A DNA stretch of 64,000 nucleotides, from the NCBI GenBank assembly GCA_037481655.1, contig JBBFLF010000013.1, positions 17,319-81,318 of the forward strand. The letters run 5' to 3'. Below, one piece after another: positions 1 through 64,000 of this stretch (position 1 is the first letter of the stretch; each line of letters starts with the position of its first letter). The translations under genes and the position numbers were made by a program. This DNA is from Desulfobaccales bacterium (lineage in GTDB: Bacteria; Desulfobacterota; Desulfobaccia; Desulfobaccales; 0-14-0-80-60-11). The notes beneath the pieces are model-generated. The model saw only the letters and a list, made by a program, of their open reading frames with translations. It was not told where the DNA came from and ran no database searches.

Positions 1-258
1 GGCCAGATGCGCCAGGCCGAGGTGCTGCAGCAGGACCTCTTCCTCCAGGTGGCCCGCCACTTTCAGCTGGAGCTCGCCTTCCCCAGCCAGGGCGACCGCC
101 TGGCCCTGCAAATCTTCTTCGTGGAGAACCCCTTCCTTCAGGCCCTCACCGCCTTTTTCCAGGGCAAGCTCAGCGCCGAGGAGACCCTGGCCCGGATCCA
201 GGCCTTGGGCGGCGCCGGCAAGGCCTCGGAGGACCAAGGTGAGGGCGGAGGCCTCTGA
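1..258 (+). CDS. 3' end of an unrecognised protein (truncated by window edge)
   Basis: The reading frame is open from the first base of the window (GGC CAG ATG) to a TGA at 256-258, so this is probably the C-terminal 85 residues of a longer gene; the ATG at position 7 need not be its start. The visible part is helical and leucine/glutamine-rich, with a Gly-rich tail, and shows no motif I recognise. It converges on fabH, whose stop lies 88 bases downstream on the other strand. Function not assigned. Confidence 0.5.
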   Translation, partial: GQMRQAEVLQQDLFLQVARHFQLELAFPSQGDRLALQIFFVENPFLQALTAFFQGKLSAEETLARIQALGGAGKASEDQGEGGGL

Positions 259-345
259 TCTACCCAACGCCTCTGTTGCTTTGAATTCCCTTGCGAAAAA
301 CCGGTCTGCTCATGCCTGCCGGGGGAGGTGGGACGCGACGGCGCC

Positions 346-1338
346 TCAGCCGCTCCACTCCAGGAGTGCCGCCGCCCAGGTGACCCCGGCCCCGAAAGAA
401 CAGAGCAGCACCTTGTCGCCGGGCTTGATCTGGCCAGAGCTCACCGCCTCGTGCAGGGCCAGCGGCACTGAGGCGGCGGAGGTATTGCCGTAACGGTCCA
501 CGTTGACGTAGAGCTTCTCCATGGGCACCTTGGCAAAGCGGGCCGCGGCCTCCAGGATGCGGTTGTTGGCCTGGTGGATGATGAGATAGTCCAGCTCCTC
601 CCGGGGGATGCCGCTCATTTCCGAGATGCGGCGGATGCACTCCTTGACGGCATTCACCGCAAACTTGAAGATCTCCGGGCCGTCCATGTAGATGTAATGC
701 CGCTTGGTGGTCTCCTGCCGGGGCAGGAAAGGGCTCACCTCGGCGTTGAACTCCGTCTGGCAGTACAGGCGCATATTCAGGCTGGAGGCCACGAAAGAAG
801 CAAGAATCCCCCCCTTGTCCACCGGCCCGGCCACCACCGCGCCGGCTCCGTCCCCGAAGAGCACGCAGGTGGAGCGGTCCCGCCAGTCGGTGAAGCGGGA
901 GTTGGCATCGCTGCCGATGACCAGCACCGGCCGGCCGTCCGCCGCCACCAGGCGCTCCGCCAGATACAGGGCATAATTGAAGCCGCTGCAGCCCGCCTGC
1001 AGGTCAAAGGCCCCGAGCGAGCCGTTCAGGCCCAGGGCGTCCTGCACCCGAATGGCCACCGCCGGGTAGAGGTAATCCGGGCTGTTGGTGGCCACGATGA
1101 TGTGGCTGAGCTCGCCGGGCGCGATGCCGGCGTTCTCCAGGGCCATGCGGCCGGCGGCCGCGGCCATGGTGGCCACCGTCTCCTCGGGCCCGATGATGCG
1201 CCGCTCCCGGATACCGGTGCGCTCCCGGATCCATTGGTCGCTGGTGTCCACCAGCTTCTCCAGCTCGGCGTTGGTGAGCACCCGTTCAGGCACATAAACC
1301 CCGGTGCCCAGGATGCCGACGCGTCGGGGATGGGCCAC
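346..1338 (-). CDS. fabH: beta-ketoacyl-ACP synthase III (FabH)
   Basis: FabH condenses acetyl-CoA with malonyl-ACP to start type II fatty acid synthesis in the cytoplasm. The 330-residue product keeps the thiolase-fold triad of the family: Cys117 in QAGCSG, His255 in IIHQAN and Asn285 in YGNTSA, and it has the family's usual length. I chose the GTG at 1338 because an AGGAGG lies five bases upstream and the protein then begins with the typical VGILGTGVYVPE strand; the frame stays open to an alternative start at 1398. It stands alone, without other fab genes nearby. Its C-terminus GAGVTWAAALLEW is normal. Confidence 0.93.
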   Translation of the reverse strand: MAHPRRVGILGTGVYVPERVLTNAELEKLVDTSDQWIRERTGIRERRIIGPEETVATMAAAAGRMALENAGIAPGELSHIIVATNSPDYLYPAVAIRVQDALGLNGSLGAFDLQAGCSGFNYALYLAERLVAADGRPVLVIGSDANSRFTDWRDRSTCVLFGDGAGAVVAGPVDKGGILASFVASSLNMRLYCQTEFNAEVSPFLPRQETTKRHYIYMDGPEIFKFAVNAVKECIRRISEMSGIPREELDYLIIHQANNRILEAAARFAKVPMEKLYVNVDRYGNTSAASVPLALHEAVSSGQIKPGDKVLLCSFGAGVTWAAALLEWSG

Positions 1339-1504
1339 GGCCGCCTCCTGCCTGTGAGTTTGTTCCGATTTTATACCCGAGGGCGGGGAAAAAGGCAATG
1401 GCCGGGGAAGGGGCTTGACGCCGTAGAAAAGGATTATATACTATACAAATGATGAGATATTAAGGAAGCAGACAAAATCAAATTTGCGCAGCCCAAAAAT
1501 TTTC

Positions 1505-1532
1505 TTGACAACTATATATTGGGCTTTATAAT
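1505..1532 (+). promoter_or_regulatory. sigma-70 type promoter for the small AT-rich genes
   Basis: A perfect -35 TTGACA (1505-1510) and a perfect -10 TATAAT (1527-1532) are separated by 16 bases. They lie in an AT-rich stretch 40 bases before the ATG at 1572. Both hexamers are exact, which is unusual in this GC-rich window, and fit a promoter brought in with the island. Confidence 0.75.
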
Positions 1533-1571
1533 TGATTAAAACACAATATATAGGAAAAAGCAGGGAAAACG

Positions 1572-1763
1572 ATGCCTAAAGATAAGGGCATGAAACCAGG
1601 AGAAAAAGCTCCACGGTCGGGTCAATATCAACAAATTGGCCCTCAAGGGGAGAGGGAAAAGGAGGTGACGGTGACGAAGGGCAAACCACTTCCTCCCACA
1701 CCTCAAAAAGGAATGACCTATCGGTTAGTTGACCCAACTAAAAACAAGTCTGGCCACAAATGA
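1572..1763 (+). CDS. YjzC-like small protein
   Basis: A 63-residue basic, proline-rich protein with the layout of the YjzC-like family (Pfam YjzC): an N-terminal MKPGEKAPRSGQY segment, a central EVTVTKGKPLPPTP segment and a C-terminal TYRLVDPTKNKSGHK tail. Its biochemical role is unknown. An AGGGAAAACG sequence precedes the ATG, and a consensus sigma-70 promoter lies just upstream. Base composition is far lower in GC than fabH or nrdJ on either side, which suggests the gene was acquired. The next small gene follows after 16 bases, so the two are probably co-transcribed. Confidence 0.7.
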   Translation: MPKDKGMKPGEKAPRSGQYQQIGPQGEREKEVTVTKGKPLPPTPQKGMTYRLVDPTKNKSGHK

Positions 1764-1779
1764 TTTGGGAGGTTTGTCA

Positions 1780-2082
1780 ATGAGCTATGAACAAATGGAT
1801 ATTATAAATGGGATTCTCGATTATATGGAAAAAGTTGGAGGAGACAGAAAATCCTGGTATGTTGGAATCGCAAAAGATGCTCCTACAAGGCTTTTTGATG
1901 ATCATCGTGTAAGAGAATATAATGATCATTGGATATACTTTAAAGCTGATTCTTCACAAGCGGCCAGAAACGTAGAATCTTTTTTCGTGAAAATTTTAAA
2001 AACAGATGGCGGCCTTGGAGGAGGAGATATCTATAGCGATATGGTTTATGCTTATAAAAAAGGATATCATACGATTCCATAA
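1780..2082 (+). CDS. small protein with possible GIY-YIG-like features
   Basis: A 100-residue AT-rich gene. The start at 1780 is chosen because GGGAGG lies 8 bases upstream; an in-frame start at 1729 would overlap the preceding gene. Residues 26-45 (WYVGIAKDAPTRLFDDHR) resemble the YIG...R...H portion of a GIY-YIG nuclease core, a glutamate follows in NVESFFVK, and a Gly-rich segment GGLGGGD comes near the end. The canonical first GIY half is not evident, so nuclease activity is only a guess. It could equally be a small uncharacterised family. It shares its promoter and composition with the YjzC-like gene. Confidence 0.5.
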   Translation: MSYEQMDIINGILDYMEKVGGDRKSWYVGIAKDAPTRLFDDHRVREYNDHWIYFKADSSQAARNVESFFVKILKTDGGLGGGDIYSDMVYAYKKGYHTIP

Positions 2083-2094
2083 TATCTAATTATA

Positions 2095-2124
2095 TTTTGG
2101 GTATTCTGCTAAGAATACCCAAAA
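2095..2124. repeat. perfect 12-bp inverted repeat after the AT-rich island
   Basis: TTTTGGGTATTC (2095-2106), loop TGCTAA, then GAATACCCAAAA (2113-2124) form a perfect 12-bp stem 13 bases after the stop of the preceding gene. Neither strand has a true U-tract after the stem, so this may be a bidirectional terminator of weak type or an mRNA 3'-end stabiliser. Confidence 0.6.
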
Positions 2125-2225
2125 AAATTTATAATAATATGTGAAAAAATGCACAATAATAGAAACAATGATTCAATGATGGAGGTCAAAAAGAGTTTTC
2201 ATCAGGTCAATAAAGGGAGGAAATC

Positions 2226-4433
2226 ATGGAACTCCAGGGGGAACTCCAGGACATCGCCGGGCAATTGCCCCTCAGCCACAACGCCGTGGTGGTCCTGAAA
2301 CGCCGCTATCTCAAAAAAGACGACCAGGGACGGGTCAGCGAAGGCGCCCCGGACATGTTCCGCCGGGTGGCGGAGACCATCGCCCAGGTGGACCAGCTCT
2401 ACGACCCCGAGGCCGATGTGGCCGCCACCGCCCGCAAATTCTACGACCTCATGGCCTCCCTGGCCTTCATGCCCAACTCCCCCACCCTGATGAATGCCGG
2501 CCGGGAGCTGGGCCAGCTCTCCGCCTGCTTCGTCCTGCCGGTGGAGGACTCCATCGAAAGCATCTTCGAGGCCATCAAGCACACCGCCATGATCCACAAG
2601 TCCGGCGGCGGCACCGGCTTTTCCTTCTCCCGCATCCGCCCGGAAAACGACCCCGTCCTCTCCACCAAGGGGGTGGCCTCGGGGCCTATTTCCTTCATGA
2701 CCATCTTCGATGTGGCCACCGAGACCATCAAGCAGGGCGGCACCCGCCGGGGTGCCAACATGGGGCTTCTCAGGGTGGACCACCCCGACATCGAAAAGTT
2801 CATCACCTGCAAAAACGACACGAAGCGGCTGACCAACTTCAACATCAGCGTCGGGATCACCGAGGACTTCATGGAGGCCCTCCGGGCCGACCGGGACTTC
2901 CCCCTCATCAACCCCCGAACCGGCCGGGAGGTGCGCCGGGTCTCCGCCGCCCACCTCTTCGACCTCATCGTCCAGAGCGCCTGGGCCACCGGCGAGCCTG
3001 GGGTCATCTTCCTGGACGCCATCAACCGGGCCAACCCCCTGCCGCACCTGGGGGAGATCGAGGCCACCAACCCCTGCGGCGAACAGCCCCTCTTCCCCTA
3101 CGAATCCTGCAACCTGGGCTCCCTCAACCTGGCCCAGGTGGCCAAGGACGGCGCCATCGACTATGCCAAGCTCAAGGGGATGGTGCACACTGCGGTGCAC
3201 TTCCTGGACAATGTGATCGACGCCAACAATTTTCCTTTGCCCATCATCGAGGAGCGGACCAAGCAGAACCGCAAGGTGGGCCTGGGGGTCATGGGCTTCG
3301 CCGATCTTTTGCTGCGCCTGGGGGTGCCTTATAACTCCGAGGAGGCGGTGGCGGTGGCTGAGGAGGTCATGGCCTTCATCCAGCAGGAGGCCAAGGCGGC
3401 CTCCGCGGCCCTGGCGGAGAAGCGGGGCAACTTCCCCACTTTCCCCGGCAGCCGCTACGACGGCAACGGCCTGGGGCGCATGCGCAACGCCACCGTCACC
3501 ACCATCGCGCCCACCGGCACCATCAGCATCATCGCCGGGGCCACCAGCGGCATCGAGCCGCTCTTTGCCGTCTCCTTCGTGCGCCGGGTGCTGGAGGGCA
3601 CCGAGCTCATCGAGGTCCATCCCTACTTCGAGGAGCTGGCCCGCCGCCGGGGCTTTTATTCCCCCGAGCTCATGAAGGCCATCGCCAAGACCGGCTCCAT
3701 CCGGGACTTCTCCGAGATCCCCCGGGATATTAGGCGCCTCTTCGTCACCGCCCACGAGGTCTCCCCCAAATGGCACATCCGCATCCAGGCGGCCTTCCAG
3801 AAGCACACCGACAACGCCGTCTCCAAGACGGTGAACTTCCCCCACTCCGCCACCCAGGAGGACGTGCGCCAGGTCTATCTCCTGGCCCACGAGCTGGGGC
3901 TCAAGGGCGTCACCATCTACCGGGACGGCAGCCGGGAAGGCCAGGTCCTGAGCGTAGGCGGCAAGGAAGCCAAGCCCGCCCTGCAGTTCATCACCCCCAG
4001 GCCCCGGCCCGAGGCCACCCGGGGCGTGACCCAGCGCATCAACACCGGCTGCGGCAAGCTCTACGTCACGGTGAATTCCGATGACCTGGGCTTCTGCGAG
4101 GTCTTTGCCCAGATGGGCAAGACGGGAGGCTGCGCTTCCAGCCAGATCGAGTCCACCGGCCGCCTCATCTCCCTGGCGCTGAGGGCCGGGGTCAAGATCG
4201 ACGCCATCATCAAGCAGATCACCGGCATCCGCTGTCCCAACCCCATGTGGGTGAACGGCCGCCAGGTGCTCTCCTGCCCTGATGCCATCGCCCAGGTGCT
4301 GGCCAAGGTGGCCCAGGTGGAGGCCCCGGCCCCGGTGGCCGCCATGGGGGCCTGCCCGGATTGCGGCGGCGCCCTGGAGCATGAGGGCGGCTGCCTGGTC
4401 TGCCGGGGCTGCGGCTTCTCCAAATGCAGCTAA
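2226..4433 (+). CDS. nrdJ: adenosylcobalamin-dependent (class II) ribonucleotide reductase
   Basis: Reduces ribonucleotides to deoxyribonucleotides using a B12-derived thiyl radical, so it needs no oxygen, which suits an anaerobe. The 735-residue product has the N-terminal [10 protein letters not shown] region, the redox cysteine near residue 100 ([10 protein letters not shown]), the catalytic NPCGEQPL loop near residue 283, the [15 protein letters not shown] loop, and a C-terminal CPDCGG...CRGCGFSKC zinc ribbon (about residues 710-735) typical of TIGR02504-type NrdJ. A GGGAGG lies six bases before the ATG. It is monocistronic, ending in a terminator at 4461. No cobalamin riboswitch fits in the short AT-rich leader. 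Confidence 0.96.
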
Positions 4434-4460
4434 AGGTCTGCTGACCGCCAGTCCTACCTC

Positions 4461-4499
4461 GGGGGCCGGACCATCAGGGTGCCGGCCTCTTTTTATTTT
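4461..4499 (+). terminator. rho-independent terminator of nrdJ
   Basis: GGGGGCCGG (4461-4469) pairs with CCGGCCTCT (4482-4490, two G-U pairs) across a 12-base loop, followed by TTTTATTTTC. It lies 28 bases after the nrdJ stop. The rest of the 311-base gap to the next gene holds a GC-rich, G-run-rich stretch (4610-4720) but no other feature I can support. Confidence 0.75.
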
Positions 4500-4745
4500 C
4501 CGGAAACTCCCCGCCTGCCATTTCCAAGGGCCCACGAATCTTGACTTAAATCATATGAAATTAATTCCCCGGATGATTACATAAAGACAAAGTCCAGGGA
4601 AGGGTTAAGGGCCGACGGCCCCTGCCCCACACCCAGTCCCCTCGAAGGAGTTTCGGAGGGGAGCTTGGGGGGAGGGTGGGGTCTCCCCGCTTTTCCGGCC
4701 CTCCCCTCAACCAGGAAAGAAAGGACCCGAAAGGAGGGCCGGCGC

Positions 4746-6023
4746 ATGAAGAATCTAGTGGTTCTGGGGCACGGCACCGGTGGCACCATCATCGCCGCCA
4801 AAATGCGACAGAAGCTGCCGGAGCGGGAGTGGCGCATCACCGTCATCGACCGGGACTGGCAGCACCACTACCAACCGGGATGGCTCTTCATCCCGTTCGG
4901 CATCTACACCAAAGAGGACTGCGTCAAACCCCGGAGCCGCTATGTGCCCCCGGGCGTCAACTTTGTCCTGGACGACATCCTGGGAATTGACCCCGACAAG
5001 CGCCAGGTCCGCACCAAACAGGCCACCTTTCCCTATGATTTCCTGGTCATCGCCACCGGCTGCCGCATTGTGCCGGAGGAGGTGGAGGGCATGGCCGGCG
5101 AGGCCTGGGGAAAGGACATCCACACCTTCTACACCCTGGAGGGTGCCTTGGCCCTCCATGATAAACTCAAATATTTCAGCCAGGGCCGGGTGGTGCTGAA
5201 CATCGCCGAGCTGCCCTTCAAGTGTCCTGTGGCCCCCTTGGAGTTCTGCTTCATGGCGGACTGGTTCTTCGCCGAAAACGGGGTGCGGGACAATATCGAG
5301 ATCGAGCTCACCACGCCGCTGCCCGGGGCCTTCACCAAACCCATGGCCTCGGAGATGCTGGGGCGGCTGGCCCAGGAAAAAAACATCAAGGTCACCCCCA
5401 ACTTTCAGATCTCCGGGGTGGATGCCAAGCGCCGGGTCATCACCAGTTACGACGGCCGGGAAGTGCCCTATGATCTGCTGGTGGCCATCCCGCCCAACTT
5501 CGGGGCCCAGTGCATCATCGACAGCGGGATGGGCGATCCCATGGGCTACATGGACACCGACCATAACACTCTCAAGGCCAAGAATTTTGAGCGCATCTAC
5601 GTTATCGGCGACGCCGCCAATGTCCCCACCTCCAAGGCCGGGGCGGTGGCCCACTACGAGGCGGACGTGGTGGCGGAAAACCTCCGGCGGGAGATCGACG
5701 GCCAGCCCCCCAGGCCGGATTATGACGGCCACGCCACCTGAATGGTGGTAACCGGGTACGAGAAGGGGTCCCTTCTCGATTTCAATTACAAAGTGGAGCC
5801 GCTGCCCGGCAAATTCCCCTTCCCGGGGATCGGGCCCTTTGATCTTCTGGGAGTCAGCTTCGCCAATTACATGGGCAAGATGATGTTCCGCTGGGTGTAC
5901 TACAACCTGATGCTCAAGGGCAGCCACCTGCCCCTGGAACCGCAGTTCATCCTGGCGGGCAAGGTCCGGGGCATTCTCTCCCCTGACATCGAGATCCCGC
6001 TGCGAGCCCGGAGGCGGCCATGA
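4746..6023 (+). CDS. SQR-family flavoprotein with predicted selenocysteine (in-frame TGA at 5739-5741)
   Basis: Sulfide:quinone-oxidoreductase-like FAD protein of 425 residues when the TGA at codon 332 is read as selenocysteine. Residues 1-20 hold the dinucleotide-binding strand (VVLGHGTGG), ATGC with Cys106 follows, Cys160 and Cys168 lie in LPFKCPVAPLEFCF, and the FAD-binding YVIGDAANVP is at 285-294. After the TGA the frame gives the standard SQR C-terminus, including FNYKVEPLPGKFPFPGIGPF and a membrane-associating hydrophobic helix. In Acidithiobacillus SQR, Cys160 and Cys356 are the redox pair; the TGA falls at the Cys356 position (GHA-T-X-MVVTG against NAVCFADMG). A SECIS-like hairpin follows. 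Start at 4746 has AGGAGG upstream. The stop overlaps the DUF1641 gene by four bases. Electron acceptor (quinone or other) is inferred. The alternative is a pseudogene with a nonsense mutation. Confidence 0.85.
5742..5778 (+). promoter_or_regulatory. candidate bacterial SECIS element
   Basis: CGAGAAGG (5759-5766) pairs perfectly with CCTTCTCG (5771-5778) around the tetraloop GGUC. The apical loop begins 25 bases after the TGA at 5739-5741, within the 16-37 base spacing known for bacterial SECIS elements. It has G at loop positions 1 and 2 followed by U, like the GGUC loop of E. coli fdhF. The hairpin lies inside coding sequence, as bacterial SECIS elements do. Confidence 0.82.
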
Positions 6024-6607
6024 ACGGCGAGGCGGAACTGAGCGAACGGCTGGCCCGCATCGAGGAAAAGCTGGACCGGGTCCTGGCCATGGAGGAAAAG
6101 CTCCAGGTCTTCGCCGACTGGTGGGAGAATATCCACGACCTGGGCCGGGACCTCTCCCTGCTCACCCATCCCACCGTGAAGATGCTCACCGAGGAGCTGG
6201 CGGAGGTGGAGACCGGCTTCCAGTCCGAAGACGTCTTTATTCTCTTAAGGCGCCTGCTCCTCAACTTCCGCAACCTGGCCTGGTCCCTGGATCAGCTGGA
6301 GAATTTCATCGACTGGTGGCGGGACCTGGAGCCCATCCTCAAAGTGGCGGTGCCCCGACTCATCGACCAATTGGACCAGCTGGAGGAGGCGGGGCTCTTT
6401 CGGGTGCTGAAAAACGCCACCAGCCTGGAAATGATCCGCTTTTTGGACCGCTTAAGCCGGGTGCCGGTGGAGGTGGATTTGGCCGCCGCTCGGCCGGTGG
6501 GGCCGGTGGGTCTTATGTGGCGTCTCAGGAGCCCCGAGGCCCGGCAGGGGCTGGGCCTGGTGGTGGAACTCACCAAGGCCCTGGGCAAGGTCAAGGGCGA
6601 GGCGTAA
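6020..6607 (+). CDS. DUF1641 family protein
   Basis: A 195-residue soluble helical protein whose C-terminus (LRSPEARQGLGLVVELTKALG) is the signature of DUF1641 proteins. The N-terminus has a short coiled coil (SERLARIEEKLDRVLAMEEKL). Its ATG overlaps the stop of the SQR-like gene (ATGA), so the two are translationally coupled. DUF1641 proteins are commonly found beside SQR-type flavoproteins and formate dehydrogenases, which makes a partner or assembly role for the flavoprotein plausible, but the biochemical function is not established. No signal peptide or membrane span is visible. Confidence 0.8.
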   Translation: MNGEAELSERLARIEEKLDRVLAMEEKLQVFADWWENIHDLGRDLSLLTHPTVKMLTEELAEVETGFQSEDVFILLRRLLLNFRNLAWSLDQLENFIDWWRDLEPILKVAVPRLIDQLDQLEEAGLFRVLKNATSLEMIRFLDRLSRVPVEVDLAAARPVGPVGLMWRLRSPEARQGLGLVVELTKALGKVKGEA

Positions 6608-6647
6608 GGCCACGGGCAGAGGGGGGAGGCGAACTCCTTCCCCCTTC

Positions 6648-7478
6648 TTACCTGCGCTTTTGCTCCCACAGCCGGGAGAGGGCCGCCAGATGCGCCTTTT
6701 CCTCCTCGGCAATCTCAAAGAAGACCTGACGGGTGGCCTCCTCCCGGCACTTCCGGGCCAGCCGGAGGTAAAGGTCCAGGGCCTGGGTCTCCACCGTCAG
6801 GGCCAGCTCCAGGGCGGCGGCCAGGGTGGTGAGGTAGGGGGCATTGCGGGCGAGAAACTCGGACAGCTGGAAACCGCCTTCCATCACCTCGGCGCCGGCG
6901 GCGGCCAGAGAGGCGGGGTCGGCCGTGGGGGTGATTTCCGCATAACGGTGGCGGAGCCGCTCCTGATGCGCCGCCTCCACCTGCATCATCTGCCGGCAGA
7001 AGGATGCCAATTCCGCATCCTGGGCCGCCTGCGCCACGGCCTCATAAAATGCTTGCAAAGCCCGCTCCAAGCCGTACGCCAGAGTGAGGGCCTCCGCCGG
7101 GCTCTCATCGCCCCGGACGAGCTCCTGGTGCAGCCCCTCGGGACCGGTGGCGGTAAGGCCGTTATAGGCATAGATACCGCCCGCCAGATTATAGACCTCC
7201 CGGAAGCCCAGGCTGCTTAACAGCTGGGCCGCCGCCCGGCTGCGGCCCCCGGCGGCGCAGTAGGCCAGCACCGGCCTTGCAGGGTCCAGCTCCTGCACCC
7301 GCCCCGGAAGCTCCCCCAGGGGCACGAGGGTGGCCCCGGGCAGATGGCGCTCCTCATACTCCCAGGGCTGGCGCACGTCCAGGAGGGTGTAGCTGCCCGC
7401 CGGCTGCTCGAGGAGGAACCGCCGGGCCGCTTCCGGGTCCATCACGGCCACCTCGGCGGATTTCGCCTCAGTCATCAT
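6648..7478 (-). CDS. rhodanese / ferritin-like (rubrerythrin-type) fusion protein
   Basis: Two-domain cytoplasmic protein of 276 residues. Residues 10-110 are a single rhodanese domain with active-site loop CAAGGRSR, which transfers sulfane sulfur. Residues 125-276 are a four-helix ferritin-like domain with repeated ExxH-type iron ligands (VEAAHQER, EIAEEEKAHL), as in sulfur-metabolism-linked rubrerythrin relatives. GGGAGA precedes two adjacent ATGs (7478 and 7475); the second is better spaced. It converges on the SQR-like operon, so a role in handling persulfide is plausible but inferred. The 255 bases upstream contain no gene. Confidence 0.85.
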   Translation of the reverse strand: MMTEAKSAEVAVMDPEAARRFLLEQPAGSYTLLDVRQPWEYEERHLPGATLVPLGELPGRVQELDPARPVLAYCAAGGRSRAAAQLLSSLGFREVYNLAGGIYAYNGLTATGPEGLHQELVRGDESPAEALTLAYGLERALQAFYEAVAQAAQDAELASFCRQMMQVEAAHQERLRHRYAEITPTADPASLAAAGAEVMEGGFQLSEFLARNAPYLTTLAAALELALTVETQALDLYLRLARKCREEATRQVFFEIAEEEKAHLAALSRLWEQKRR

Positions 7479-7733
7479 GCATCTCCCTCAAAAAGGAATC
7501 CAATCCCCTTCTTCCAAGACCCATACCTAGCCTCTCAGCCCTTGTTTTGCCGAAATATTTTAAGACTGTGGCAGACAGCTTAGGGCCAGGGAGTGTTGCC
7601 CCCTATCCCATCTCCCGGACACATTTTTTCAGTCCTTAAAGCCTTGGCCCCGATGCCCCGAAATCAGAGGGGGTGGGAGGGGAGAGGGGAGGGCGGAGGC
7701 ACTTAGTCCCCGCCTCTTCCCTCACAAATCAAC

Positions 7734-9023
7734 TTAGCCACGGTCCATGTGCAGACGCAGGAAATGGGTGGCGCAGGAGATGCAGGGGTCATAATTGCGC
7801 ACCGTCTGCTCCAGCCGCCAGGTGAGCTCCTCCTGGGGCAGGTCCAGGTGCCGTTCGGCCACCTCCCTGAGGTCCTCCTCCAGGCGCTTCTGGTTCTGGG
7901 AGGTGGGCGGCACGATCTTGGCGGCGGAAATAAGCCCCCCGGCATCCAGCTCGTAACGGTGGTACAGGAGCCCCCGGGGGGCCTCGGTGGCGGCCATGCC
8001 CACTGCCGCCCTCGGGGTCACGGCCACCGCCGGCAGCTCCGGCTCTTCATAGGCCATCACCAGCCGCAGGGCCTCCTCCGCGGCATAGAGCATCTCCACG
8101 GCCCGCACCAGGATGCTCTTGAAGGGGTTCGTCTCCGGGAGGGTGAGGCCCGCCTCCCGGGCCGCCGCCTGGGCCGTGGGGCTGAGCCGGGCGAAGTTGA
8201 GATTGTAGCGGGCCAGCGGCCCCACCAGATACGCCCCCCGGGCTTTCAGCCGGGAGTGCAGAGCGTGGGTGTGGGGGAGCTGCTCCTCCATGAAATGCTC
8301 TTCATAGGCCGTCACCGGAATGTCCAAGCCCCGACTGGAGGCCACCCGGCCCTCGTTCATGGGGTATTCCCCGGGGTGGGAGAGGGCGACGAACTCATAG
8401 TCCGGGGCGAAATCCGGAAACTCGAAGCCCGCCACCCAGCGCAGGGCGGCCTGGGCGGCCTCCATGGCCTGCTTGAGGTCCTCGGCCAAGGGCAGCAGCT
8501 CCTCCCGGCGGGGCGCCCGGTAAAAGCCGCCTACCCGCACATTCACCGGGTGGGTCTCCCGGCCGCTCAGGCGGCTCACCACCACGTTCCCCACCCGTTT
8601 GAGGAGCTGCCCCAGCCGGAGTTTGTCCGGCTGCTGCCGGGCCAGGGCCAGGGCGTCAGGCAGCCCCAGGAAATCCGGGGCGTGGAGGAAAAAGACATGC
8701 AGGGCATGGGAGGCCAGCCACTCACCGCAATAGAGCAGACGCCGGAGCTCCCGTACGGGCCGGGGCACCTCCACCCCTAGGGCGGCCTCCAGGGCGTGCA
8801 CCGCGCTCATCTGGTAGGCCACCGGGCAAATGCCGCAGATGCGGGCGGTGAGATCCGGGGCCTCCCTAAAGTCCCGACCCCGAAGAAAAGCCTCGAAAAA
8901 CCGGGGCGGCTCAAAGATAGCAAACTCCGCCACCATCACCCGGCCGTCTCTGACCTTCAGAACCAGCCGGGCCTCCCCCTCCACCCGGGCAAGGTAATCA
9001 ACCTGGACGCGGCGGCTCTTCAT
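7734..9023 (-). CDS. hyhL: group 3b [NiFe] hydrogenase (sulfhydrogenase) large subunit
   Basis: Catalytic subunit of the cytoplasmic NAD(P)-linked bidirectional hydrogenase, also able to reduce polysulfide in Pyrococcus. The 429-residue product carries the N-terminal L1 motif RICGICPVAYQ and the C-terminal L2 motif DPCISCATH, which together supply the four nickel-binding cysteines; all are cysteine, so this is not a NiFeSe enzyme. A nine-residue tail follows the last histidine and would be removed by a maturation protease. I chose the ATG at 9023; the gene then overlaps hyhS by 26 bases. Last gene of the hyhB-cNMP-hyhG-hyhS-hyhL set. No maturation genes are in the window. Confidence 0.92.
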   Translation of the reverse strand: MKSRRVQVDYLARVEGEARLVLKVRDGRVMVAEFAIFEPPRFFEAFLRGRDFREAPDLTARICGICPVAYQMSAVHALEAALGVEVPRPVRELRRLLYCGEWLASHALHVFFLHAPDFLGLPDALALARQQPDKLRLGQLLKRVGNVVVSRLSGRETHPVNVRVGGFYRAPRREELLPLAEDLKQAMEAAQAALRWVAGFEFPDFAPDYEFVALSHPGEYPMNEGRVASSRGLDIPVTAYEEHFMEEQLPHTHALHSRLKARGAYLVGPLARYNLNFARLSPTAQAAAREAGLTLPETNPFKSILVRAVEMLYAAEEALRLVMAYEEPELPAVAVTPRAAVGMAATEAPRGLLYHRYELDAGGLISAAKIVPPTSQNQKRLEEDLREVAERHLDLPQEELTWRLEQTVRNYDPCISCATHFLRLHMDRG

Positions 9024-9792
9024 GGGCCTCGCTCTCCAGCCGGAAGGCCGGCGCATTGGCGTAAAACAAACGGAAAGCCCGCACCAGCTCCGCTTCCTTG
9101 GCCCCCAGGCGCTCCGTGAACCACCGGGCCAAGGACGAGGTCTTGGGGGTCTCCTTGGGGCCGAAGCAGCCGTAGCAGGGGCGGTGCCAGCCCGGGCACA
9201 GGGCGCCGCAGCCTGCCTGGGTCACGGGCCCGAGACACGGTAGGCCCCGGGAGACCAGCACGCAGATGTGCCCGGCCCGCTTGCACTCCAGGCAGACGCT
9301 GGCCGGGGTCCGGGGCGGAGGGGCCCCGTGCAGGCAGGCAGCCACCGCGGCCACCACCTGGGCCCGATTGGGCGGGCAGCCTTGCAGCTCCAGATCCACC
9401 GGCACATGCTGGGAGATGGGGGTGGATTCCGCCAGCACCGGGATGAGCTCCGGCCGCTCGTAGACCAGCCGGGCGTAATCCTCCACCGCGGTGAAATTGC
9501 GCAGTGCCTGGATGCCCCCGGAGGTGGCGCAGGTGCCGAAGGCAATGAGCACCTTGGAGAGGCGCCGCACCCTTTGCACCTGCTCCAGGTGTTCCGGCAG
9601 GCTCACCGAGCCCTCCACCAGGGAGATGTCGTAGGGTCCAGGAACTCGGCGGCGGGAGGCCTCGGGGAAATAGGCGATCTCCACGCATTCCGCCAGCTCC
9701 AGGAGCTCGTCCTCCAGATAGAGCAGCGAGAGCTGGCAGCCGTCACAGGAGGTGAATTTCCACACCGCCAGCTTGGGTTTTTTCTTGGGCAT
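8998..9792 (-). CDS. hyhS: group 3b [NiFe] hydrogenase small subunit
   Basis: Electron-transfer subunit with three iron-sulfur clusters that links the NiFe site in HyhL to the diaphorase subunits. Of 264 residues; the proximal-cluster cysteines are in TSCDGCQ, GTCATSGG and GCPPN, and the medial/distal cluster cysteines lie in CLECKRAGHIC, CLGPVTQAGCGALCP and CYGCFGP. No Tat signal is present, as expected for a cytoplasmic group 3 enzyme. The ATG at 9792 (MPKKKPKLAVWKF) is chosen because upstream in-frame sequence derives from a GC-rich intergenic hairpin. Confidence 0.92.
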   Translation of the reverse strand: MPKKKPKLAVWKFTSCDGCQLSLLYLEDELLELAECVEIAYFPEASRRRVPGPYDISLVEGSVSLPEHLEQVQRVRRLSKVLIAFGTCATSGGIQALRNFTAVEDYARLVYERPELIPVLAESTPISQHVPVDLELQGCPPNRAQVVAAVAACLHGAPPPRTPASVCLECKRAGHICVLVSRGLPCLGPVTQAGCGALCPGWHRPCYGCFGPKETPKTSSLARWFTERLGAKEAELVRAFRLFYANAPAFRLESEAHEEPPRPG

Positions 9793-9849
9793 GGCAGCTT
9801 CTTCCCGGCGGCCTGCCAGGTGGCCACCGGTCAACTCATTTAAGGGGTT

Positions 9850-9892
9850 GGGAGAGGGGGCAGGGGTCGGCGATCCCTGGCCCCCTCTCCCC
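9850..9892. repeat. GC-rich intergenic hairpin, dispersed family B
   Basis: GGGAGAGGGGGC-AGGGG (9850-9866) pairs with CCCTGGCCCCCTCTCCCC (9875-9892) with one bulge. The same sequence occurs in longer form at 17084-17128 and in related form at 55842-55888. It lies between hyhG and hyhS within the operon. Confidence 0.7.
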
Positions 9893-9917
9893 AAAACTCT
9901 CTTTCAGATCATACAGA

Positions 9918-10772
9918 TCATAACTCCCGGAGCTGGAGCCATTTCTTTACGCGGGCGTAGGAGAAGACCGGGCCGTCCTTGCAGACAAAGACCGGCCCCA
10001 GCTGGCAATGGCCGCACAGCCCCAGGCCGCACTGCATGTTGCGCTCCAAAGAGACAAAAATGTGCTCTTCCGGCACCCCCCGGGCCAGGAGCTCCGCCAC
10101 CGTGAAGCGCATCATCACGCCCGGGCCGCACACCAGGGCGCTGGTGTAGGGCGGGTCGAAGCGGGCATGGGAGATGAGGGTGGTGACCACCCCCACCGGG
10201 CCCCGCCACTCCGGGCCGGCGGCATCCACGGTGACATGCACCCGAAGGTCGAAGCGCCCCCGCCAGCGGGAAAGCTCCTCCGGGTAAAGCAGATCCTGGG
10301 GACTGCGGCTGCCGTAGATGATCTCCACCGCGCCGAACTCCAGGCGTCGGGCCAGCACCCCATACACGGCGGGCCTCAGAGGTGCCAGCCCCAGGCCGCC
10401 GGCGATGATGAGGAGGTCCCGCCCTGCCTGCTCCGCCACCGGCCAGGCAGTGCCGAAAGGGCCCCTGACCCCCAGTGTCTCCCCGGGCTTCAGGCGACAC
10501 AGGGCCCGGGTCACCGGCCCCACCGCCCGGATGGTGTGGATCAGGCGCCGGGGCTCTCCGGGGTCGCCGCTGATGGAGATGGGCACCTCCCCCGCTCCCG
10601 GGACACTCAGCATGTTGAACTGCCCCGGCGCAAAGGCAAAGCCCCTTTCCCCGGGATCCAGGGTGAGGGTGACGGTATCCGCCGTCTCCCGGCGCCGCTG
10701 CAATACCATCAGGAGAGCCGGGACCATGGGGTCGGTCGCTTTCCGGGGCGGTGGGCGGTGCTCAGAGGCCAT
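9918..10772 (-). CDS. hyhG: group 3b hydrogenase FAD/NAD(P)-binding gamma subunit
   Basis: Flavoprotein that passes electrons between NAD(P) and the hydrogenase iron-sulfur chain (sulfhydrogenase gamma, AsrB-like). The 284-residue product has the ferredoxin-reductase fold: flavin-binding region around PGQFNMLSVP, NAD-binding GGLGLAPLRP, a CGPGVMM motif, and a C-terminal [2Fe-2S] site with four cysteines in ERNMQCGLGLCGHCQ and FVCKDG. Its start overlaps the stop of the cNMP-binding gene by 11 bases, so the genes are coupled. Confidence 0.9.
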   Translation of the reverse strand: MASEHRPPPRKATDPMVPALLMVLQRRRETADTVTLTLDPGERGFAFAPGQFNMLSVPGAGEVPISISGDPGEPRRLIHTIRAVGPVTRALCRLKPGETLGVRGPFGTAWPVAEQAGRDLLIIAGGLGLAPLRPAVYGVLARRLEFGAVEIIYGSRSPQDLLYPEELSRWRGRFDLRVHVTVDAAGPEWRGPVGVVTTLISHARFDPPYTSALVCGPGVMMRFTVAELLARGVPEEHIFVSLERNMQCGLGLCGHCQLGPVFVCKDGPVFSYARVKKWLQLREL

Positions 10773-11220
10773 GGAGGAGATTCACCACCTGGCGCTTCAT
10801 GGAGGCAAAGTGCCGGGCCATGCCCTGGGTGAAGCGCTTGAGAAGCTGATACCCCAGCAGGGGGTCCTCGTCCAGAAGCCGGTTGAGGCACTCCAGGGGC
10901 AGGACAATGGCCCGGGTCAGCTCCAGAGCCCGGGCGTCCACCACCCACAGGGCATGGGGCTCCAGCCCCAGCCAGCCCAGGAAATCCCCGGCCTCCCGGG
11001 TCTGGATGAGGAGGGGGCCCCGCCGGGCGGTGAAGATCTCCAGGGCCACCCGGCCGCTCCGGATCAGGAAAAATTCCTGGATTTCCTCGCCCTCCCGCAC
11101 CAGGAACTCGTCCGCGGCGAATTGCCGTTCCACCGCGCAGGCGGCCAGCCGGGATACTTGTCCCGGCGCCAGCTCGCGGCAGAAGGGGTGGGCACTCACC
11201 AGGGGCTCCAGCCTTGCCAT
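10762..11220 (-). CDS. cyclic-nucleotide-binding domain protein without DNA-binding domain
   Basis: A 152-residue protein consisting almost entirely of one Crp/Fnr-type cNMP-binding jelly roll ([24 protein letters not shown], then [10 protein letters not shown]). Crp/Fnr regulators are about 210-230 residues with a C-terminal helix-turn-helix; here the protein stops after the dimerisation helix, so it is not a classical transcription factor. Start at 11220 has AGGGAG eight bases upstream, four bases after the hyhB stop. Embedded in the hydrogenase operon, it may act as an allosteric or redox-sensing subunit of the hydrogenase; that is inference. Confidence 0.85.
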
Positions 11221-11224
11221 GGCG

Positions 11225-12364
11225 TTACTCCCTCTTTGCCGGCGGCGTCTCCGGCCTTCGCAAAGCCGCCACTTCAGCGGTGAGGTCAATCCCCACCGGG
11301 CACCAGGTGATGCAGCGGCCGCAGCCCACGCACCCGAGGCAGCTGAACTGGTCCTGCCAGGTGGCCAGCTTGTGGGTCAGCCACTGGCGGTAGCGGGCCC
11401 GGGGGGTGGCCCTGACACTGCCGCCGTGGATGTAAGAATGGGCCACGGTGAAGCAGACATCCTGCACCCGCCGGCGGCTGGCCTGATCTCCCCTCAAGTT
11501 GATGCTGTCCTCCAGGTGGTGACAGAAACAGGTGGGGCAGACCATGGCGCAGTTGCCGCAGGTGAGGCAGCGGGCCGCCACCTCGGCCCAGTGCCGGTGC
11601 TCGTAATTTTCGTACAGGTGCTCTTGGAGACCCGCCACCGTTAGCTGCCGGCCCATACGGCCGGCCGCGGCCGCCAGCGCCTGGGCGGCGGCCTCCGCTT
11701 CCCCCCTGGTGGCCTCCCGGTGCGGCACTTTCTCCATGAGGCGGCGGCCCGCGGCAGTGCCCATCTCCACCAAGAACCAGTGGCCCTCATGGGTGAACAT
11801 TTCCGTCAGGGCCAGATCAAAGCCCCCCTGGGCCCGGGGCCCGGTCCCCATGGAGGCGCAGAAGCAGGTGCCCCCGGGTCGGGTGCAGTTCACCGCCACC
11901 ACAAAGGCGGCCTCCCGGCGGGCCTGATAGTATGGCTCCACATAAGGCCCCTTCAGGAAGATGCGGTCCAGGACCCCCAGGGCCGCCAGGTCGCAGGGGC
12001 GCACGCCGATGAGGGCCACCGGCGGCAGGTCCTCTGAGGGGAGGGCGATCTCCCAGCCGCCGGCAGTCCGGGTTGCCTCCCACATAAGCCGGCTCGACGG
12101 GAAGAAGACCGGCTTCCAGGAATGCTGCCCCACCGGATAGCCGAAAAGCTCCGCATCCCCCCGAAAGACCAGGCGGAAGGTCCCCGCCTCCTGCTCCATG
12201 CCCAGGCCCCGGGGCAGGTCCGCCGCGCCGGAGATCTCCCGGTGCCCGAAATCGCCCTGAACCACAGACGGCCCCAGGAGGGCATAGCCTTGGCGCCGCA
12301 GCTCCGCCAGCAGGGCCGCGAAACCTTCAGGAGTGAGGGTCAGGGCAGGGAAAGGGCCGCTCAT
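11225..12364 (-). CDS. hyhB: group 3b hydrogenase 4Fe-4S beta subunit
   Basis: Iron-sulfur subunit of the sulfhydrogenase diaphorase half, related to anaerobic sulfite reductase subunit A. The 379-residue product ends in two [4Fe-4S] motifs ([16 protein letters not shown] and [15 protein letters not shown]), preceded by the family's [10 protein letters not shown] and [11 protein letters not shown] segments. It is the first gene of the hydrogenase operon. The ATG at 12364 gives a normal N-terminus ([11 protein letters not shown]); the frame is open to a TTG at 12427 and no strong Shine-Dalgarno settles the choice. Confidence 0.88.
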
Positions 12365-12422
12365 TAACAGATGTGGGTCGACTTTGGATTTTCCCTGGAT
12401 TGTGGCATGGGCGGCCGGGAAG

Positions 12423-12438
12423 TGCAAGGGGAACGCCG
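12423..12438 (-). promoter_or_regulatory. weak sigma-54-like site upstream of the hydrogenase operon
   Basis: On the minus strand CGGCGT-TCCCC-TTGCA keeps the invariant GG and GC dinucleotides ten bases apart but has only three of six -24 bases. It lies about 60 bases before hyhB. Kept as a low-confidence candidate because two other sites in the window are much closer to consensus. Confidence 0.25.
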
Positions 12439-12483
12439 TGGACGTTTGGGCCGCGATTAGGCCCGGGTCCTCAGGAAAGGAGG

Positions 12484-12509
12484 GGGCGGGGGATGATTTT
12501 CCCCCGCCC
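12484..12509 (-). terminator. GC-rich hairpin after the outer-membrane protein gene
   Basis: GGGCGGGGGA (12484-12493) and TCCCCCGCCC (12500-12509) are perfectly complementary with a six-base loop, placed just after the stop of the minus-strand gene at 12518. There is only a broken T-tract afterwards, so termination efficiency is uncertain. Confidence 0.5.
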
Positions 12510-12517
12510 GGTGTGGT

Positions 12518-13381
12518 TCAGAAGGAGGCGGCGATCCCCACTCCGCCGACGATATGGTTGTGGGTGCGGTCCCAGGAGAGGTTGCGGATGACAAAGGTGG
12601 AGTCGCCCCCCAAGGCATACCAATACTGGATCTTGGGGGAGATCTTCACATGTTTCCCCACCGGGAAATTGAGGCTGGCAGAGATGAGCCCGGCGTTGAA
12701 ATCCCGGTAGTAGCCGCCGTCCTGGGTGGGGAAGGCGGCCCGGTCATTGGAGAGCACCGCGCTCCAGGCGGCCAGCAGGTCCAGGCTGGCGCCGGCAAAG
12801 GGCAGGTTGAAGCTCCGGCTGATGGACCACTGCAGATACCAGCCCGGCAGATGGGAGACCTCCCGGTAGGCGGTGAAGGCCACGTCAAACCAGGGGAATT
12901 TGTAAGAGAAGCCCCCGAAGATCTCAAAGGAATCGTCCAGGGCGCTGTTGCCGTCCAGGGCGTAGTAGATCACCCCGGCGGTGAGGGTGAAATTCTTCAG
13001 GACCTCCCGGCTGTAGGACAGGGTGAAGTCCGTTTCGTTCCACTTGGGGTTGTTGCGGTTGGGCGAATGGATGCCATAAGGATTGCGTTCATTGGTGTCA
13101 AAGTTGGCCCAGATGTTGGCGGACAGGCCCTTGTAGCTCACGGTGAAGCTGGGCTGGATAACGGCGCTGTCCCGGCTGAAGGCGATCCCCCGGAAGATGT
13201 ACTGACTGAGAATATCCACCCCCACCGACACCTCCACCTTGTCGGCGGCCGGGGCAGCGGCTGCCTCTCCTGGGACAGCCTGCCCTGCCGGCGGATCCTC
13301 GGAACGTCCCGGGAGCGGGCAGAGGCCAAGAATCAGGCACATGATCGCAGTGACGAGAAAACTATAAGTTCTGGGTCGCAT
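12518..13381 (-). CDS. outer-membrane beta-barrel protein (TIGR02001/TorF-like)
   Basis: A 287-residue exported protein: a signal peptide covers about residues 1-27 (hydrophobic FLVTAIMCLILGLCPL), followed by an Ala/Pro-rich linker and a series of alternating amphipathic beta strands ending in an aromatic C-terminal phenylalanine, as in outer-membrane barrels. The first strand, VGVDILSQYIFRGIAFS, matches the YVFRG signature of the TIGR02001 family. It is the third gene behind amt and glnK, suggesting a role in nitrogen-related uptake across the outer membrane; substrate unknown. Confidence 0.75.
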   Translation of the reverse strand: MRPRTYSFLVTAIMCLILGLCPLPGRSEDPPAGQAVPGEAAAAPAADKVEVSVGVDILSQYIFRGIAFSRDSAVIQPSFTVSYKGLSANIWANFDTNERNPYGIHSPNRNNPKWNETDFTLSYSREVLKNFTLTAGVIYYALDGNSALDDSFEIFGGFSYKFPWFDVAFTAYREVSHLPGWYLQWSISRSFNLPFAGASLDLLAAWSAVLSNDRAAFPTQDGGYYRDFNAGLISASLNFPVGKHVKISPKIQYWYALGGDSTFVIRNLSWDRTHNHIVGGVGIAASF

Positions 13382-13405
13382 CGGTTATCCCCCTTATCCC
13401 CGAAG

Positions 13406-13435
13406 TTGTGAGGCCGGAGGGATCAGCGCAGGTCC
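13406..13435. repeat. direct repeat, copy 1
   Basis: A 30-base sequence (TTGTGAGG, then GGAGGGATCAGCGCAGG) that recurs at 13478-13507 with one mismatch, 72 bases apart, between glnK and the outer-membrane protein gene. Confidence 0.85.
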
Positions 13436-13477
13436 TCGCGGTGGTCAATCATGAAGGTCTGCAAATCCATCCCGAAT

Positions 13478-13507
13478 TTGTGAGGCTGGAGGGATCAGCG
13501 CAGGTCC
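13478..13507. repeat. direct repeat, copy 2
   Basis: Second copy of the 30-base repeat at 13406-13435 (29 of 30 bases identical). It ends 18 bases before the glnK stop codon on the opposite strand. Confidence 0.85.
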
Positions 13508-13525
13508 CCTCCGGCCACGGTGGTC

Positions 13526-15105
<1,580 letters not shown>

Positions 15106-15164
15106 GATGGTGCTCCCCTCCTTACCTGTGGGAAATGAAAAATGAATTCTTGCCCCACAGGAGA

Positions 15165-15180
15165 AGCAAGGGGAGTGCCA
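15165..15180 (-). promoter_or_regulatory. sigma-54 promoter of amt-glnK
   Basis: On the minus strand TGGCAC-TCCCC-TTGCT matches the RpoN consensus (TGGCAC N5 TTGCW) at every position. It lies 60 bases upstream of the amt start, followed by a leader that could begin near 15153. Upstream sequence (15181-15300) is AT-rich, as expected for an activator/IHF loop region. Sigma-54 and NtrC control is well known for amt-glnK. Confidence 0.88.
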
Positions 15181-15334
15181 GAAAAAAATATAGTTATATC
15201 AGGGAGATAAAATGAGGGAGGGTGGGGAATAATTTACAATAATGTTTTTATTAAAAATTTAAGTGATTCATAATTGTAAATATTTTTTCATTGACAATTA
15301 TGTTCAGCAAATCTCTGGCGGCCCAGCCAGGCAC

Positions 15335-16549
15335 TCAGCCGGCCAAGACCTCCTTGACCGCGGTGATCACCCGCTCCTGCTCCGCCTCAGTCAGGTCAGG
15401 AAAGAGCGGCAAAATGACGGCATGATCCTGCAGGTATTCGCTCACCGGCAAGGGAAAGCGTAAGGGCAGGTCCCGGTAGGCACCTTCCCGGTGGGCGCAC
15501 ATCACCCCCCGGCGACTGTCCACCCCCTTGGCCTTGAGAGCCTCCATCACCTGGCGCTGGCTTAAGGGGCACTCAGGGGAGAGGATGATCCAGAAGGACT
15601 GCCAGTTGCTGCGGCCGTACGGGGGCTCCTGGGGCAGAAGGAGCCAGGGGTGTCCCTGTAAAGCCTCCAGATACCGGGCCGCCAGCCGCCGCCGGGCGGC
15701 GATCATCCCCGGCAGGCGCTTCAGCTGCTCCCGGCCCACCGCCCCCTGGATGTCGGTGAGGCGGTAGTTCCAGCCCACCTCCGAGTATTCCTCAAACACC
15801 ACCCCGGTGGCCCGGTGGCGCTCGGCAGTGGAGAGGCTCATGGCATGGGTCCTGAGCCTCTTGATCCGCTCGATTAGCTCCGGGGGACCGGTGACCATGC
15901 CGCCGTCGCCGGTGGTGATGACCTTGCGGGGGTGAAAGCTGAAGGTGGCCAGCACGCCATGGGGCCGGCCGATGGGCTGAAAAGACGGAGAGACTTGGGA
16001 TGTTAGGGGAGAAGGGCAGCAGGGTCCACTCTCCGAAGTCGCGCCGGCCACACATATTTCTGACCCTAAGGCGCAGGCGGCGTCCTCGATGACGGGCAAG
16101 CCGTGCTGCTCCGCCAAGGCCAGGATGCGGGGGAGATCGCAGGGCATCCCCAACTGATGCACCGCCAAAATGGCCTTGGTGCGGGGGGTCAGGGCTGCGG
16201 GCAGGAGCTCCGGGTTGAGGTTGCCTGTGGCCAGCTCCACATCCACAAACACCGGGGTGGCCCCCACATAGCGCACCGCATTGGCGGTGGCAATGAAGGA
16301 GTGGCTGACAGTGATGACCTCGTCTCCGGGCCCGATCCCCAGGGCCAGCAGCGCCAGATGCAACGCCGCAGTGCCGCTGGAGCAGGCCGCCGCCGCCGGC
16401 GCCCCCACCAAGGCGGCAAACTCCTCTTCAAAGGCGGCCACCTCCGGCCCCTGCACCACCCAGCCGGAGAGGATGGCCCGCCGGGCCGCGGCGGCCTCTT
16501 CTTCCCCCAGGGTGGGACGGGCCACCGGAATGAGAGTCAGGGCGCTCAC
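15335..16549 (-). CDS. DegT/DnrJ/EryC1/StrS aminotransferase with an internal insertion
   Basis: PLP-dependent sugar aminotransferase of 404 residues, of the kind acting on nucleotide-linked keto sugars for surface glycans. The cofactor lysine is Lys209 in SFHPRKVITTGDGG, and the substrate-binding SSGTAALHLAL and VIEDAACALGSE segments are present. Residues 165-192 (15974-16057), a Ser/Pro/Cys-rich stretch, replace the usual five or so residues between GSE and IGRPHG and look like an in-frame insertion. GTG start at 16549; its GAGGTGA ribosome site overlaps the stop of the upstream SRPBCC gene, so the two are coupled. Confidence 0.88.
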   Translation of the reverse strand: MSALTLIPVARPTLGEEEAAAARRAILSGWVVQGPEVAAFEEEFAALVGAPAAAACSSGTAALHLALLALGIGPGDEVITVSHSFIATANAVRYVGATPVFVDVELATGNLNPELLPAALTPRTKAILAVHQLGMPCDLPRILALAEQHGLPVIEDAACALGSEICVAGATSESGPCCPSPLTSQVSPSFQPIGRPHGVLATFSFHPRKVITTGDGGMVTGPPELIERIKRLRTHAMSLSTAERHRATGVVFEEYSEVGWNYRLTDIQGAVGREQLKRLPGMIAARRRLAARYLEALQGHPWLLLPQEPPYGRSNWQSFWIILSPECPLSQRQVMEALKAKGVDSRRGVMCAHREGAYRDLPLRFPLPVSEYLQDHAVILPLFPDLTEAEQERVITAVKEVLAG

Positions 16550-16557
16550 AGGTCACC

Positions 16558-16977
16558 TCAGGCAGAAAGCTGGCGCGCCAGGCGGGCCAGGTTGCGCCGA
16601 AACTGCTGCGTCAGCAGGGCCGCCACCTCACTTTCCGGCGCGCCCTTGGGGCCGAAAGTGGCGCTCCACTCCACCTCGCTGCGGCCGGGGCCGGATTCCC
16701 GGGCAGTGAGGCGGGCGATGCAACCCTCCAGAGGCAGTGTGGTCTCCAACACGCTATAAGTCAGAGTGCGGGCCCCCTCATCCAGGCTCTCCAGGCGCTC
16801 CACCTGGCGGCGACCCTCCTTGTCGGTGAGGGTGCGCCGGGCCCCCACGCCGCTGCCAATTAGCTTGAGCTCCGCCAGCTCCGGATACCACCTGATGATG
16901 CCGGCAAAATCCCTCAGGCGGCGCCAGACCTCCTCCACCGGCACCGGAAACTGCATCACCACACTCACCTGGCCCAT
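16558..16977 (-). CDS. SRPBCC (START-like) family protein
   Basis: A 139-residue cytoplasmic protein with the polyketide-cyclase/START fold pattern: N-terminal strand VVMQFPVPVEEVWRRLRDF, the loop IIRWYPELAEL, alternating strands and a long C-terminal helix (LLTQQFRRNLARLARQL). Such proteins bind hydrophobic ligands in a central cavity; the ligand here is unknown. GGAGG lies seven bases before the ATG. Coupled to the following aminotransferase. Confidence 0.8.
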   Translation of the reverse strand: MGQVSVVMQFPVPVEEVWRRLRDFAGIIRWYPELAELKLIGSGVGARRTLTDKEGRRQVERLESLDEGARTLTYSVLETTLPLEGCIARLTARESGPGRSEVEWSATFGPKGAPESEVAALLTQQFRRNLARLARQLSA

Positions 16978-16997
16978 AAGAAGGCCTCCATATTATT

Positions 16998-17040
16998 GAG
17001 GGGAGGGCCGGGGGAGCGGTGGCTCCCCCGCCCTCCCCTC
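16998..17040. repeat. GC-rich intergenic hairpin, dispersed family A
   Basis: GAGGGGAGGGCCGGGGGAGC pairs with GCTCCCCCGCCCTCCCCTC with one bulge. The same hairpin, followed by the same ACTCCCCTCCCAACCCCC tail, occurs at 63938-64000 and a close relative at 60773-60818. Confidence 0.8.
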
Positions 17041-17083
17041 ATACTCCCCTCCCAACCCCCTTTAAGGGGTGGGGGGAGAGGGT

Positions 17084-17128
17084 GTGGGAGAGGGGGCAGG
17101 GGTCTATGACCCCTGGCCCCCTCTCCCA
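17084..17128. repeat. GC-rich intergenic hairpin, dispersed family B
   Basis: TGGGAGAGGGGGCAGGGGTC and GACCCCTGGCCCCCTCTCCCA form a near-perfect 20-bp stem with a three-base loop, immediately after the ROK kinase stop codon. Related copies are at 9850-9892 and 55842-55888. Confidence 0.8.
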
Positions 17129-17131
17129 ATC

Positions 17132-18115
17132 CTATTCTTCAGGTGGGGTCACGGCTTCCCAGGCCAGTTTGGCGGCGCCCAGGAGCCCCGCGTCGTCTCC
17201 CAGTTGGGCGGGCACGATGCTCATGGCGGCGGGAGGGAACATGGTGAGGCGTCTATGGAGCTCTTCCATGAGGGGCAGATGGAAGAGTTCCCAGGCCCGG
17301 GAGAAGCGCCCGCCCAGGACGACCCGGGACAGCCCCAAAAGGTGCACCACATTGGCGATGGCCACTCCCAGGGCCTTGCCCACCCGCTCAAAGGCCCTGA
17401 GGGCCAAAGGGTCGCTCATGCGGGCCGCCACCACCAGGGTTTCGCCGTCGATGGCTTCCGGGTCTTTTTCATACAGGTCCGACAGCCAGGAGGAGGTGCC
17501 TTCCGCCAGTTGGTCTTTGACGTATTGCACCGTCCAGGAGGCGGAGGCCAGGGTCTCGAGACACCCCCGGTTGCCGCAGTGGCACTTTTTGCCGTCCGGG
17601 TCGATGGTCATGTGGCCGATCTCGCCGGCGGTGCCGGCGGTGCCGGACCAGAGGCGGCCGTTCAGGATGAGGCCACCGCCCACCCCGGTGCCCAGGGTGA
17701 TGCCCAGCATCTGGGGGTAGCCCTGTCCGGCCCCCACCCAGTATTCCCCCAGGGCGAAGAGATTGGCGTCGTTTTCCAGGCGCAGGGGCCAAGGCAGGAG
17801 AGGACTGAGGCTGGGAATGAGGGGGCAGGCATTAAGGGCCGGGACATTGGGGGAGAAGGCCACCATGCCCTCCTCGGGGAGGACCCGGCCCGGCACCCCC
17901 AACCCGGCGGCCAGGACCTCCACGCCCTGGCGATCCGCCTCCCGGGCAGTGGCCAGAAACTCCGCCACCAAGGTGCTCAGCAGCACCTCCTGGTCCGGCA
18001 TGCTGGCGGTGGCCCGTTCCCAGCGCTGAAGGATGCGGCCGGTGCCGCTCACCAGGGCCCAGCGCATGTTGGTGCCGCCCAGGTCCAGGGCGATGACCGC
18101 GGCCTCTTTAGCCAT
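17132..18115 (-). CDS. ROK family sugar kinase (glucokinase-like)
   Basis: ATP-dependent sugar kinase of 327 residues. It has the ATP phosphate loop DLGGTNMRW at the N-terminus, the catalytic ENDANLFALGE segment, the GTGVGGGLI loop, and the ROK signature with zinc ligands (GHMTIDPDGKKCHCGNRGCLE). It lacks an N-terminal winged helix, so it is an enzyme rather than a repressor. Glucose is the most likely substrate but is not proven by sequence. It overlaps the Sua5 gene by eight bases. Confidence 0.9.
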   Translation of the reverse strand: MAKEAAVIALDLGGTNMRWALVSGTGRILQRWERATASMPDQEVLLSTLVAEFLATAREADRQGVEVLAAGLGVPGRVLPEEGMVAFSPNVPALNACPLIPSLSPLLPWPLRLENDANLFALGEYWVGAGQGYPQMLGITLGTGVGGGLILNGRLWSGTAGTAGEIGHMTIDPDGKKCHCGNRGCLETLASASWTVQYVKDQLAEGTSSWLSDLYEKDPEAIDGETLVVAARMSDPLALRAFERVGKALGVAIANVVHLLGLSRVVLGGRFSRAWELFHLPLMEELHRRLTMFPPAAMSIVPAQLGDDAGLLGAAKLAWEAVTPPEE

Positions 18116-18767
18116 GTGCCTCTCCCGCTGCGGCCAGATCCGGCAGCAGCTCCCTGAGCTCCTCCAGGCTTATCGCGCCTGGGCGCACCAGCCGGGGCGG
18201 CCGGGTGGTGAGGTCCACCACCGTGGAGGGCAGCCCCCCGGGGCAGGGGCCATCATCCAGGATGCCGTCCAGCTTGCTTCCCAGGGCCTGAGCCACCTCC
18301 TGGGCGGTGCAGGCCGGCGGCTCCCCGGCCCGGTTGGCACTGGTGCCGGTGAGGGGGAGGTCCAGGGCCCTAAGCAGGGCCAGGGTGGCCCGCTGCCGGG
18401 GCTGGCGCACCCCCACGGTGCCGGTGCCCCCGGTGATCAGGGGCGGAAGCTCCGGCCGCGCCGGCAAAATCAAGGTCAGCGGGCCCGGCCAGAAACACTC
18501 TATGAGGCGCACCGCCACTGGGGGAATGGCATCGGCCACCTCCGCCACCCGTCCTAAGTCGGCCACCAAAAGCAGGATGGGCTTGTCCGGGGGCCGTTCC
18601 TTGACTGCAAACAGGCGCCGGAGGGCCTCAGTCCGAAAGGGATGGCAGGCCAGGGCGTAAAAGGTCTCCGTGGGCACCGCCAGCAGCCCATCGGCCTCCA
18701 ATATCTCCCGGGCTTCCTGAAAAAATGGCTCCGCAGTCTGGGGCTGCCAAGGCCACATCCGGCACAT
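18108..18767 (-). CDS. L-threonylcarbamoyladenylate synthase (Sua5/YrdC/YwlC)
   Basis: Makes threonylcarbamoyl-AMP from threonine, bicarbonate and ATP for the t6A37 modification of tRNA. The 219-residue product is a YrdC-like single domain: PTETFYALAC, the KxR...KP motif (VKERPPDKPI) and the SxxN motif (GTSANRAGEPP) are all present. There is no C-terminal Sua5 extension. The start could be either of two nearby methionines (18767 or 18758). Confidence 0.92.
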   Translation of the reverse strand: MCRMWPWQPQTAEPFFQEAREILEADGLLAVPTETFYALACHPFRTEALRRLFAVKERPPDKPILLLVADLGRVAEVADAIPPVAVRLIECFWPGPLTLILPARPELPPLITGGTGTVGVRQPRQRATLALLRALDLPLTGTSANRAGEPPACTAQEVAQALGSKLDGILDDGPCPGGLPSTVVDLTTRPPRLVRPGAISLEELRELLPDLAAAGEAHG

Positions 18768-18850
18768 CGCTGTATCATATCCCGCCCGCCCCCTCCTGAC
18801 AAGGCCGCCGGCGATTTTCCCCGCCTCTCTGTCCTTGAGGCCCGGCGACC

Positions 18851-19837
18851 TCAGGCGTGATTGCGCAGCTGTAGCTCCAGGGGGTGGGGATTCAGGTAAT
18901 ACTGGGTCATAAGATATGGCTGGCTGTATTTGCGGACGTAATGGTTGATGAGGGTCACCGGCACGATGAGGGGAAGCAGGCCCGCATGATAGTGGCCGAT
19001 GATCTCCAGAAGCTCCTGCTTTTCCTCGGCGGAGAGCTCCTTTTTGAAATAGCCCATGAGATGGTGCAGCACATTGGTGTTCTTTTTGATGGTGGTCTTA
19101 AGGCGCAAGGCCTCCAAAAGCAGCCGCTGATAGCGCTCAAAGACGTCAGCGAGGGGGAGCTCCCGCACCTTGGCCACCAACTGCCCCATCTCCCGGAGAT
19201 GCTTGGGACTGTGGGCCATCAGGAGCAGCTTATGGCGGGTATGGAAATCCACCAGGGCGGCGGCGCTCTGGCCCTGAGCCAGACATTCCCGCCAGCGCTT
19301 CAAGGTGAAGATGGCCTCGATGAAGGTCTCCCGGAGCTTGGGGTCATGGAGCCGGCCCTCCTCTTCCACCGGCAGGAGGGGAAAGTGCTCCATGAAGACC
19401 CGGGCGAACATCCCCACCCCGGTCTTGCTGGGCATGCCCTGGGAGGTATAGACCTTGACCCGCTCCATGCCGCTGGAGGGGGAGTCGCTTTTGAAGATGA
19501 AACCGCACAGCTCCTCTTTTTCCAGCTCCGCCACCCGGCGGCGGGCCCACGTTAGCATCCGCTCGGTATGGTCAATGCCGCTGCGCACCGTCACCAGCCG
19601 GGGGTGGTGGGGATCCCCCACCAGGCGCATGGCCTCCCGGGGCACCGGCAGGCCGCACTCCACCTCCGGGCAGACCGGGACAAATTCCACAAACTTTCCC
19701 AGGGTGTCCACGATGAAGCGGTCCAGCTTGTGGCCGCCGTCGTAGCGCACCGGCTGCCCCAGGAGGCAGGCGCTGATGCCTAAGCGTATCTTGCCGGCTT
19801 CCGAAACCGTCATGGCAGGACTTTGTGTATCGTTCAT
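18851..19837 (-). CDS. DUF523 / DUF1722 (YbgA-type) two-domain protein
   Basis: A 328-residue cytoplasmic protein. Residues about 15-160 are DUF523 (LGISACLLGQPVRYDGGHK, VCPEVECGLPVPRE, FKSDSPSSG with several conserved cysteines); the remainder is the helical DUF1722/YbgA domain (HKLLLMAHSPKHLREMG, NVLHHLMGYFKK). The combined architecture is widespread. DUF523 domains have been linked to 2-thiouracil desulfurisation, but the role of this fusion is not settled. Start is uncertain: ATGs at 19849 and 19837, neither with a good ribosome site; a TATAAT overlaps the first. Confidence 0.85.
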   Translation of the reverse strand: MNDTQSPAMTVSEAGKIRLGISACLLGQPVRYDGGHKLDRFIVDTLGKFVEFVPVCPEVECGLPVPREAMRLVGDPHHPRLVTVRSGIDHTERMLTWARRRVAELEKEELCGFIFKSDSPSSGMERVKVYTSQGMPSKTGVGMFARVFMEHFPLLPVEEEGRLHDPKLRETFIEAIFTLKRWRECLAQGQSAAALVDFHTRHKLLLMAHSPKHLREMGQLVAKVRELPLADVFERYQRLLLEALRLKTTIKKNTNVLHHLMGYFKKELSAEEKQELLEIIGHYHAGLLPLIVPVTLINHYVRKYSQPYLMTQYYLNPHPLELQLRNHA

Positions 19838-20025
19838 CATGAATATCATTATACCCGCTTTTCCCGACTGGGGTGAGAAAGCCGGGACTCAGGCGGTCTT
19901 TGGCCTTGCAGCGCACTAAAGTCGATGATAAGGTGACCCAGGAACAGGGATGGGGGGAGGGGGAAAGGCTCCGCCTCCCTCCACCTCTTCCTTGGCTTTA
20001 GGCTGACATCACATGCAGGGTGAGG

Positions 20026-21153
20026 ATGAACCGACGCCTGGATTTCATTGACCTCAAAGCCCAGCAGGAGCGCTTGCGGCCGCAGCTCCTGGAGCGCCTC
20101 ACCCGCGTCCTGGAACACGGGCAGTATATCCTCGGGCCCGAAGTCTTTGATCTGGAAGAGCGCCTGGCCGCTTATGTGGGGGTCAAACACGCCGTCACCT
20201 GCGCCTCGGGCACCGACGCCCTGCTCATGACCCTGATGGCCTGGGGGATCGGCCCTGGCGACGCAGTCTTCACCACCCCTTTCACCTTCGTGGCCACCCT
20301 GGAGGTCATCTGTCTCGTGGGGGCCACCCCGGTCCTGGTGGATATCGACCCCCGGACCTACAACCTGGACCCTCAGGCCCTGGAAGCAACGCTGGCAGAC
20401 TTCGGGCGTAGCCCCCGCACCTCGGGCTTGCGGCCCCGGGCCGTCATCCCCGTGGACCTTTTCGGGCAGCCGGCGGACTACGAGCGGATCAACGCCCTGG
20501 CGGCCCGCCAGGGGCTGCTGGTGTTGGAGGACGCCGCCCAGTCCTTCGGGGCGGAGTATCAGGGGAAAAAGGCCGGGGCTTTGGCCCACGCTGCGGCCAC
20601 TTCCTTTTTCCCCGCCAAGCCCTTAGGGGGCTATGGCGACGGCGGCGCCATCTTCACCGACGAGGACGAGCTGGCGGAAATTCTCCGCTCCATCCGGGTG
20701 CACGGCCAGGGCCGCCATCGCTATGAGCACGTGCGCCTGGGACTCAACGGCCGCCTGGACACCCTCCAGGCGGCGGTGCTGCTCTGCAAGCTGGAGATCT
20801 TCCCCGAGGAGGTGGCCCGGCGTCAGGAAGTGGCGGAGCGCTATTCCCAGGCCTTGGCGGGCGCCTTTACCGTCCCCTATGTGGCCGACGGGTGCCGTTC
20901 GGTGTGGGCCCAGTACTCCCTTCAGAGCCCCCGGCGGGAGGAGTTCCGGGCCCGGCTGGAGGCGGCGGGCATCCCCACCGCGGTATACTACCCCCTGCCT
21001 TTGCATCTACAGCCGGCCTATGCGTTTTTGGGCTACCGGGCCGGCGATTTCCCGGTGAGCGAGGCGGTGGCCCAGCGCATCTTCAGCCTCCCCATGCACC
21101 CTTATCTCTCTTTGTCAGACCAGGACCGCATCATCCAGCTTCTCCTTGCCTGA
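20026..21153 (+). CDS. DegT/DnrJ/EryC1/StrS aminotransferase (WbpE/WlbE-like)
   Basis: PLP-dependent aminotransferase of 375 residues for nucleotide-sugar synthesis. The N-terminus RLDFIDLKAQQERLRPQLLERL is typical of the WbpE/WlbC branch that aminates UDP-3-keto sugars. The cofactor lysine lies in SFFPAKPLGGYGDGGAI, with CASGTDALLMTL and VLEDAAQSFGAEYQGKKAG upstream. ATG at 20026 follows an AGGGTGAGG. It precedes a secreted beta-helix protein; together with rfbB and the other DegT gene it points to surface polysaccharide production. Confidence 0.9.
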   Translation: MNRRLDFIDLKAQQERLRPQLLERLTRVLEHGQYILGPEVFDLEERLAAYVGVKHAVTCASGTDALLMTLMAWGIGPGDAVFTTPFTFVATLEVICLVGATPVLVDIDPRTYNLDPQALEATLADFGRSPRTSGLRPRAVIPVDLFGQPADYERINALAARQGLLVLEDAAQSFGAEYQGKKAGALAHAAATSFFPAKPLGGYGDGGAIFTDEDELAEILRSIRVHGQGRHRYEHVRLGLNGRLDTLQAAVLLCKLEIFPEEVARRQEVAERYSQALAGAFTVPYVADGCRSVWAQYSLQSPRREEFRARLEAAGIPTAVYYPLPLHLQPAYAFLGYRAGDFPVSEAVAQRIFSLPMHPYLSLSDQDRIIQLLLA

Positions 21154-21336
21154 CCATCCCCCGGACACGGTTTCCTGCGGCGCTGAGCGGTTGTGTGCCA
21201 CGTGTCCCTCCCGTGCTGGAGTGTTTTGCCGCTTTGGGGTATCTCTCCCCCAGAATCCGGCCTGCCAGTGAGACCCCGTTCGGCTGGGGAAGCGGGGAAT
21301 GGCCGGAAAAAGCGGAATCTCAGGGGGAGACAAGAG

Positions 21337-23196
21337 ATGAGCAGAAAGATGATGGTGTGCCTGATGTGTTTCGCCCTGCTGGGGGCGGCCATGGCTGAAG
21401 CCGGGGTGAAGACCAGCAACCAGTTTTTCTACAAGCCGAGCCTCGGGGCCAGGGGCACGGCAGAGATGAGCCAGTTCGACGCCGGCCTGGACCTGGTGGA
21501 CGCCCACCTGGGCAAATACAAGACTCTGGGAGATCCGGGTTATGAGACCCTGGCCGCGGCCTTGAGCACCATCGGTTCCACCCCGGTGAGCCTAGTCATC
21601 CCGGCGGGCACGGTGAACATCACCGCCAACACCACCATCCCGGCCAACGTCCACCTGGTGGTGCAGCGGGGAGGGATCTTCAACATTGCCAACGGCGTCA
21701 CCCTGACCATCAATGGGCCGCTGACCGCCGGCCTGTACCAAATCTTTGCCTTAACCGGCACAGGAAAGGCCTCGTTTGCCGATGGCACCGTCAAAGAGGT
21801 ATACCCCCAATGGTGGGGGGCCAAGGGAGATGGCACCACTGACTGCGCCGCGGCCTTCCAGGCGGCGATAAATGGTCTCGGCTTTACGGGCACCGTGCAC
21901 ATTCCCACCGGGGAATACGTGCTTAATAGCGGCTTGACCCTTTACAAGGGCATTGTATTGCGAGGGGACCGGCCAAGGATGAGGTTCGGGAACCTTTCCT
22001 CCGGAAGCGCCATCACGGTGACTGGGGGCAAATCCGGCGGACCGCTCGGCCTTAACACTGGTGTTTATTTGGCCATGGAGAACCTGCGGCTGGTGGCCGA
22101 CGGCACCTACACGGCAGGCAACTATAAGGCAGGGGTTCATGGGGTCTATATTACCAACCAAGAAATGACCTTCCGCAACCTGGAAATCTGTGGGTTTGAC
22201 CAGGCTGTTAAAATGACTAATGGCGCATATTGCATCAACTTTCACGACTCGTCTTTCCGCTTTAACAATTATGGTATTTATATTGATTGCACGGAAACAG
22301 TTCCGCGCATATTCTTCAGCGGGTGCGCCATTTCAAATAATAATTATGGCATCTATAACAAATTAGGTGTAACCACTTTATCCAATTGTAATTTCGATTA
22401 CAACCTGCGGGGTCATGTGGCTGGCAATGAGACCAGAGTTTCTGGCTTCATTGCCGCAACCCTCAATTTCATCTCGACCCACTTTGAAAACTTGTCATCC
22501 TACTCCCCTCCACAGACGTACTACCGTATCAACAATTCAAATGGCGATATGGTTTTGATCAACTGTCAGTTAACTGATGACGTCTCTGCTTACCCCGTCA
22601 TCAACAATAATTCGGGAATTCTGGATCTAGAAAATTGTCATTTCCGGATGCCCGAGGGAAAATACCTTATCAATGGCGGCCTGGTTAGGGTAAAGAATTC
22701 CTTTTACCAGGATACCACCGAAAACCGGGCCAGATTTTCCCGCCAACACTCCGGAATTTATAACAACGGTTTTGAGACCGGCGACCTCACGGGCTGGACC
22801 ATGGATGTGGGCAGCCAGGGAGTAGTGATCAACACCGACAAGTATGACGGTAGCTATTGCCTGCGATTGACCAGAACCAGCTCGACGGCGGGAACGGAAG
22901 TCGTGAGCCAACGAAACCCCATCCCCGCGGGCGCAAACGAACTCAACCTGAGCGTTTTCTACAAAAACACGCAAAATGAAATATCCTGGAATGACATCAA
23001 ATTTTACAATGCCAGTGGCAACGAAGTCGGCTCGGCCTCCCTTTCTCTTCTGGGGAATGTCACCAACTGGACCAAGGCCAAAGGAAACTACCTGGTGCCG
23101 GTGGGAGCCGTTAGCTTTACCGTGCGGTTCAAAGTGACCTCAGCTTGGAATGGCACCTACCTGTTCATCGATGAAGTGTATGCTCATTGGAAATAA
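21337..23196 (+). CDS. secreted right-handed beta-helix (pectate-lyase-fold) protein
   Basis: A 619-residue exported protein. Residues 1-21 are a signal peptide ending near AEAG. Residues about 145-190 (VYPQWWGAKGDGTTDCAAAFQAAIN) are the pectate_lyase_3 signature, followed by a run of short parallel-beta coils with NNYGIY-type asparagine ladders, and a C-terminal jelly roll (about 460-619, starting NNGFETGDLTGW) that resembles a carbohydrate-binding module. GGGGGAGA precedes the ATG. It may degrade or bind a surface polysaccharide, as phage tail-spike-like folds do; catalytic residues are not evident. The middle third (22150-22700) is clearly lower in GC than the ends. A terminator follows. 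Confidence 0.82.
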   Translation: MSRKMMVCLMCFALLGAAMAEAGVKTSNQFFYKPSLGARGTAEMSQFDAGLDLVDAHLGKYKTLGDPGYETLAAALSTIGSTPVSLVIPAGTVNITANTTIPANVHLVVQRGGIFNIANGVTLTINGPLTAGLYQIFALTGTGKASFADGTVKEVYPQWWGAKGDGTTDCAAAFQAAINGLGFTGTVHIPTGEYVLNSGLTLYKGIVLRGDRPRMRFGNLSSGSAITVTGGKSGGPLGLNTGVYLAMENLRLVADGTYTAGNYKAGVHGVYITNQEMTFRNLEICGFDQAVKMTNGAYCINFHDSSFRFNNYGIYIDCTETVPRIFFSGCAISNNNYGIYNKLGVTTLSNCNFDYNLRGHVAGNETRVSGFIAATLNFISTHFENLSSYSPPQTYYRINNSNGDMVLINCQLTDDVSAYPVINNNSGILDLENCHFRMPEGKYLINGGLVRVKNSFYQDTTENRARFSRQHSGIYNNGFETGDLTGWTMDVGSQGVVINTDKYDGSYCLRLTRTSSTAGTEVVSQRNPIPAGANELNLSVFYKNTQNEISWNDIKFYNASGNEVGSASLSLLGNVTNWTKAKGNYLVPVGAVSFTVRFKVTSAWNGTYLFIDEVYAHWK

Positions 23197-23332
23197 GAAA
23201 ATCGCCGGCTTATGGGTGCTGACCTCGGGAGGATTTTCGATTAGTCCTTATTGTCGGGTCAACCTGTTACCCGGTTAAATCCTCTGAGTCCACGAAGCGG
23301 CCAAACTTGACCGCAAGCTATAAATTGGGGAG

Positions 23333-23372
23333 CGGTGGGAGCTCGGGCTTAAGTCCGGGCTCCCACCGTTTT
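23333..23372 (+). terminator. rho-independent terminator
   Basis: CGGTGGGAGCTCGG (23333-23346) pairs with CCGGGCTCCCACCG (23355-23368, one mismatch) across an eight-base loop, followed by TTTTC. It lies 137 bases downstream of the beta-helix gene and is the likely transcript end. Confidence 0.8.
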
Positions 23373-23491
23373 CATTAGCCCTTGCCCCGCAGCTTGACTT
23401 TCGGACCCCTAAATGCTTTATGCTTATTCTGCCACGTTGGCTCATCGCGTCTCCAAGCCCCGTGCGGGGCCGCCGGCGAAAGGAGGAGAAG

Positions 23492-24139
23492 ATGCCCCTT
23501 TGCCCCCGTTGTCAATTGTCCAATCCGGCAGGCCAGAAGGTCTGCCAGGCCTGCGGCGCGCCGCTGACCGGCGGCGGGCCGGAGGCTGAGGCCCCCCTGG
23601 CAGCCCGGGCCGCGGCCCGCTTTCGCCTTCTTCCCTGGGTGGGGGTGCTGGCGAGCCTCGGGGTGGTGGCCTGGCTCCTCTATTCCCTGGGCTATCTCTC
23701 CCCTTGGGCGCCTCCTCCTTCTGCCACCGCCCCTTCTGCGCCGGCCCCGCCAGCCAAAACGCCCCCACCGGCTGCCCCCGCGGCCAGCCTGCCGGAGCAG
23801 GTGCAGGCCCTCTTCAATACCCTGAGGGAGGCCCAGCTCAAAAAGGACCTCACTCTGTTCCTGAGCTGTTACTCCCCCTCCTTCCCGGGCTTGGCGGAGA
23901 AACGCCAGCAGACTCAGAAGGCCTGGGAGGAGTATACTTTTACCAACATGTTTTATTTCCTGGATGAAGTGACCCCTCAGGGCCCCGACCAGGCCAAGGT
24001 GCGGGTCACCTGGGAACTGCAGGCCCAGCCCCGGGCCGGCGATGAGACCCTCACCGCCACCCAAATCTTCCAGGTGGAGCTCAAGCGGGAAGGCGGCGCC
24101 TGGAAGATCGCCGGCCTGAAGGAACTCCCGGCCCCCTAA
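23492..24139 (+). CDS. zinc-ribbon, single-span membrane protein with C-terminal NTF2/SnoaL-like domain
   Basis: A 215-residue protein. Residues 3-22 are a rubredoxin-like zinc ribbon (CPRCQ...CQACGAP), one transmembrane helix spans about residues 48-68 (PWVGVLASLGVVAWLLYSLGYL), a Pro/Ala linker follows, and residues 100-215 resemble an NTF2-like fold (VQALFNTLREAQLKKDLTLFLSCYSPSF...WKIAGLKEL). Function unknown. AGGAGGAG before the ATG at 23492 fixes the start. It precedes the histidine kinase by 235 bases, which hold a 9-bp hairpin (24166-24198). Confidence 0.7.
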   Translation: MPLCPRCQLSNPAGQKVCQACGAPLTGGGPEAEAPLAARAAARFRLLPWVGVLASLGVVAWLLYSLGYLSPWAPPPSATAPSAPAPPAKTPPPAAPAASLPEQVQALFNTLREAQLKKDLTLFLSCYSPSFPGLAEKRQQTQKAWEEYTFTNMFYFLDEVTPQGPDQAKVRVTWELQAQPRAGDETLTATQIFQVELKREGGAWKIAGLKELPAP

Positions 24140-24283
24140 GGAATTTCGTCCTCCTCCACCTCCATCCCCAAGCCACGGCCTTTTGCCAAGGCTTGGGGAA
24201 AGATGGTCTGGCCTCTGTCCCTCCTGGCCGGGCGTCCCCGTTGCCTTCCCCTCCGGGAGGGCTTCGCCCCTTTTGTGCAATTG

Positions 24284-24292
24284 TGGTATAAG
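24284..24292 (+). promoter_or_regulatory. extended -10 promoter candidate for the kinase/regulator pair
   Basis: TGGTATAAG is an extended -10 element (TGN followed by TATAAG), 83 bases before the kinase ATG. No convincing -35 is present, so confidence is low. Confidence 0.3.
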
Positions 24293-24374
24293 CTTAAAGA
24301 GCGAGGCTGGCCCCGGACCCCAAAACGTCCGGTCCCGCCCCCAACATCACTCCCCCGCACCCAAAGAGTTTCTC

Positions 24375-25799
24375 ATGCATCTCAACATCCGCCAGAAGGT
24401 CATCGTCATTTTTGCCGCGGCCATCGTGGTCATCGGACTCATTGCCAGCTATTCCTACTATTACCTGAAAGTCATTGAGGTGAAGCAGCACATTGTGGAG
24501 ATGGCCAATGACCTGAGGGAGATCATCCTGGAGATCAGACGCTATGAAAAAAACTTCCTCCTGTATCATTCCTCCCAGGACTTGCAGGAAAATCTCCATC
24601 AGCTCGATCTGGCCCGTGACACCCTGAAACAGTTTTATCCGGAAGGGGAGACCCTCAGGATCGCCCAATTCCTCCGGCACCTGGAGGCGGAACTCCAGGG
24701 TTACCGGCAACTGATGGAGAAATTCCTCTCCGGGGAGGCCAAGGTGAGCCCCGCCCAGGAAGAGGAGATGCGGGAGCGGGGCAAAAGGCTGGTGGAACTC
24801 TCCCGGGAGCTGGTGATTTTCGAACGGCAGCGCATCCTGGAGATCCTCACCAGCCTGAAGGCCCAACTTTTGAGCGCGGTCTTCTTTTTCGTGCTCAGCG
24901 GCATTTTCCTTACCATCATCATCAGCCGCAAAATCCTCCGCCCCTTAAAGGTCATTGAAAACACCACCCTGAGGATCGCCAAAGGAGATTTTCGGCCCCT
25001 GCCCGTCTTGGAGACCCGGGATGAGACCCAACAGGTGGTGGAGGCCTTCAACCGCATGGTGACTGAGCTCGCCCGGCGCCAGCACCAGTTGGTGGAGTCC
25101 AAAAAGATGTCCTCCCTGGGGATTCTCACCGCGGGCATCGCCCATCAGCTCAACAATCCCTTGAACAACATCTCCACCTCCTGTCAGATCGTGCTGGAGG
25201 AACTGGACGGCGGCCCCAAGGAGCTCTTGCGCAAGATGTTGCACAACATTCAGCAGGAGGTCTTCCGGGCCCGGGATATTGTCAAGGGATTGCTGGAGTT
25301 TTCCCGGGTGCGGGATTTCTCCTTGCATCGGGTGCCCGTGGCCCAGGTGGTGAAGCGGGCCGTGCAGCTCATCTCCAGCCAGGTGCCGCCCCATATCGAC
25401 ATCATTAACGAGGTGCCCGAAGATCTGGTGCTGGAGATCGACCCCCAGCGGCTGCAGGAGGTCTTTCTCAACCTGATCATGAACGCCATCCAGGCCATCC
25501 CTGAGGGGCCCGGCCGCATCCACCTGAAAGCCGAGGCCGACGCCTCCCGAAGGCAGGCGGTCCTCACCGTGTCCGACAACGGCACGGGCATCCCCCCTGA
25601 GGCCCTGGATCAGATCTTTGACCCCTTCTTCACCCTGAAGGAGGAAGGGGTGGGCACCGGCCTGGGTCTGTCCATCGTCTACGGCATCATCGAAAAGCAC
25701 CGGGGCACCATTGAAGTGGAAAGCAAAGTGGGGGAGGGCACCACCTTCATTATCCGCCTGCCCCTGCCGGCGGCTCCGGGGGAGGAGCCCAAGGAATGA
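24375..25799 (+). CDS. membrane sensor histidine kinase (NtrB class)
   Basis: A 474-residue kinase: transmembrane helix about 8-31, a helical periplasmic sensor domain 35-160 with coiled-coil character, a second transmembrane helix about 165-185, HAMP 186-235, dimerisation/phosphoacceptor domain with His257 in AGIAHQLNNPLNNI, and a HATPase domain with the N, G1 (DNGTGIPP) and G2 (GTGLGLSIVYGII) boxes. Partner of the sigma-54 regulator whose ATG overlaps its stop. Signal unknown. Confidence 0.92.
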   Translation: MHLNIRQKVIVIFAAAIVVIGLIASYSYYYLKVIEVKQHIVEMANDLREIILEIRRYEKNFLLYHSSQDLQENLHQLDLARDTLKQFYPEGETLRIAQFLRHLEAELQGYRQLMEKFLSGEAKVSPAQEEEMRERGKRLVELSRELVIFERQRILEILTSLKAQLLSAVFFFVLSGIFLTIIISRKILRPLKVIENTTLRIAKGDFRPLPVLETRDETQQVVEAFNRMVTELARRQHQLVESKKMSSLGILTAGIAHQLNNPLNNISTSCQIVLEELDGGPKELLRKMLHNIQQEVFRARDIVKGLLEFSRVRDFSLHRVPVAQVVKRAVQLISSQVPPHIDIINEVPEDLVLEIDPQRLQEVFLNLIMNAIQAIPEGPGRIHLKAEADASRRQAVLTVSDNGTGIPPEALDQIFDPFFTLKEEGVGTGLGLSIVYGIIEKHRGTIEVESKVGEGTTFIIRLPLPAAPGEEPKE

Positions 25800-27148
25800 G
25801 CGCCCCCCGGATCCTGGTGGTGGATGACGAGCAGATCGCCCGGGAAAACCTGGAGTATGTCCTGGCCAAGGAAGGCTATGAGGTGGTGGCGGTGGAGAGC
25901 GGCGAGCGGGCCCTGGAAGAGCTGGAGGGCGGCGAGTTCGACCTGGTTCTCACCGACCTGCGGCTCCACCGGGTGGACGGCATGCAGGTGTTGAAGCGCA
26001 CCAAGGAGCTCTCCCCGGATACCGAAGTGATCGTCATTACCGGCTACGCCACCGTGGCCAGCGCCGTGGCGGCCATGCAGCAGGGCGCCTACCACTATCT
26101 GGCCAAGCCCTATCAGAACGAGGAGGTGCGACTGCTGGTGCGCCAGGCTCTGGAAAAGCGGGGCCTGCGCCTGGAGGTGCGGGAACTGAAACGCCAGGTG
26201 GCGGCCCACGGCGCCATCCCCTCCCTCATCGGCAATCATCCCAAGATGGTTGCCTTAAAGGAGACTATCGCCCAGATCGCCCCCACCGACTGCAATGTCC
26301 TCATTTTGGGGGAGACCGGCACCGGCAAGGAGCTGGTGGCCCGGGCCCTCCACGCCTTGAGCCCCCGGGCCGGCAAGCGCTTCCTGGCGGTCAACTGCGG
26401 CGCCTTCAGCGAGGAGCTGCTGGCCAGCGAGCTCTTCGGCCATGAGAAGGGGGCCTTCACCGGCGCCCACAGCGTCAAAAAGGGGCTGCTGGAAGTGGCC
26501 AGCGGCGGCACCTTCTTCCTGGATGAGGTGGGCGATATGCCCCTGGCCATGCAGGTGAAGCTCCTCAGGGTCATCCAGGAAAAGGTCCTGCTGAGGGTGG
26601 GCGGGGTGGAGGAGATTCCGGTAGATGTCCGTCTGGTGGCCGCCAGCAACAAGGACCTGCGCCAGGAGGTGGCCCAGGGCCGCTTCCGCCAGGACCTCTA
26701 CTACCGCCTCAATGTGGTCACCCTGATGGTGCCGCCCCTGGCTGAGCGCCGGGATGACATCCCTCTCTTGTGCCAGCATTTTCTGGCGCAGGTGGCGGCC
26801 CGCCAAGGCAAACGCATCGAGAGCATCGCCCCGGAGGTCATGGAGGTTCTCCTCCACTATGAATTTCCGGGAAACGTCCGGGAGCTGGAGAACATCATCG
26901 AGCGGGCGGTGACCCTGGCCACCGGGCCGGTCATCGAACTGGCCCATCTGCCGCCGGACCTGCAGCAGCGCAGCCTGCAGATGACCCGCCACCAGCGCCG
27001 GGAATTCCTGACCCTGGAGGAAAACGAGAAGGAGTATATCGCCTGGATCCTGAAGCAGGTCCAGGGGAACCGCACCCGGGCGGCGGAGATCCTGGGGATT
27101 GACCGGGTCTCCCTGTGGCGCAAACTCAAGCGCTACGGCTTGGCCTGA
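25796..27148 (+). CDS. sigma-54-dependent response regulator (NtrC family)
   Basis: Enhancer-binding protein of 450 residues: receiver domain 5-120 with Asp54 as phosphoacceptor and Lys at TKPY-equivalent AKPY; AAA+ domain about 140-375 with Walker A GETGTGKE, the sigma-54-contacting GAFTGA loop (HEKGAFTGAHS), Walker B FLDEVGDM; and a Fis-type helix-turn-helix at the end (NRTRAAEILGIDRVSLWRKLKRYG). Coupled (ATGA) to the kinase upstream. Its receiver closely resembles the receiver inserted in the Lon-like protein that converges on it. Confidence 0.95.
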   Translation: MSAPRILVVDDEQIARENLEYVLAKEGYEVVAVESGERALEELEGGEFDLVLTDLRLHRVDGMQVLKRTKELSPDTEVIVITGYATVASAVAAMQQGAYHYLAKPYQNEEVRLLVRQALEKRGLRLEVRELKRQVAAHGAIPSLIGNHPKMVALKETIAQIAPTDCNVLILGETGTGKELVARALHALSPRAGKRFLAVNCGAFSEELLASELFGHEKGAFTGAHSVKKGLLEVASGGTFFLDEVGDMPLAMQVKLLRVIQEKVLLRVGGVEEIPVDVRLVAASNKDLRQEVAQGRFRQDLYYRLNVVTLMVPPLAERRDDIPLLCQHFLAQVAARQGKRIESIAPEVMEVLLHYEFPGNVRELENIIERAVTLATGPVIELAHLPPDLQQRSLQMTRHQRREFLTLEENEKEYIAWILKQVQGNRTRAAEILGIDRVSLWRKLKRYGLA

Positions 27149-27208
27149 GGGGAACGCCGGCGGCTGCCCAGGTTCCACGGTTCCCACCCAAAAAGAGTCG
27201 CCCTTCCC

Positions 27209-29221
27209 CTAACGCAGCACCCGGTCCAGGACCTCCCTCAGGTTGTCGGCCAGGATGATCTCCAGACCCTCCCTGGCCTCTTCCTCCACCCGGGCCACCT
27301 CCGCCTCATTCTGTCGGGGCAGCACCACCACCTGGACCCCGGCCCGCTGGGCGGCCAGAAGTTTCTCCCGGACGCCGCTCACCGGCAGCAGCTGGCCGTT
27401 CAAGGTGAGCTCGCCGGTGAGGGCCACCTCCCGGCGCACCGGCCGACCGGTCAGGAGGGAAATGAGGGCCACGGCAATGGTGGCTCCGGCACTGGGCCCC
27501 TCCTTGGGGATGGCGCCGGAGGGCAGGTGAATGTGGATGTCGCTGTCGGTGAAAAAGTCGGGATCCACCCCCAAGGCGGCGGCGTGGCTGCGCACGTAGC
27601 TTAAGGCGGTCTGGGCCGATTCCCTGAGGACCTCCCCCAAAGAGCCGGTGAGCAGAAGCTGCTTGTGGCCCTTCATACGCACCGCCTCCACGAAGATGAT
27701 CTCCCCGCCGAATTCGGTCCACACCAGCCCTGTAGCCACTCCCACCCGGTCCTCCCGGGCGGCGATCTCATGCTGGTAGAGGTGCGGGCCCAGGAGCTTC
27801 TCCACCACGGCCGCGTCCAGGTGCGTCACTGGCAGACGCTGCTGCTCCTGGAGGCACATGCGGGCCAGCTTGCGGGCCAGGGTGGCCAAAGCCCGGTTGA
27901 GCTGGCGTAAGCCCGCCTCCCGGGTGTAGTGCTGGATGATGGTGCTGACCGCCTCGGGGGTGAGCTCCAGCTCCTGCCCGGTCAGGCCGTGGGTGCGCAA
28001 CTGCCGCGGCCATAAGTAACGGCGGGCGATCTCCTGCTTTTCCCGGCTGGTGTAGCCGGGGAAGGTGATGACCTCCAGCCGGTCCACCAGCGCCGCCGGC
28101 AGGTCGCTCACCGCATTGGCGGTGGCGATGAACATCACCCGGGAGAGGTCGAAGGGCACCTCCAGGTAATGATCCACGAAATGCCGGTTCTGCTCCGGAT
28201 CCAGCACCTCCAGGAGCACCGCCGCCGGATCCCCCCGGAAATCCTGGCCGATCTTGTCGATCTCATCCAGCATGAAGACCGGGTTGTTGACCCCCAGGCG
28301 CCTCAGTTCACTGATGATCCGGCCGGGGAGGGCGCCCACGTAGGTGCGGCGGTGGCCTCTGAGCTCCGCTTCATCCCGCATCCCGGCCAATGACAGGCGC
28401 ACGAACTTGCGGCCCAGGGCGGTGGCGATGGCCTGGCCGATGGAGGTCTTGCCGGTGCCGGGCGGGCCGCCGAAACACAGCACCGGCCCCTGGCTCACCT
28501 GAAAGAGGCGCCGGCGTTCGGCCAGCTCCCGGACGGTCTGGCGCAGCTCCTCCAGGTTGATGGGCTTGGGGAGATAGTGGGCTGCGCCCTTGCGCAGGGC
28601 GTCCACCGCGGTGCCCACGGTGGCATAGCCGGTGATCATCACCACCTCGGTGGCCGGGGCCTTGGCCTTGATGGCCTCCAGGAGCTGCAGGCCGTCCATG
28701 CGCTCCATCTTGAGGTCGGTGAGGACCACATCGAATTCCCGCCCTGTGAGCTTGTCCAGGGCCTCCAGGGCGCTGGCCGCAGTGTCCACCTGGTAGCCGT
28801 CCTTTTGAAGGATGTATTCCAGGTTGGTGCGGGCGATTTCCTCGTCATCCACCACCAGCACCCGGCTGGGCTGCAGGCTGCAGAGCATGCGGCCGGCCAG
28901 GTATTCCAGGATGCGCTCCTTGACCGGCATGAGACCGTAGTGCTGCTCATGGAGCACCGCCTCCACATGCCGCAGGTTCAGGTTGTCCGGGGTGCTGCGC
29001 TCCCAGGGCAGGGACAGAAGCAGGTCGAGATAACTGAGCCCGATGGCATACTCGGGCAGGGTGGGGTCGGTCTTTTCCAGCTTTTCCAGCTCCCGCAGGG
29101 CCACCTGGGCGGCGGCCTCCGGCAGCCGGGCCTGCTTCAGGGCCTGGCGCAGGCTGTCCAGTTCCGGTGCCGCCTTGGGGGCTTCCGGCGGGGGGGGACG
29201 GCGAAAAAACATGGGCACCAT
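27209..29221 (-). CDS. Lon-type protease with an inserted receiver domain
   Basis: A 670-residue ATP-dependent serine protease of the Lon family with altered architecture. The N-terminal substrate-binding LAN domain is missing; residues 20-108 correspond to the helical end of the Lon N-region ([15 protein letters not shown]). A complete CheY-like receiver (118-240; Asp125/126, phosphoacceptor Asp169, Lys219) is then inserted exactly between EYLA and the AAA+ module (Walker [11 protein letters not shown] at 251-260; Walker B FMLDEIDK). The protease domain keeps the Ser577/Lys620 dyad (EGPSAGA, REKLLAA). Phosphorylation could gate proteolysis; the kinase at 24375 is a candidate because its regulator has a very similar receiver. 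Start could be 29221 or the internal Met at 29212. Confidence 0.92.
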
Positions 29222-29705
29222 TTCCTGAGGTGAGGCCCGGTAAGCTCAGGGGCCCCACCTATTATTCCTGGGTCCTTGGCACGCTGCGGGAAATCGAGGC
29301 CAAGGCCCCGATTTTCCCCTCATGGATCGGGGGTGGCGGAGTGGAAGGGGAAGGGGCAGAGGGCCTGCCCTTCCCTGGTCCGCTCCCCCCAGGGCTAGGG
29401 GCAACAGCTTCATTATAGGAGGAAATCCTCCCGGAGACAACGGCCTTGGCTCTCCGGAGCGCTGGTGTTGCAGATTGCAGCATAAAAGGGGATAAGCGAA
29501 ACAATCATTAACTACCTATAATTACAAATAAATTAGTATATCATTGCAATATGCAACATACGCCAAGGCAGAAGGAACCGGCGAAATCAGTTTATCTCGT
29601 TGAATTAATTAAGAAAAATAAATTCCTGGCCCATGGCCCGGCCATTGCAAAGGCAGAAGGACAAAACCGGCGGGTGATGGCCTGCCGACCAGGAAGGGCA
29701 AAGAC
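29222..29705. other. 484-base divergent intergenic region
   Basis: Separates the Lon-like gene (minus) from the USP-like gene (plus). The left half is GC-rich and featureless; 29490-29630 is AT-rich. Two short direct repeats (AAGGCAGAAGG at 29563 and 29650) and a sigma-54-like site (29634-29649) are present. No gene is supported; short open frames here lack coding character. Confidence 0.5.
29634..29649 (+). promoter_or_regulatory. sigma-54-like promoter candidate for the USP-TauE-Pps operon
   Basis: TGGCCC-GGCCA-TTGCA differs from the RpoN consensus by one base in the -24 box and lies 57 bases before the USP-like ATG, next to an AT-rich stretch. The invariant GG and GC are present with correct spacing. 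Confidence 0.45.
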
Positions 29706-30521
29706 ATGGACGGCAAAAAGTCAAAGGCAGGATGGGATCCCCGGGAGGCCGCCCAGGCCAGTCTGATGGCCAAGGGGCTGTCGGTGCCCCCGGAACTGGC
29801 CCCGGAAAACCGCAAGATCCTCCTGGTGGGGCAGGGGGCCCGGTTCAGCGACTCGGTGCTGGAATACGCCCTCAACCTGGCGGACCGTCTGGGCTATGAC
29901 CTGGTGGCGGTGCAGGTGGGGCCGCTCCCTCCCACAGGGGGGTGGCTCTCGGGACTGAAGGCCTGGGGGCAACAGGCCTGGTTTCGCCTCCAGGCGCGCT
30001 GGGCCTGGCGGCCGGCCCGCCACAAGCTCCACGCCTCTGGCCTGAAGTGTGACCGGGCGGTCCGGTTCGCGCCCCTCAGCGAGGTGGTGACCGGCCTCAA
30101 TCGGGAGAAGAAGCGCATCGAATTTGTCCTGAACGCCACGGAAGCCCGGGAAGACGAGATGCTTCGGGAGGTCTCGCTCCCGGTCTTTACCATTTCCACG
30201 GGAAAAGGAGAAAGGACCATGGCAGCGGAATCGAAGGTGGAGAAAGTGCTGGGACGGACCCTCGGCTGGGGGGCGGCCACGGTGGCCCTCTATGCCGCAG
30301 TTTTCCTGAACTCCGAGAGCATCATGAGTTATTTCACCCGGGGCGGCTGGTATGCGGCCTTGCCGGTGGCCACGGTCTTCGTGTTCTCCTATATCCACGG
30401 CTCCTTTTCCCATTACCTCTGGGAGGCCCTGGGCATCCGGGCTCCCCAGCAGGGGGTGCGGCCCCAGGCCCGGCCGGTCCGGCGTCAGCGCCCGCGGCCT
30501 CGCCTGCGTCTCAACGTCTAA
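29706..30521 (+). CDS. USP-like protein with two membrane spans
   Basis: A 271-residue protein. Residues 30-170 resemble a universal-stress-protein domain (NRKILLVGQGARFSDSVLEYALNLADRLGYDLVAVQV, ending EVSLPVFTIST). A C-terminal part follows with two hydrophobic helices about 190-205 and 215-235, and a very basic tail (RPVRRQRPRPRLRL). It is the first gene of a cluster with TauE/SafE and a PEP-synthase-like protein, so it may sense or gate the transporter; that is inference. A GGAAGGGC precedes the ATG. Confidence 0.7.
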   Translation: MDGKKSKAGWDPREAAQASLMAKGLSVPPELAPENRKILLVGQGARFSDSVLEYALNLADRLGYDLVAVQVGPLPPTGGWLSGLKAWGQQAWFRLQARWAWRPARHKLHASGLKCDRAVRFAPLSEVVTGLNREKKRIEFVLNATEAREDEMLREVSLPVFTISTGKGERTMAAESKVEKVLGRTLGWGAATVALYAAVFLNSESIMSYFTRGGWYAALPVATVFVFSYIHGSFSHYLWEALGIRAPQQGVRPQARPVRRQRPRPRLRLNV

Positions 30522-30548
30522 GGCTCCGGCTCCAAGGAGGGTGATCCC

Positions 30549-31616
30549 ATGCATGAAATGGCAGGCAATATTCAGTTTATCGACCTGAACAGCACCGCCA
30601 TCCTGTTTCTCTTCATCGTCGGCTTCATCGGCGGGCTGGTGAGCGGTTTCATCGGCTCCGGCGGCGCCTTCGTCCTCACCCCCGGGATGATGAGCCTGGG
30701 GGTGCCCGCGGCGGTGGCCGTGGCCAGCAACATGTGCCACAAGTTCCCCAAGGCCCTGGTGGGGGCCATCAAACGCTACAAGTATGGCCAGGTGGACCTG
30801 AAACTCGGCCTCACTATGGCCGCCTCCGCCGCCGTGGGAGTGCAGGTGGGCATCAAAATCCAGGAGTGGATCCTGAAGACCTGGGGCCAGGCGGGGTCCA
30901 ACCTCTACGTCAGCCTCTCCTTTGTGGCGGTCCTGGTCCTGGTGGGTGGCTATGTCTTCTATGACGCCTATAAAATCGCCCGCCAAGGCGGCGGCGAGCA
31001 GGTCTCCTCCCTGGCCCGGCGGCTGATGCAGATCCACCTGCCGCCCATGATCACCTTTAAGACGGCCAACACCCGCATCTCCCTGTGGTTCACCCTGCCC
31101 ATCGGCTTCGCCACCGGCCTTCTGGCCGCCACCATTGCCGTGGGCGGCTTCATCGGGGTGCCGGGCATGATTTATGTCCTGGGGGCCCCCGGCCTGGTGG
31201 CTTCGGCCACCGAACTGGTCATCGCCTTTGTCATGGGCTTCGGCGGCACCCTGAAGTGGGCCCTGAGCGGCATGGTGGATATCCGCCTCACCCTCATCAT
31301 CCTGGCCGGGTCGCTTTTGGGGGTGCAGCTGGGGGCCATCGGCACCACCTATGTCAAGGAGCACATGATCAAGGTGGTCATGGGCACCATCATGCTCATC
31401 GTGGCGGTGAGCCGGGCTTTGGCGGTGCCCCGCTACCTCACGGACCTGGGCCTCATGGCGGTGAGCCCCGGGATGCTGAGCCTCCTGGACAAGGCGAGCT
31501 TTCTTTCCATGTGTCTGGCCTTGCTGGTGGGCGCCGTCATCATCCTCGGGGCCATGTGGCGGGCGGAAGTCTCCGTGGCTGCCCACCCTGAGCCCACCGA
31601 AGAATCCTGGGGATAA
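30549..31616 (+). CDS. TauE/SafE family sulfite/anion exporter
   Basis: Inner-membrane permease of 355 residues with about eight to nine spans. The two internal repeats carry the family signatures (FIGGLVSGFIGSGGAFVLTPGMM and GLLAATIAVGGFIGVPGMIYVLG). TauE/SafE proteins are thought to export sulfite, sulfoacetate or related anions. AAGGAGGG sits seven bases before the ATG. Between a USP-like gene and a PEP-synthase-like gene; such linkage suggests regulated export in a sulfur-metabolising cell. Confidence 0.88.
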   Translation: MHEMAGNIQFIDLNSTAILFLFIVGFIGGLVSGFIGSGGAFVLTPGMMSLGVPAAVAVASNMCHKFPKALVGAIKRYKYGQVDLKLGLTMAASAAVGVQVGIKIQEWILKTWGQAGSNLYVSLSFVAVLVLVGGYVFYDAYKIARQGGGEQVSSLARRLMQIHLPPMITFKTANTRISLWFTLPIGFATGLLAATIAVGGFIGVPGMIYVLGAPGLVASATELVIAFVMGFGGTLKWALSGMVDIRLTLIILAGSLLGVQLGAIGTTYVKEHMIKVVMGTIMLIVAVSRALAVPRYLTDLGLMAVSPGMLSLLDKASFLSMCLALLVGAVIILGAMWRAEVSVAAHPEPTEESWG

Positions 31617-31645
31617 AGCCACCCGGGCGCGGCGGAGGTGAGGTC

Positions 31646-34171
31646 ATGTTCAGCTTCCTGAGGACGGTCTCAGCCCCAAAGGGTGCTCCCCAGGAACTCC
31701 TGCGGGAGAGATATGCCCACTTCCGTCGCCTGCTGAAGTGCAATAATCGGCTCCTGGCGCTGATGGCGGACCTGGAGGAGAGAGGCGCCTCAGGCCCCCT
31801 GCCGGAGGAGGATGATCTCTACCGGCGCCTGGAGGAACTGGGGGAGGAGACGGCGGAGATGATCACCGCCCTCCAGCGCCTCAGCGGGGACCGCTACCCC
31901 CAGCTGTCCCTGGCCTTTCAATCCCTGTGGCAGCGGCTGCAACGCACCCTGGAGGGCGCGCCGGAGATCCCGGATACCCCCTACCTCCTCCCCTTGCATG
32001 CCCTCAGCCGGGAGCAGAGCCTGGCGGTGGGCCAGAAGATGGCCCGGCTGGGGGAGATCCGCCACCGGCTGGGACTGCCGGTGCCCCGGGGCTTTGCCGT
32101 CACCACCGCGGCTTACCAGGCCTTCATGCGCTTCCAGGGTCTGGATAAGACCATTGCCGCCCGGCTGGCGGCCGTTCCTCCGGAGGATACCGGGCGCCTT
32201 ACCCGGGTCTGTGAGGAGATTCAGCAGCTCATTCTGGACACGCCCCTGCCGCCGGACCTGGAGGGCATCCTCCACCTGGCCGCCCAGGCGCTGCCCGCAG
32301 AGCACCTGGCGGTGCGCTCCAGCGCCGTGGGCGAGGACGGGGAGCACTCCTTCGCCGGCCAGTTCACCACCCTCCTCAATGTGCCGGTGGCGGAGCTGCC
32401 GCTGGCCTACAAGCGGGTCATCGCCGGCAAGTTCAACCCGGCCGCAGTGGTGTATTGGCGGCGCCAGGGGTATGAGGTGGGCGGCCTCCCCATGGCGGTG
32501 GGGGTGCTGAGCATGGTGGCGGCCCGGGCCAGCGGCGTGATGTTCACCGTGGACCCCCGCCGGCCTGAGGAGGGGACCCTCATCATCAATGCGGTCTGGG
32601 GTCTGGGGAAATACGCCGTGGACGGGGTGATCACCCCGGACCTGTACTGCCTGGAGCGGGAGACCGGGCGCCTGAGTCGGCAGGAGATCGCCTTCAAACC
32701 CGTGGCCTTGCGCCTGGGGCCGGAGGGCGGCTGCGTCGAGGAGGCCCTTCACCCCGAGCTGGCCGCCGCCCCGTGCCTGTCGCCGGCGGAGCTGGCCAGG
32801 TTGCGGGACCTCGCCCTGGCGCTGGAGCGCCATTTCGGCGGCCCCCAGGATGTGGAATGGGCCCTGGATGAGTCAGGCCATCTGGTGATCCTGCAATCCC
32901 GCCCCCTGCGCCTGGAGAGGGAGAGGGAAAGCCCGGTGACGGGCCCGGCCCCCGACCTCGAGCCCCTCCTTTCAGGCGGGGTGTGTGCCGTCGGGGGTGC
33001 CGGCGCCGGGCCGGTGTATCTCTATCCGCCCCAGGGCGACCCGCAGGCGGTACCTATGGGCGCAGTGCTGGTGGCCGCCCAGCCCTCCCTACGCCTGGCC
33101 CTGGTGCTGGACCGGCTGGCCGCCCTCGTTTTGGAAGTGGGCAGCCCCACGGATCACCTCACCATCCTGGCCCGGGAATACCAGGTGCCCACCCTGGTGG
33201 GACTGAAAGGGGCCGCCCGCCGATTGACCCCGGGGGAGTGGGTCACCGTGGATGCCGACCGCACCCGGATTTATCCCGGCAGGCACCCGGTGGTAGCGGA
33301 AAGACCGCGCCGGGATGGGGCCGAAGGCCGGGAGCGCTCCCGGAGACTGAGATACCGCCAGGTGCTGCGGCAGGTGGTGCCGTTGCACCTCCTTGACCCG
33401 CACAGTCCGGAATTCCGGCCGGAAAACTGCCGCTCTGTCCATGACCTCACCCGCTTCTGCCATGAGAAGGCCATGGAGGCCATGTTCACCCTGGAGGTGG
33501 GGAACCTTGGCCAGATGGGCGGCGTGCGGCGCCTGCAAGCCGATCTCCCCTTCACTCTTCTCGTCTTGGATTTAGAGGGCGGCACCACCGGTTCCGACCC
33601 CCAGGCGCTCAGGGAGGAAGAGATCACCCACCTGCCTTTGCGGGCCCTGCTCCAGGGCTTCCGCCACCCGGGGCTTGCCGGCCTGAGCCGGGCCGCTCCC
33701 GATCTCAGCGGCTTTTTGTCCATCGTCGCCAACACCGTCTATGACCCCGCCAAAGCCGAAGGCGAACTGGGGGACGCCAGCTTCGCCCTGATCGCGGAGC
33801 ACTACCTGCATTTCAGCTCCCGCCTGGGCTACCACTTCGCCCTGGTGGACGCCTACCTCGGGCCGGAAAGCAACGATAACTACCTGGCGGTGCAGTTCCA
33901 GGGGGGGGCCGCCTCGGGCGACCGCCGGGCGCGCCGCCTGCGTCTGCTCACGGCCATCCTTACCGACCTGGGTTTTGAGGTGGAACTCAACGGCGAGCTT
34001 CTCCAGGCCCGCCTGGTCAAGCCCCCTCAGGAGGAGGGCGCCGCCATCCTGAAGCAGGTGGCCTGTCTCCTGGCCTTTTGCCGCCAACTGGACGTGGCCC
34101 TCACTTCCGAGACCGCCCTTGAGCATTACCTCGACGCCTTCCGCCGGCAGGAATTCCCCCTGGCTCTCTAA
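31646..34171 (+). CDS. PEP synthase/PPDK-like protein with non-canonical C-terminus
   Basis: An 841-residue protein. Residues 1-110 are a helical lead; 130-430 form the ATP-grasp domain of PEP synthase/pyruvate phosphate dikinase (AVRSSAVGEDGEHSFAGQF, SGVMFTVDP, LGKYAVDGVITPD); 450-560 form the swivelling phosphohistidine domain, with the catalytic His near residue 502 in GSPTDHLTILAREYQVPTLVG. The C-terminal 270 residues do not look like the PEP/pyruvate TIM barrel and are not a family I can name, so the phosphoryl acceptor may differ. Third gene of the USP-TauE cluster. Confidence 0.8.
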   Translation: MFSFLRTVSAPKGAPQELLRERYAHFRRLLKCNNRLLALMADLEERGASGPLPEEDDLYRRLEELGEETAEMITALQRLSGDRYPQLSLAFQSLWQRLQRTLEGAPEIPDTPYLLPLHALSREQSLAVGQKMARLGEIRHRLGLPVPRGFAVTTAAYQAFMRFQGLDKTIAARLAAVPPEDTGRLTRVCEEIQQLILDTPLPPDLEGILHLAAQALPAEHLAVRSSAVGEDGEHSFAGQFTTLLNVPVAELPLAYKRVIAGKFNPAAVVYWRRQGYEVGGLPMAVGVLSMVAARASGVMFTVDPRRPEEGTLIINAVWGLGKYAVDGVITPDLYCLERETGRLSRQEIAFKPVALRLGPEGGCVEEALHPELAAAPCLSPAELARLRDLALALERHFGGPQDVEWALDESGHLVILQSRPLRLERERESPVTGPAPDLEPLLSGGVCAVGGAGAGPVYLYPPQGDPQAVPMGAVLVAAQPSLRLALVLDRLAALVLEVGSPTDHLTILAREYQVPTLVGLKGAARRLTPGEWVTVDADRTRIYPGRHPVVAERPRRDGAEGRERSRRLRYRQVLRQVVPLHLLDPHSPEFRPENCRSVHDLTRFCHEKAMEAMFTLEVGNLGQMGGVRRLQADLPFTLLVLDLEGGTTGSDPQALREEEITHLPLRALLQGFRHPGLAGLSRAAPDLSGFLSIVANTVYDPAKAEGELGDASFALIAEHYLHFSSRLGYHFALVDAYLGPESNDNYLAVQFQGGAASGDRRARRLRLLTAILTDLGFEVELNGELLQARLVKPPQEEGAAILKQVACLLAFCRQLDVALTSETALEHYLDAFRRQEFPLAL

Positions 34172-34288
34172 TTTGAGGGCCGTCCGCCGGTTTGGCTCCG
34201 GCTCTCCCAGGTCCGGTCCCGTTAATTGCCCTCACGTTAACTTTCCCCTCAGGCTTGTTCCTCTCCCGGGGTTGCCGGATGACCAGGT

Positions 34289-34314
34289 GTCCGGCTCTTC
34301 CCTGTGAGCCGGAC
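34289..34314 (+). terminator. hairpin after the PEP-synthase-like gene
   Basis: GTCCGGCTC (34289-34297) and GAGCCGGAC (34306-34314) form a perfect 9-bp stem. The nearest T-run (TTTTTT) is 30 bases further, so this may end transcription or simply separate the operon from the hdr promoter region. Confidence 0.4.
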
Positions 34315-34402
34315 GCGGGATACCCCTTTCGGCTGCATTGTGGTTTTTTCCGACAAAATAATTTCAAATAAATCCAATAAGTTAAGGGGATTGGGCCAAA
34401 TC

Positions 34403-34419
34403 TGTCGCCTTATCCGACA
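34403..34419. promoter_or_regulatory. candidate enhancer-binding-protein site upstream of hdr
   Basis: TGTCGCCTTATCCGACA is a 17-bp interrupted palindrome (TGTCG...CGACA) 74 bases upstream of a sigma-54 -24 box. The TGTC...GACA form and this distance fit the upstream activating sites of NtrC-family regulators. A second half-site CCGACA lies at 34348. Flanking sequence is AT-rich and holds two copies of ATAATTTCAAATA (34358 and 34461), which may assist DNA bending. Confidence 0.45.
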
Positions 34420-34492
34420 CTTTCTGGAGCCCCAAGGAGAAGAATTATAAAAAATTATAAATAATTTCAAATAATTATATTTCTGAAGCGGT

Positions 34493-34508
34493 TGGCACAA
34501 GCCTTGCC
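34493..34508 (+). promoter_or_regulatory. sigma-54 promoter of the hdr-mvhD-met operon
   Basis: TGGCAC-AAGCC-TTGCC matches the RpoN -24 box exactly and the -12 box at four of five positions, with the invariant GG/GC spacing. It lies 66 bases before the hdrC start. Confidence 0.75.
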
Positions 34509-34573
34509 TACATAAAGGGCAGCCCCGGCCGGCCAGCCCATGGCCGAGGCCACACTCCGTGTCGGGAGTCCGG

Positions 34574-35158
34574 ATGATGGAAAGCCTGACCGCTGAGGGG
34601 CTGGTCCCCTCCACCGCCCTGCCGGCGCGCCTGGCGGCGCACTTCAGTGTCCCTCCCTCCGTCTGCTATCAGTGCAAAAAATGCTCCGCCGGCTGTCCTC
34701 TGACCTTTGCCATGGATCTTCTGCCGGATACGGTCATCCGGCTGGCCTTGCTGGGCCAGGAGGAGAGCCTCTTGTCCTGTCGCACCATCTGGGTGTGCGC
34801 CTCCTGCGTCACCTGCACCACCCGTTGCCCCAACGGCATTGACATTGCCGGGGTGATGGACTGGCTGAAAGAAGAGGCGCTACGTCGGGGGGTGGCGGTG
34901 CCGCAGCCCGAGGTGGCCACCTTCCACCGCTACTTCCTGGAGAGCATCCGCAAGGGCGGCGGCCGCCTCTCGGAGACCGCCCTGATGCAGCGTTACACCC
35001 TGTTTCAGCTCCGGCGGCGCCCCGACTTGAAGGAGCTGGTGCGCCAGCTCAAGCTGGGCTGGGAGCTCTTCCGTCGCCGGCGCCTGCGCCTCTTGGGCCC
35101 CCCGGCCCTCAAGGGGCGGGCGGACATCCGGGCCATCTTTCAGAAAGCGGGGGCATAA
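34574..35158 (+). CDS. hdrC: heterodisulfide-reductase-like subunit C
   Basis: Iron-sulfur electron carrier of 194 residues linking HdrB to HdrA. It has two [4Fe-4S] motifs, CYQCKKCSAGCP and CASCVTCTTRCPNG, and a C-terminal helical tail. The ATG at 34574 has GGGAG seven bases upstream; a second ATG follows directly. First gene of the order hdrC-hdrB-hdrA-mvhD-metV-metF, the set known from Moorella methylenetetrahydrofolate reductase complexes. Confidence 0.92.
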   Translation: MMESLTAEGLVPSTALPARLAAHFSVPPSVCYQCKKCSAGCPLTFAMDLLPDTVIRLALLGQEESLLSCRTIWVCASCVTCTTRCPNGIDIAGVMDWLKEEALRRGVAVPQPEVATFHRYFLESIRKGGGRLSETALMQRYTLFQLRRRPDLKELVRQLKLGWELFRRRRLRLLGPPALKGRADIRAIFQKAGA

Positions 35159-35165
35159 ACGAGCC

Positions 35166-35993
35166 ATGCAAGTGAGCTATTATCCCGGCTGTTCCCTGGA
35201 GGGCACTGCGGCGGATTATGCCGCCTCCATCCAGGCGGTAGCCCCTCTGTTGGGAGTGGAGCTCCTGGAGCTGGAGGATTGGAACTGCTGCGGCGCCAGC
35301 GCCGCCCATAGCATCAACCATGAGCTGGCGGTGGCCCTGCCGGGGCGCAACCTGGCCCTGGCCCGAGAGCGGGGCCTGGATGTGGTGGTGCCCTGCGCCC
35401 TGTGTTTCAACCGCCTCAAGGCCGCCGAAAAAGAGACGGCCGCACCCACGGCCCGCCAGGTGAAGATCTGGGACCTGCTGGATTTCCTCACCCAGGAGAC
35501 TTTTCTCACCCAGATCTCCCGGCGGCTGGCCAAGCCCCTGACGGGTCTCAAGGCGGTGGCCTACTACGGCTGTCTCTCGGCCCGGCCGCCCCAGATCACC
35601 GACAAAGCGGACTGGGAAAACCCCACCGCCATGGACCGGCTGCTGGAGGCCCTGGGTGCTGAGGCCATCGACTGGTCCTACAAGACCGACTGCTGCGGCG
35701 CCGGCTTGGCGGTGGCCCGGCCGGACATCATCGACACGTTGGTGGGCCGCCTCTATGAACGGGCCCTGGCCGCCGGGGCCGAGTGCTTCGTGGTCTCCTG
35801 CCAGATGTGCCAGGCCAACCTGGACCTGACCCAAAGCCGCATCTCCGAGAAGGCCGGCAAGCGCTACTATCTCCCGGTCTTCTATTTCACCGAGCTTTTG
35901 GGACTGGCCTTGGGCCACCCGGAGGCGGCGGGCTGGCTGAGGCGGCACCTGGTGGATCCCCGGCCCCTCCTCACGGCCAAGGGGCTGTTGTGA
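35166..35993 (+). CDS. hdrB: heterodisulfide-reductase-like subunit B
   Basis: 275 residues with two CCG domains that in methanogen HdrB hold the non-cubane catalytic [4Fe-4S] clusters: NCCGAS...CALCFNR in the first half and DCCGAGLA...SCQMCQANLD in the second. Whether it still reduces a disulfide here or only relays electrons in a MetFV complex is open. It starts seven bases after hdrC. Soluble, with no membrane span. Confidence 0.92.
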   Translation: MQVSYYPGCSLEGTAADYAASIQAVAPLLGVELLELEDWNCCGASAAHSINHELAVALPGRNLALARERGLDVVVPCALCFNRLKAAEKETAAPTARQVKIWDLLDFLTQETFLTQISRRLAKPLTGLKAVAYYGCLSARPPQITDKADWENPTAMDRLLEALGAEAIDWSYKTDCCGAGLAVARPDIIDTLVGRLYERALAAGAECFVVSCQMCQANLDLTQSRISEKAGKRYYLPVFYFTELLGLALGHPEAAGWLRRHLVDPRPLLTAKGLL

Positions 35994-36027
35994 TGGCCTT
36001 TCACCTTCGCACACGGACGGGACGCGT

Positions 36028-39000
36028 ATGACTGCCTCCAACGGAAAAGTGGGCGCCATCGCTGTGGTGGGCGGCGGCATCGCCGGCATGCAGGCGGCCC
36101 TGGACGCCGCCAACGCCGGCTATAAGGTGTATCTGGTGGAGCGGGACATCTCCATCGGCGGGGTCATGGCCCAACTGGACAAGACCTTCCCCACCAACGA
36201 CTGCTCCACCTGCCTCATCTCCCCCAAGCTCATCGAGGTGGCCCGGCACCCGGACATTGAGATCATCACCCAGGCCCAGGTGGCCAAGGTGGAGGGCGAG
36301 GCCGGGAACTACCGGCTCACCGTGACTCTCGAGCCCCGTTACATCGACCGGGCCAAGTGCAACGCCTGCGGCGCCTGCGCCGAGGCCTGTCCGGTGAGCA
36401 TGCCCAGCACCTTCGACGAGGGCCTGGGCACCCGGCCGGCGGCCTATCGCCATTTCCCCCAGGCCATCCCCGCCACCTACGCCATCAAGAAGCTGGACCG
36501 GGCGCCCTGTGTGCGGGCCTGCCCCGCCAACCTGAGCGCCCAGGGGTATGTGCAGCTCATCAAGGTGGGGAAATACGCCGAGGCCCTGGCCCTCATCATG
36601 GACCGGCTGCCCCTGCCCGGCACCATCGGCCGCATCTGCCCTCACCCTTGCGAGGACCAGTGCCGGCGGGGCGAGCTGGATGAACCGGTGGCCATCTGCG
36701 CCCTGAAGCGCTTCGCCGCCGACATGGCGGACTGGCAGAGCCTGCCGGTGCCGGAGATCACCCCCCGGCCCGGGAAGGTGGCGGTGGTGGGCTCCGGGCC
36801 CTCGGGCCTGAGCTGCGCCTATCACCTGGCCCGCCGGGGCTATCAGGTGACGGTCTTTGAGGCCCAGAGCGACATCGGCGGCTGGCTGCGCTACGGCATC
36901 CCCGAATACCGCCTGCCCCGGGAGGTCCTGGACCGGGAGGTGGACTACATCCGCCGACTGGGGGTGGAATTCAAGGTCAACACTCCCATCGGCCCCGGTC
37001 TCACGGTGAACGACCTCCTCACCCGGGAGGGCTTCCAGGCGGTGTATCTGGGGGTGGGGGCCCAGGATTCCCTGCGCCTCCCTGTCCCCGGGGCCGACGC
37101 CCAGGGGGTCTTGTGGGGCGTGGAGTACCTCAAGGAGTCCGCCGCCGGCCGGCCCCAGGACTTCCGGGGCCGCCGGGTGACGGTCATCGGCGGCGGCAAC
37201 GTGGCCATGGACGTGGCCCGCACCGCCCGCCGCCAGGGTGGCGAAGTCACCATCATCTGCCTGGAGACCAGAGACGAGATGCCCGCCTCGCCCTGGGAGG
37301 TGGCCGAAGCGGAGCAGGAGGGCATCACCATCCTGCACCGCTGGGGCGTCAAGGAGATCGTGGCGCCCAAAGGCCAGGTCACCGGCCTGGTGCTCAAGGC
37401 GGTGGAGAGGGTTTTTGACGAGCAGGGCCGCTTCGCCCCCACCTACCGGGAAGAGGAGACCACCCGTCGGGAGACCGACGTGGTGATTCTGGCCATCGGC
37501 CAGAAGACCAATCTGAGCTTCCTCACCGAGACGGACGGCATCCGGCTCACCCCCCGGGGCCTCATCGAGGCGGACCCCGAGACCCTGGCCACCAGCCGGG
37601 AGGGGGTCTTTGCCGGCGGCGATGTCATCACCGGGCCCTACATCGCCATCGCCGCGGTGGCCGCCGGCCGGGAGGCGGCGGAATCCATCGACCGCTACCT
37701 CTCCGGCCGGGATCTCAAGGAGGGCCGGGAATTTCCCTTACGGCCCCTCCCCAAAGGCGAGGGCAACTGGGCGCCTCTGCCGCCCAAATCCGCCCGCAAA
37801 CCCCGGGCCCGCATGCCGGAGCTGCCTCTGGCCGAGTGGACCAAGGGCTTTAAGGAAATCAACCTGGGCTTCAGCGAGGAGCAGGCCAGAAGCGAGGCGG
37901 AGCGCTGCATCAACTGCGGGGTGTGCTCCGAGTGCCTGCAGTGCGTGGCCGCCTGCCAGGCCGGGGCCATCAACCACCAGATGCAGCCCGCCACCCGGGA
38001 ACTGGAGGTGGGGGCCCTCATCCTGGCACCGGGCTTTAGGCCCTTCGAGGCGGACCAGAAGGCGGAGTACGGCTTCGGCCGCTACCCCAACGTGGTCACC
38101 TCCCTGCAGTTTGAGCGCCTGCTTTCCGCCACCGGGCCCACCGGCGGGCATGTGGTGCGGCCCAGCGACCATCAGGCCCCCCGCAAGGTGGCCTGGATCC
38201 AGTGCGTGGGCTCCCGGGACGCCTCCCTGAACCGGGAATACTGCTCCTATGTCTGCTGCATGTATGCCACCAAGCAGGCCATCATCGCCAAGGAGCACGA
38301 CCCCGATATCGAGCCCACCATCTTCTACATCGACATGCGGGCCCAAGGAAAAGGCTTTGACCGCTACTACGAGCGGGCCAAAACCTCCCACGGGGTGCGC
38401 TATGTCCGGAGCATGATCTCCCGGGTGGCCCAGGATCCCAAGACCCACAACCTGGAGCTCACCTACGTGAGCGAAGACAACCAGATCGTCACCGAGACCT
38501 TCGATCTAGTGGTCCTGTCGGTGGGTCTCAATCCCCATCCCGCGGCCCGGGAGCTGGCCGGCAAGCTGGGGATCGACACCGACCGCTACGGCTATGCCCA
38601 AAGTCCGCCGTTCAAGATGATCTCCACCACCCGGGAGGGCATCTACACCTGCGGCGTCTTCCAGGCCCCCAAGGACATCCCGGAGACCGTGGGCCAGGCC
38701 TCCGCCGCCGCCGGTGCCGCTGCGGCGCTTTTGGCCGAGGCCCGGGGCACCCTGGTCACCAAGGAGGAGTATCCCCCCGAGCGGGACATCCTGGCCGAGG
38801 AGCCCCGCATCGGCGTTTTTGTCTGCCACTGCGGCATCAACATCGCCGGGGTGGTGGATGTGGCGGCGGTGACGGATTATGCCCGCACTTTGCCCCAGGT
38901 GGCCTATGCCGACCACTTCACCTTCACCTGCTCCACCGACTCCCTGGACCGCATGCGTGAGGTGATTGAGGAGCATAAGCTCAATCGGGTGGTGGTGGCC

Positions 39001-40500
39001 TCCTGCAGCCCCCGCACGCACGAGCCTCTGTTCCAGGAGAACCTGCGCAAGGCGGGCCTGAACAAATACCTCTTTGAGATGGCCAACATCCGGGACCAGG
39101 ACTCCTGGGTGCACCAGGGCGAGCCGGCCCTGGCCACGGAGAAGGCCAAGGAGCTGGTGCGCATGTCCGTGGCCCGGGCGGCGCTCCTCAAGCCCGTGGG
39201 CGACCTCCTCTTCCCGGTGACCCAGAAGGCCCTGGTGGTGGGCGGCGAGCTGGCGGCACTGCAGGCCGCCCTCACCATCGCCGAGGCGGGCTACCCGGTG
39301 TACCTCACCGAGCCCGGGGAAAAGCTGGGGGCCAGCCTGGCCCGGCGCCAGCACCACACCCTGGAGGGCCACGCCATCCAGCCTTTTATCGCCGAGATGG
39401 TGAAAAGGGTGGAGGAGCACCCCCTCATCGAGTGGCTGCCCTTCACCCGCATCCTGGACGTCAAAGGCCACATCGGCAAGTTCAAAAGCACCGCCGAGGC
39501 TGGCCGCTTCCACCGGGAGCTGGAGTACGGGGCGGTGGTGGTGGCCACCGGCGCCCAGGAATACCAGCCCACGGAATACCTCTACGGCCAGCACGACCGG
39601 GTCCTCACCCAACTGGAGCTGGAGGAGCTCCTGGCGGAAAACCCCCGGGCGCTCCCTGCCGGGGCGAAGGTGGTGATGATCCAGTGCGTGGGCTCCCGGG
39701 AGCCGGAGCGCAACTACTGCAGCCGGGTATGCTGCAGCGAGGCGGTGAAAAACGCCCTGAAGATCAAGGAGCTGGATCCCACGGCCCAGGTCTTCGTCCT
39801 CTATCGGGACATCCGCACCTATGGCTTAAAGGAGCTTTACTACCGCAAAGCCCGAGAGCTGGGGGTGCAGTTTGTGCGCTTCGAGCCGGAGCGCCGCCCC
39901 GAGGTCACGCCCCAAGGCCAGGGGCTCACGGTGACGGTCTTTGACCAGTCCCTGAAGCTGCCCCTGAAGCTCACGGCCGACTACCTGGTGCTTTCCGCCG
40001 CTCTGCGGCCGCATCCGGCCAGCGCCGAGGTGGCCCGGGTCTTCAAGCTCCCCCTGGACGCCGATGGCTTCCTCATGGAGGCCCACCTGAAGCTCAAGCC
40101 TCTGGACTTTGCCTCCGCCGGCATCTTTCTTTGCGGTCTGGCCCACGGCCCCAAGACCCTGGAGGAGAGCCTGGCCCAGGCCCAGGGCGCCGCGGCCCGA
40201 GCTCTGGGGGTCCTCTCCCGGGAGGAGATGTATGTGGCCGGCGCGGTGGCCCAGGTGGATCCGCTGAAGTGCGTTGCCTGCCTCACCTGCGTGCGCACCT
40301 GCCCCTTCGGGGTGCCGCAGATGGATGAGAGCGAAGGCGTGGTGCGCATTGACGCCGCCTCCTGCCAGGGCTGCGGCAACTGCGCCAGCGCCTGCCCCCG
40401 CAAGGCCATCGAAGTGAAACACAATCTGGACGAGCAGTTCATCGCCAAGATCCTGGCCGTGAGTGACACCTGGCCGGCGATGGGCTCCGAGGCGAGGTAG
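36028..40500 (+). CDS. hdrA: giant HdrA: two HdrA units with an NfnB/GltD-like insert
   Basis: Flavin-based electron-transfer protein of 1490 residues. Unit 1 starts with FAD-binding GGGIAGMQAAL and NDCSTCLISPKL, then an Fe-S motif at about 111 (CNACGACAEACP). An NfnB/GltD-like part follows (CVRACPANLSAQGY, CPHPCEDQC, GSGPSGLSCAYHLARRGY at 254, GGGNVAMDVARTARR, and GGDVITGP). HdrA sequence resumes with CINCGVCSECLQCVAAC at 626. Unit 2 starts near 925 (VFVCHCGINIAGVVDV) and ends in two ferredoxin motifs at 1414 and 1448. The insert suggests direct use of NAD(P)H, so electrons could be bifurcated between NAD(P)H, ferredoxin and the methylene-THF reductase. Ordinary HdrA is about 650 residues. 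Confidence 0.9.
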   Translation: MTASNGKVGAIAVVGGGIAGMQAALDAANAGYKVYLVERDISIGGVMAQLDKTFPTNDCSTCLISPKLIEVARHPDIEIITQAQVAKVEGEAGNYRLTVTLEPRYIDRAKCNACGACAEACPVSMPSTFDEGLGTRPAAYRHFPQAIPATYAIKKLDRAPCVRACPANLSAQGYVQLIKVGKYAEALALIMDRLPLPGTIGRICPHPCEDQCRRGELDEPVAICALKRFAADMADWQSLPVPEITPRPGKVAVVGSGPSGLSCAYHLARRGYQVTVFEAQSDIGGWLRYGIPEYRLPREVLDREVDYIRRLGVEFKVNTPIGPGLTVNDLLTREGFQAVYLGVGAQDSLRLPVPGADAQGVLWGVEYLKESAAGRPQDFRGRRVTVIGGGNVAMDVARTARRQGGEVTIICLETRDEMPASPWEVAEAEQEGITILHRWGVKEIVAPKGQVTGLVLKAVERVFDEQGRFAPTYREEETTRRETDVVILAIGQKTNLSFLTETDGIRLTPRGLIEADPETLATSREGVFAGGDVITGPYIAIAAVAAGREAAESIDRYLSGRDLKEGREFPLRPLPKGEGNWAPLPPKSARKPRARMPELPLAEWTKGFKEINLGFSEEQARSEAERCINCGVCSECLQCVAACQAGAINHQMQPATRELEVGALILAPGFRPFEADQKAEYGFGRYPNVVTSLQFERLLSATGPTGGHVVRPSDHQAPRKVAWIQCVGSRDASLNREYCSYVCCMYATKQAIIAKEHDPDIEPTIFYIDMRAQGKGFDRYYERAKTSHGVRYVRSMISRVAQDPKTHNLELTYVSEDNQIVTETFDLVVLSVGLNPHPAARELAGKLGIDTDRYGYAQSPPFKMISTTREGIYTCGVFQAPKDIPETVGQASAAAGAAAALLAEARGTLVTKEEYPPERDILAEEPRIGVFVCHCGINIAGVVDVAAVTDYARTLPQVAYADHFTFTCSTDSLDRMREVIEEHKLNRVVVASCSPRTHEPLFQENLRKAGLNKYLFEMANIRDQDSWVHQGEPALATEKAKELVRMSVARAALLKPVGDLLFPVTQKALVVGGELAALQAALTIAEAGYPVYLTEPGEKLGASLARRQHHTLEGHAIQPFIAEMVKRVEEHPLIEWLPFTRILDVKGHIGKFKSTAEAGRFHRELEYGAVVVATGAQEYQPTEYLYGQHDRVLTQLELEELLAENPRALPAGAKVVMIQCVGSREPERNYCSRVCCSEAVKNALKIKELDPTAQVFVLYRDIRTYGLKELYYRKARELGVQFVRFEPERRPEVTPQGQGLTVTVFDQSLKLPLKLTADYLVLSAALRPHPASAEVARVFKLPLDADGFLMEAHLKLKPLDFASAGIFLCGLAHGPKTLEESLAQAQGAAARALGVLSREEMYVAGAVAQVDPLKCVACLTCVRTCPFGVPQMDESEGVVRIDAASCQGCGNCASACPRKAIEVKHNLDEQFIAKILAVSDTWPAMGSEAR

Positions 40501-40504
40501 TCCC

Positions 40505-41002
40505 ATGGAAGCCTCCAAAGTGATTTCCGCCGCTCCGGAAGCGGCATTTGTCCCCAAGATCCTGGCCCTGGTGTGCACCTACTGCACCTACACCGCCGCG
40601 GACATGGCGGGCTCGGCCCGCATGCAGTACCCGGCCACGGTGCGCATCGTCAAGTACTTATGCACCGGCCGCATCGACATCCTGCACATCCTCAAGGCCT
40701 TTGAGGCCGGGGCGGACGCGGTGATGGTGAGCGGCTGCGAAGCCGGGAGCTGCCACTTCCTGGAGGGGAACTTGCGGGCCCGGGAACGGGTGGAATATGC
40801 CAAAAAGCTCATCGCCGAAGTGGGCCTCGAGCCCGAGCGCCTGGAGATGTTTGAGGTGGCCGCCTCCGACGCCCCCAAGTGGGTCCAGGTGGTCCGGGAG
40901 ATGACGGAGAGGGTGAAACGGTTGGGTCCCAGCCCGCTCCATCGGGTGGGCGAAAGCCCCGCCCAGGTGGCGGCGGCAGTTCAACGGGTGGTGGCGCAAT
41001 GA
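40505..41002 (+). CDS. mvhD: MvhD/FlpD-type iron-sulfur subunit
   Basis: 165-residue [2Fe-2S] protein that connects HdrA to a hydrogenase or dehydrogenase. The signature CTYCTYTAADMAGSARMQYP and the second cysteine group SGCEAGSCHFLEGN match the MvhD family. It starts four bases after the hdrA stop and overlaps metV by an ATGA. No MvhA/MvhG genes are adjacent, as in the Moorella-type MetVF-HdrCBA-MvhD cluster. Confidence 0.92.
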   Translation: MEASKVISAAPEAAFVPKILALVCTYCTYTAADMAGSARMQYPATVRIVKYLCTGRIDILHILKAFEAGADAVMVSGCEAGSCHFLEGNLRARERVEYAKKLIAEVGLEPERLEMFEVAASDAPKWVQVVREMTERVKRLGPSPLHRVGESPAQVAAAVQRVVAQ

Positions 41003-41679
41003 TCATCGCAGAACGCAAGCCTTTCAAGGAAATCCAGGAGATGGTGGCCCCCTACGGGGACGTCCTCATCGTCGGCTGCGGCACCTGTGTGGCCGTCTGC
41101 CTGGCCGGGGGCGAAAAGGAAGTGGGGCTGTTGGCGGCGCAACTGAAGCTGGCCCGCAACCTGGCGGGACAGGCCGGCCGCCTGGGCGAGATCACCGTGG
41201 AGCGCCAGTGCGACCGAGAGTTCATCGAGCCCCTGCGGGAGACGGCGGCCGACTATGAGGCCGTCATCTCCACCGCCTGCGGCGCCGGGGTGCAGTTTCT
41301 GGCGGCGCTGCTGCCGGACAAGCCCGTCTTCCCGGCCCTCAACACCACCTTCATCGGGGTGAACGAGGCGGCGGGGCACTACACCGAGCGCTGCCGCTCC
41401 TGCCACCAGTGCTATCTGGGCCTCACCGGCGGCATCTGCCCGGTGACCATGTGCACCAAGGGCCTGCTTAACGGCCCCTGCGGCGGCACCATCGGCGGCA
41501 AGTGCGAAGTGGACCCGGAGCGGGACTGCGCCTGGTGCCAGATCTATGAGCGCCTGGAAAGCCAGGGGCGCCTTGAGCAGATCGAGGCTATTTTGCCCCT
41601 CCATCCGCACAGCCGCACCACCAGCCCGGGAACGGTGATTCACCCTGCCTATTTAAGGAGATACGCCGCCCATGAGTAA
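40999..41679 (+). CDS. metV: MetV: methylenetetrahydrofolate reductase zinc/iron-sulfur partner subunit
   Basis: 226 residues of the MetV (MTHFR C-terminal domain) family: N-terminal VLIVGCGTCVAVCLAGGEKE, central ACGAGVQFLAALLPDKPVFPALNT, and a cysteine-rich C-terminus (CRSCHQCYLG, GICPVTMCTKGLLNGPCGG, KCEVDPERDCAWCQIYERL) expected to bind Fe-S clusters. It passes electrons from the Hdr unit to MetF. It overlaps both neighbours, mvhD by four bases and metF by eight. Confidence 0.9.
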   Translation: MIIAERKPFKEIQEMVAPYGDVLIVGCGTCVAVCLAGGEKEVGLLAAQLKLARNLAGQAGRLGEITVERQCDREFIEPLRETAADYEAVISTACGAGVQFLAALLPDKPVFPALNTTFIGVNEAAGHYTERCRSCHQCYLGLTGGICPVTMCTKGLLNGPCGGTIGGKCEVDPERDCAWCQIYERLESQGRLEQIEAILPLHPHSRTTSPGTVIHPAYLRRYAAHE

Positions 41680-42556
41680 GCTCAAGGACGCCCTGAGTGC
41701 CGGGGGATTTCCCCTGGTGGTGGAAGTGAAGCCGCCCAAAGGGGTGGAAGTGGCCAAGATGCTGGCCCCGGTGACGGGCCTCAACGGCCAGGTGACGGCC
41801 TTCGGGGTGCCGGATAACGAACACGCCAAGATGCGCCTCTCCGCTTTGGCCGCCGCCCGGCTGGTGAAGGAGGCCGGAGGCGAACCCTTGATGCTGCTCA
41901 CCTGCCGGGACCGCAACCGCCTGGCCCTGGAGAGCGATCTGTTGGGCGCCGCCGCCCTGGGAGTGGAGAATATCCTGGTGCTGAGCGGCGATTACGTCCA
42001 TCAGGGCGACCACCCGGACGCCAAGCCGGTCTATGACGCCGACTCGGTGCAACTGCTGCTGGTGGCCCGGGAGCTCATGGCCGGCCGGGACAGCGCCGGC
42101 AACGCCTTAAGCGGCGCCCCCCGGTTTTTCCTGGGCGCGGTGGTCATCCCTGAGGCCCAACCTTTAGGCCCCCAGCGGCTGAAATTCCGCAAAAAAATTG
42201 AGGCCGGCGCCGACTTTTTCGTCACCGCGCCCCTCTTTGACCTGGAGAAATACCGGGCCTTCCGGAAAGAGGTGGTGCCCGAGGGCGTGAAGATCCTGGC
42301 CTGCCTCAAGGTGCCCTCCGCCGAGGAGGTGGAGAAGGCCGCCAAGGGTGAGCTCCGGAAGGTGTATTCCCTGCCGCCCGCAGTGATTCAGGAGCTCTCC
42401 GGCGGCGACCCGGAGGAAGTGCTGGCCAAGGGCGCGGCCCTGGCCGGGCGCCTGGCCAAACAGCTCCGGGAAGAAAAGCTGGCGGACGGCATCTATCTCA
42501 AGGCCAAGGGCCGGCCGGACCTGGCGGCGGCGTTTCTCAAGGCCGCCGGGTTCTGA
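41672..42556 (+). CDS. metF: 5,10-methylenetetrahydrofolate reductase
   Basis: FAD enzyme of the Wood-Ljungdahl methyl branch, interconverting methylene- and methyl-THF. The 294-residue TIM barrel has the family segments VVEVKPPKG, TAFGVPDNEHAKM, LLTCRDRNRLALESDLLGAAALGVENILVLSGDY and AGADFFVTAPLFDLEKY. With MetV and HdrCBA-MvhD it forms a likely ferredoxin/NAD(P)H-linked reductase complex. In an acetate-oxidising sulfate reducer it would run in the methyl-THF oxidising direction (inference). Confidence 0.94.
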   Translation: MSKLKDALSAGGFPLVVEVKPPKGVEVAKMLAPVTGLNGQVTAFGVPDNEHAKMRLSALAAARLVKEAGGEPLMLLTCRDRNRLALESDLLGAAALGVENILVLSGDYVHQGDHPDAKPVYDADSVQLLLVARELMAGRDSAGNALSGAPRFFLGAVVIPEAQPLGPQRLKFRKKIEAGADFFVTAPLFDLEKYRAFRKEVVPEGVKILACLKVPSAEEVEKAAKGELRKVYSLPPAVIQELSGGDPEEVLAKGAALAGRLAKQLREEKLADGIYLKAKGRPDLAAAFLKAAGF

Positions 42557-42635
42557 CAATTGGCTCGGCCAAGTAATAAACCCTGGCCGGGAGCGCACTG
42601 AGGAAAAGTTTGCGCCCCATGACACGGATCAGCCT

Positions 42636-43880
42636 ATGAAAGCGCACGTGCAACATCCGGTGGTGGTTTTGGGCGGCGGCATTGCCGGCCTTACCGCCGC
42701 CCTGGAGCTCAACCGGGCCGGAGTGCCGGTGGCCCTGGTGGAAAAGAGCCCCTTTTTCGGGGGGCGGGCGGCCAGCTTTGTCTGCAAGGCCACGGACAGC
42801 TGCCAGAAATGCGGCGCCTGCCGGGTGGAGCAGGCCCTGAGGGAGCTTTTCGAGACCCTGGAAATCCGCCGCTTCCCCCACACCCGGGTGACGGCCGGCC
42901 GTCGGGTGGATGGCGGCCTCCATCTCACTCTGGTAAGCCGGCCCCAGGTGGTGGACCCTGACCGCTGCACCGACTGCGGCCTCTGCGCCGCGGCATGCCC
43001 GGTCCCCGGCGCCCTCCTCACCACGGTGTCGGCGGAGAATCACCCTCGCTATGCCGTGGACCCGGACAAGTGCCTCTATTACCAGGACGGCTCCTGCCGG
43101 CGGTGTGCGGAGGTGTGCCCCACCGGGGCCATTGATCTCACCCGCCCGGAGACCACGCTGGAGCTCACCGCCACCGGACTGGTGGTGGCCACCGGCTATC
43201 AGCCCTCCCCGCCGCCGGCCCGCTCGATCTTTGCCCGGGCCGGCCTCCCCCAGGTGGTCACCGGCTGGGAGCTGGAGGAGCTCCTCCGCCAGGGGGGCCC
43301 GCTCCTTAGGCCCGGGGACGGCCGTTTAGTTAGGCGGCTGGCCTTCGTGCAGTGCGTGGGCAGTCGGGACCGGGAACATGCCTACTGTTCCCGGGTCTGC
43401 TGCGGCTATGGCCTGAGGCTCGCCCGCCTGGTGCGCCATCGCTGGCCGGAGGTGCAGGTGAGCACCTTTTACATGGACCTGCAGAATGTGGGGCCCGACC
43501 CGCAGGATTTTGAGGCGGCGGTGCAGCGGGAGCTGGAACTCATCCGGGCCTTGCCCGGGGATATGGCCACCACCACCGACGGCAGCCTGGTGCTCCGCTT
43601 CTTTGACGACACAAGCGGCAAGGCCCTCTTTCGGGTGGTGGACCTGCTGGTGCTGGCGGTGGGGATCGCCCCGGGGCCGGACAACCCCTGGCTGGCGGAG
43701 ATGCTGGGCTTGCCCCTCACCGCGGACGGCTTTCTGGGCTCCGGCAACGGCGCTCATCCCTTACCCCCCGGCGTCTTTCTGGCCGGCACCGCCACCGGTC
43801 CTTTGAGCATTCTTGAGTGCATCACCCAGGCCACCCGGGCGGCCGAGCAGGTCTGCCGCTATCTGGAGGAGACCCCATGA
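42636..43880 (+). CDS. HdrA/QmoA-like FAD and ferredoxin protein
   Basis: A 414-residue HdrA-family flavoprotein: FAD-binding VVVLGGGIAGLTAALELNRAG, cysteine-rich CKATDSCQKCGACRVEQAL, two [4Fe-4S] motifs (CTDCGLCAAACP at about 109, CRRCAEVCPTG at about 149), the HdrA-type FVQCVGSRDREHAYCSRVCC and a C-terminal FAD loop (GVFLAGTATGPLSILECITQA). Shorter than full HdrA and closest in size to QmoA. It follows metF by 79 bases and is coupled (ATGA) to the next gene, so it probably works with that fusion protein. Confidence 0.87.
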   Translation: MKAHVQHPVVVLGGGIAGLTAALELNRAGVPVALVEKSPFFGGRAASFVCKATDSCQKCGACRVEQALRELFETLEIRRFPHTRVTAGRRVDGGLHLTLVSRPQVVDPDRCTDCGLCAAACPVPGALLTTVSAENHPRYAVDPDKCLYYQDGSCRRCAEVCPTGAIDLTRPETTLELTATGLVVATGYQPSPPPARSIFARAGLPQVVTGWELEELLRQGGPLLRPGDGRLVRRLAFVQCVGSRDREHAYCSRVCCGYGLRLARLVRHRWPEVQVSTFYMDLQNVGPDPQDFEAAVQRELELIRALPGDMATTTDGSLVLRFFDDTSGKALFRVVDLLVLAVGIAPGPDNPWLAEMLGLPLTADGFLGSGNGAHPLPPGVFLAGTATGPLSILECITQATRAAEQVCRYLEETP

Positions 43881-46783
43881 GCCCTGTGAATCCCGAACCT
43901 GCAGTGAACATCGTCCTCATGCACGGCCCGGAACTGAGCGGCGCCGGTCTCGATCCTGAGGAGCTCTGCCGCCATCTGGCGGAGCTCCCCAACTCCCGGG
44001 TGCTGGCCGTGGATCTGGCCCGGCCGCCGGAAGAGCAGCGCCAGGCGTTGGCAGGCTTCCTGGCCGCGGCGGACCGGCAGCCGGTGGTGGTGGCCGCCCG
44101 GGAGCCGGAGCACCGGATCGCCACCCTCGCCCGCCTGCGCGAGGAACTGGGTCTGACCCCCGCGCTCGTGGCGCCGGTGGACCTGACCCCGGCCCTGGAT
44201 TACCCGGAGCTGGACCTGCGCCGGGCCAAAGGGATGGAGCTCATCCGCCAGGCCGCGGCCCAGATGAGCCGGGCCTTGCCGGTGGGCACGCAGACGGTGC
44301 CGGTGAGCCGCCAGGTGCTGGTCTGGGGGGATTCCTATGCCGCGGTGCGCACCGCCCTGGAGCTGGCCCAGCGGGGCTACCCGGTGCTTCTGGCCAGCTC
44401 CGGCCCGGCGCCCAGCCCCCTGGCCTTTGAATACGCCCGGGGCACCGCCGGCGGCGACGCCCTGGCGGAGCTCACCCGTCAGGCCCAGGAGCATCCACTG
44501 ATCAAGGCCCTGTATGAAGCCGAGCTCCTGGATTTCCAGGGCACCGCGGGCCGGTTCGGGGTCAAACTCCGCACTCCTCAGGGACGGGTGAACGAAATGG
44601 CGGGCGCAGTGGTGCTGGCCCCGGAACTGCACCGCCAGCCCGCCCTCTCTTGCTATGCTGTGCCGGATGACCCCCGCCTCCTCTGCCAGAACCGGCTGGA
44701 AGCCCTCCTGGCGGAGAACCCGGAAAACCTCCCCGGGACCACTGCCTTTCTGGTGGGCCTGGCCGGGGAGGGGCATCCCCTGTCTTTGAAGCGGGCCCTG
44801 GCCGCCGCCCGGCGGCTGCTCTCGGCCGACAAGGAGGTCTGCTTGCTGGTGGGTAACGCCAAGCTGGCCGGACCGGGCATCGAACGGGCCCTCCGGGAAG
44901 CCCAGGAAGCGGGGCTGGTGCTCATCAAGCTCAAGGATTGCCCCGCCATCGAAGTCGGCGACACCGGGGTGAGCCTCAGCTTCTTTGAGCCTTCCCTGGG
45001 AAAGCAGGTCACCCTGCACCCGGACCTCATCGTCCTGGATGATCATTACCGGGCGGCGGCGGAAAATGCCGGGCTGGCGGAAAAGTTCCGGCTGGAGCTC
45101 GGCCCCCGGGGCTTTCTCCAGGACGACAATGTGCACCTCCTGCCCGTGGGCACCTACCGCCGGGGCATCCTGGCGGTGGGGCCGGCCCGGGGAATCCAGG
45201 ACCTGGAGGAAACCGAGGCCGACATCCAGGCCGCGGTCCTGGCCGTGGAGGAGCTGCTGGGGAACGGCTATGCCCAGGCCCCCCAGGGACGGGCGCTGGT
45301 GGACCGGGGCAAATGCGTCCTTTGCCTTACCTGCTACCGCTATTGCCCCCACGGCGCCATCACCTGGGACAGCCGGGCCATCATCAACGAACTGGCCTGC
45401 CAGGGCTGTGGCATCTGTGCCAGCCAGTGCCCCAATGACGCCATCCAGCTGCAGCCCTGCCGCGATGACCAGGTGGCGGCGCAACTGACGGCCCTGGACC
45501 CGGGACTTAGCCCCCGGCTGGTGGCCTTTCTCTGCCGCAACTCCGCCTGGGAGGCCTACCAGTCCGTGGTACGCCTCAAGGCCGGGGTGCTGCCGCCGGG
45601 CTTTACGGCGATCAAGCTCCCCTGCGCCGGCAAGGTGGACCCGGAGTATCTCCTCCAGGCCTTCGCCACCGGGGCCGAGGGCGTCCTGGTGCTGGGCTGC
45701 CCCACGGACAACTGCAAGTCCAGCCACGGAAATGTATGCGCCCAAAAAGCCGTGACCCAGGTGCAGGCCATGCTGGCGGAAGCCGGCTTGGACCCCGGGC
45801 GCCTCTCCTTCCAGTCTCTGGCCGCCAACGGCGTGGGGGATTTCCTGGACGCGGTGGATCATTTCCTGGCGGCACTGGCCGCTCTCACCCCGGCTCCGGA
45901 TGACCAGCATCCCCTGAGGCTGGCTGTGGGAACTGCCGTCACCCGGCCCGCCGCCCGCCGGCCCCTGGCTGTGGAAATCCGGGAGCTGGCGTTAGAGATT
46001 AACCCTCAGGATGCCGCGGCCCTGGGCCTTCGCCCCGGCGAAACCGTGACTGTGGGCGGCCGGGAGGAAAAGCTCCAGGCCACGGTGCGCCTCAACCCCC
46101 GGGTGCGGCCGGGCATGGCTTATCTGCCCGCAGCTCCGGATTCGGTCGCAGTGCGGCGCCTGGCCGCGGAAGCCCAGGAAGCCCTGCCCCGCTTCCGGGG
46201 CCTGGCGGTGTATCTGGCCAAACTGACGGAGGAATTCGAGGAGATCTTCGGGGTGCGGGTGCCCCTCTCCCGTTATCTGCACCAGGGGCACACCTGGGTG
46301 GCCCTGGAGAGCGGCGGCCGGGTGCGCCTGGGGCTGGATGACTTCTCCCAGAAGCTCCTGGGTCCTGGGGATGGCTTGCAGGTGCCCCTGGTGGGCGAGG
46401 AGATCCGCCGCAATCTCGCCCACCTGGTCCTCTACCGGGGGAAAAATCTGGCCCCGGTGCTGGCGCCCCTGTATGGGGTGGTGGAAAAGGTGAATCCCAA
46501 GGTCCTGAACCGGCCTTCCCTGGTGCACGACGACCCCTACGGGGACGGCTGGATCCTGGAGGTGGCCCCCATCAGCCTGGAGCCTGACCTCACCCGGCTC
46601 ATCCCCGGCTCCCAGGGGGTTTCCTTCATGGAGGAGGAGACCAGGCGCCTGATCGAGCTGTTGGAGCCCGGGGTGGGCGCCACCCTCCAGGCCGGCGGCG
46701 TCCTGATCGACGACCTGTATGGCCAATTCCCGGATCTGGGCTGGGAGCGTCTGGTGAAGGAATTTCTGCGCAGCGTTAAATGA
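43877..46783 (+). CDS. HdrA-like / ferredoxin / MvhD / molybdopterin-binding / GcvH-like fusion
   Basis: A 968-residue protein with five parts in order: a degenerate HdrA/QmoB-like Rossmann region (1-465); two [4Fe-4S] motifs (CVLCLTCYRYCP at 480, CQGCGICASQCP at 508); an MvhD-like domain (548-665; CRN..., GCPTDNCKSSHGN); a small beta domain like the molybdopterin-dinucleotide-binding C-terminus of formate dehydrogenases (697-752); and a GcvH-like lipoyl domain (805-920). In the GcvH part the spacing from HTW to Lys856 is 52 residues, the same as from HEW to the lipoyl lysine of E. coli GcvH, and DPYGDGW matches EPYAGGW. Lipoylation is predicted, not shown. Last gene before a strong terminator. 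Confidence 0.85.
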   Translation: MSPVNPEPAVNIVLMHGPELSGAGLDPEELCRHLAELPNSRVLAVDLARPPEEQRQALAGFLAAADRQPVVVAAREPEHRIATLARLREELGLTPALVAPVDLTPALDYPELDLRRAKGMELIRQAAAQMSRALPVGTQTVPVSRQVLVWGDSYAAVRTALELAQRGYPVLLASSGPAPSPLAFEYARGTAGGDALAELTRQAQEHPLIKALYEAELLDFQGTAGRFGVKLRTPQGRVNEMAGAVVLAPELHRQPALSCYAVPDDPRLLCQNRLEALLAENPENLPGTTAFLVGLAGEGHPLSLKRALAAARRLLSADKEVCLLVGNAKLAGPGIERALREAQEAGLVLIKLKDCPAIEVGDTGVSLSFFEPSLGKQVTLHPDLIVLDDHYRAAAENAGLAEKFRLELGPRGFLQDDNVHLLPVGTYRRGILAVGPARGIQDLEETEADIQAAVLAVEELLGNGYAQAPQGRALVDRGKCVLCLTCYRYCPHGAITWDSRAIINELACQGCGICASQCPNDAIQLQPCRDDQVAAQLTALDPGLSPRLVAFLCRNSAWEAYQSVVRLKAGVLPPGFTAIKLPCAGKVDPEYLLQAFATGAEGVLVLGCPTDNCKSSHGNVCAQKAVTQVQAMLAEAGLDPGRLSFQSLAANGVGDFLDAVDHFLAALAALTPAPDDQHPLRLAVGTAVTRPAARRPLAVEIRELALEINPQDAAALGLRPGETVTVGGREEKLQATVRLNPRVRPGMAYLPAAPDSVAVRRLAAEAQEALPRFRGLAVYLAKLTEEFEEIFGVRVPLSRYLHQGHTWVALESGGRVRLGLDDFSQKLLGPGDGLQVPLVGEEIRRNLAHLVLYRGKNLAPVLAPLYGVVEKVNPKVLNRPSLVHDDPYGDGWILEVAPISLEPDLTRLIPGSQGVSFMEEETRRLIELLEPGVGATLQAGGVLIDDLYGQFPDLGWERLVKEFLRSVK

Positions 46784-46820
46784 AGGGGGCCCAACAGGGC
46801 TCTGAGGGAGGAGTGAACCA

Positions 46821-46870
46821 AGCCTGAGGTGGCGGCACGAAGCACCTGCCGTCCCTCAGGCTCTGTTTTT
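46821..46870 (+). terminator. rho-independent terminator of the hdr-met operon
   Basis: AGCCTGAGG (46821-46829) pairs with CCTCAGGCT (46854-46862), with further GC pairing inside, followed by CTGTTTTT. It lies 37 bases after the stop of the fusion gene. Confidence 0.85.
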
Positions 46871-47227
46871 GGAGGCAAACAATGCAGTTATGGCGGCGGG
46901 ACCTCGAGAACGGCGACCTCATGCCGGCGATAATCCCCTGATCCCGGGGCAGTGCGGACCTTCAACTGTCATCCACCCCTGGCGGCCCTTCCCTCAACGA
47001 ATTCCGGCGTCCAAAAAATAAAGGTGAAGAGTTTCCCTACCAGTTTCTCCCGGCCCGTGGCCGCGGCGCTCATGACCTTGCCGATGGTGGCAATCCGGTA
47101 ACAGTTTCTCCGGGCCTCCCCCTCTGCTCCATTCCGCCCTGATTGCCGGATCGCTTGAACGCCCCCGGAGCCGGTTTCTCCTGGGCCCAACCCTCAGCTC
47201 CATTCCTCCCCCAGGCTCCCTGGCCGC
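46871..47227. other. intergenic region with degenerate tandem repeats
   Basis: No gene is supported. Three copies of GTTTCTCC-GGGCC-type sequence lie at about 47044, 47104 and 47174; the last two extend through GCTCCATTCC (about 37 bases each). Small minus-strand open frames (46969-47203) lack ribosome sites and coding character. Confidence 0.5.
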
Positions 47228-48637
47228 TCAGGCGGGGTGGCTTTGCCGGGACAGAGGGGGCCGACCCCGGGTCCGGCGGCCGAAGAGCTGGAACCGCCGC
47301 ATCTTGTTGAATAGGGTGGTACGGCTGATACCCAGGGTTTTGGCGGCCTCCTGCCGGTTCCAGTGGCAGCGCTCCAGGGTCTCCTGCAGGATATGGCGCT
47401 CGGCCAGGGCCAGAGCTTCATCCAGGGTGAGGTTCTCCGTTTCGGGCAGGGGGGTCAGGGGCATCTCCCGCAGATACGCCGGCAGGCATTCCGGCACCAC
47501 CCAATCCCCCCGGCTTAGGATCACCGCCTGCTCCATGACATTTTCCAGCTCCCGCACATTCCCGGGCCACTGATGCCGGAGCAGGATCTGCAGGGCGCTT
47601 TTGGCCAAGCCCTTGACCCGGCGGCGATGCATCAGGTTGAAACGTTTGATGAAATGCTCGGCCAAAGGGGCGATGTCCCCCAGGCGCTCCCTGAGCGGCG
47701 GGATGTGCAGCCCCACCACGTTGACCCGGTAGTAGAGGTCCTCCCGGAATTTTTTCTGGGCCACCTCTTCCTGGAGGGAGGTGTTGGTGGCGCAGATGAT
47801 GCGCACATCCACCTGGATGTCCGTATTGCCTCCCACCCGCTGCAGACACTTTTCCTGCAGGACCCGCAGCAGTTTGGTCTGCAGGGAGGGGGAGGCGGTA
47901 TTGATGTCATCCAGAAAGATGGTGCCCCCGTGGGCCTCCTCGAATTTTCCCTTCTTGTCCCGGAGGGCGCCGGTGAAAGCCCCCTTCACATGCCCGAAGA
48001 GCTCGCTCTCCAGGAGGGTCTCAGAAAGGGCGCCGCAGCTGATCTTCACAAAAGGCCGGTCCTTGCGGTCGGAGTGCTCGTGGATGTACTTTGCCAGCAG
48101 GGTCTTGCCGGTGCCGGATTCCCCGGTGATAAGCACCGTGGCCTGGGTGTCGGCGATAGTATGCACCAGCTCCAGGAGCTGGGTCATCTTGGGGTCCCGG
48201 AAGGTGATGGTGGTTTGAATATCCCAGGGTTTGAGGCGCTTTTTCAGATCGTTGAGGGACCGCACAAGCTGTCGCTGCTCCAGGGCCCGCTGGATGGTGA
48301 GCTTGAGGCGCACATCGTCGATGGGCTTGGTGACGTAATCGTAGGCCCCCTGTTTGATGGCCTCCACCGCGCCCTCAATGTCCCCATGCCCGGTGATGAA
48401 GATCACCGGGGCCTCCGGTTCCACCCCCTTCAGCTCCCTCAGGAGCTCCATGCCGTTGAGGCCCGGCATCTGGATGTCGGAGATGATGAGGTGAAAGTGA
48501 TCGCCCTTGACCTTGGTCACCGCCACCTGGCCGTCCGGGGCGGTGTCCACGACATACCCCTCCAGCAGGAGGAGCTCCTTCAAGGAGTCGCACACTAATG
48601 GGTCATCATCGACGACGAGGATCTTACTCTTTGCCAC
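47228..48637 (-). CDS. sigma-54-dependent response regulator (NtrC family)
   Basis: 469-residue enhancer-binding protein: receiver 5-120 with Asp54 and Lys in TKPID; AAA+ domain about 150-380 with GESGTGKT, HVKGAFTGALRDKKG, IFLDDINTAS and the arginine finger region; and a C-terminal Fis-type HTH (NRQEAAKTLGISRTTLFNKMRRF) with a basic tail. It overlaps the upstream hybrid kinase by 14 bases and is its likely partner. It lies downstream of the sigma-54-driven hdr operon and is a candidate activator for it (inference). Confidence 0.94.
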   Translation of the reverse strand: MAKSKILVVDDDPLVCDSLKELLLLEGYVVDTAPDGQVAVTKVKGDHFHLIISDIQMPGLNGMELLRELKGVEPEAPVIFITGHGDIEGAVEAIKQGAYDYVTKPIDDVRLKLTIQRALEQRQLVRSLNDLKKRLKPWDIQTTITFRDPKMTQLLELVHTIADTQATVLITGESGTGKTLLAKYIHEHSDRKDRPFVKISCGALSETLLESELFGHVKGAFTGALRDKKGKFEEAHGGTIFLDDINTASPSLQTKLLRVLQEKCLQRVGGNTDIQVDVRIICATNTSLQEEVAQKKFREDLYYRVNVVGLHIPPLRERLGDIAPLAEHFIKRFNLMHRRRVKGLAKSALQILLRHQWPGNVRELENVMEQAVILSRGDWVVPECLPAYLREMPLTPLPETENLTLDEALALAERHILQETLERCHWNRQEAAKTLGISRTTLFNKMRRFQLFGRRTRGRPPLSRQSHPA

Positions 48638-50756
48638 CCTGTCCTCCTGATGACGGCGGCGGCAGGAGGATGCGCACGCAGGTGCCGGCCCCCGGTTCGC
48701 TCTCCACGGTGAGGGAGCCGCGATAACGCTCCAGGATCTTCCGGCAGATGGGCAGCCCTAACCCCAGTCCCTCTCCCCCTTCCTTGGTGGAATAAAAGGG
48801 TTGGAAAATCTGCTCCACTTCCTCCGGCCGCAGACCCGGGCCTGTGTCCTGAAAGGAGATCTCCACCCCCTGGGGGGTGAGGCCGCCCTGGATCAGGAGT
48901 CGGCCACCCTGAGGCATGGCCTGCAAGGCGTTTTTGATGAGGTTGATGAAGACGTGATAGAGGTCCCCTTCCGCCGGCACCTGACGGAGTTCCGGGGAGG
49001 GGTGAAAATCCACCTGCACCCGGTGGTCGCTGGCCTGAAACATCATGATCTTCACCGCCTCCTGCAGGAGATTGAGGAGGTTGTCGGTGCTCCGAGGGGC
49101 CTTCAAGGGGTTGGCCGAGGACAGAAGCGAGCGGATGGTGAGGGACATCTTCTGGAGGCCTTTCAGGGCCTCGGTGAGGTAGCGCTCCACTTCCTCCGGC
49201 TGATCCTTCTTGCGCTGGGCCAGGGAGATGTAGCGCCGGATGCCGTCCAGAGGGTTGTTCAGCTCGTGGGCCACACAGAGACTGAGTTTGCCCATGATGG
49301 CCAGGTGCTCGTAGAGGTGCAGGCGCTGACGGAGCTGCTCTACTTCGCTGACATCCTCCACCACCGCCAGGACCGGCTGTTCTCCGGGGGCGGAGAGCGA
49401 CGGCAGGAGCTTCAGTCCCAAATAGCAGGGGGAGCGCCCGGGCCGATGGCTTTTCAGGATGGGGAATTCCCGGGGTTCCCCGTCCCGGAAGATATCCCGG
49501 AGGGCCTGGGCCACCGCCTCCTGGTCCCCGGGAGACAGCCCTAGGGAGGCGGGAAAGGAGGCCCCGGCCAAGTTCTCTGCGGGCGTGTCCGCCAGCCGGG
49601 CCAAAGTGCGGTTGGCCACCACGATGGCAAGCTCCCGGTCCACCAGGGCCAGACCCACCGGCAACTGCTCCTGGAGCAGGGAACGGACCAAGGGGGGGGC
49701 TTCCGGCACGGAGGCTTCCGGTTGGCGGCTCTCCAGATATTCCGCCAGCAGTCGGGCCAGAAGCCACCCCAGGAAGAGTTCCCGGGCCTGGAAGGGGGTG
49801 CCCTCCCGGCGGTCGGTCAGGTTGATGACCCCCCAGAGACGGGTGCCCTTCACCGGCAAAATAAGGAAACTGGAGCCGGAGTAGGAAAAGCGGCGGGAGG
49901 CCAGGCCCGGTGCCAAGGCCACCTCCCGGACCAACAGGGGGCGCTGGTTGACCGCCACCTGCCCCATGACGCCTTCGCCCAGAGGCACCACCGCCCGCCG
50001 GCGGGCGTCGGCCTCCGGTCCCCGGGCGGCCACCCCGGTGAAGAGCTGCTCCTCCGGTTGATAGAGAAAGATGGAGCTGCGGGTGGCCCCCAGGAGCAAT
50101 TCCGCCGCCTCCAGCACCCGGTCCGCAACCTGAGAGAGGTCGCTTGCCTGGCGGCAGGCTTCCTTGAGGGAGGCCAGGACCGCGGCCTCCGGGGTCTCGG
50201 CCAGCAACTCCAGGCTCTGCCAGCCCAGGGCCTCGGCCCCGGCCAGGAGGATCTCCATCTCCTCCTCCAGACGCTTGAGCCGCCGGAACTCCAGCGCCCG
50301 GGTAACGACATGGCGGAGCATCTCCCCTTGCACCGGCTTGCTGAGGTAGTCGAAGGCCCCCAGCTTCACCGCGGTCACCGCGTCCTTGAAATTGGCAAAC
50401 CCGGTAAAGACAATGACGGGGGTGTCGGGATGATGCCGCTTGACGAACTGCACCAGCTCCAGGCCGCTCACCTCCGGCATCACCATGTCGGTGAGCACCA
50501 CGTCATAGGAGCGCTCCCGGAGTTTGGCCTGGGCCTCCCGGGGATGGGTGGCGATATCCACCAGATAATTATGGGAGAGCAAATCCTGGGCCAGCTTCGC
50601 CAGGGTGGGGTCATCATCCACCACCAAGATCCACGGACGCTCAGTGAGCGGGGCTGAAGGGGTGAGGGAGAGGGCGTGCCCTTGAGGCACCGACCCGGAT
50701 TGCTCCTGCTCGGGGAGAACCGCTCCCGTGGCTTCCTCTTCCTGGGGCATCCTCAT
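48624..50756 (-). CDS. hybrid histidine kinase: receiver-GAF-PAS-HisKA-HATPase
   Basis: Soluble 710-residue kinase. A receiver domain comes first (about 42-158; VVLTDMVMPEVSG, LSKPVQG), then a GAF domain (about 200-345), a PAS domain (about 360-475; VGLALVDRELAIVVANRTLARL), the phosphoacceptor helix (VAHELNNPLDGIRRY) and an ATPase domain (DTGPGLRPEEVEQIFQPFYSTKEGGEGLGLGLPICRKI). No membrane span, so it senses an intracellular signal or is driven by another kinase through its receiver. ATG overlaps the rfbB stop (ATGA) and has GGAGGAG upstream. Confidence 0.92.
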   Translation of the reverse strand: MRMPQEEEATGAVLPEQEQSGSVPQGHALSLTPSAPLTERPWILVVDDDPTLAKLAQDLLSHNYLVDIATHPREAQAKLRERSYDVVLTDMVMPEVSGLELVQFVKRHHPDTPVIVFTGFANFKDAVTAVKLGAFDYLSKPVQGEMLRHVVTRALEFRRLKRLEEEMEILLAGAEALGWQSLELLAETPEAAVLASLKEACRQASDLSQVADRVLEAAELLLGATRSSIFLYQPEEQLFTGVAARGPEADARRRAVVPLGEGVMGQVAVNQRPLLVREVALAPGLASRRFSYSGSSFLILPVKGTRLWGVINLTDRREGTPFQARELFLGWLLARLLAEYLESRQPEASVPEAPPLVRSLLQEQLPVGLALVDRELAIVVANRTLARLADTPAENLAGASFPASLGLSPGDQEAVAQALRDIFRDGEPREFPILKSHRPGRSPCYLGLKLLPSLSAPGEQPVLAVVEDVSEVEQLRQRLHLYEHLAIMGKLSLCVAHELNNPLDGIRRYISLAQRKKDQPEEVERYLTEALKGLQKMSLTIRSLLSSANPLKAPRSTDNLLNLLQEAVKIMMFQASDHRVQVDFHPSPELRQVPAEGDLYHVFINLIKNALQAMPQGGRLLIQGGLTPQGVEISFQDTGPGLRPEEVEQIFQPFYSTKEGGEGLGLGLPICRKILERYRGSLTVESEPGAGTCVRILLPPPSSGGQGGKE

Positions 50757-51817
50757 CCGGCCACTCCTCCATACTGGCGTTTGAGAAAATGGCGGTACTC
50801 CCCGGTGCGTACCCGCTCAAGCCACCCCGGATGGCTCAAATACCAGGACACCGTACGGCGCAGGCCTTCCTTCAGGGTCACCTGGGGCTGCCAGCCCAGA
50901 GTGGTGCGCACCTTGGTCAAATCCAGAGCATAGCGCCAGTCATGGCCCGGACGGTCCGGCACAAAGGTGATGAGGTGGTCCCGGGGGCCCAGGTCGGGGC
51001 GTTGCGCCTCCAGCTCCGCCAACAGCAGCCGTACCAATTCCAGGTTGGAGATCTCCTGCTCCCCTCCGAGGTTGTAGCTCTGTCCGGGTTCTCCCCCCTC
51101 CAGGACGGCCAGCAATCCCCGGCAGTGATCCTCCACATAGATCCAGTCCCGCACATTGCCCCCGGTGCCGTAAATGGGGACCGGCTTGCCCTCCAGAGCC
51201 TGGCAGAGGGCGAAGGGGATGAGCTTTTCGGGAAACTGATAGGGGCCGTAGTTATTGGAGCAGTGCGTGATGAGCACCGGCAGGCCGTAAGTGCGGAAAT
51301 AAGCCCGGGCCAGATAGTCGGCCCCGGCCTTGGAGGCGGAATAGGGGCTGGAGGGGGCGTAGGGGGCGGTTTCGGTCACCGGCGGGTCATGGCTCCCCAG
51401 GGAGCCGAAGACCTCGTCGGTGCTGACGTGCAGGAAACGCCGTCCCCGGGTTGACGCATCAGGGCCCCAGGCCCGGCGGGCCGCCTCCAGCAGGTTCCCG
51501 GTGCCCACCACATTGGTGCGGACAAAGACCCCGGGATCCAGGATGGAGCGGTCCACGTGGGTTTCGGCGGCAAAATGGACCACCAGGTCGGGATCGTGGC
51601 GGCGAAAGATTTGGCTCACCGCCTCCCAATCGGCCACGTCTCCCTGGATGAAGGCATAGCGCGGGTCACCGGCCAGGTCGTCCAGGTTATCCGGATTGCC
51701 GGCATAGGTCAGGAGGTCGAAGTTGATGAGGTGCCACTGGGGACGCGCACGCCGCAGAAAATGCAAAAAATTGGCGCCGATGAAGCCTGCCCCCCCAGTC
51801 ACTAACACCGTGGTCAC
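50753..51817 (-). CDS. rfbB: dTDP-glucose 4,6-dehydratase
   Basis: Short-chain dehydrogenase/epimerase of 354 residues that makes dTDP-4-keto-6-deoxyglucose. NAD-binding TGGAGFIGANF at the N-terminus, the dehydratase STDEVFG motif, and the YSASKAGADYL catalytic Tyr-Lys pair are present, with HCSNNYGPYQFPEKLIP typical of RfbB. GTG start with GGGGAGGAG upstream. Unusually it is the lead gene of a transcript that continues into a hybrid kinase and a sigma-54 regulator. Confidence 0.94.
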   Translation of the reverse strand: MTTVLVTGGAGFIGANFLHFLRRARPQWHLINFDLLTYAGNPDNLDDLAGDPRYAFIQGDVADWEAVSQIFRRHDPDLVVHFAAETHVDRSILDPGVFVRTNVVGTGNLLEAARRAWGPDASTRGRRFLHVSTDEVFGSLGSHDPPVTETAPYAPSSPYSASKAGADYLARAYFRTYGLPVLITHCSNNYGPYQFPEKLIPFALCQALEGKPVPIYGTGGNVRDWIYVEDHCRGLLAVLEGGEPGQSYNLGGEQEISNLELVRLLLAELEAQRPDLGPRDHLITFVPDRPGHDWRYALDLTKVRTTLGWQPQVTLKEGLRRTVSWYLSHPGWLERVRTGEYRHFLKRQYGGVAG

Positions 51818-52188
51818 GCGCTCCTCCCCTGCTGCCTGGTCAGGGTGCCCCGCCTCGGGGGTTTCCCGGCCGGGACCTTCTCCCCACCGGGAATTTATAC
51901 TCTTTTATTCCACTTCTCGGTCAAAAATCCCCGCCAGCCTTCCATCTCTTTAACGACATTCAGGCTGTAAACTTTAACCCGGTTGTGATCTCTTAGACCA
52001 AGAAAGTTACCGTTTGGTTTGCAGAGCTGGGGCAGGAAGGTGTTGGGCTATTGCCCCTGCAGGCCACGTTCACGGGGATCCCCCCGTTACCCCCGCTACG
52101 GCCTGTCTGGGGAGCTTTCCGGATGAGACTCGCATCCCAATATCTTATATACCCATTTCCCCATCCAGGCAAGGAAAAAATCCCACGG
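51818..52188. other. 371-base intergenic region upstream of rfbB
   Basis: Contains an AT-richer stretch (51895-52020) that may hold the rfbB promoter, but I see no consensus hexamers. No ORF, RNA gene or repeat is supported. Confidence 0.4.
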
Positions 52189-52836
52189 TCAGCCCCCCAG
52201 GATGTAGCGGTAGACGGACTGCACCAGGGGATGGAGGTGGGGGCTGAGGACCCCTCCGGGAGTGAGGCGGTCCAGCAGGGCCAAGCCCAAAAGGGCGAAG
52301 GGGCCGAGGCGGGAGAGCACCCCGGCGGCTGGCGGCGGCAGGAGCCGGATCAGCACCTCCCCCGCGGCCAGGGGCGGCAGCGGCAGGATGTTATAGACCG
52401 CCATGGTGACGTTCACCCCCACCACCATCTCAAACACCAGAGGCGTGGCCCCGAACCAGCGCATCAGCGCCACCAGGCTGGCGGCGATATTGGCCAGGAG
52501 CAGATTGGCCACCGGGCCCGCAGCCCGGGCCAGCACGGTATAGAGAAAGGGCCGGGAAAATCTGCTGGCGTCCAGGTCTAGGGGCTTGGCCCAGCCAAAC
52601 CCCGCCACCAGGAAGCACAGCGTCCCCAACACGTCCAGGTGCAGAAAGGCGATGTAGTGGTGGCGGTCCTTGGCGCCCAGGCGGCGGTCCCCCAGGAGGG
52701 CCCCCACCATGGCCTGGGCTTCGGCGTTGACCAGCACCGCAAACAAGATGGCCAGCACAAAGGAGATGACCGCATCCAGCGCCAGAGTGGCAGGATCCAG
52801 AAAGTAGGGGACCGGCCAGGACTTATACGGAGGCAT
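52189..52836 (-). CDS. site-2-protease (M50) family membrane protein lacking the zinc motif
   Basis: 215 residues with about five membrane spans, matching the small M50/S2P group (FGWAKPLDLD, AAGPVANLLLANIAASL, VYNILPLPPL). The family's HExxH zinc motif should lie in the first long helix; here the sequence is NAEAQ at residues 37-41, keeping only the glutamate. The LDG aspartate motif reads LAAGE. Loss of both histidines and the third ligand implies a pseudoprotease, perhaps a membrane chaperone or decoy. The frame is intact, so it is not a simple pseudogene. Confidence 0.78.
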   Translation of the reverse strand: MPPYKSWPVPYFLDPATLALDAVISFVLAILFAVLVNAEAQAMVGALLGDRRLGAKDRHHYIAFLHLDVLGTLCFLVAGFGWAKPLDLDASRFSRPFLYTVLARAAGPVANLLLANIAASLVALMRWFGATPLVFEMVVGVNVTMAVYNILPLPPLAAGEVLIRLLPPPAAGVLSRLGPFALLGLALLDRLTPGGVLSPHLHPLVQSVYRYILGG

Positions 52837-52935
52837 GCGTGCGTCTGTGGGTGCACAAACAAGGAGGCAGAGCCCGTGGGCCCTGCCTCCCGGTGGGCGG
52901 CCCCGCCCGACTCAGGGCAGGGCCGGAGGGTCAAC

Positions 52936-54219
52936 CTACTCCTTGGCGTGCATGGGCCGCTTGGTGACCCAGCTGATGATCACCGCGATGATGAGCACCA
53001 GACCGGAGAGATAAAAGGCGTAATCGAAAGTGCCGTAAATATCCCGGATGGTGCCGGCGACCCGGGCCATGAAGAAACCGAGACCCCAGCCGATGAACAC
53101 CAGGCCGTAGTTCATGCCCAGGTTCTTGGGCCCGAAGAAGTCCGCCGTGAAGGAGGGCATCAGGGCCAAGCCGCCGCCATACTGCCAGTACGCCACCCCC
53201 AGGGACAGGAACAGCAGGAAGACGTTGCCCGAGGCGATGATGAACGGGGTCAGGAACAGGAACAGGGCGGAGACAATGCAGTTCAAGGCATAGGCGTTGG
53301 AGCGGCCGATCTTGTCGGAATAGAGCCCGGTGCCCACCCGGCCCAGGGCGTTCACCGCGCCGCCGAAGGAGGGGAGCAACCACGCCATGGCCGCCACCGA
53401 GGGGTTAGCCTTGGCGGTCTCCGCCATCAGTTTGGCGGCGTTAGCGATGACCATCAGGCCCGACTGGGTGGTGCCGATGAACATGAGCACCAGGGCGTAG
53501 AACTGCCAGGTGCCGATGATCTCCGAGGGCGACCAGTCAATGGCAGTGCCCACCGGAGCGGCCGGCGGCGCGCCCGCCTTCACCGGCGGAGCCGGCGGCA
53601 CATAGCCGGGTTCAGGCCACGCCAGGAGCGACCCGGCGATGATCACCACGATGGCGAAAAAGATGCCCAACCACACAAAGCTGTAGGTGATACCGTTTTG
53701 GATGAGATAGTTGGCCAGCGGCGAGATATAAAGTGCGGCGCCGCCATAGCCGCCCACCACCAGGCCGGCGATGAGACCACGCTTATGGGGGCCGAACCAC
53801 TTGAGGGCCGCCGGAGTGGGAGCGGCGTAGCCGATGCCCATGCCGATGCCGCCCAGGATACCGAAGCCGATGATCAGACCGGCATAGCTTTTGGCCAGAC
53901 CGGAGATGATGCAGCCGGCCGCCAGGAAGAGACCGCCGGTGATGGCCCCCACTTTGGGTCCGAATTTATCCTGGATGCGGCCACCGGGAATCATGAATAA
54001 GGCGAAAACGAGTACGCAGATAGAAAAAGGCATGGAGGCCTGGGCGTTGCTGAGATAGACCCAGCCCTCGTTGATGCCGGTCATGGGCTGACCGACCATT
54101 TTCTCGTTGATCAGGGCCTTGGCCCAGACGCTCCAGGCGTAAAGAATACCCAGACACAGGTTAACCGCAGTTCCGGCAAAGGTAACCACCCACGCCTTGG
54201 CAGGGACTTTGTCCGCCAT
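52936..54219 (-). CDS. OFA (oxalate/formate antiporter-like) family MFS transporter
   Basis: 12-span major facilitator of 427 residues. It has the OFA-type first helix (NLCLGILYAWSVWAKAL), the MFS loop GRIQDKFGPK, PTPAALKWFGPHKRGLIAGLVVGGYG and FGPKNLGMNYGLVFIGWGLG. Substrate is likely a small organic anion such as formate, oxalate or a monocarboxylate and cannot be fixed from sequence. ATG at 54219 has AGGAGGG upstream. Confidence 0.87.
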   Translation of the reverse strand: MADKVPAKAWVVTFAGTAVNLCLGILYAWSVWAKALINEKMVGQPMTGINEGWVYLSNAQASMPFSICVLVFALFMIPGGRIQDKFGPKVGAITGGLFLAAGCIISGLAKSYAGLIIGFGILGGIGMGIGYAAPTPAALKWFGPHKRGLIAGLVVGGYGGAALYISPLANYLIQNGITYSFVWLGIFFAIVVIIAGSLLAWPEPGYVPPAPPVKAGAPPAAPVGTAIDWSPSEIIGTWQFYALVLMFIGTTQSGLMVIANAAKLMAETAKANPSVAAMAWLLPSFGGAVNALGRVGTGLYSDKIGRSNAYALNCIVSALFLFLTPFIIASGNVFLLFLSLGVAYWQYGGGLALMPSFTADFFGPKNLGMNYGLVFIGWGLGFFMARVAGTIRDIYGTFDYAFYLSGLVLIIAVIISWVTKRPMHAKE

Positions 54220-54468
54220 GTAACCCTCCTCATTGTCTAAGGACTGAGTGCCAAAAAGCCCACACAACCATCGCTATATCTGAGCGCCAATGTTCCCCCG
54301 GCCTCACCGGCCTTGTGTCACCTCCTTTCTGGGGGGCGGGCTTTCCTCGGAAGGGTGGTACTCCAATTCCATATTAGCGGAGGAAAAATTTTCCTGGCAA
54401 GAGAAATTGACGGCCGGCTGCGATTTGCCTGTCCTGATTTCGACCCTTAATGTTTTGTTTCAGACTGG

Positions 54469-55746
54469 CTAAGCCAGCTCCCCAAAGGCCTGCACCGTGG
54501 CCTTTAGGTCCGCCTCGGTATGAGCCAGAGAAACAAACCAAGCCTCAAACTGGGAGGGCGGCAGATACACCCCTTTCTTAAGCATCCCCTGGAAAAAGTG
54601 TCGGAAGGCGGCCAGGTCAGACTTCTGGGCCTCGGTGAGGGAACGCACCGGACCGGGGGTGAAAAAGACCGTGAGCATGGAGCCCACCCGCTGCACGCAA
54701 AGCGGCAGGCCCTTTGCCCGGATCGTCTCCTTCAGGCCCATCTCCAGCTTGCCTCCCAGGGCCTCCAGGCGCTCATAAACCCCCGGCTCCTGCAGCGTCC
54801 GCAAAGTGGCCAGCCCGGCGGCCACCGCCACCGGGTTGCCGGAGAGGGTCCCCGCCTGATAGACCGGCCCCAGCGGCGCCAGCTGCTCCATGAGCTCCCG
54901 GCGGCCGCCGTAGGCCCCCACCGGCAGGCCCCCGCCGATGATCTTCCCCAGGCAGGTGAGGTCGGGGGTGACGCCATACAGCGCCTGGGCCCCGCCCCAG
55001 GCCACCCGAAAGCCGGTGATGACCTCGTCAAAGATGAGGAGGGCCCCTTCCCGGCGGGTGAGCTCCCTCAAACCGGGTAGGAAACCGGGTTCCGGCGGCA
55101 CCACCCCCATATTCCCGGCCACCGGCTCCACGATGACCGCGGCAATTTCGCCGGGGTAGCGCTCGAAGGCCTGGCGCACCGCCTCCAGATCGTTATACGG
55201 CAGCGACAGGGTGAGCTCGGCAATGGCCGGGGGCACTCCGGGGCTGCCGGGGATGCCCTGGGTGAGCACGCCGCTGCCTGCGGCCACCAGAAAGGAGTCG
55301 GCATGGCCGTGGTAGCAGCCGTCGAACTTGATCACCCGGGGCCGGCCGGTGACCCCCCGGGCCAGCCGGAGGGCGCTCATGCAGGCCTCGGTGCCGGAGC
55401 TCACCAGGCGCACCATCTCGAGAGAAGGCACCGCCTGGCACAAGAGCTCCGCCAGCTCCACTTCCCCGGGAGTGGGGGCACCGAAGCTCGTGCCCCGGGC
55501 CGCGGCCGCCGTGATGGCCGCCACCACCTTCGGGTGGGCGTGGCCCAGGATCAGGGGTCCCCAGGAGCCCACGTAATCCAGGTAGCTATGACCGTCCACA
55601 TCCCACACCCGGGCGCCTTCCCCCCGGGCGAGGATCCGGGGACTGCCGCCCACCGCGCCCCAGGCCCGGACGGGGCTGTTCACCCCCCCGGGCATGAGCT
55701 TTAACGCTGCCTGAAACAACCGGGCCGACTGGCTGTCATCCGCCAT
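54469..55746 (-). CDS. hemL: glutamate-1-semialdehyde 2,1-aminomutase
   Basis: PLP enzyme of the C5 tetrapyrrole route that converts glutamate-1-semialdehyde into 5-aminolevulinate. The 425-residue product carries [40 protein letters not shown] and the cofactor lysine near 267 in [21 protein letters not shown] lies six bases before the ATG. Read after the ahb-type gene in the same direction, with a GC-rich hairpin between them. Confidence 0.96.
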
Positions 55747-55841
55747 GGGGAACTCCTTGGTGTGTTTTACTCGGTGGAAAAGGGCTCAAAGGATGATCTT
55801 CGCTTCTCACCCCCAATCCATATGGGATTGGGGGAGGGGGA

Positions 55842-55888
55842 TTGGGGGAGGGGGCAAGGGCCCACCGGCCCTTGGCCACCTCCCCCAA
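55842..55888. repeat. GC-rich intergenic hairpin, dispersed family B variant
   Basis: TTGGGGGAGGGGGCAAGGGC pairs with GGCCCTTGGCCACCTCCCCCAA with small bulges, directly after the ahb-type gene stop (55889). A smaller palindrome of CCCCCAATCC type lies just beyond it at 55810-55834. Confidence 0.7.
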
Positions 55889-56374
55889 CTAGCCCGGGTC
55901 GTCTTCCCGGAAGTAGCGCATGGTGGTCTTTTTCAGCTCCTGGTCGCTGAAGAGCACTTCATAGGTGTCCACGCCCACCTCTTTTGCCATCTCGGCCACC
56001 AGGCCGGCGATCTCCTCGGGATTGCGGCCATGCACCATGCTGTAAAGCGTGTAGGGCCATCCTGGGGCCGGCCGGCGGGCGTAACAGTGGCTCACCTGAC
56101 GGTAGGCCGCCAGCCTCCGACCTACCTGCTCCAGGTCCGGGTCGGGGACCTGCCAGGCCACCAGGGCGTTGGCGCTGAAGCCGGAGAGCTGGTGCCTTAA
56201 GGTCGCCCCGAAGCGCCTGATGATGCCCAGCTCCTTGAGCCGGCGGATCACTGCCAGCACCTCCGCCACCGTGGCCCCGGCCCGCTTGGCCACCGCCTCA
56301 AAGGGCTCCGGCACCACCTCCAGGTCCTGCTGCAGGGCCAGGATGACCCGCTGTTCCAGCTCGCTCAACTCCAT
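55889..56374 (-). CDS. siroheme decarboxylase subunit (AhbA/AhbB, AsnC/Lrp fold)
   Basis: 161-residue protein with an N-terminal winged helix (ELEQRVILALQQDLEVVPEPFEAVAKRAG) and an AsnC-type domain. The signature segments FGATLRHQLSGFSANALVAWQV, HCYARRPAPGWPYTLYSMVHG and SDQELKKTTMRYF are those of siroheme decarboxylase, which converts siroheme into didecarboxysiroheme in the alternative heme pathway of sulfate reducers and archaea. Some family members act as heme-responsive regulators. AGGAG precedes the ATG. Its usual second subunit is not beside it. Confidence 0.87.
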   Translation of the reverse strand: MELSELEQRVILALQQDLEVVPEPFEAVAKRAGATVAEVLAVIRRLKELGIIRRFGATLRHQLSGFSANALVAWQVPDPDLEQVGRRLAAYRQVSHCYARRPAPGWPYTLYSMVHGRNPEEIAGLVAEMAKEVGVDTYEVLFSDQELKKTTMRYFREDDPG

Positions 56375-56632
56375 ATGGTGCTCCTGTTGTGGGGACTATA
56401 AATGATGCCGGGGAACTTGACAAGCCGGGAGCATGGGCGGGAGAGGGCGCCGCGGGCTAAGAGCCATTGCCCCTCCCCAACCCTGGCCTGAAAGTTATGG
56501 GCGAGACTGGGGGAAGAGTCATCCCCCTCCCCCATGGCGCTCAGGGAGCATGCATGGGCAAGATTCAGGAGGATTCGTGCCCCTTGCTCCTGGGGAGGGC
56601 GGGACAGGCAAGAGGGCCTGGATTGCTCCGGC

Positions 56633-57097
56633 TCAGGGACGGAACTCCACCGGGTCGCCCACCTGAATGCCGTGGGCGGCGGCAAAGCCGGCGGGCACTT
56701 CCAGCACCTGGCTCACCGGCACCGGCGAGGTGAGGGTGCCGGGAAAATCCGCCGGCACCTCCGGCGTCACCCCCACCACCCGGCCGTCCTTGAGCCACAG
56801 GAAATCCAGCCCGAAACGCATGTCCCGCATGCAGAAGTGCTGCACCTCCGTGGCGGGGAGGAGAAAGAGCATGCCGTGGCCAGGGGGGAGGGCCGGGCGG
56901 TGACTCAAGCCCAGATAGAGCTTTTCCGGCGTGGAGACCACCTCGGCGGTGACGGGCACCCCCCGGATGAGCACCGTGAGGACGGGATTACCGTAAGGAG
57001 AGAGCGACGCGGCCGCCGCCGGCACCTGAAGGGCCATAAACACCAAGGCCACCAGCAGCGCTTCCCCTGCCACCCCTCTCCGCCATCGCTGGGACAT
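56633..57097 (-). CDS. exported DUF192 family protein
   Basis: 154 residues with a signal peptide (GEALLVALVFMALQVPAAAA) and a DUF192 domain: VVSTPEKLYLGLSHRPALPPGHGMLFLLP, FCMRDMRFGLDFLWLKDGRVVGV and VLEVPAGFAAAHGIQVGDPV. The family is small, periplasmic and of unknown function. It lies 26 bases after the DUF4301 gene on the same strand. Confidence 0.85.
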   Translation of the reverse strand: MSQRWRRGVAGEALLVALVFMALQVPAAAASLSPYGNPVLTVLIRGVPVTAEVVSTPEKLYLGLSHRPALPPGHGMLFLLPATEVQHFCMRDMRFGLDFLWLKDGRVVGVTPEVPADFPGTLTSPVPVSQVLEVPAGFAAAHGIQVGDPVEFRP

Positions 57098-57123
57098 TCC
57101 TCAGCCTCCCCTCACACCCGGCC

Positions 57124-58698
57124 TCACTCCGGCAGGTGCTCCGGCCTGAGCAGGTCCAGGGCGGTCTTCACCGGGTTGAAGGTGATGGCCGGCACTTCCA
57201 CAAAGACGGTGAGCCAGCGGGCCATGCCGCCGTTCCACAGGCCCGGCAGCTCCAGGGCCTTGAGCTCCCGGCCGTTGTAGGATTTGCGGCTGATGAAGAC
57301 CGCCTCAGGGTCGGCAAAGCGCTGCAGCTCAAAGGGCCGGCCCTGATAGTCCCTGAGGGTCACCACCAGGTCCACCGGATTGAAATGGGTGGCCGCCTCC
57401 CACACCGCCCGCTGGTCCGGGTCAGTGAGGTCCACTTGGGCCCCTTCCACAATCTGCAGGCTGAGGCTGCCGTCCGCCTCCGCCACCCAGAAGGGCGCCC
57501 CCCCGGGCTCCCCTTCGTTTTTCACCACCCCGCACACCCTCAAAGGCCGGTTCAGGGCGGCTATCAGAAATTCCCGCTGGGAAGGAGTCGGCCACTCGGA
57601 GAAATTAGCAGGCAGGAACACCGAGAGCTCCTCCCGGGCAAAGGCGGCCGCTTGGGCCAGCACCCCGGGATCGCCCTCCCCGGCGGCCAACTGCCGCAAC
57701 AGAGAATGCAGCCGGCCCTCCAGCTCCAGCAGCAGGCCCCCCATGAGCCGCTTCCAGAGAATGGTGGGCTCCTTCAGGCGGTCCGGCACCACATTGTCGA
57801 TGTTTTTGATATAGACCAGATCGCCGCCGCACTCCTGGAGATTAATAAGAAGCGCCCCATGCCCGCCGGGCCGGAAGTGCAGGCGGCCGTCCGCCTCCCG
57901 GAAAGGGCGGTTGTCCAGGTCCACCGCCAGGGTGTCGGTGGCGTGGCTCTGAGAGGAAAACTCCACCTGAAAGCGGCAGCCCAGGCGGGCCTCCCAGCGG
58001 GGCAGAACCTCCCTGAGCATGGCCGTGAAAAGCTCCCGGTGCTCCGGCAGGATGGTGACGTGCAGGCGGCAGCGGCCGTGGCCATCCCGTACGTAGTGGG
58101 CCGCCTCCACCAGGTGCTCCTCCAGGGCGGTGCGGCACTCCTCGCCGTAGCGGTGAAACTTCAGCAGACCCTTGGGCAGGGCGGCGTAATTGAGGCCGGC
58201 AGGGGTGAGAAGATAAAAGAGGGCGCAATGATATTCGCCGGCGGCCAGGAGCCGTTCGGCCTCCAGGCCTTTCTCTCCTAAACAGCGGGCCAGGTCCGGA
58301 TAGAAGGCAAAACGCTTCAAAGCCTGGCAGAAAGCCGCCACCGGCCCCTGTGGCGGCGGGCACCTTTCCCCTTTGTGCCCTTCCCCGGCCAGAAGCTCAG
58401 GGGGGAGCTCCGCCAGGTAGCTCAAGGGCGCCTGGAACATGCGGCTGGCCGCCCCGGAGGCGGGGACGAATTTGAGAAACCGCCCCTTTTGTGCCGCCTC
58501 GGCCTGGAGGGCCAGATACCGGGGGTGATCTTCCGGCTCCAGCTGGCGGATGCCGTCCCCCAGAGTGCAGGGCCGGGCCAGCCTGAGGGCCGGGCGGGGC
58601 CGGGTGAAAAAGGCGAGCTGCTCCCGCACCCGGGCCTCGGAGATCCCCAGGGCGGCCATCTGCCAACGGTCCTGCTCGGTGAACTGCCAGCTCTCCAT
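57124..58698 (-). CDS. DUF4301 family protein
   Basis: A 524-residue cytoplasmic protein of the DUF4301 family, recognised by FLKFVPASGAASRMF, GLLKFHRYGEECRTALEEHLVEAA, HVTILPEHRELF, SSQSHATDTLAVDLDNRPFR, RPGGHGALLINLQ and FISRKSYNGRELKALELPGLWNGGMA. The nucleotidyltransferase-like sequence (GASGAASRM...GGHGALL) hints at a sugar-nucleotide-type enzyme, but no activity is established. The ATG at 58698 is chosen because upstream in-frame sequence is AT-rich and unlike the family; no clear Shine-Dalgarno is present, so an upstream start cannot be excluded. Confidence 0.82.
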   Translation of the reverse strand: MESWQFTEQDRWQMAALGISEARVREQLAFFTRPRPALRLARPCTLGDGIRQLEPEDHPRYLALQAEAAQKGRFLKFVPASGAASRMFQAPLSYLAELPPELLAGEGHKGERCPPPQGPVAAFCQALKRFAFYPDLARCLGEKGLEAERLLAAGEYHCALFYLLTPAGLNYAALPKGLLKFHRYGEECRTALEEHLVEAAHYVRDGHGRCRLHVTILPEHRELFTAMLREVLPRWEARLGCRFQVEFSSQSHATDTLAVDLDNRPFREADGRLHFRPGGHGALLINLQECGGDLVYIKNIDNVVPDRLKEPTILWKRLMGGLLLELEGRLHSLLRQLAAGEGDPGVLAQAAAFAREELSVFLPANFSEWPTPSQREFLIAALNRPLRVCGVVKNEGEPGGAPFWVAEADGSLSLQIVEGAQVDLTDPDQRAVWEAATHFNPVDLVVTLRDYQGRPFELQRFADPEAVFISRKSYNGRELKALELPGLWNGGMARWLTVFVEVPAITFNPVKTALDLLRPEHLPE

Positions 58699-59008
58699 AC
58701 TCGCGGAGGAAAATCGGCCATCCGGTGAATTTTCTTCAACGGAAAAATAACAAAATCTCCCAAGAAAAAAAATCCGTCCGGAAGGAATCATGAGAGATAG
58801 GGAAAAGGGAAGTCCGGGAGAGATTTTTAAAGACAGGATCTGGAAACCGGCGGCCCGGTCTCCCTTTCAGCAGCTTTTCACTCTGTGAGGTTCTGAGGAT
58901 CGGAAGGGGCGAGGAATGGGGGCCTGGGTCTTGACCTTGATGTTAGGGGGTGGGCAAAAAATCCGGGAGAGGGGAGGGAGCCATCGGTTCCTGGACCTCT
59001 CCCGGACG

Positions 59009-59042
59009 CAAAAGGGCGGGCCCCCGATCCCGGAGGCCCGCC
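59009..59042 (-). terminator. rho-independent terminator of the cold-shock gene
   Basis: On the minus strand GGCGGGCC and GGCCCGCC form a perfect 8-bp stem (59015-59042) followed by CTTTT. It starts eight bases after the csp stop codon. The rest of the gap to the DUF4301 start (58699-59008) holds no gene. Confidence 0.82.
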
Positions 59043-59049
59043 GTTGGGC

Positions 59050-59253
59050 TCAGACTTTGGTGACGTTCTGGGCCTGCGGGCCCTTGGCGCCCTGGACGAT
59101 CTCGAATTCCACGGTCTGGTTTTCCTGCAGGGACCGGAACCCGTTCATCTGGATGGCGCTGTGATGCACAAACACATCCGGGCCATCCTCCCGGGAAATG
59201 AATCCGAACCCTTTGGCGTCGTTGAACCACTTGACCGTACCACGTACTCTCAT
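59050..59253 (-). CDS. cold-shock domain protein (CspA family)
   Basis: 67-residue single-strand nucleic-acid chaperone with both RNP motifs (KGFGFIS and VFVHHSAI), and the family start [24 protein letters not shown] lies seven bases before the ATG. A long 5' leader of about 140 bases from a consensus promoter is typical of temperature-responsive csp mRNAs. Confidence 0.96.
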
Positions 59254-59400
59254 GCAACTATCCTCCGAAATGTAAATCGCCTGCAAGAAAAGCAGACCGG
59301 TGAGGGCAGGCCACAAAAAAAATCGAAACGGCCCGCGGCCGCTTCGATTCTCTCCCCGGGAGAACCCTCCCGGATGTCTGCGTGCCTGCCATCTGTTAAC

Positions 59401-59429
59401 ATCATCGTCTGCCGCCGGGATATTGTCAA
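59401..59429 (-). promoter_or_regulatory. sigma-70 promoter of the cold-shock gene
   Basis: On the minus strand TTGACA (59424-59429) is followed after 17 bases by GATGAT (59401-59406). The predicted start near 59394 gives a leader of about 140 bases before the csp ATG. Confidence 0.6.
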
Positions 59430-59536
59430 GGGAAATCTGGCGCCCGGTCCCGAAAAACCCAAAATTTCCTCCTCCGCCTGCCCCGGACCACCTTTTCCCC
59501 CAAACGCGAAATTCTAGGCTATAATAAAAATACCTT

Positions 59537-60703
59537 GTGATTCGATTTGGACTGACCTTGCACACCCTGACCGCATTCCTCCGACCACGGCTCCCGCTTT
59601 TCCCGAGCCTTTTCCTCTTCCTTGTCAGCCTGAGCCTCTGGGCCTGCTCCGGAAGCCGCTCCGAAGCCCCGGCCACCCCGCCGCCGGTGCCCGTCACCGT
59701 TGCCCCGGTGCAGCAAAAAACCGTGCCCGTGGTCCTGAAGACCATCGGCAACGTGGAGGCTTACGCCACTGTCTCCGTCAAGGCCCTGGTGGGCGGCGAG
59801 CTCCTCAAAGTGCATTTCCGGGAGGGGCAGGAGGTAAAAGAGGGGGACCTCCTCTTCACCATCGACCCCCGGCCCCACCAGGCGGCCCTCAGGGAGGCCC
59901 AGGCCAAGCTGGCCCGGGACCAGGCCCTTCTCAAAAAAGCCCAGGATGACGCCCGGCGCTACGCCCGGCTCATCCAGGACGACCTCATCAGCCGGGAGCA
60001 GTTCGACCAGGTCACCGCCACCGCCCAGGCCCTGGAGGCCACCGTGCGGGCCGATGAAGCCGCGGTGGAGAGCGCCCGCCTGAAACTGGCCTACTGCACC
60101 ATCCGCTCCCCCATCAGCGGCCGCACCGGCAGCCTCCTGGTGCACCAGGGCAATATCGTCAAAGCCGAGGATGAAAAAAACGTGCTGGTGGTCATCCACC
60201 AGATCCAACCCATTTACATCAGCTTCACTCTGCCCGAACAGCACTTCGGCGCCATCAAGGCCGCCCAGGCCGCTGGGCCGGTGGCGGTCACTGCGGTCAT
60301 CCCTGGGGAGGGCGACCGCCCGGTGAGCGGCCGTTTGAGCTTCGTGGACCACGCCGTGGACCAGGCCACCGGCACCATCCGCCTCAAGGCCACCTTTGTC
60401 AATGAGGACAAACGCCTCTGGCCCGGCCAGTTCGTGGAAGTATCCCTGAAACTGGCCGATGAACCCGACGCCCTGGTGGTCCCCGCCCGGGCCATCCAGA
60501 CCGGCCAAGGCGAACAATACGTCTTCACCCTCACCCCCGAGAACACCGTGCAATACCGGCCGGTCACCGTCAAACGCCACCTGGAAGGGGAAACCGTGCT
60601 GGCCGGCGGCGTTAAACCCGGCGAAATGGTGGTCACCGACGGCCACCTGCGCCTCACCCCTGGGGCGAGGGTGGTGGTTAAGGATTCCGGGGGAGGGGGC
60701 TGA
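59537..60703 (+). CDS. RND efflux periplasmic adaptor (membrane fusion lipoprotein)
   Basis: 388 residues. A long N-terminal hydrophobic signal ends in a lipobox-like SLWACSGS, so the mature protein is probably lipid-anchored in the inner membrane. It then has a barrel-sandwich hybrid domain ([33 protein letters not shown]), a coiled-coil hairpin (about 105-165), its return half ([17 protein letters not shown]) and a beta-barrel. It links the RND pump to an outer-membrane channel not encoded here. GTG start at 59537 is tentative; a TATAAT at 59520-59525 lies very close to it. Confidence 0.88.
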
Positions 60704-60772
60704 GGGCCACAGGCGCTTACCCCTCCCTCAGCCTCCCTCCCCCACCCCATATCGGGGGGTGGGGAGGGGAGC

Positions 60773-60818
60773 GTGAGGGGAGGGCGGGGGAGCCAGGCTC
60801 CCCCGGCCCTCCCCTCAC
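60773..60818. repeat. GC-rich intergenic hairpin, dispersed family A
   Basis: GTGAGGGGAGGGCGGGGGAGCC pairs with GGCTCCCCCGGCCCTCCCCTCAC (one bulge). It sits between the adaptor and permease genes, preceded by a CCCCACCCC/GGGGTGGGG palindrome at about 60740-60764. Confidence 0.75.
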
Positions 60819-60831
60819 TCCCGAGCAGCCT

Positions 60832-63800
60832 ATGAACCTTGCAGGGCCTTTTATCCGGCGGCCGGTGATGACCACGTTGGTCATGCTCGGCCTGTTGCTC
60901 TTTGGGTTGATTTCGTACCGGTATTTGCCGGTGAGTCAGCTTCCCAATGTGGATTTCCCCACCATCCTGGTGAACGCCCAGCTTCCCGGGGCCACCCCGG
61001 AGACCATGGCGGCGGCGGTGGCCACGCCTTTGGAGCGGGAGTTTTCCACCATCTCGGGGCTGGAGGCGTTGAATTCGGTGAATGCTCACGGCTTCAGCCA
61101 GATCACCCTCACCTTTGCCTTGAGCAAAGATCTGGATGCTGCGGCCCAGGATGTGCAGGCGGCTATTGCCAAGGCGGCCCGCTTCCTGCCGCCGGAGATG
61201 CCCAGTCAGCCCACCTACTCCAAGGTGAATCCGGCGGACATGCCGGTGCTGTACATTGCCCTGACTTCGGCCACGTTGCCGCTCTCCACCATTCATGAGT
61301 ATGCCGACACGCTGATGGCCCAGCGCATCTCCATGGTGGAAGGGGTGGCCCAGGTGCAGGTCTTCGGGGCCCAGAAGTATGCGGTGCGCATCCAGGTGGA
61401 CCCCAAGGCCCTGGCGGCCCGGGGCATCGGGCTGGACGAGGTGGCCCAGGCGGTGCAGCAGGCCAATGTCAACCTGCCCACCGGGACGCTTTCCGGGCCG
61501 CACCAGGCCTTTGCCTTGCAGGCCACCGGCCAGCTTACTCAGGCGGCGGCCTACCGGCCCCTGATCATCGCCTACCGCCAGGGGCATCCGGTGCGGCTCC
61601 AGGATGTGGGGCAGGTGCTGGACAGTGTCGAAGAGGACAAGATCGCCAGCTGGTACAAGCAGTCCCGGGCGGTGGTCCTGGCCATCCAGCGCCAGCCCGG
61701 CACCAACACCATTGAGGTGGTGGACCGGGTGCGCCAGCTGCTCCCCACCTTCCGGAATCAGATCCCCGGGGCGGTGGACCTGGTGGTGCTCTATGACCGC
61801 TCCGAGTCCATCCGGGAATCCGTCCGGGACGTCAAATTCACCCTTATTTTGGCCGTGGCCCTGGTGATATTGGTCATTTTTCTTTTCATTCGCAACCTGT
61901 CCGCCACTATCATCCCCTCCCTGGCCCTGCCCCTGTCCATCATCGGCACCTTCCCGGTGATGTATCAGTTGGGCTACAGCATCGACAACCTGTCCCTCAT
62001 GGCCCTCACTCTGGCGGTGGGCTTTGTGGTGGATGATGCCATCGTGGTCCTGGAGAATATCGTTCGCCACATGGAGATGGGCAAGGGCCGCTTCCAGGCG
62101 GCGTTGGACGGCTCCCGGGAGATCGGCTTCACCATCGTCTCCATGACCCTGTCCTTGGCCGCGGCCTTCATTCCCATCCTGTTCATGGGGGGCATTTTGG
62201 GGCGGCTGCTGCATGAATTCGCGGTGACCATCACCGCCGCCATTTTGGTCTCCGGGGTGGTCTCCCTCACCCTGACACCCATGCTCTGCAGCCGCTATCT
62301 GAGGCCCCCCAAGGAGGAGCACCACGGCCGCCTCTACGCCGTGAGCGAGCGCTTCTTTGAGCTCATGCTTCAGGGCTATGACGCCACCCTGAAGGCGGTC
62401 CTGGCCCGGCCCGGCGTCACGCTTTTCGCCTCCGGGATTATCCTGGCGCTGACGGTCTATCTCTTTGCGGTGATGCCCAAAGGGTTTCTTCCCAGCGAGG
62501 ATCAGGGCACCATCTTCTGCTTCACCGAGGCGGCCCAGGGGATCTCCTTTGAGGCCATGAAGGAGCGTCAGCAGGAGGTGGGCCGGGTGGTCCTCACCCA
62601 CCCGGCGGTGCGCTCCTATTTCTCCGCCATCGGCGCCAGCACCCACAACCCCTCGGCCAACACCGGGCGGCTGTTCATCCAGCTCAAGCCCCGCCACGAG
62701 CGGCCCCATGTGGATGAGGTGATTAAGGAGCTGCGGCCCCTTTTGGCCAGCGTTCCCGGCATCACCGTCTATCCCCAGAACCTGCCGCCCATCCGCATCG
62801 GCGGCACCCTCACCAAGAGCCTCTACCAGTTCACCCTGCAGGGGCCGGACATCCAGGAGCTTTATCATTACGCCGGGCTTCTGGAGGCCAAGATGAAGGC
62901 CCTGCCGGGGCTTCAGGATGTCACCAGCGATCTCCTCATCAAGAATCCCCAGGTGGAGGTGATCATTCACCGGGACAAGGCCGCGGCCTTAGGCCTCTCG
63001 GCGCACAAGATTGAAGAGGCCCTGTACAGCGCCTACGGCACCCGCCAGGTCTCCACCATCCTGGCTCCCAACAATCAGTACAAAGTCATCCTGGAGCTCC
63101 TGCCCCAGTATCAGGCCGATCCGGCGGCGCTGCCCCTGCTTTACGTCCGCAACAATGCCGGCCAGCTGGTGCCCCTGAACGCCGCGGTGACCCTGAAGCG
63201 CAGCTACGGCCCCTTGACCGTCAACCACGCCGGTCAGCTCCCGGCCGTGACCCTGAGCTTCAACCTCAAACCCGGGGTGGCCCTGAGCGAAGCGGTGGAC
63301 GCGGTCACCCGGCTGGCCCGGGAGACTCTGCCCCCCACCCTCACCACCGGCTTCCAGGGCACCGCCCAGGCCTACCAGAGCTCCCTCAAGGGCCTGTGGC
63401 TGCTTCTCGTCATGGCCATCCTGGTGATTTATCTCATCCTGGGCATGCTCTACGAGAGCTTCATCCACCCCCTGACCATCCTCTCGGGGTTGCCCTCCGC
63501 CGGGCTGGGGGCCCTGGTGACGCTCCTCCTTTTCCGCCACGACCTCAACATCTACGCCTTTGTGGGCATCATCATGCTGGTGGGCATCGTTAAGAAAAAC
63601 GCCATCATGATGATCGACTTCGCCCTGGAGGCCCAGCGCACCGAGGGCAAGGCGCCGGCCGCGGCCATCTACCAGGGGGCGCTCATCCGCTTTCGGCCCA
63701 TCATGATGACCACCATGGCGGCCCTCATGGGCGCTTTGCCCATCGCCTTGGGCTTCGGAGCCGGCGGCGAAGCCCGGCAACCCCTGGGTCTGGCGGTGGT

Positions 63801-63939
63801 GGGCGGCCTGCTCTTCTCCCAGCTCATCACCCTGTACCTCACCCCGGTGTTTTACCTCTATATGGAACGGCTGCAGGCGGCGGTGAAGAAAATCAGAGTC
63901 TGGCGGCGAGGGGAGGCGGCGGTGCCGGTGAGAGACTGA
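60832..63939 (+). CDS. RND efflux permease (AcrB/MdtB-like, HAE1 family)
   Basis: 1035-residue inner-membrane proton-driven pump with twelve membrane spans and two large periplasmic loops. Family features include the start AGPFIRRPVMTTLVMLGLLLFG, the proton-relay aspartates in TM4 near residue 400 (AVGFVVDDAIVVLEN), and a lysine-containing TM10 segment (MLVGIVKKNAIMMIDFA). Paired with the adaptor upstream. Substrate range (drugs, solvents, lipids) cannot be deduced from sequence. Complete; it ends 61 bases before the window edge. Confidence 0.94.
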   Translation: MNLAGPFIRRPVMTTLVMLGLLLFGLISYRYLPVSQLPNVDFPTILVNAQLPGATPETMAAAVATPLEREFSTISGLEALNSVNAHGFSQITLTFALSKDLDAAAQDVQAAIAKAARFLPPEMPSQPTYSKVNPADMPVLYIALTSATLPLSTIHEYADTLMAQRISMVEGVAQVQVFGAQKYAVRIQVDPKALAARGIGLDEVAQAVQQANVNLPTGTLSGPHQAFALQATGQLTQAAAYRPLIIAYRQGHPVRLQDVGQVLDSVEEDKIASWYKQSRAVVLAIQRQPGTNTIEVVDRVRQLLPTFRNQIPGAVDLVVLYDRSESIRESVRDVKFTLILAVALVILVIFLFIRNLSATIIPSLALPLSIIGTFPVMYQLGYSIDNLSLMALTLAVGFVVDDAIVVLENIVRHMEMGKGRFQAALDGSREIGFTIVSMTLSLAAAFIPILFMGGILGRLLHEFAVTITAAILVSGVVSLTLTPMLCSRYLRPPKEEHHGRLYAVSERFFELMLQGYDATLKAVLARPGVTLFASGIILALTVYLFAVMPKGFLPSEDQGTIFCFTEAAQGISFEAMKERQQEVGRVVLTHPAVRSYFSAIGASTHNPSANTGRLFIQLKPRHERPHVDEVIKELRPLLASVPGITVYPQNLPPIRIGGTLTKSLYQFTLQGPDIQELYHYAGLLEAKMKALPGLQDVTSDLLIKNPQVEVIIHRDKAAALGLSAHKIEEALYSAYGTRQVSTILAPNNQYKVILELLPQYQADPAALPLLYVRNNAGQLVPLNAAVTLKRSYGPLTVNHAGQLPAVTLSFNLKPGVALSEAVDAVTRLARETLPPTLTTGFQGTAQAYQSSLKGLWLLLVMAILVIYLILGMLYESFIHPLTILSGLPSAGLGALVTLLLFRHDLNIYAFVGIIMLVGIVKKNAIMMIDFALEAQRTEGKAPAAAIYQGALIRFRPIMMTTMAALMGALPIALGFGAGGEARQPLGLAVVGGLLFSQLITLYLTPVFYLYMERLQAAVKKIRVWRRGEAAVPVRD

Positions 63940-64000
63940 GGGGAGGGCCGGGGGACCAACGGCCCCCCGCCCTCCCCTCAGACTCCCCTCCCAACCCCCC
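63938..64000. repeat. GC-rich intergenic hairpin, dispersed family A (cut by window end)
   Basis: GAGGGGAGGGCCGGGGG and CCCCCCGCCCTCCCCTC form a hairpin right after the permease stop codon. It is followed by ACTCCCCTCCCAACCCCC, the same tail as at 17044-17061. Confidence 0.75.

Follow-up and report, generated by a model that had tools for sequence, protein, structure and literature searches.

Does the in-frame TGA of a type III sulfide:quinone oxidoreductase (SQR) family gene from a Desulfobaccales bacterium end the protein, or is it read as selenocysteine (Sec) at a position that other members of the family fill with cysteine? The window examined here is the whole stretch of 64,000 nucleotides that was analysed, and the features around the gene are collected in Table 1. 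An earlier note, made from the letters alone, had claimed an in-frame TGA in an otherwise full-length SQR-like frame of 425 residues, and our reading of the frame agrees: between the ATG at 4746 and the stop at 6021-6023 there is a single internal stop, TGA 5739-5741, at residue 332. What follows the TGA had been taken for the SQR C-terminus in the same frame, and indeed the 93-residue piece past it, scored alone against the family model NF049943, reached 106.7 bits with the frame unchanged. The whole protein scored 664.7 bits against the same model, above the curated cut-off of 525. The presence of an internal TGA in an SQR-family frame is confirmed. A search with the protein as query found one SQR copy in the genome of this organism, and the family model gave one further weak match elsewhere in it (30.9 bits, N-terminal part only).

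Table 1. Features of the SQR locus and its surroundings, in window positions.
Feature	Position	Strand	Remarks
Shine-Dalgarno-like AAGGAGGG	4731..4738	+	7 nt upstream of the SQR ATG; read from sequence
Type III SQR family gene	4746..6023	+	425 residues counting the internal TGA; stop TGA 6021-6023
Cys160 codon	5223..5225	+	Predicted partner of residue 332; human SQOR Cys201 by alignment
In-frame TGA, predicted Sec332	5739..5741	+	Human SQOR Cys379 by alignment
Predicted bacterial SECIS hairpin	5759..5778	+	8-bp stem, GGTC loop, identical in 18/18 clade TGA genes
DUF1641 gene, predicted partner subunit	6020..6607	+	PF07849, 35.3 bits vs cut-off 21
Rhodanese domain fused to rubrerythrin-like domain	6651-7478	-	Pfam; convergent with the SQR-DUF1641 pair
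Sulfhydrogenase-like set (alpha, delta, gamma, beta subunits)	7734-12427	-	Best NCBIfam scores well below curated cut-offs

Predicted decoding of the internal UGA and the residue it replaces

The genome that carries the window (G000) comprises 2.87 Mb in 50 contigs and is listed as 100% complete. Looking in it for selA, selB, selC and selD, as the earlier note had suggested, returned SelA (617.1 bits), SelB (350.8 bits) and SelD (365.2 bits), all above their cut-offs, together with a tRNA-Sec of 73.8 bits (gathering threshold 47) that ARAGORN also reported as tRNA-SeC with anticodon tca. The SelD gene of this genome (L044, contig C16) contains one in-frame TGA of its own. This SelD is probably itself a selenoprotein, which is consistent with the use of Sec by the genome.

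Relatives of the SQR gene were drawn from a genome-contig scan (26 loci), 29 genomes of the class, 395 genomes of the phylum, 31 of which had a match, and, from the order to which locus L037 belongs, 291 genomes, 61 of them with a match, and all counts from the class, phylum and order surveys refer to retrieved genes, which are a part of all matches. Removal of duplicates left 76 distinct genes, our own included, and two further loci (L040 and L068) lack the residue-332 column. A comparison of this column among SQR homologues had been proposed as a check, and it is occupied by Cys in 50 genes and by TGA in 26, with nothing else in any of the 76. No internal stop other than the TGA of the column was present among 50 distinct genes. 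Counting internal stops as a count of Sec was rejected for genome G108, the column of which is TGT (L090).

Were the TGA a genuine stop, the gene would be a pseudogene, or a split gene with its second half restarting at the ATG 5742-5744. That ATG directly abuts the TGA of the window gene, and 35 of the 120 listed database homologues (P0010 and P0050, for example) end exactly at residue 331, the other 85 having Cys at the next position. However, Met follows the TGA in only 10 of the 18 TGA genes of the first clade (Desulfobaccia), Leu or Ile in the other 8, and Phe in all 8 genes of a second TGA clade; moreover, the sequence past the TGA is conserved, with no second internal stop in the 50 genes mentioned above, and the hairpin described below is frozen in the first-clade TGA genes, which also counts against a genuine stop. 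Termination at this codon therefore seems highly improbable. Even less credence can be given to a sequencing or assembly error for TGC or TGT, each of which is a single base away in an assembly of 50 contigs, since 26 distinct genes from many assemblies share the TGA, those of the genus's other two genomes (G008 and G009) among them, and a base-calling error is thereby excluded in practice. Selenocysteine is the best reading of the in-frame UGA, and we predict with very high confidence, from sequence, that the UGA at 332 is read in this way. SQR truncated at residue 331 is often encountered in databases, and tallies of complete SQR proteins in such organisms may be inaccurate as a result.

The earlier note had also claimed that the TGA falls at a catalytic SQR cysteine, and human SQOR does have its second active-site cysteine in this column. 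Residues 160 and 332 of the window protein align with chain positions 161 and 339 of the human SQOR construct, from which, by a numbering offset of 40 that is in line with the residue numbers of the structure entry itself, we infer Cys201 and Cys379. These two residues are described as the bridged pair of human SQOR in the account given in PMC11039317. Correspondence to Cys356 of Acidithiobacillus ferrooxidans SQR, which had been claimed as well, agrees with the ends of the profile alignment: the match of this protein (3kpk) ends at profile position 334 and chain position 359, and the window column would be Cys356 if the last profile positions are ungapped. Cys160, said to be conserved as the partner residue, proved to be Cys in 75 of the 75 genes that cover it and is invariant in a 30-sequence alignment. 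In the window protein, the motif HxxU is represented by H329-A-T-U332. The gene very probably belongs to the type III SQR family and has an in-frame UGA for a predicted Sec at a likely catalytic position that is mostly Cys.

The hairpin downstream of the UGA

A hairpin of 8 bp with a GGUC loop had been reported at SECIS distance from the TGA, and this was borne out. It consists of CGAGAAGG-GGTC-CCTTCTCG, its stem and loop lie 17 and 25 nt past the TGA, it spans six whole codons (+7 to +12) plus one base on each side, and its sequence is the same in all 18 TGA genes of its clade. The SECIS model, as outlined in PMC13188914, specifies a loop of 3-9 nt, a stem of 4-16 bp, a G in the first two loop positions, a distance of 16-37 nt between UGA and loop, and a minimum free energy of -7.5 kcal/mol or lower. 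The window hairpin has a loop of 4 nt, a stem of 8 bp, GG, a distance of 25 nt and -11.5 kcal/mol, or -12.6 kcal/mol when two flanking bases per side are included. Among the ordinary Cys genes shown, no comparable hairpin was stronger than -6.3 kcal/mol, and many had none.

The 60 nt that begin at the TGA fold no better than shuffles (z -0.64; 49 of 200 as good), so their fold energy was rejected as proof of a SECIS and silent-site conservation was used as the test instead. Among the 17 full-length first-clade TGA genes, codons +6 to +12 have zero silent variation, while elsewhere in the same genes the codons with invariant amino acids have a mean silent variation of 0.38, only 6.8% of them are identical in all 17, and the longest run of invariant codons outside the hairpin stretch is 2. 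Codon +13 varies (0.38). For the stretch +6 to +13, which takes in two codons (+6 and +13) that are only partly inside the hairpin, the mean was 0.048, and none of 20,000 random draws in a resampling of the 17 genes was as low. The hairpin stretch of 8 Cys paralogues from the SQR family varies like the remainder of the gene (0.34 vs 0.35). When the 24-nt hairpin stretch was folded on its own, it did better than shuffles (z -2.73; 2 of 200 as good). The evidence for the hairpin is strong in its comparative part and modest in its energy part.

Allowing up to three mismatches, the hairpin occurs at one place in the window, where it is matched on both strands because the sequence is nearly self-complementary, and at none in shuffles. 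An Rfam search of positions 5600-6100 returned no family for the hairpin and only a sub-threshold match to a CRISPR repeat.

Two TGA clades and the nested Cys genes

Eight TGA genes outside Desulfobaccia (L036-L038 and L110-L114) make up the second TGA clade. Their hairpin, RAGCCAT-GGT-ATGGCTT, has its loop 18 nt from the TGA and an energy, for the hairpin alone, of -6.5 to -6.9 kcal/mol, which falls short of the published threshold of -7.5 and barely exceeds in stability what Cys genes offer at best by chance (-6.3). In L037, the 60-nt stretch folds no better than shuffles (z 0.07). The residues beneath the hairpins differ from those of the Cys genes, clade by clade. Position 341 is Ala in all 46 ordinary Cys genes and in all 8 genes of the second clade, and Gly in the 18 of the first. 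Positions 337-340 are Ser-His-Gly-Met throughout the second clade (8/8), and in the ordinary Cys genes they are Gly (46/46), Tyr, Phe or His (28, 13 and 5 genes), mostly Glu (38) and mostly Lys (43). It is likely that each hairpin forced its residues onto the protein.

Four genes (L023, L026, L027 and L058) have Cys at the column, yet the free tree places them within the first TGA clade. This nesting persists when the site and the next 14 residues are masked (97/91 and 99/93, with an intermediate branch at 89/50), and the four as one group reach only 88/32. All four keep Gly341. In L026, from Desulforhabdus sp. TSK, 19 of the 20 hairpin bases are kept and the 8-bp stem is preserved through a G-T pair; given its protein, the chance of its exact seven codons is about 2e-4 with its own codon use and 6e-5 with pooled codon use. 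No comparable hairpin was found in L023, L027 or L058. Remnant SECIS-like hairpins in Cys genes are known from other families, as noted in PMC1794560, and the phenomenon as such is a previously described one.

Two observations on these four genes point in different directions. SelB is above its cut-off in 12 of the 13 genomes checked, the exception being G408, host of the TGA locus L038, and it is present in all four hosts of nested Cys genes (G313, G024, G025 and G001, the last with a partial copy of 276.4 bits), which favours a return to Cys. On the other hand, all four have Tyr at position 333; a single base change separates it from the Phe found in ordinary Cys genes, the Met, Leu or Ile of the first TGA clade are more distant, and this speaks against reversion and fits a Cys ancestor better. 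In approximately unbiased (AU) tests, a single Sec origin for all TGA rows to the exclusion of the nested Cys rows was rejected (p 2.6e-5). A single origin that includes the four nested Cys rows was not rejected (p 0.26, and p 0.0875 with 74 rows), and two gains are therefore unproven; a first TGA clade without the four Cys rows was not rejected either (p 0.189 and 0.329). The partial gene L069 was omitted from every tree, L106 and L107 from the tests giving 2.6e-5, 0.189 and 0.26, and L107 from the masked-site tree and the tests giving 0.0875 and 0.329.

We lean towards two gains of Sec in type III SQR and, to a similar degree, towards a return of the nested Cys genes from Sec to Cys. To the complete scenario, in which Sec was gained once in Desulfobaccia and once in a Desulfobacterales lineage, accompanied each time by a separate hairpin at a different distance and with otherwise invariant or near-invariant residues overwritten, and in which one first-clade branch went back to Cys and left one fossil hairpin, we would give about an even chance.

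TGA and Cys copies of SQR occur together in 7 of the 19 class genomes with a match above cut-off (G006, G012, G013, G014, G016, G018 and G019) and in 4 of the 7 TGA-bearing genomes of the second order (G406, G634, G657 and G669), and in the three genomes of our organism's own genus the TGA copy alone passed the cut-off. Sec and Cys isoenzymes in one genome resemble known selenium-switched isoenzymes. With Sec and Cys versions of one enzyme available, at times from one genome, the benefit of selenium in persulfide chemistry becomes testable in matched pairs, and if the reading of two gains and a reversion is true, the coexisting isoenzymes would amount to a natural two-way experiment on selenium in sulfide oxidation.

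Partner protein, proposed function and known systems

The ATG of the DUF1641 gene overlaps the SQR stop as ATGA (6020-6023), and a frame for a DUF1641 homologue starts no more than 400 nt past the SQR stop in 73 of 76 loci. The loci without this neighbour are L039, where 117 nt are left on the locus, and L106 and L107, the two most distant relatives. L036 has a second, weaker DUF1641 match (E 4e-10) about 858 nt past the SQR stop, behind the first. According to PMC8808070, a Bacillus formate dehydrogenase found to copurify with menaquinone requires the DUF1641 protein ForE in order to reduce menadione, and by analogy with ForE we slightly favour the DUF1641 protein as a menaquinone link for SQR. 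With this neighbour, a connection of type III SQR to menaquinone can be put to the test. Farther downstream, the rhodanese-rubrerythrin fusion was seen near the pair only in L017, L018 and L048, all of our organism's own genus, among 50 distinct loci, many of which reach only about 1.5 kb downstream. The sulfhydrogenase-like set represents a diverged group near the NAD(P)-linked sulfhydrogenases.

In the mechanism that we propose, SelB with Sec-tRNA would bind the hairpin and Sec332 would be inserted, to form with Cys160 an active-site pair beside FAD like Cys379 and Cys201 of human SQOR. The mechanism proposed for human SQOR, as presented in PMC11039317, has the residue aligned with Sec332 carry the sulfane sulfur that is handed to an acceptor; by the same steps, sulfide would open a sulfur-bridged link between Cys160 and Sec332, the sulfane sulfur would travel on Sec332 (as Se-SH) to an acceptor, and FAD would receive two electrons from Cys160. 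The DUF1641 protein would then likely connect the reduced flavoprotein to menaquinone, as ForE is described to do for the Bacillus formate dehydrogenase (PMC8808070). Given Sec, catalysis of the SQR type is probable by alignment and fold comparison with human SQOR, and the physiological direction, the acceptor and the role of DUF1641 are inferences. A selenolate is a better leaving group and a better nucleophile than a thiolate, so the likely benefit of Sec in this dsrA-bearing host would be a faster or more reversible transfer of sulfane sulfur.

The enzyme might instead act mainly in reverse, from quinol or NAD(P)H to polysulfide, or be a reductase of the persulfide or CoA-disulfide type and not a sulfide oxidase. 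The presence of dsrA in the genome (549 bits; cut-off 392.85) and of the sulfhydrogenase-like cluster close by would suit such an activity, and type II NADH dehydrogenases belong to the same fold family, but we regard it as unlikely and prefer SQR-type catalysis.

As to what is known, Sec-containing SQR is already catalogued. NF049943 (SQR_III_seleno, 'type III sulfide quinone reductase, selenoprotein subtype') is entered with the motif HxxU in a table of the review PMC13188914, which cites the deep-Sep paper (PMC12013277) for this entry, and the latter describes a NAD(P)/FAD-dependent oxidoreductase in two Desulfosediminicola species with TGA and Cys homologues. The kind is therefore known and the window gene adds one further member. 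Our additions are the near-constant DUF1641 neighbour, the second TGA clade with its different hairpin, the four nested Cys genes and the 35 truncated homologues among the 120 listed. In the passages and literature listings consulted, figures with SECIS alignments aside, no account of two hairpin types or of a DUF1641 partner was found for the NF049943 family, and at the level of titles and abstract openings no Sec-SQR biochemistry was found.

The window protein shares with the NF049943 subtype a score above the cut-off of 525 and the motif HxxU, but the model fails to separate Sec from Cys forms. A match to it was rejected as proof of Sec, because Cys genes exceed the cut-off as well (L035 with 678.2 bits, L041 with 646.3, L026 with 661.8 and L027 with 660.5), and automatic naming by this model may label Cys enzymes as selenoproteins. 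The predicted selenoprotein of Desulfosediminicola is filed under NF049943 like the window SQR, but its hosts, according to PMC12013277, belong to a different class, Desulfobulbia. The type III SQR of cable bacteria belongs to the same SQR class and, as reported in PMC13047784, has Cys159 and Cys339 as its catalytic pair, that is, the Cys form; the word 'selenocysteine' is absent from the main text of that paper. Human SQOR (PDB 6oi5 and 8dhk), at 25% identity in a structural alignment, likewise has Cys where the window protein has its predicted Sec.
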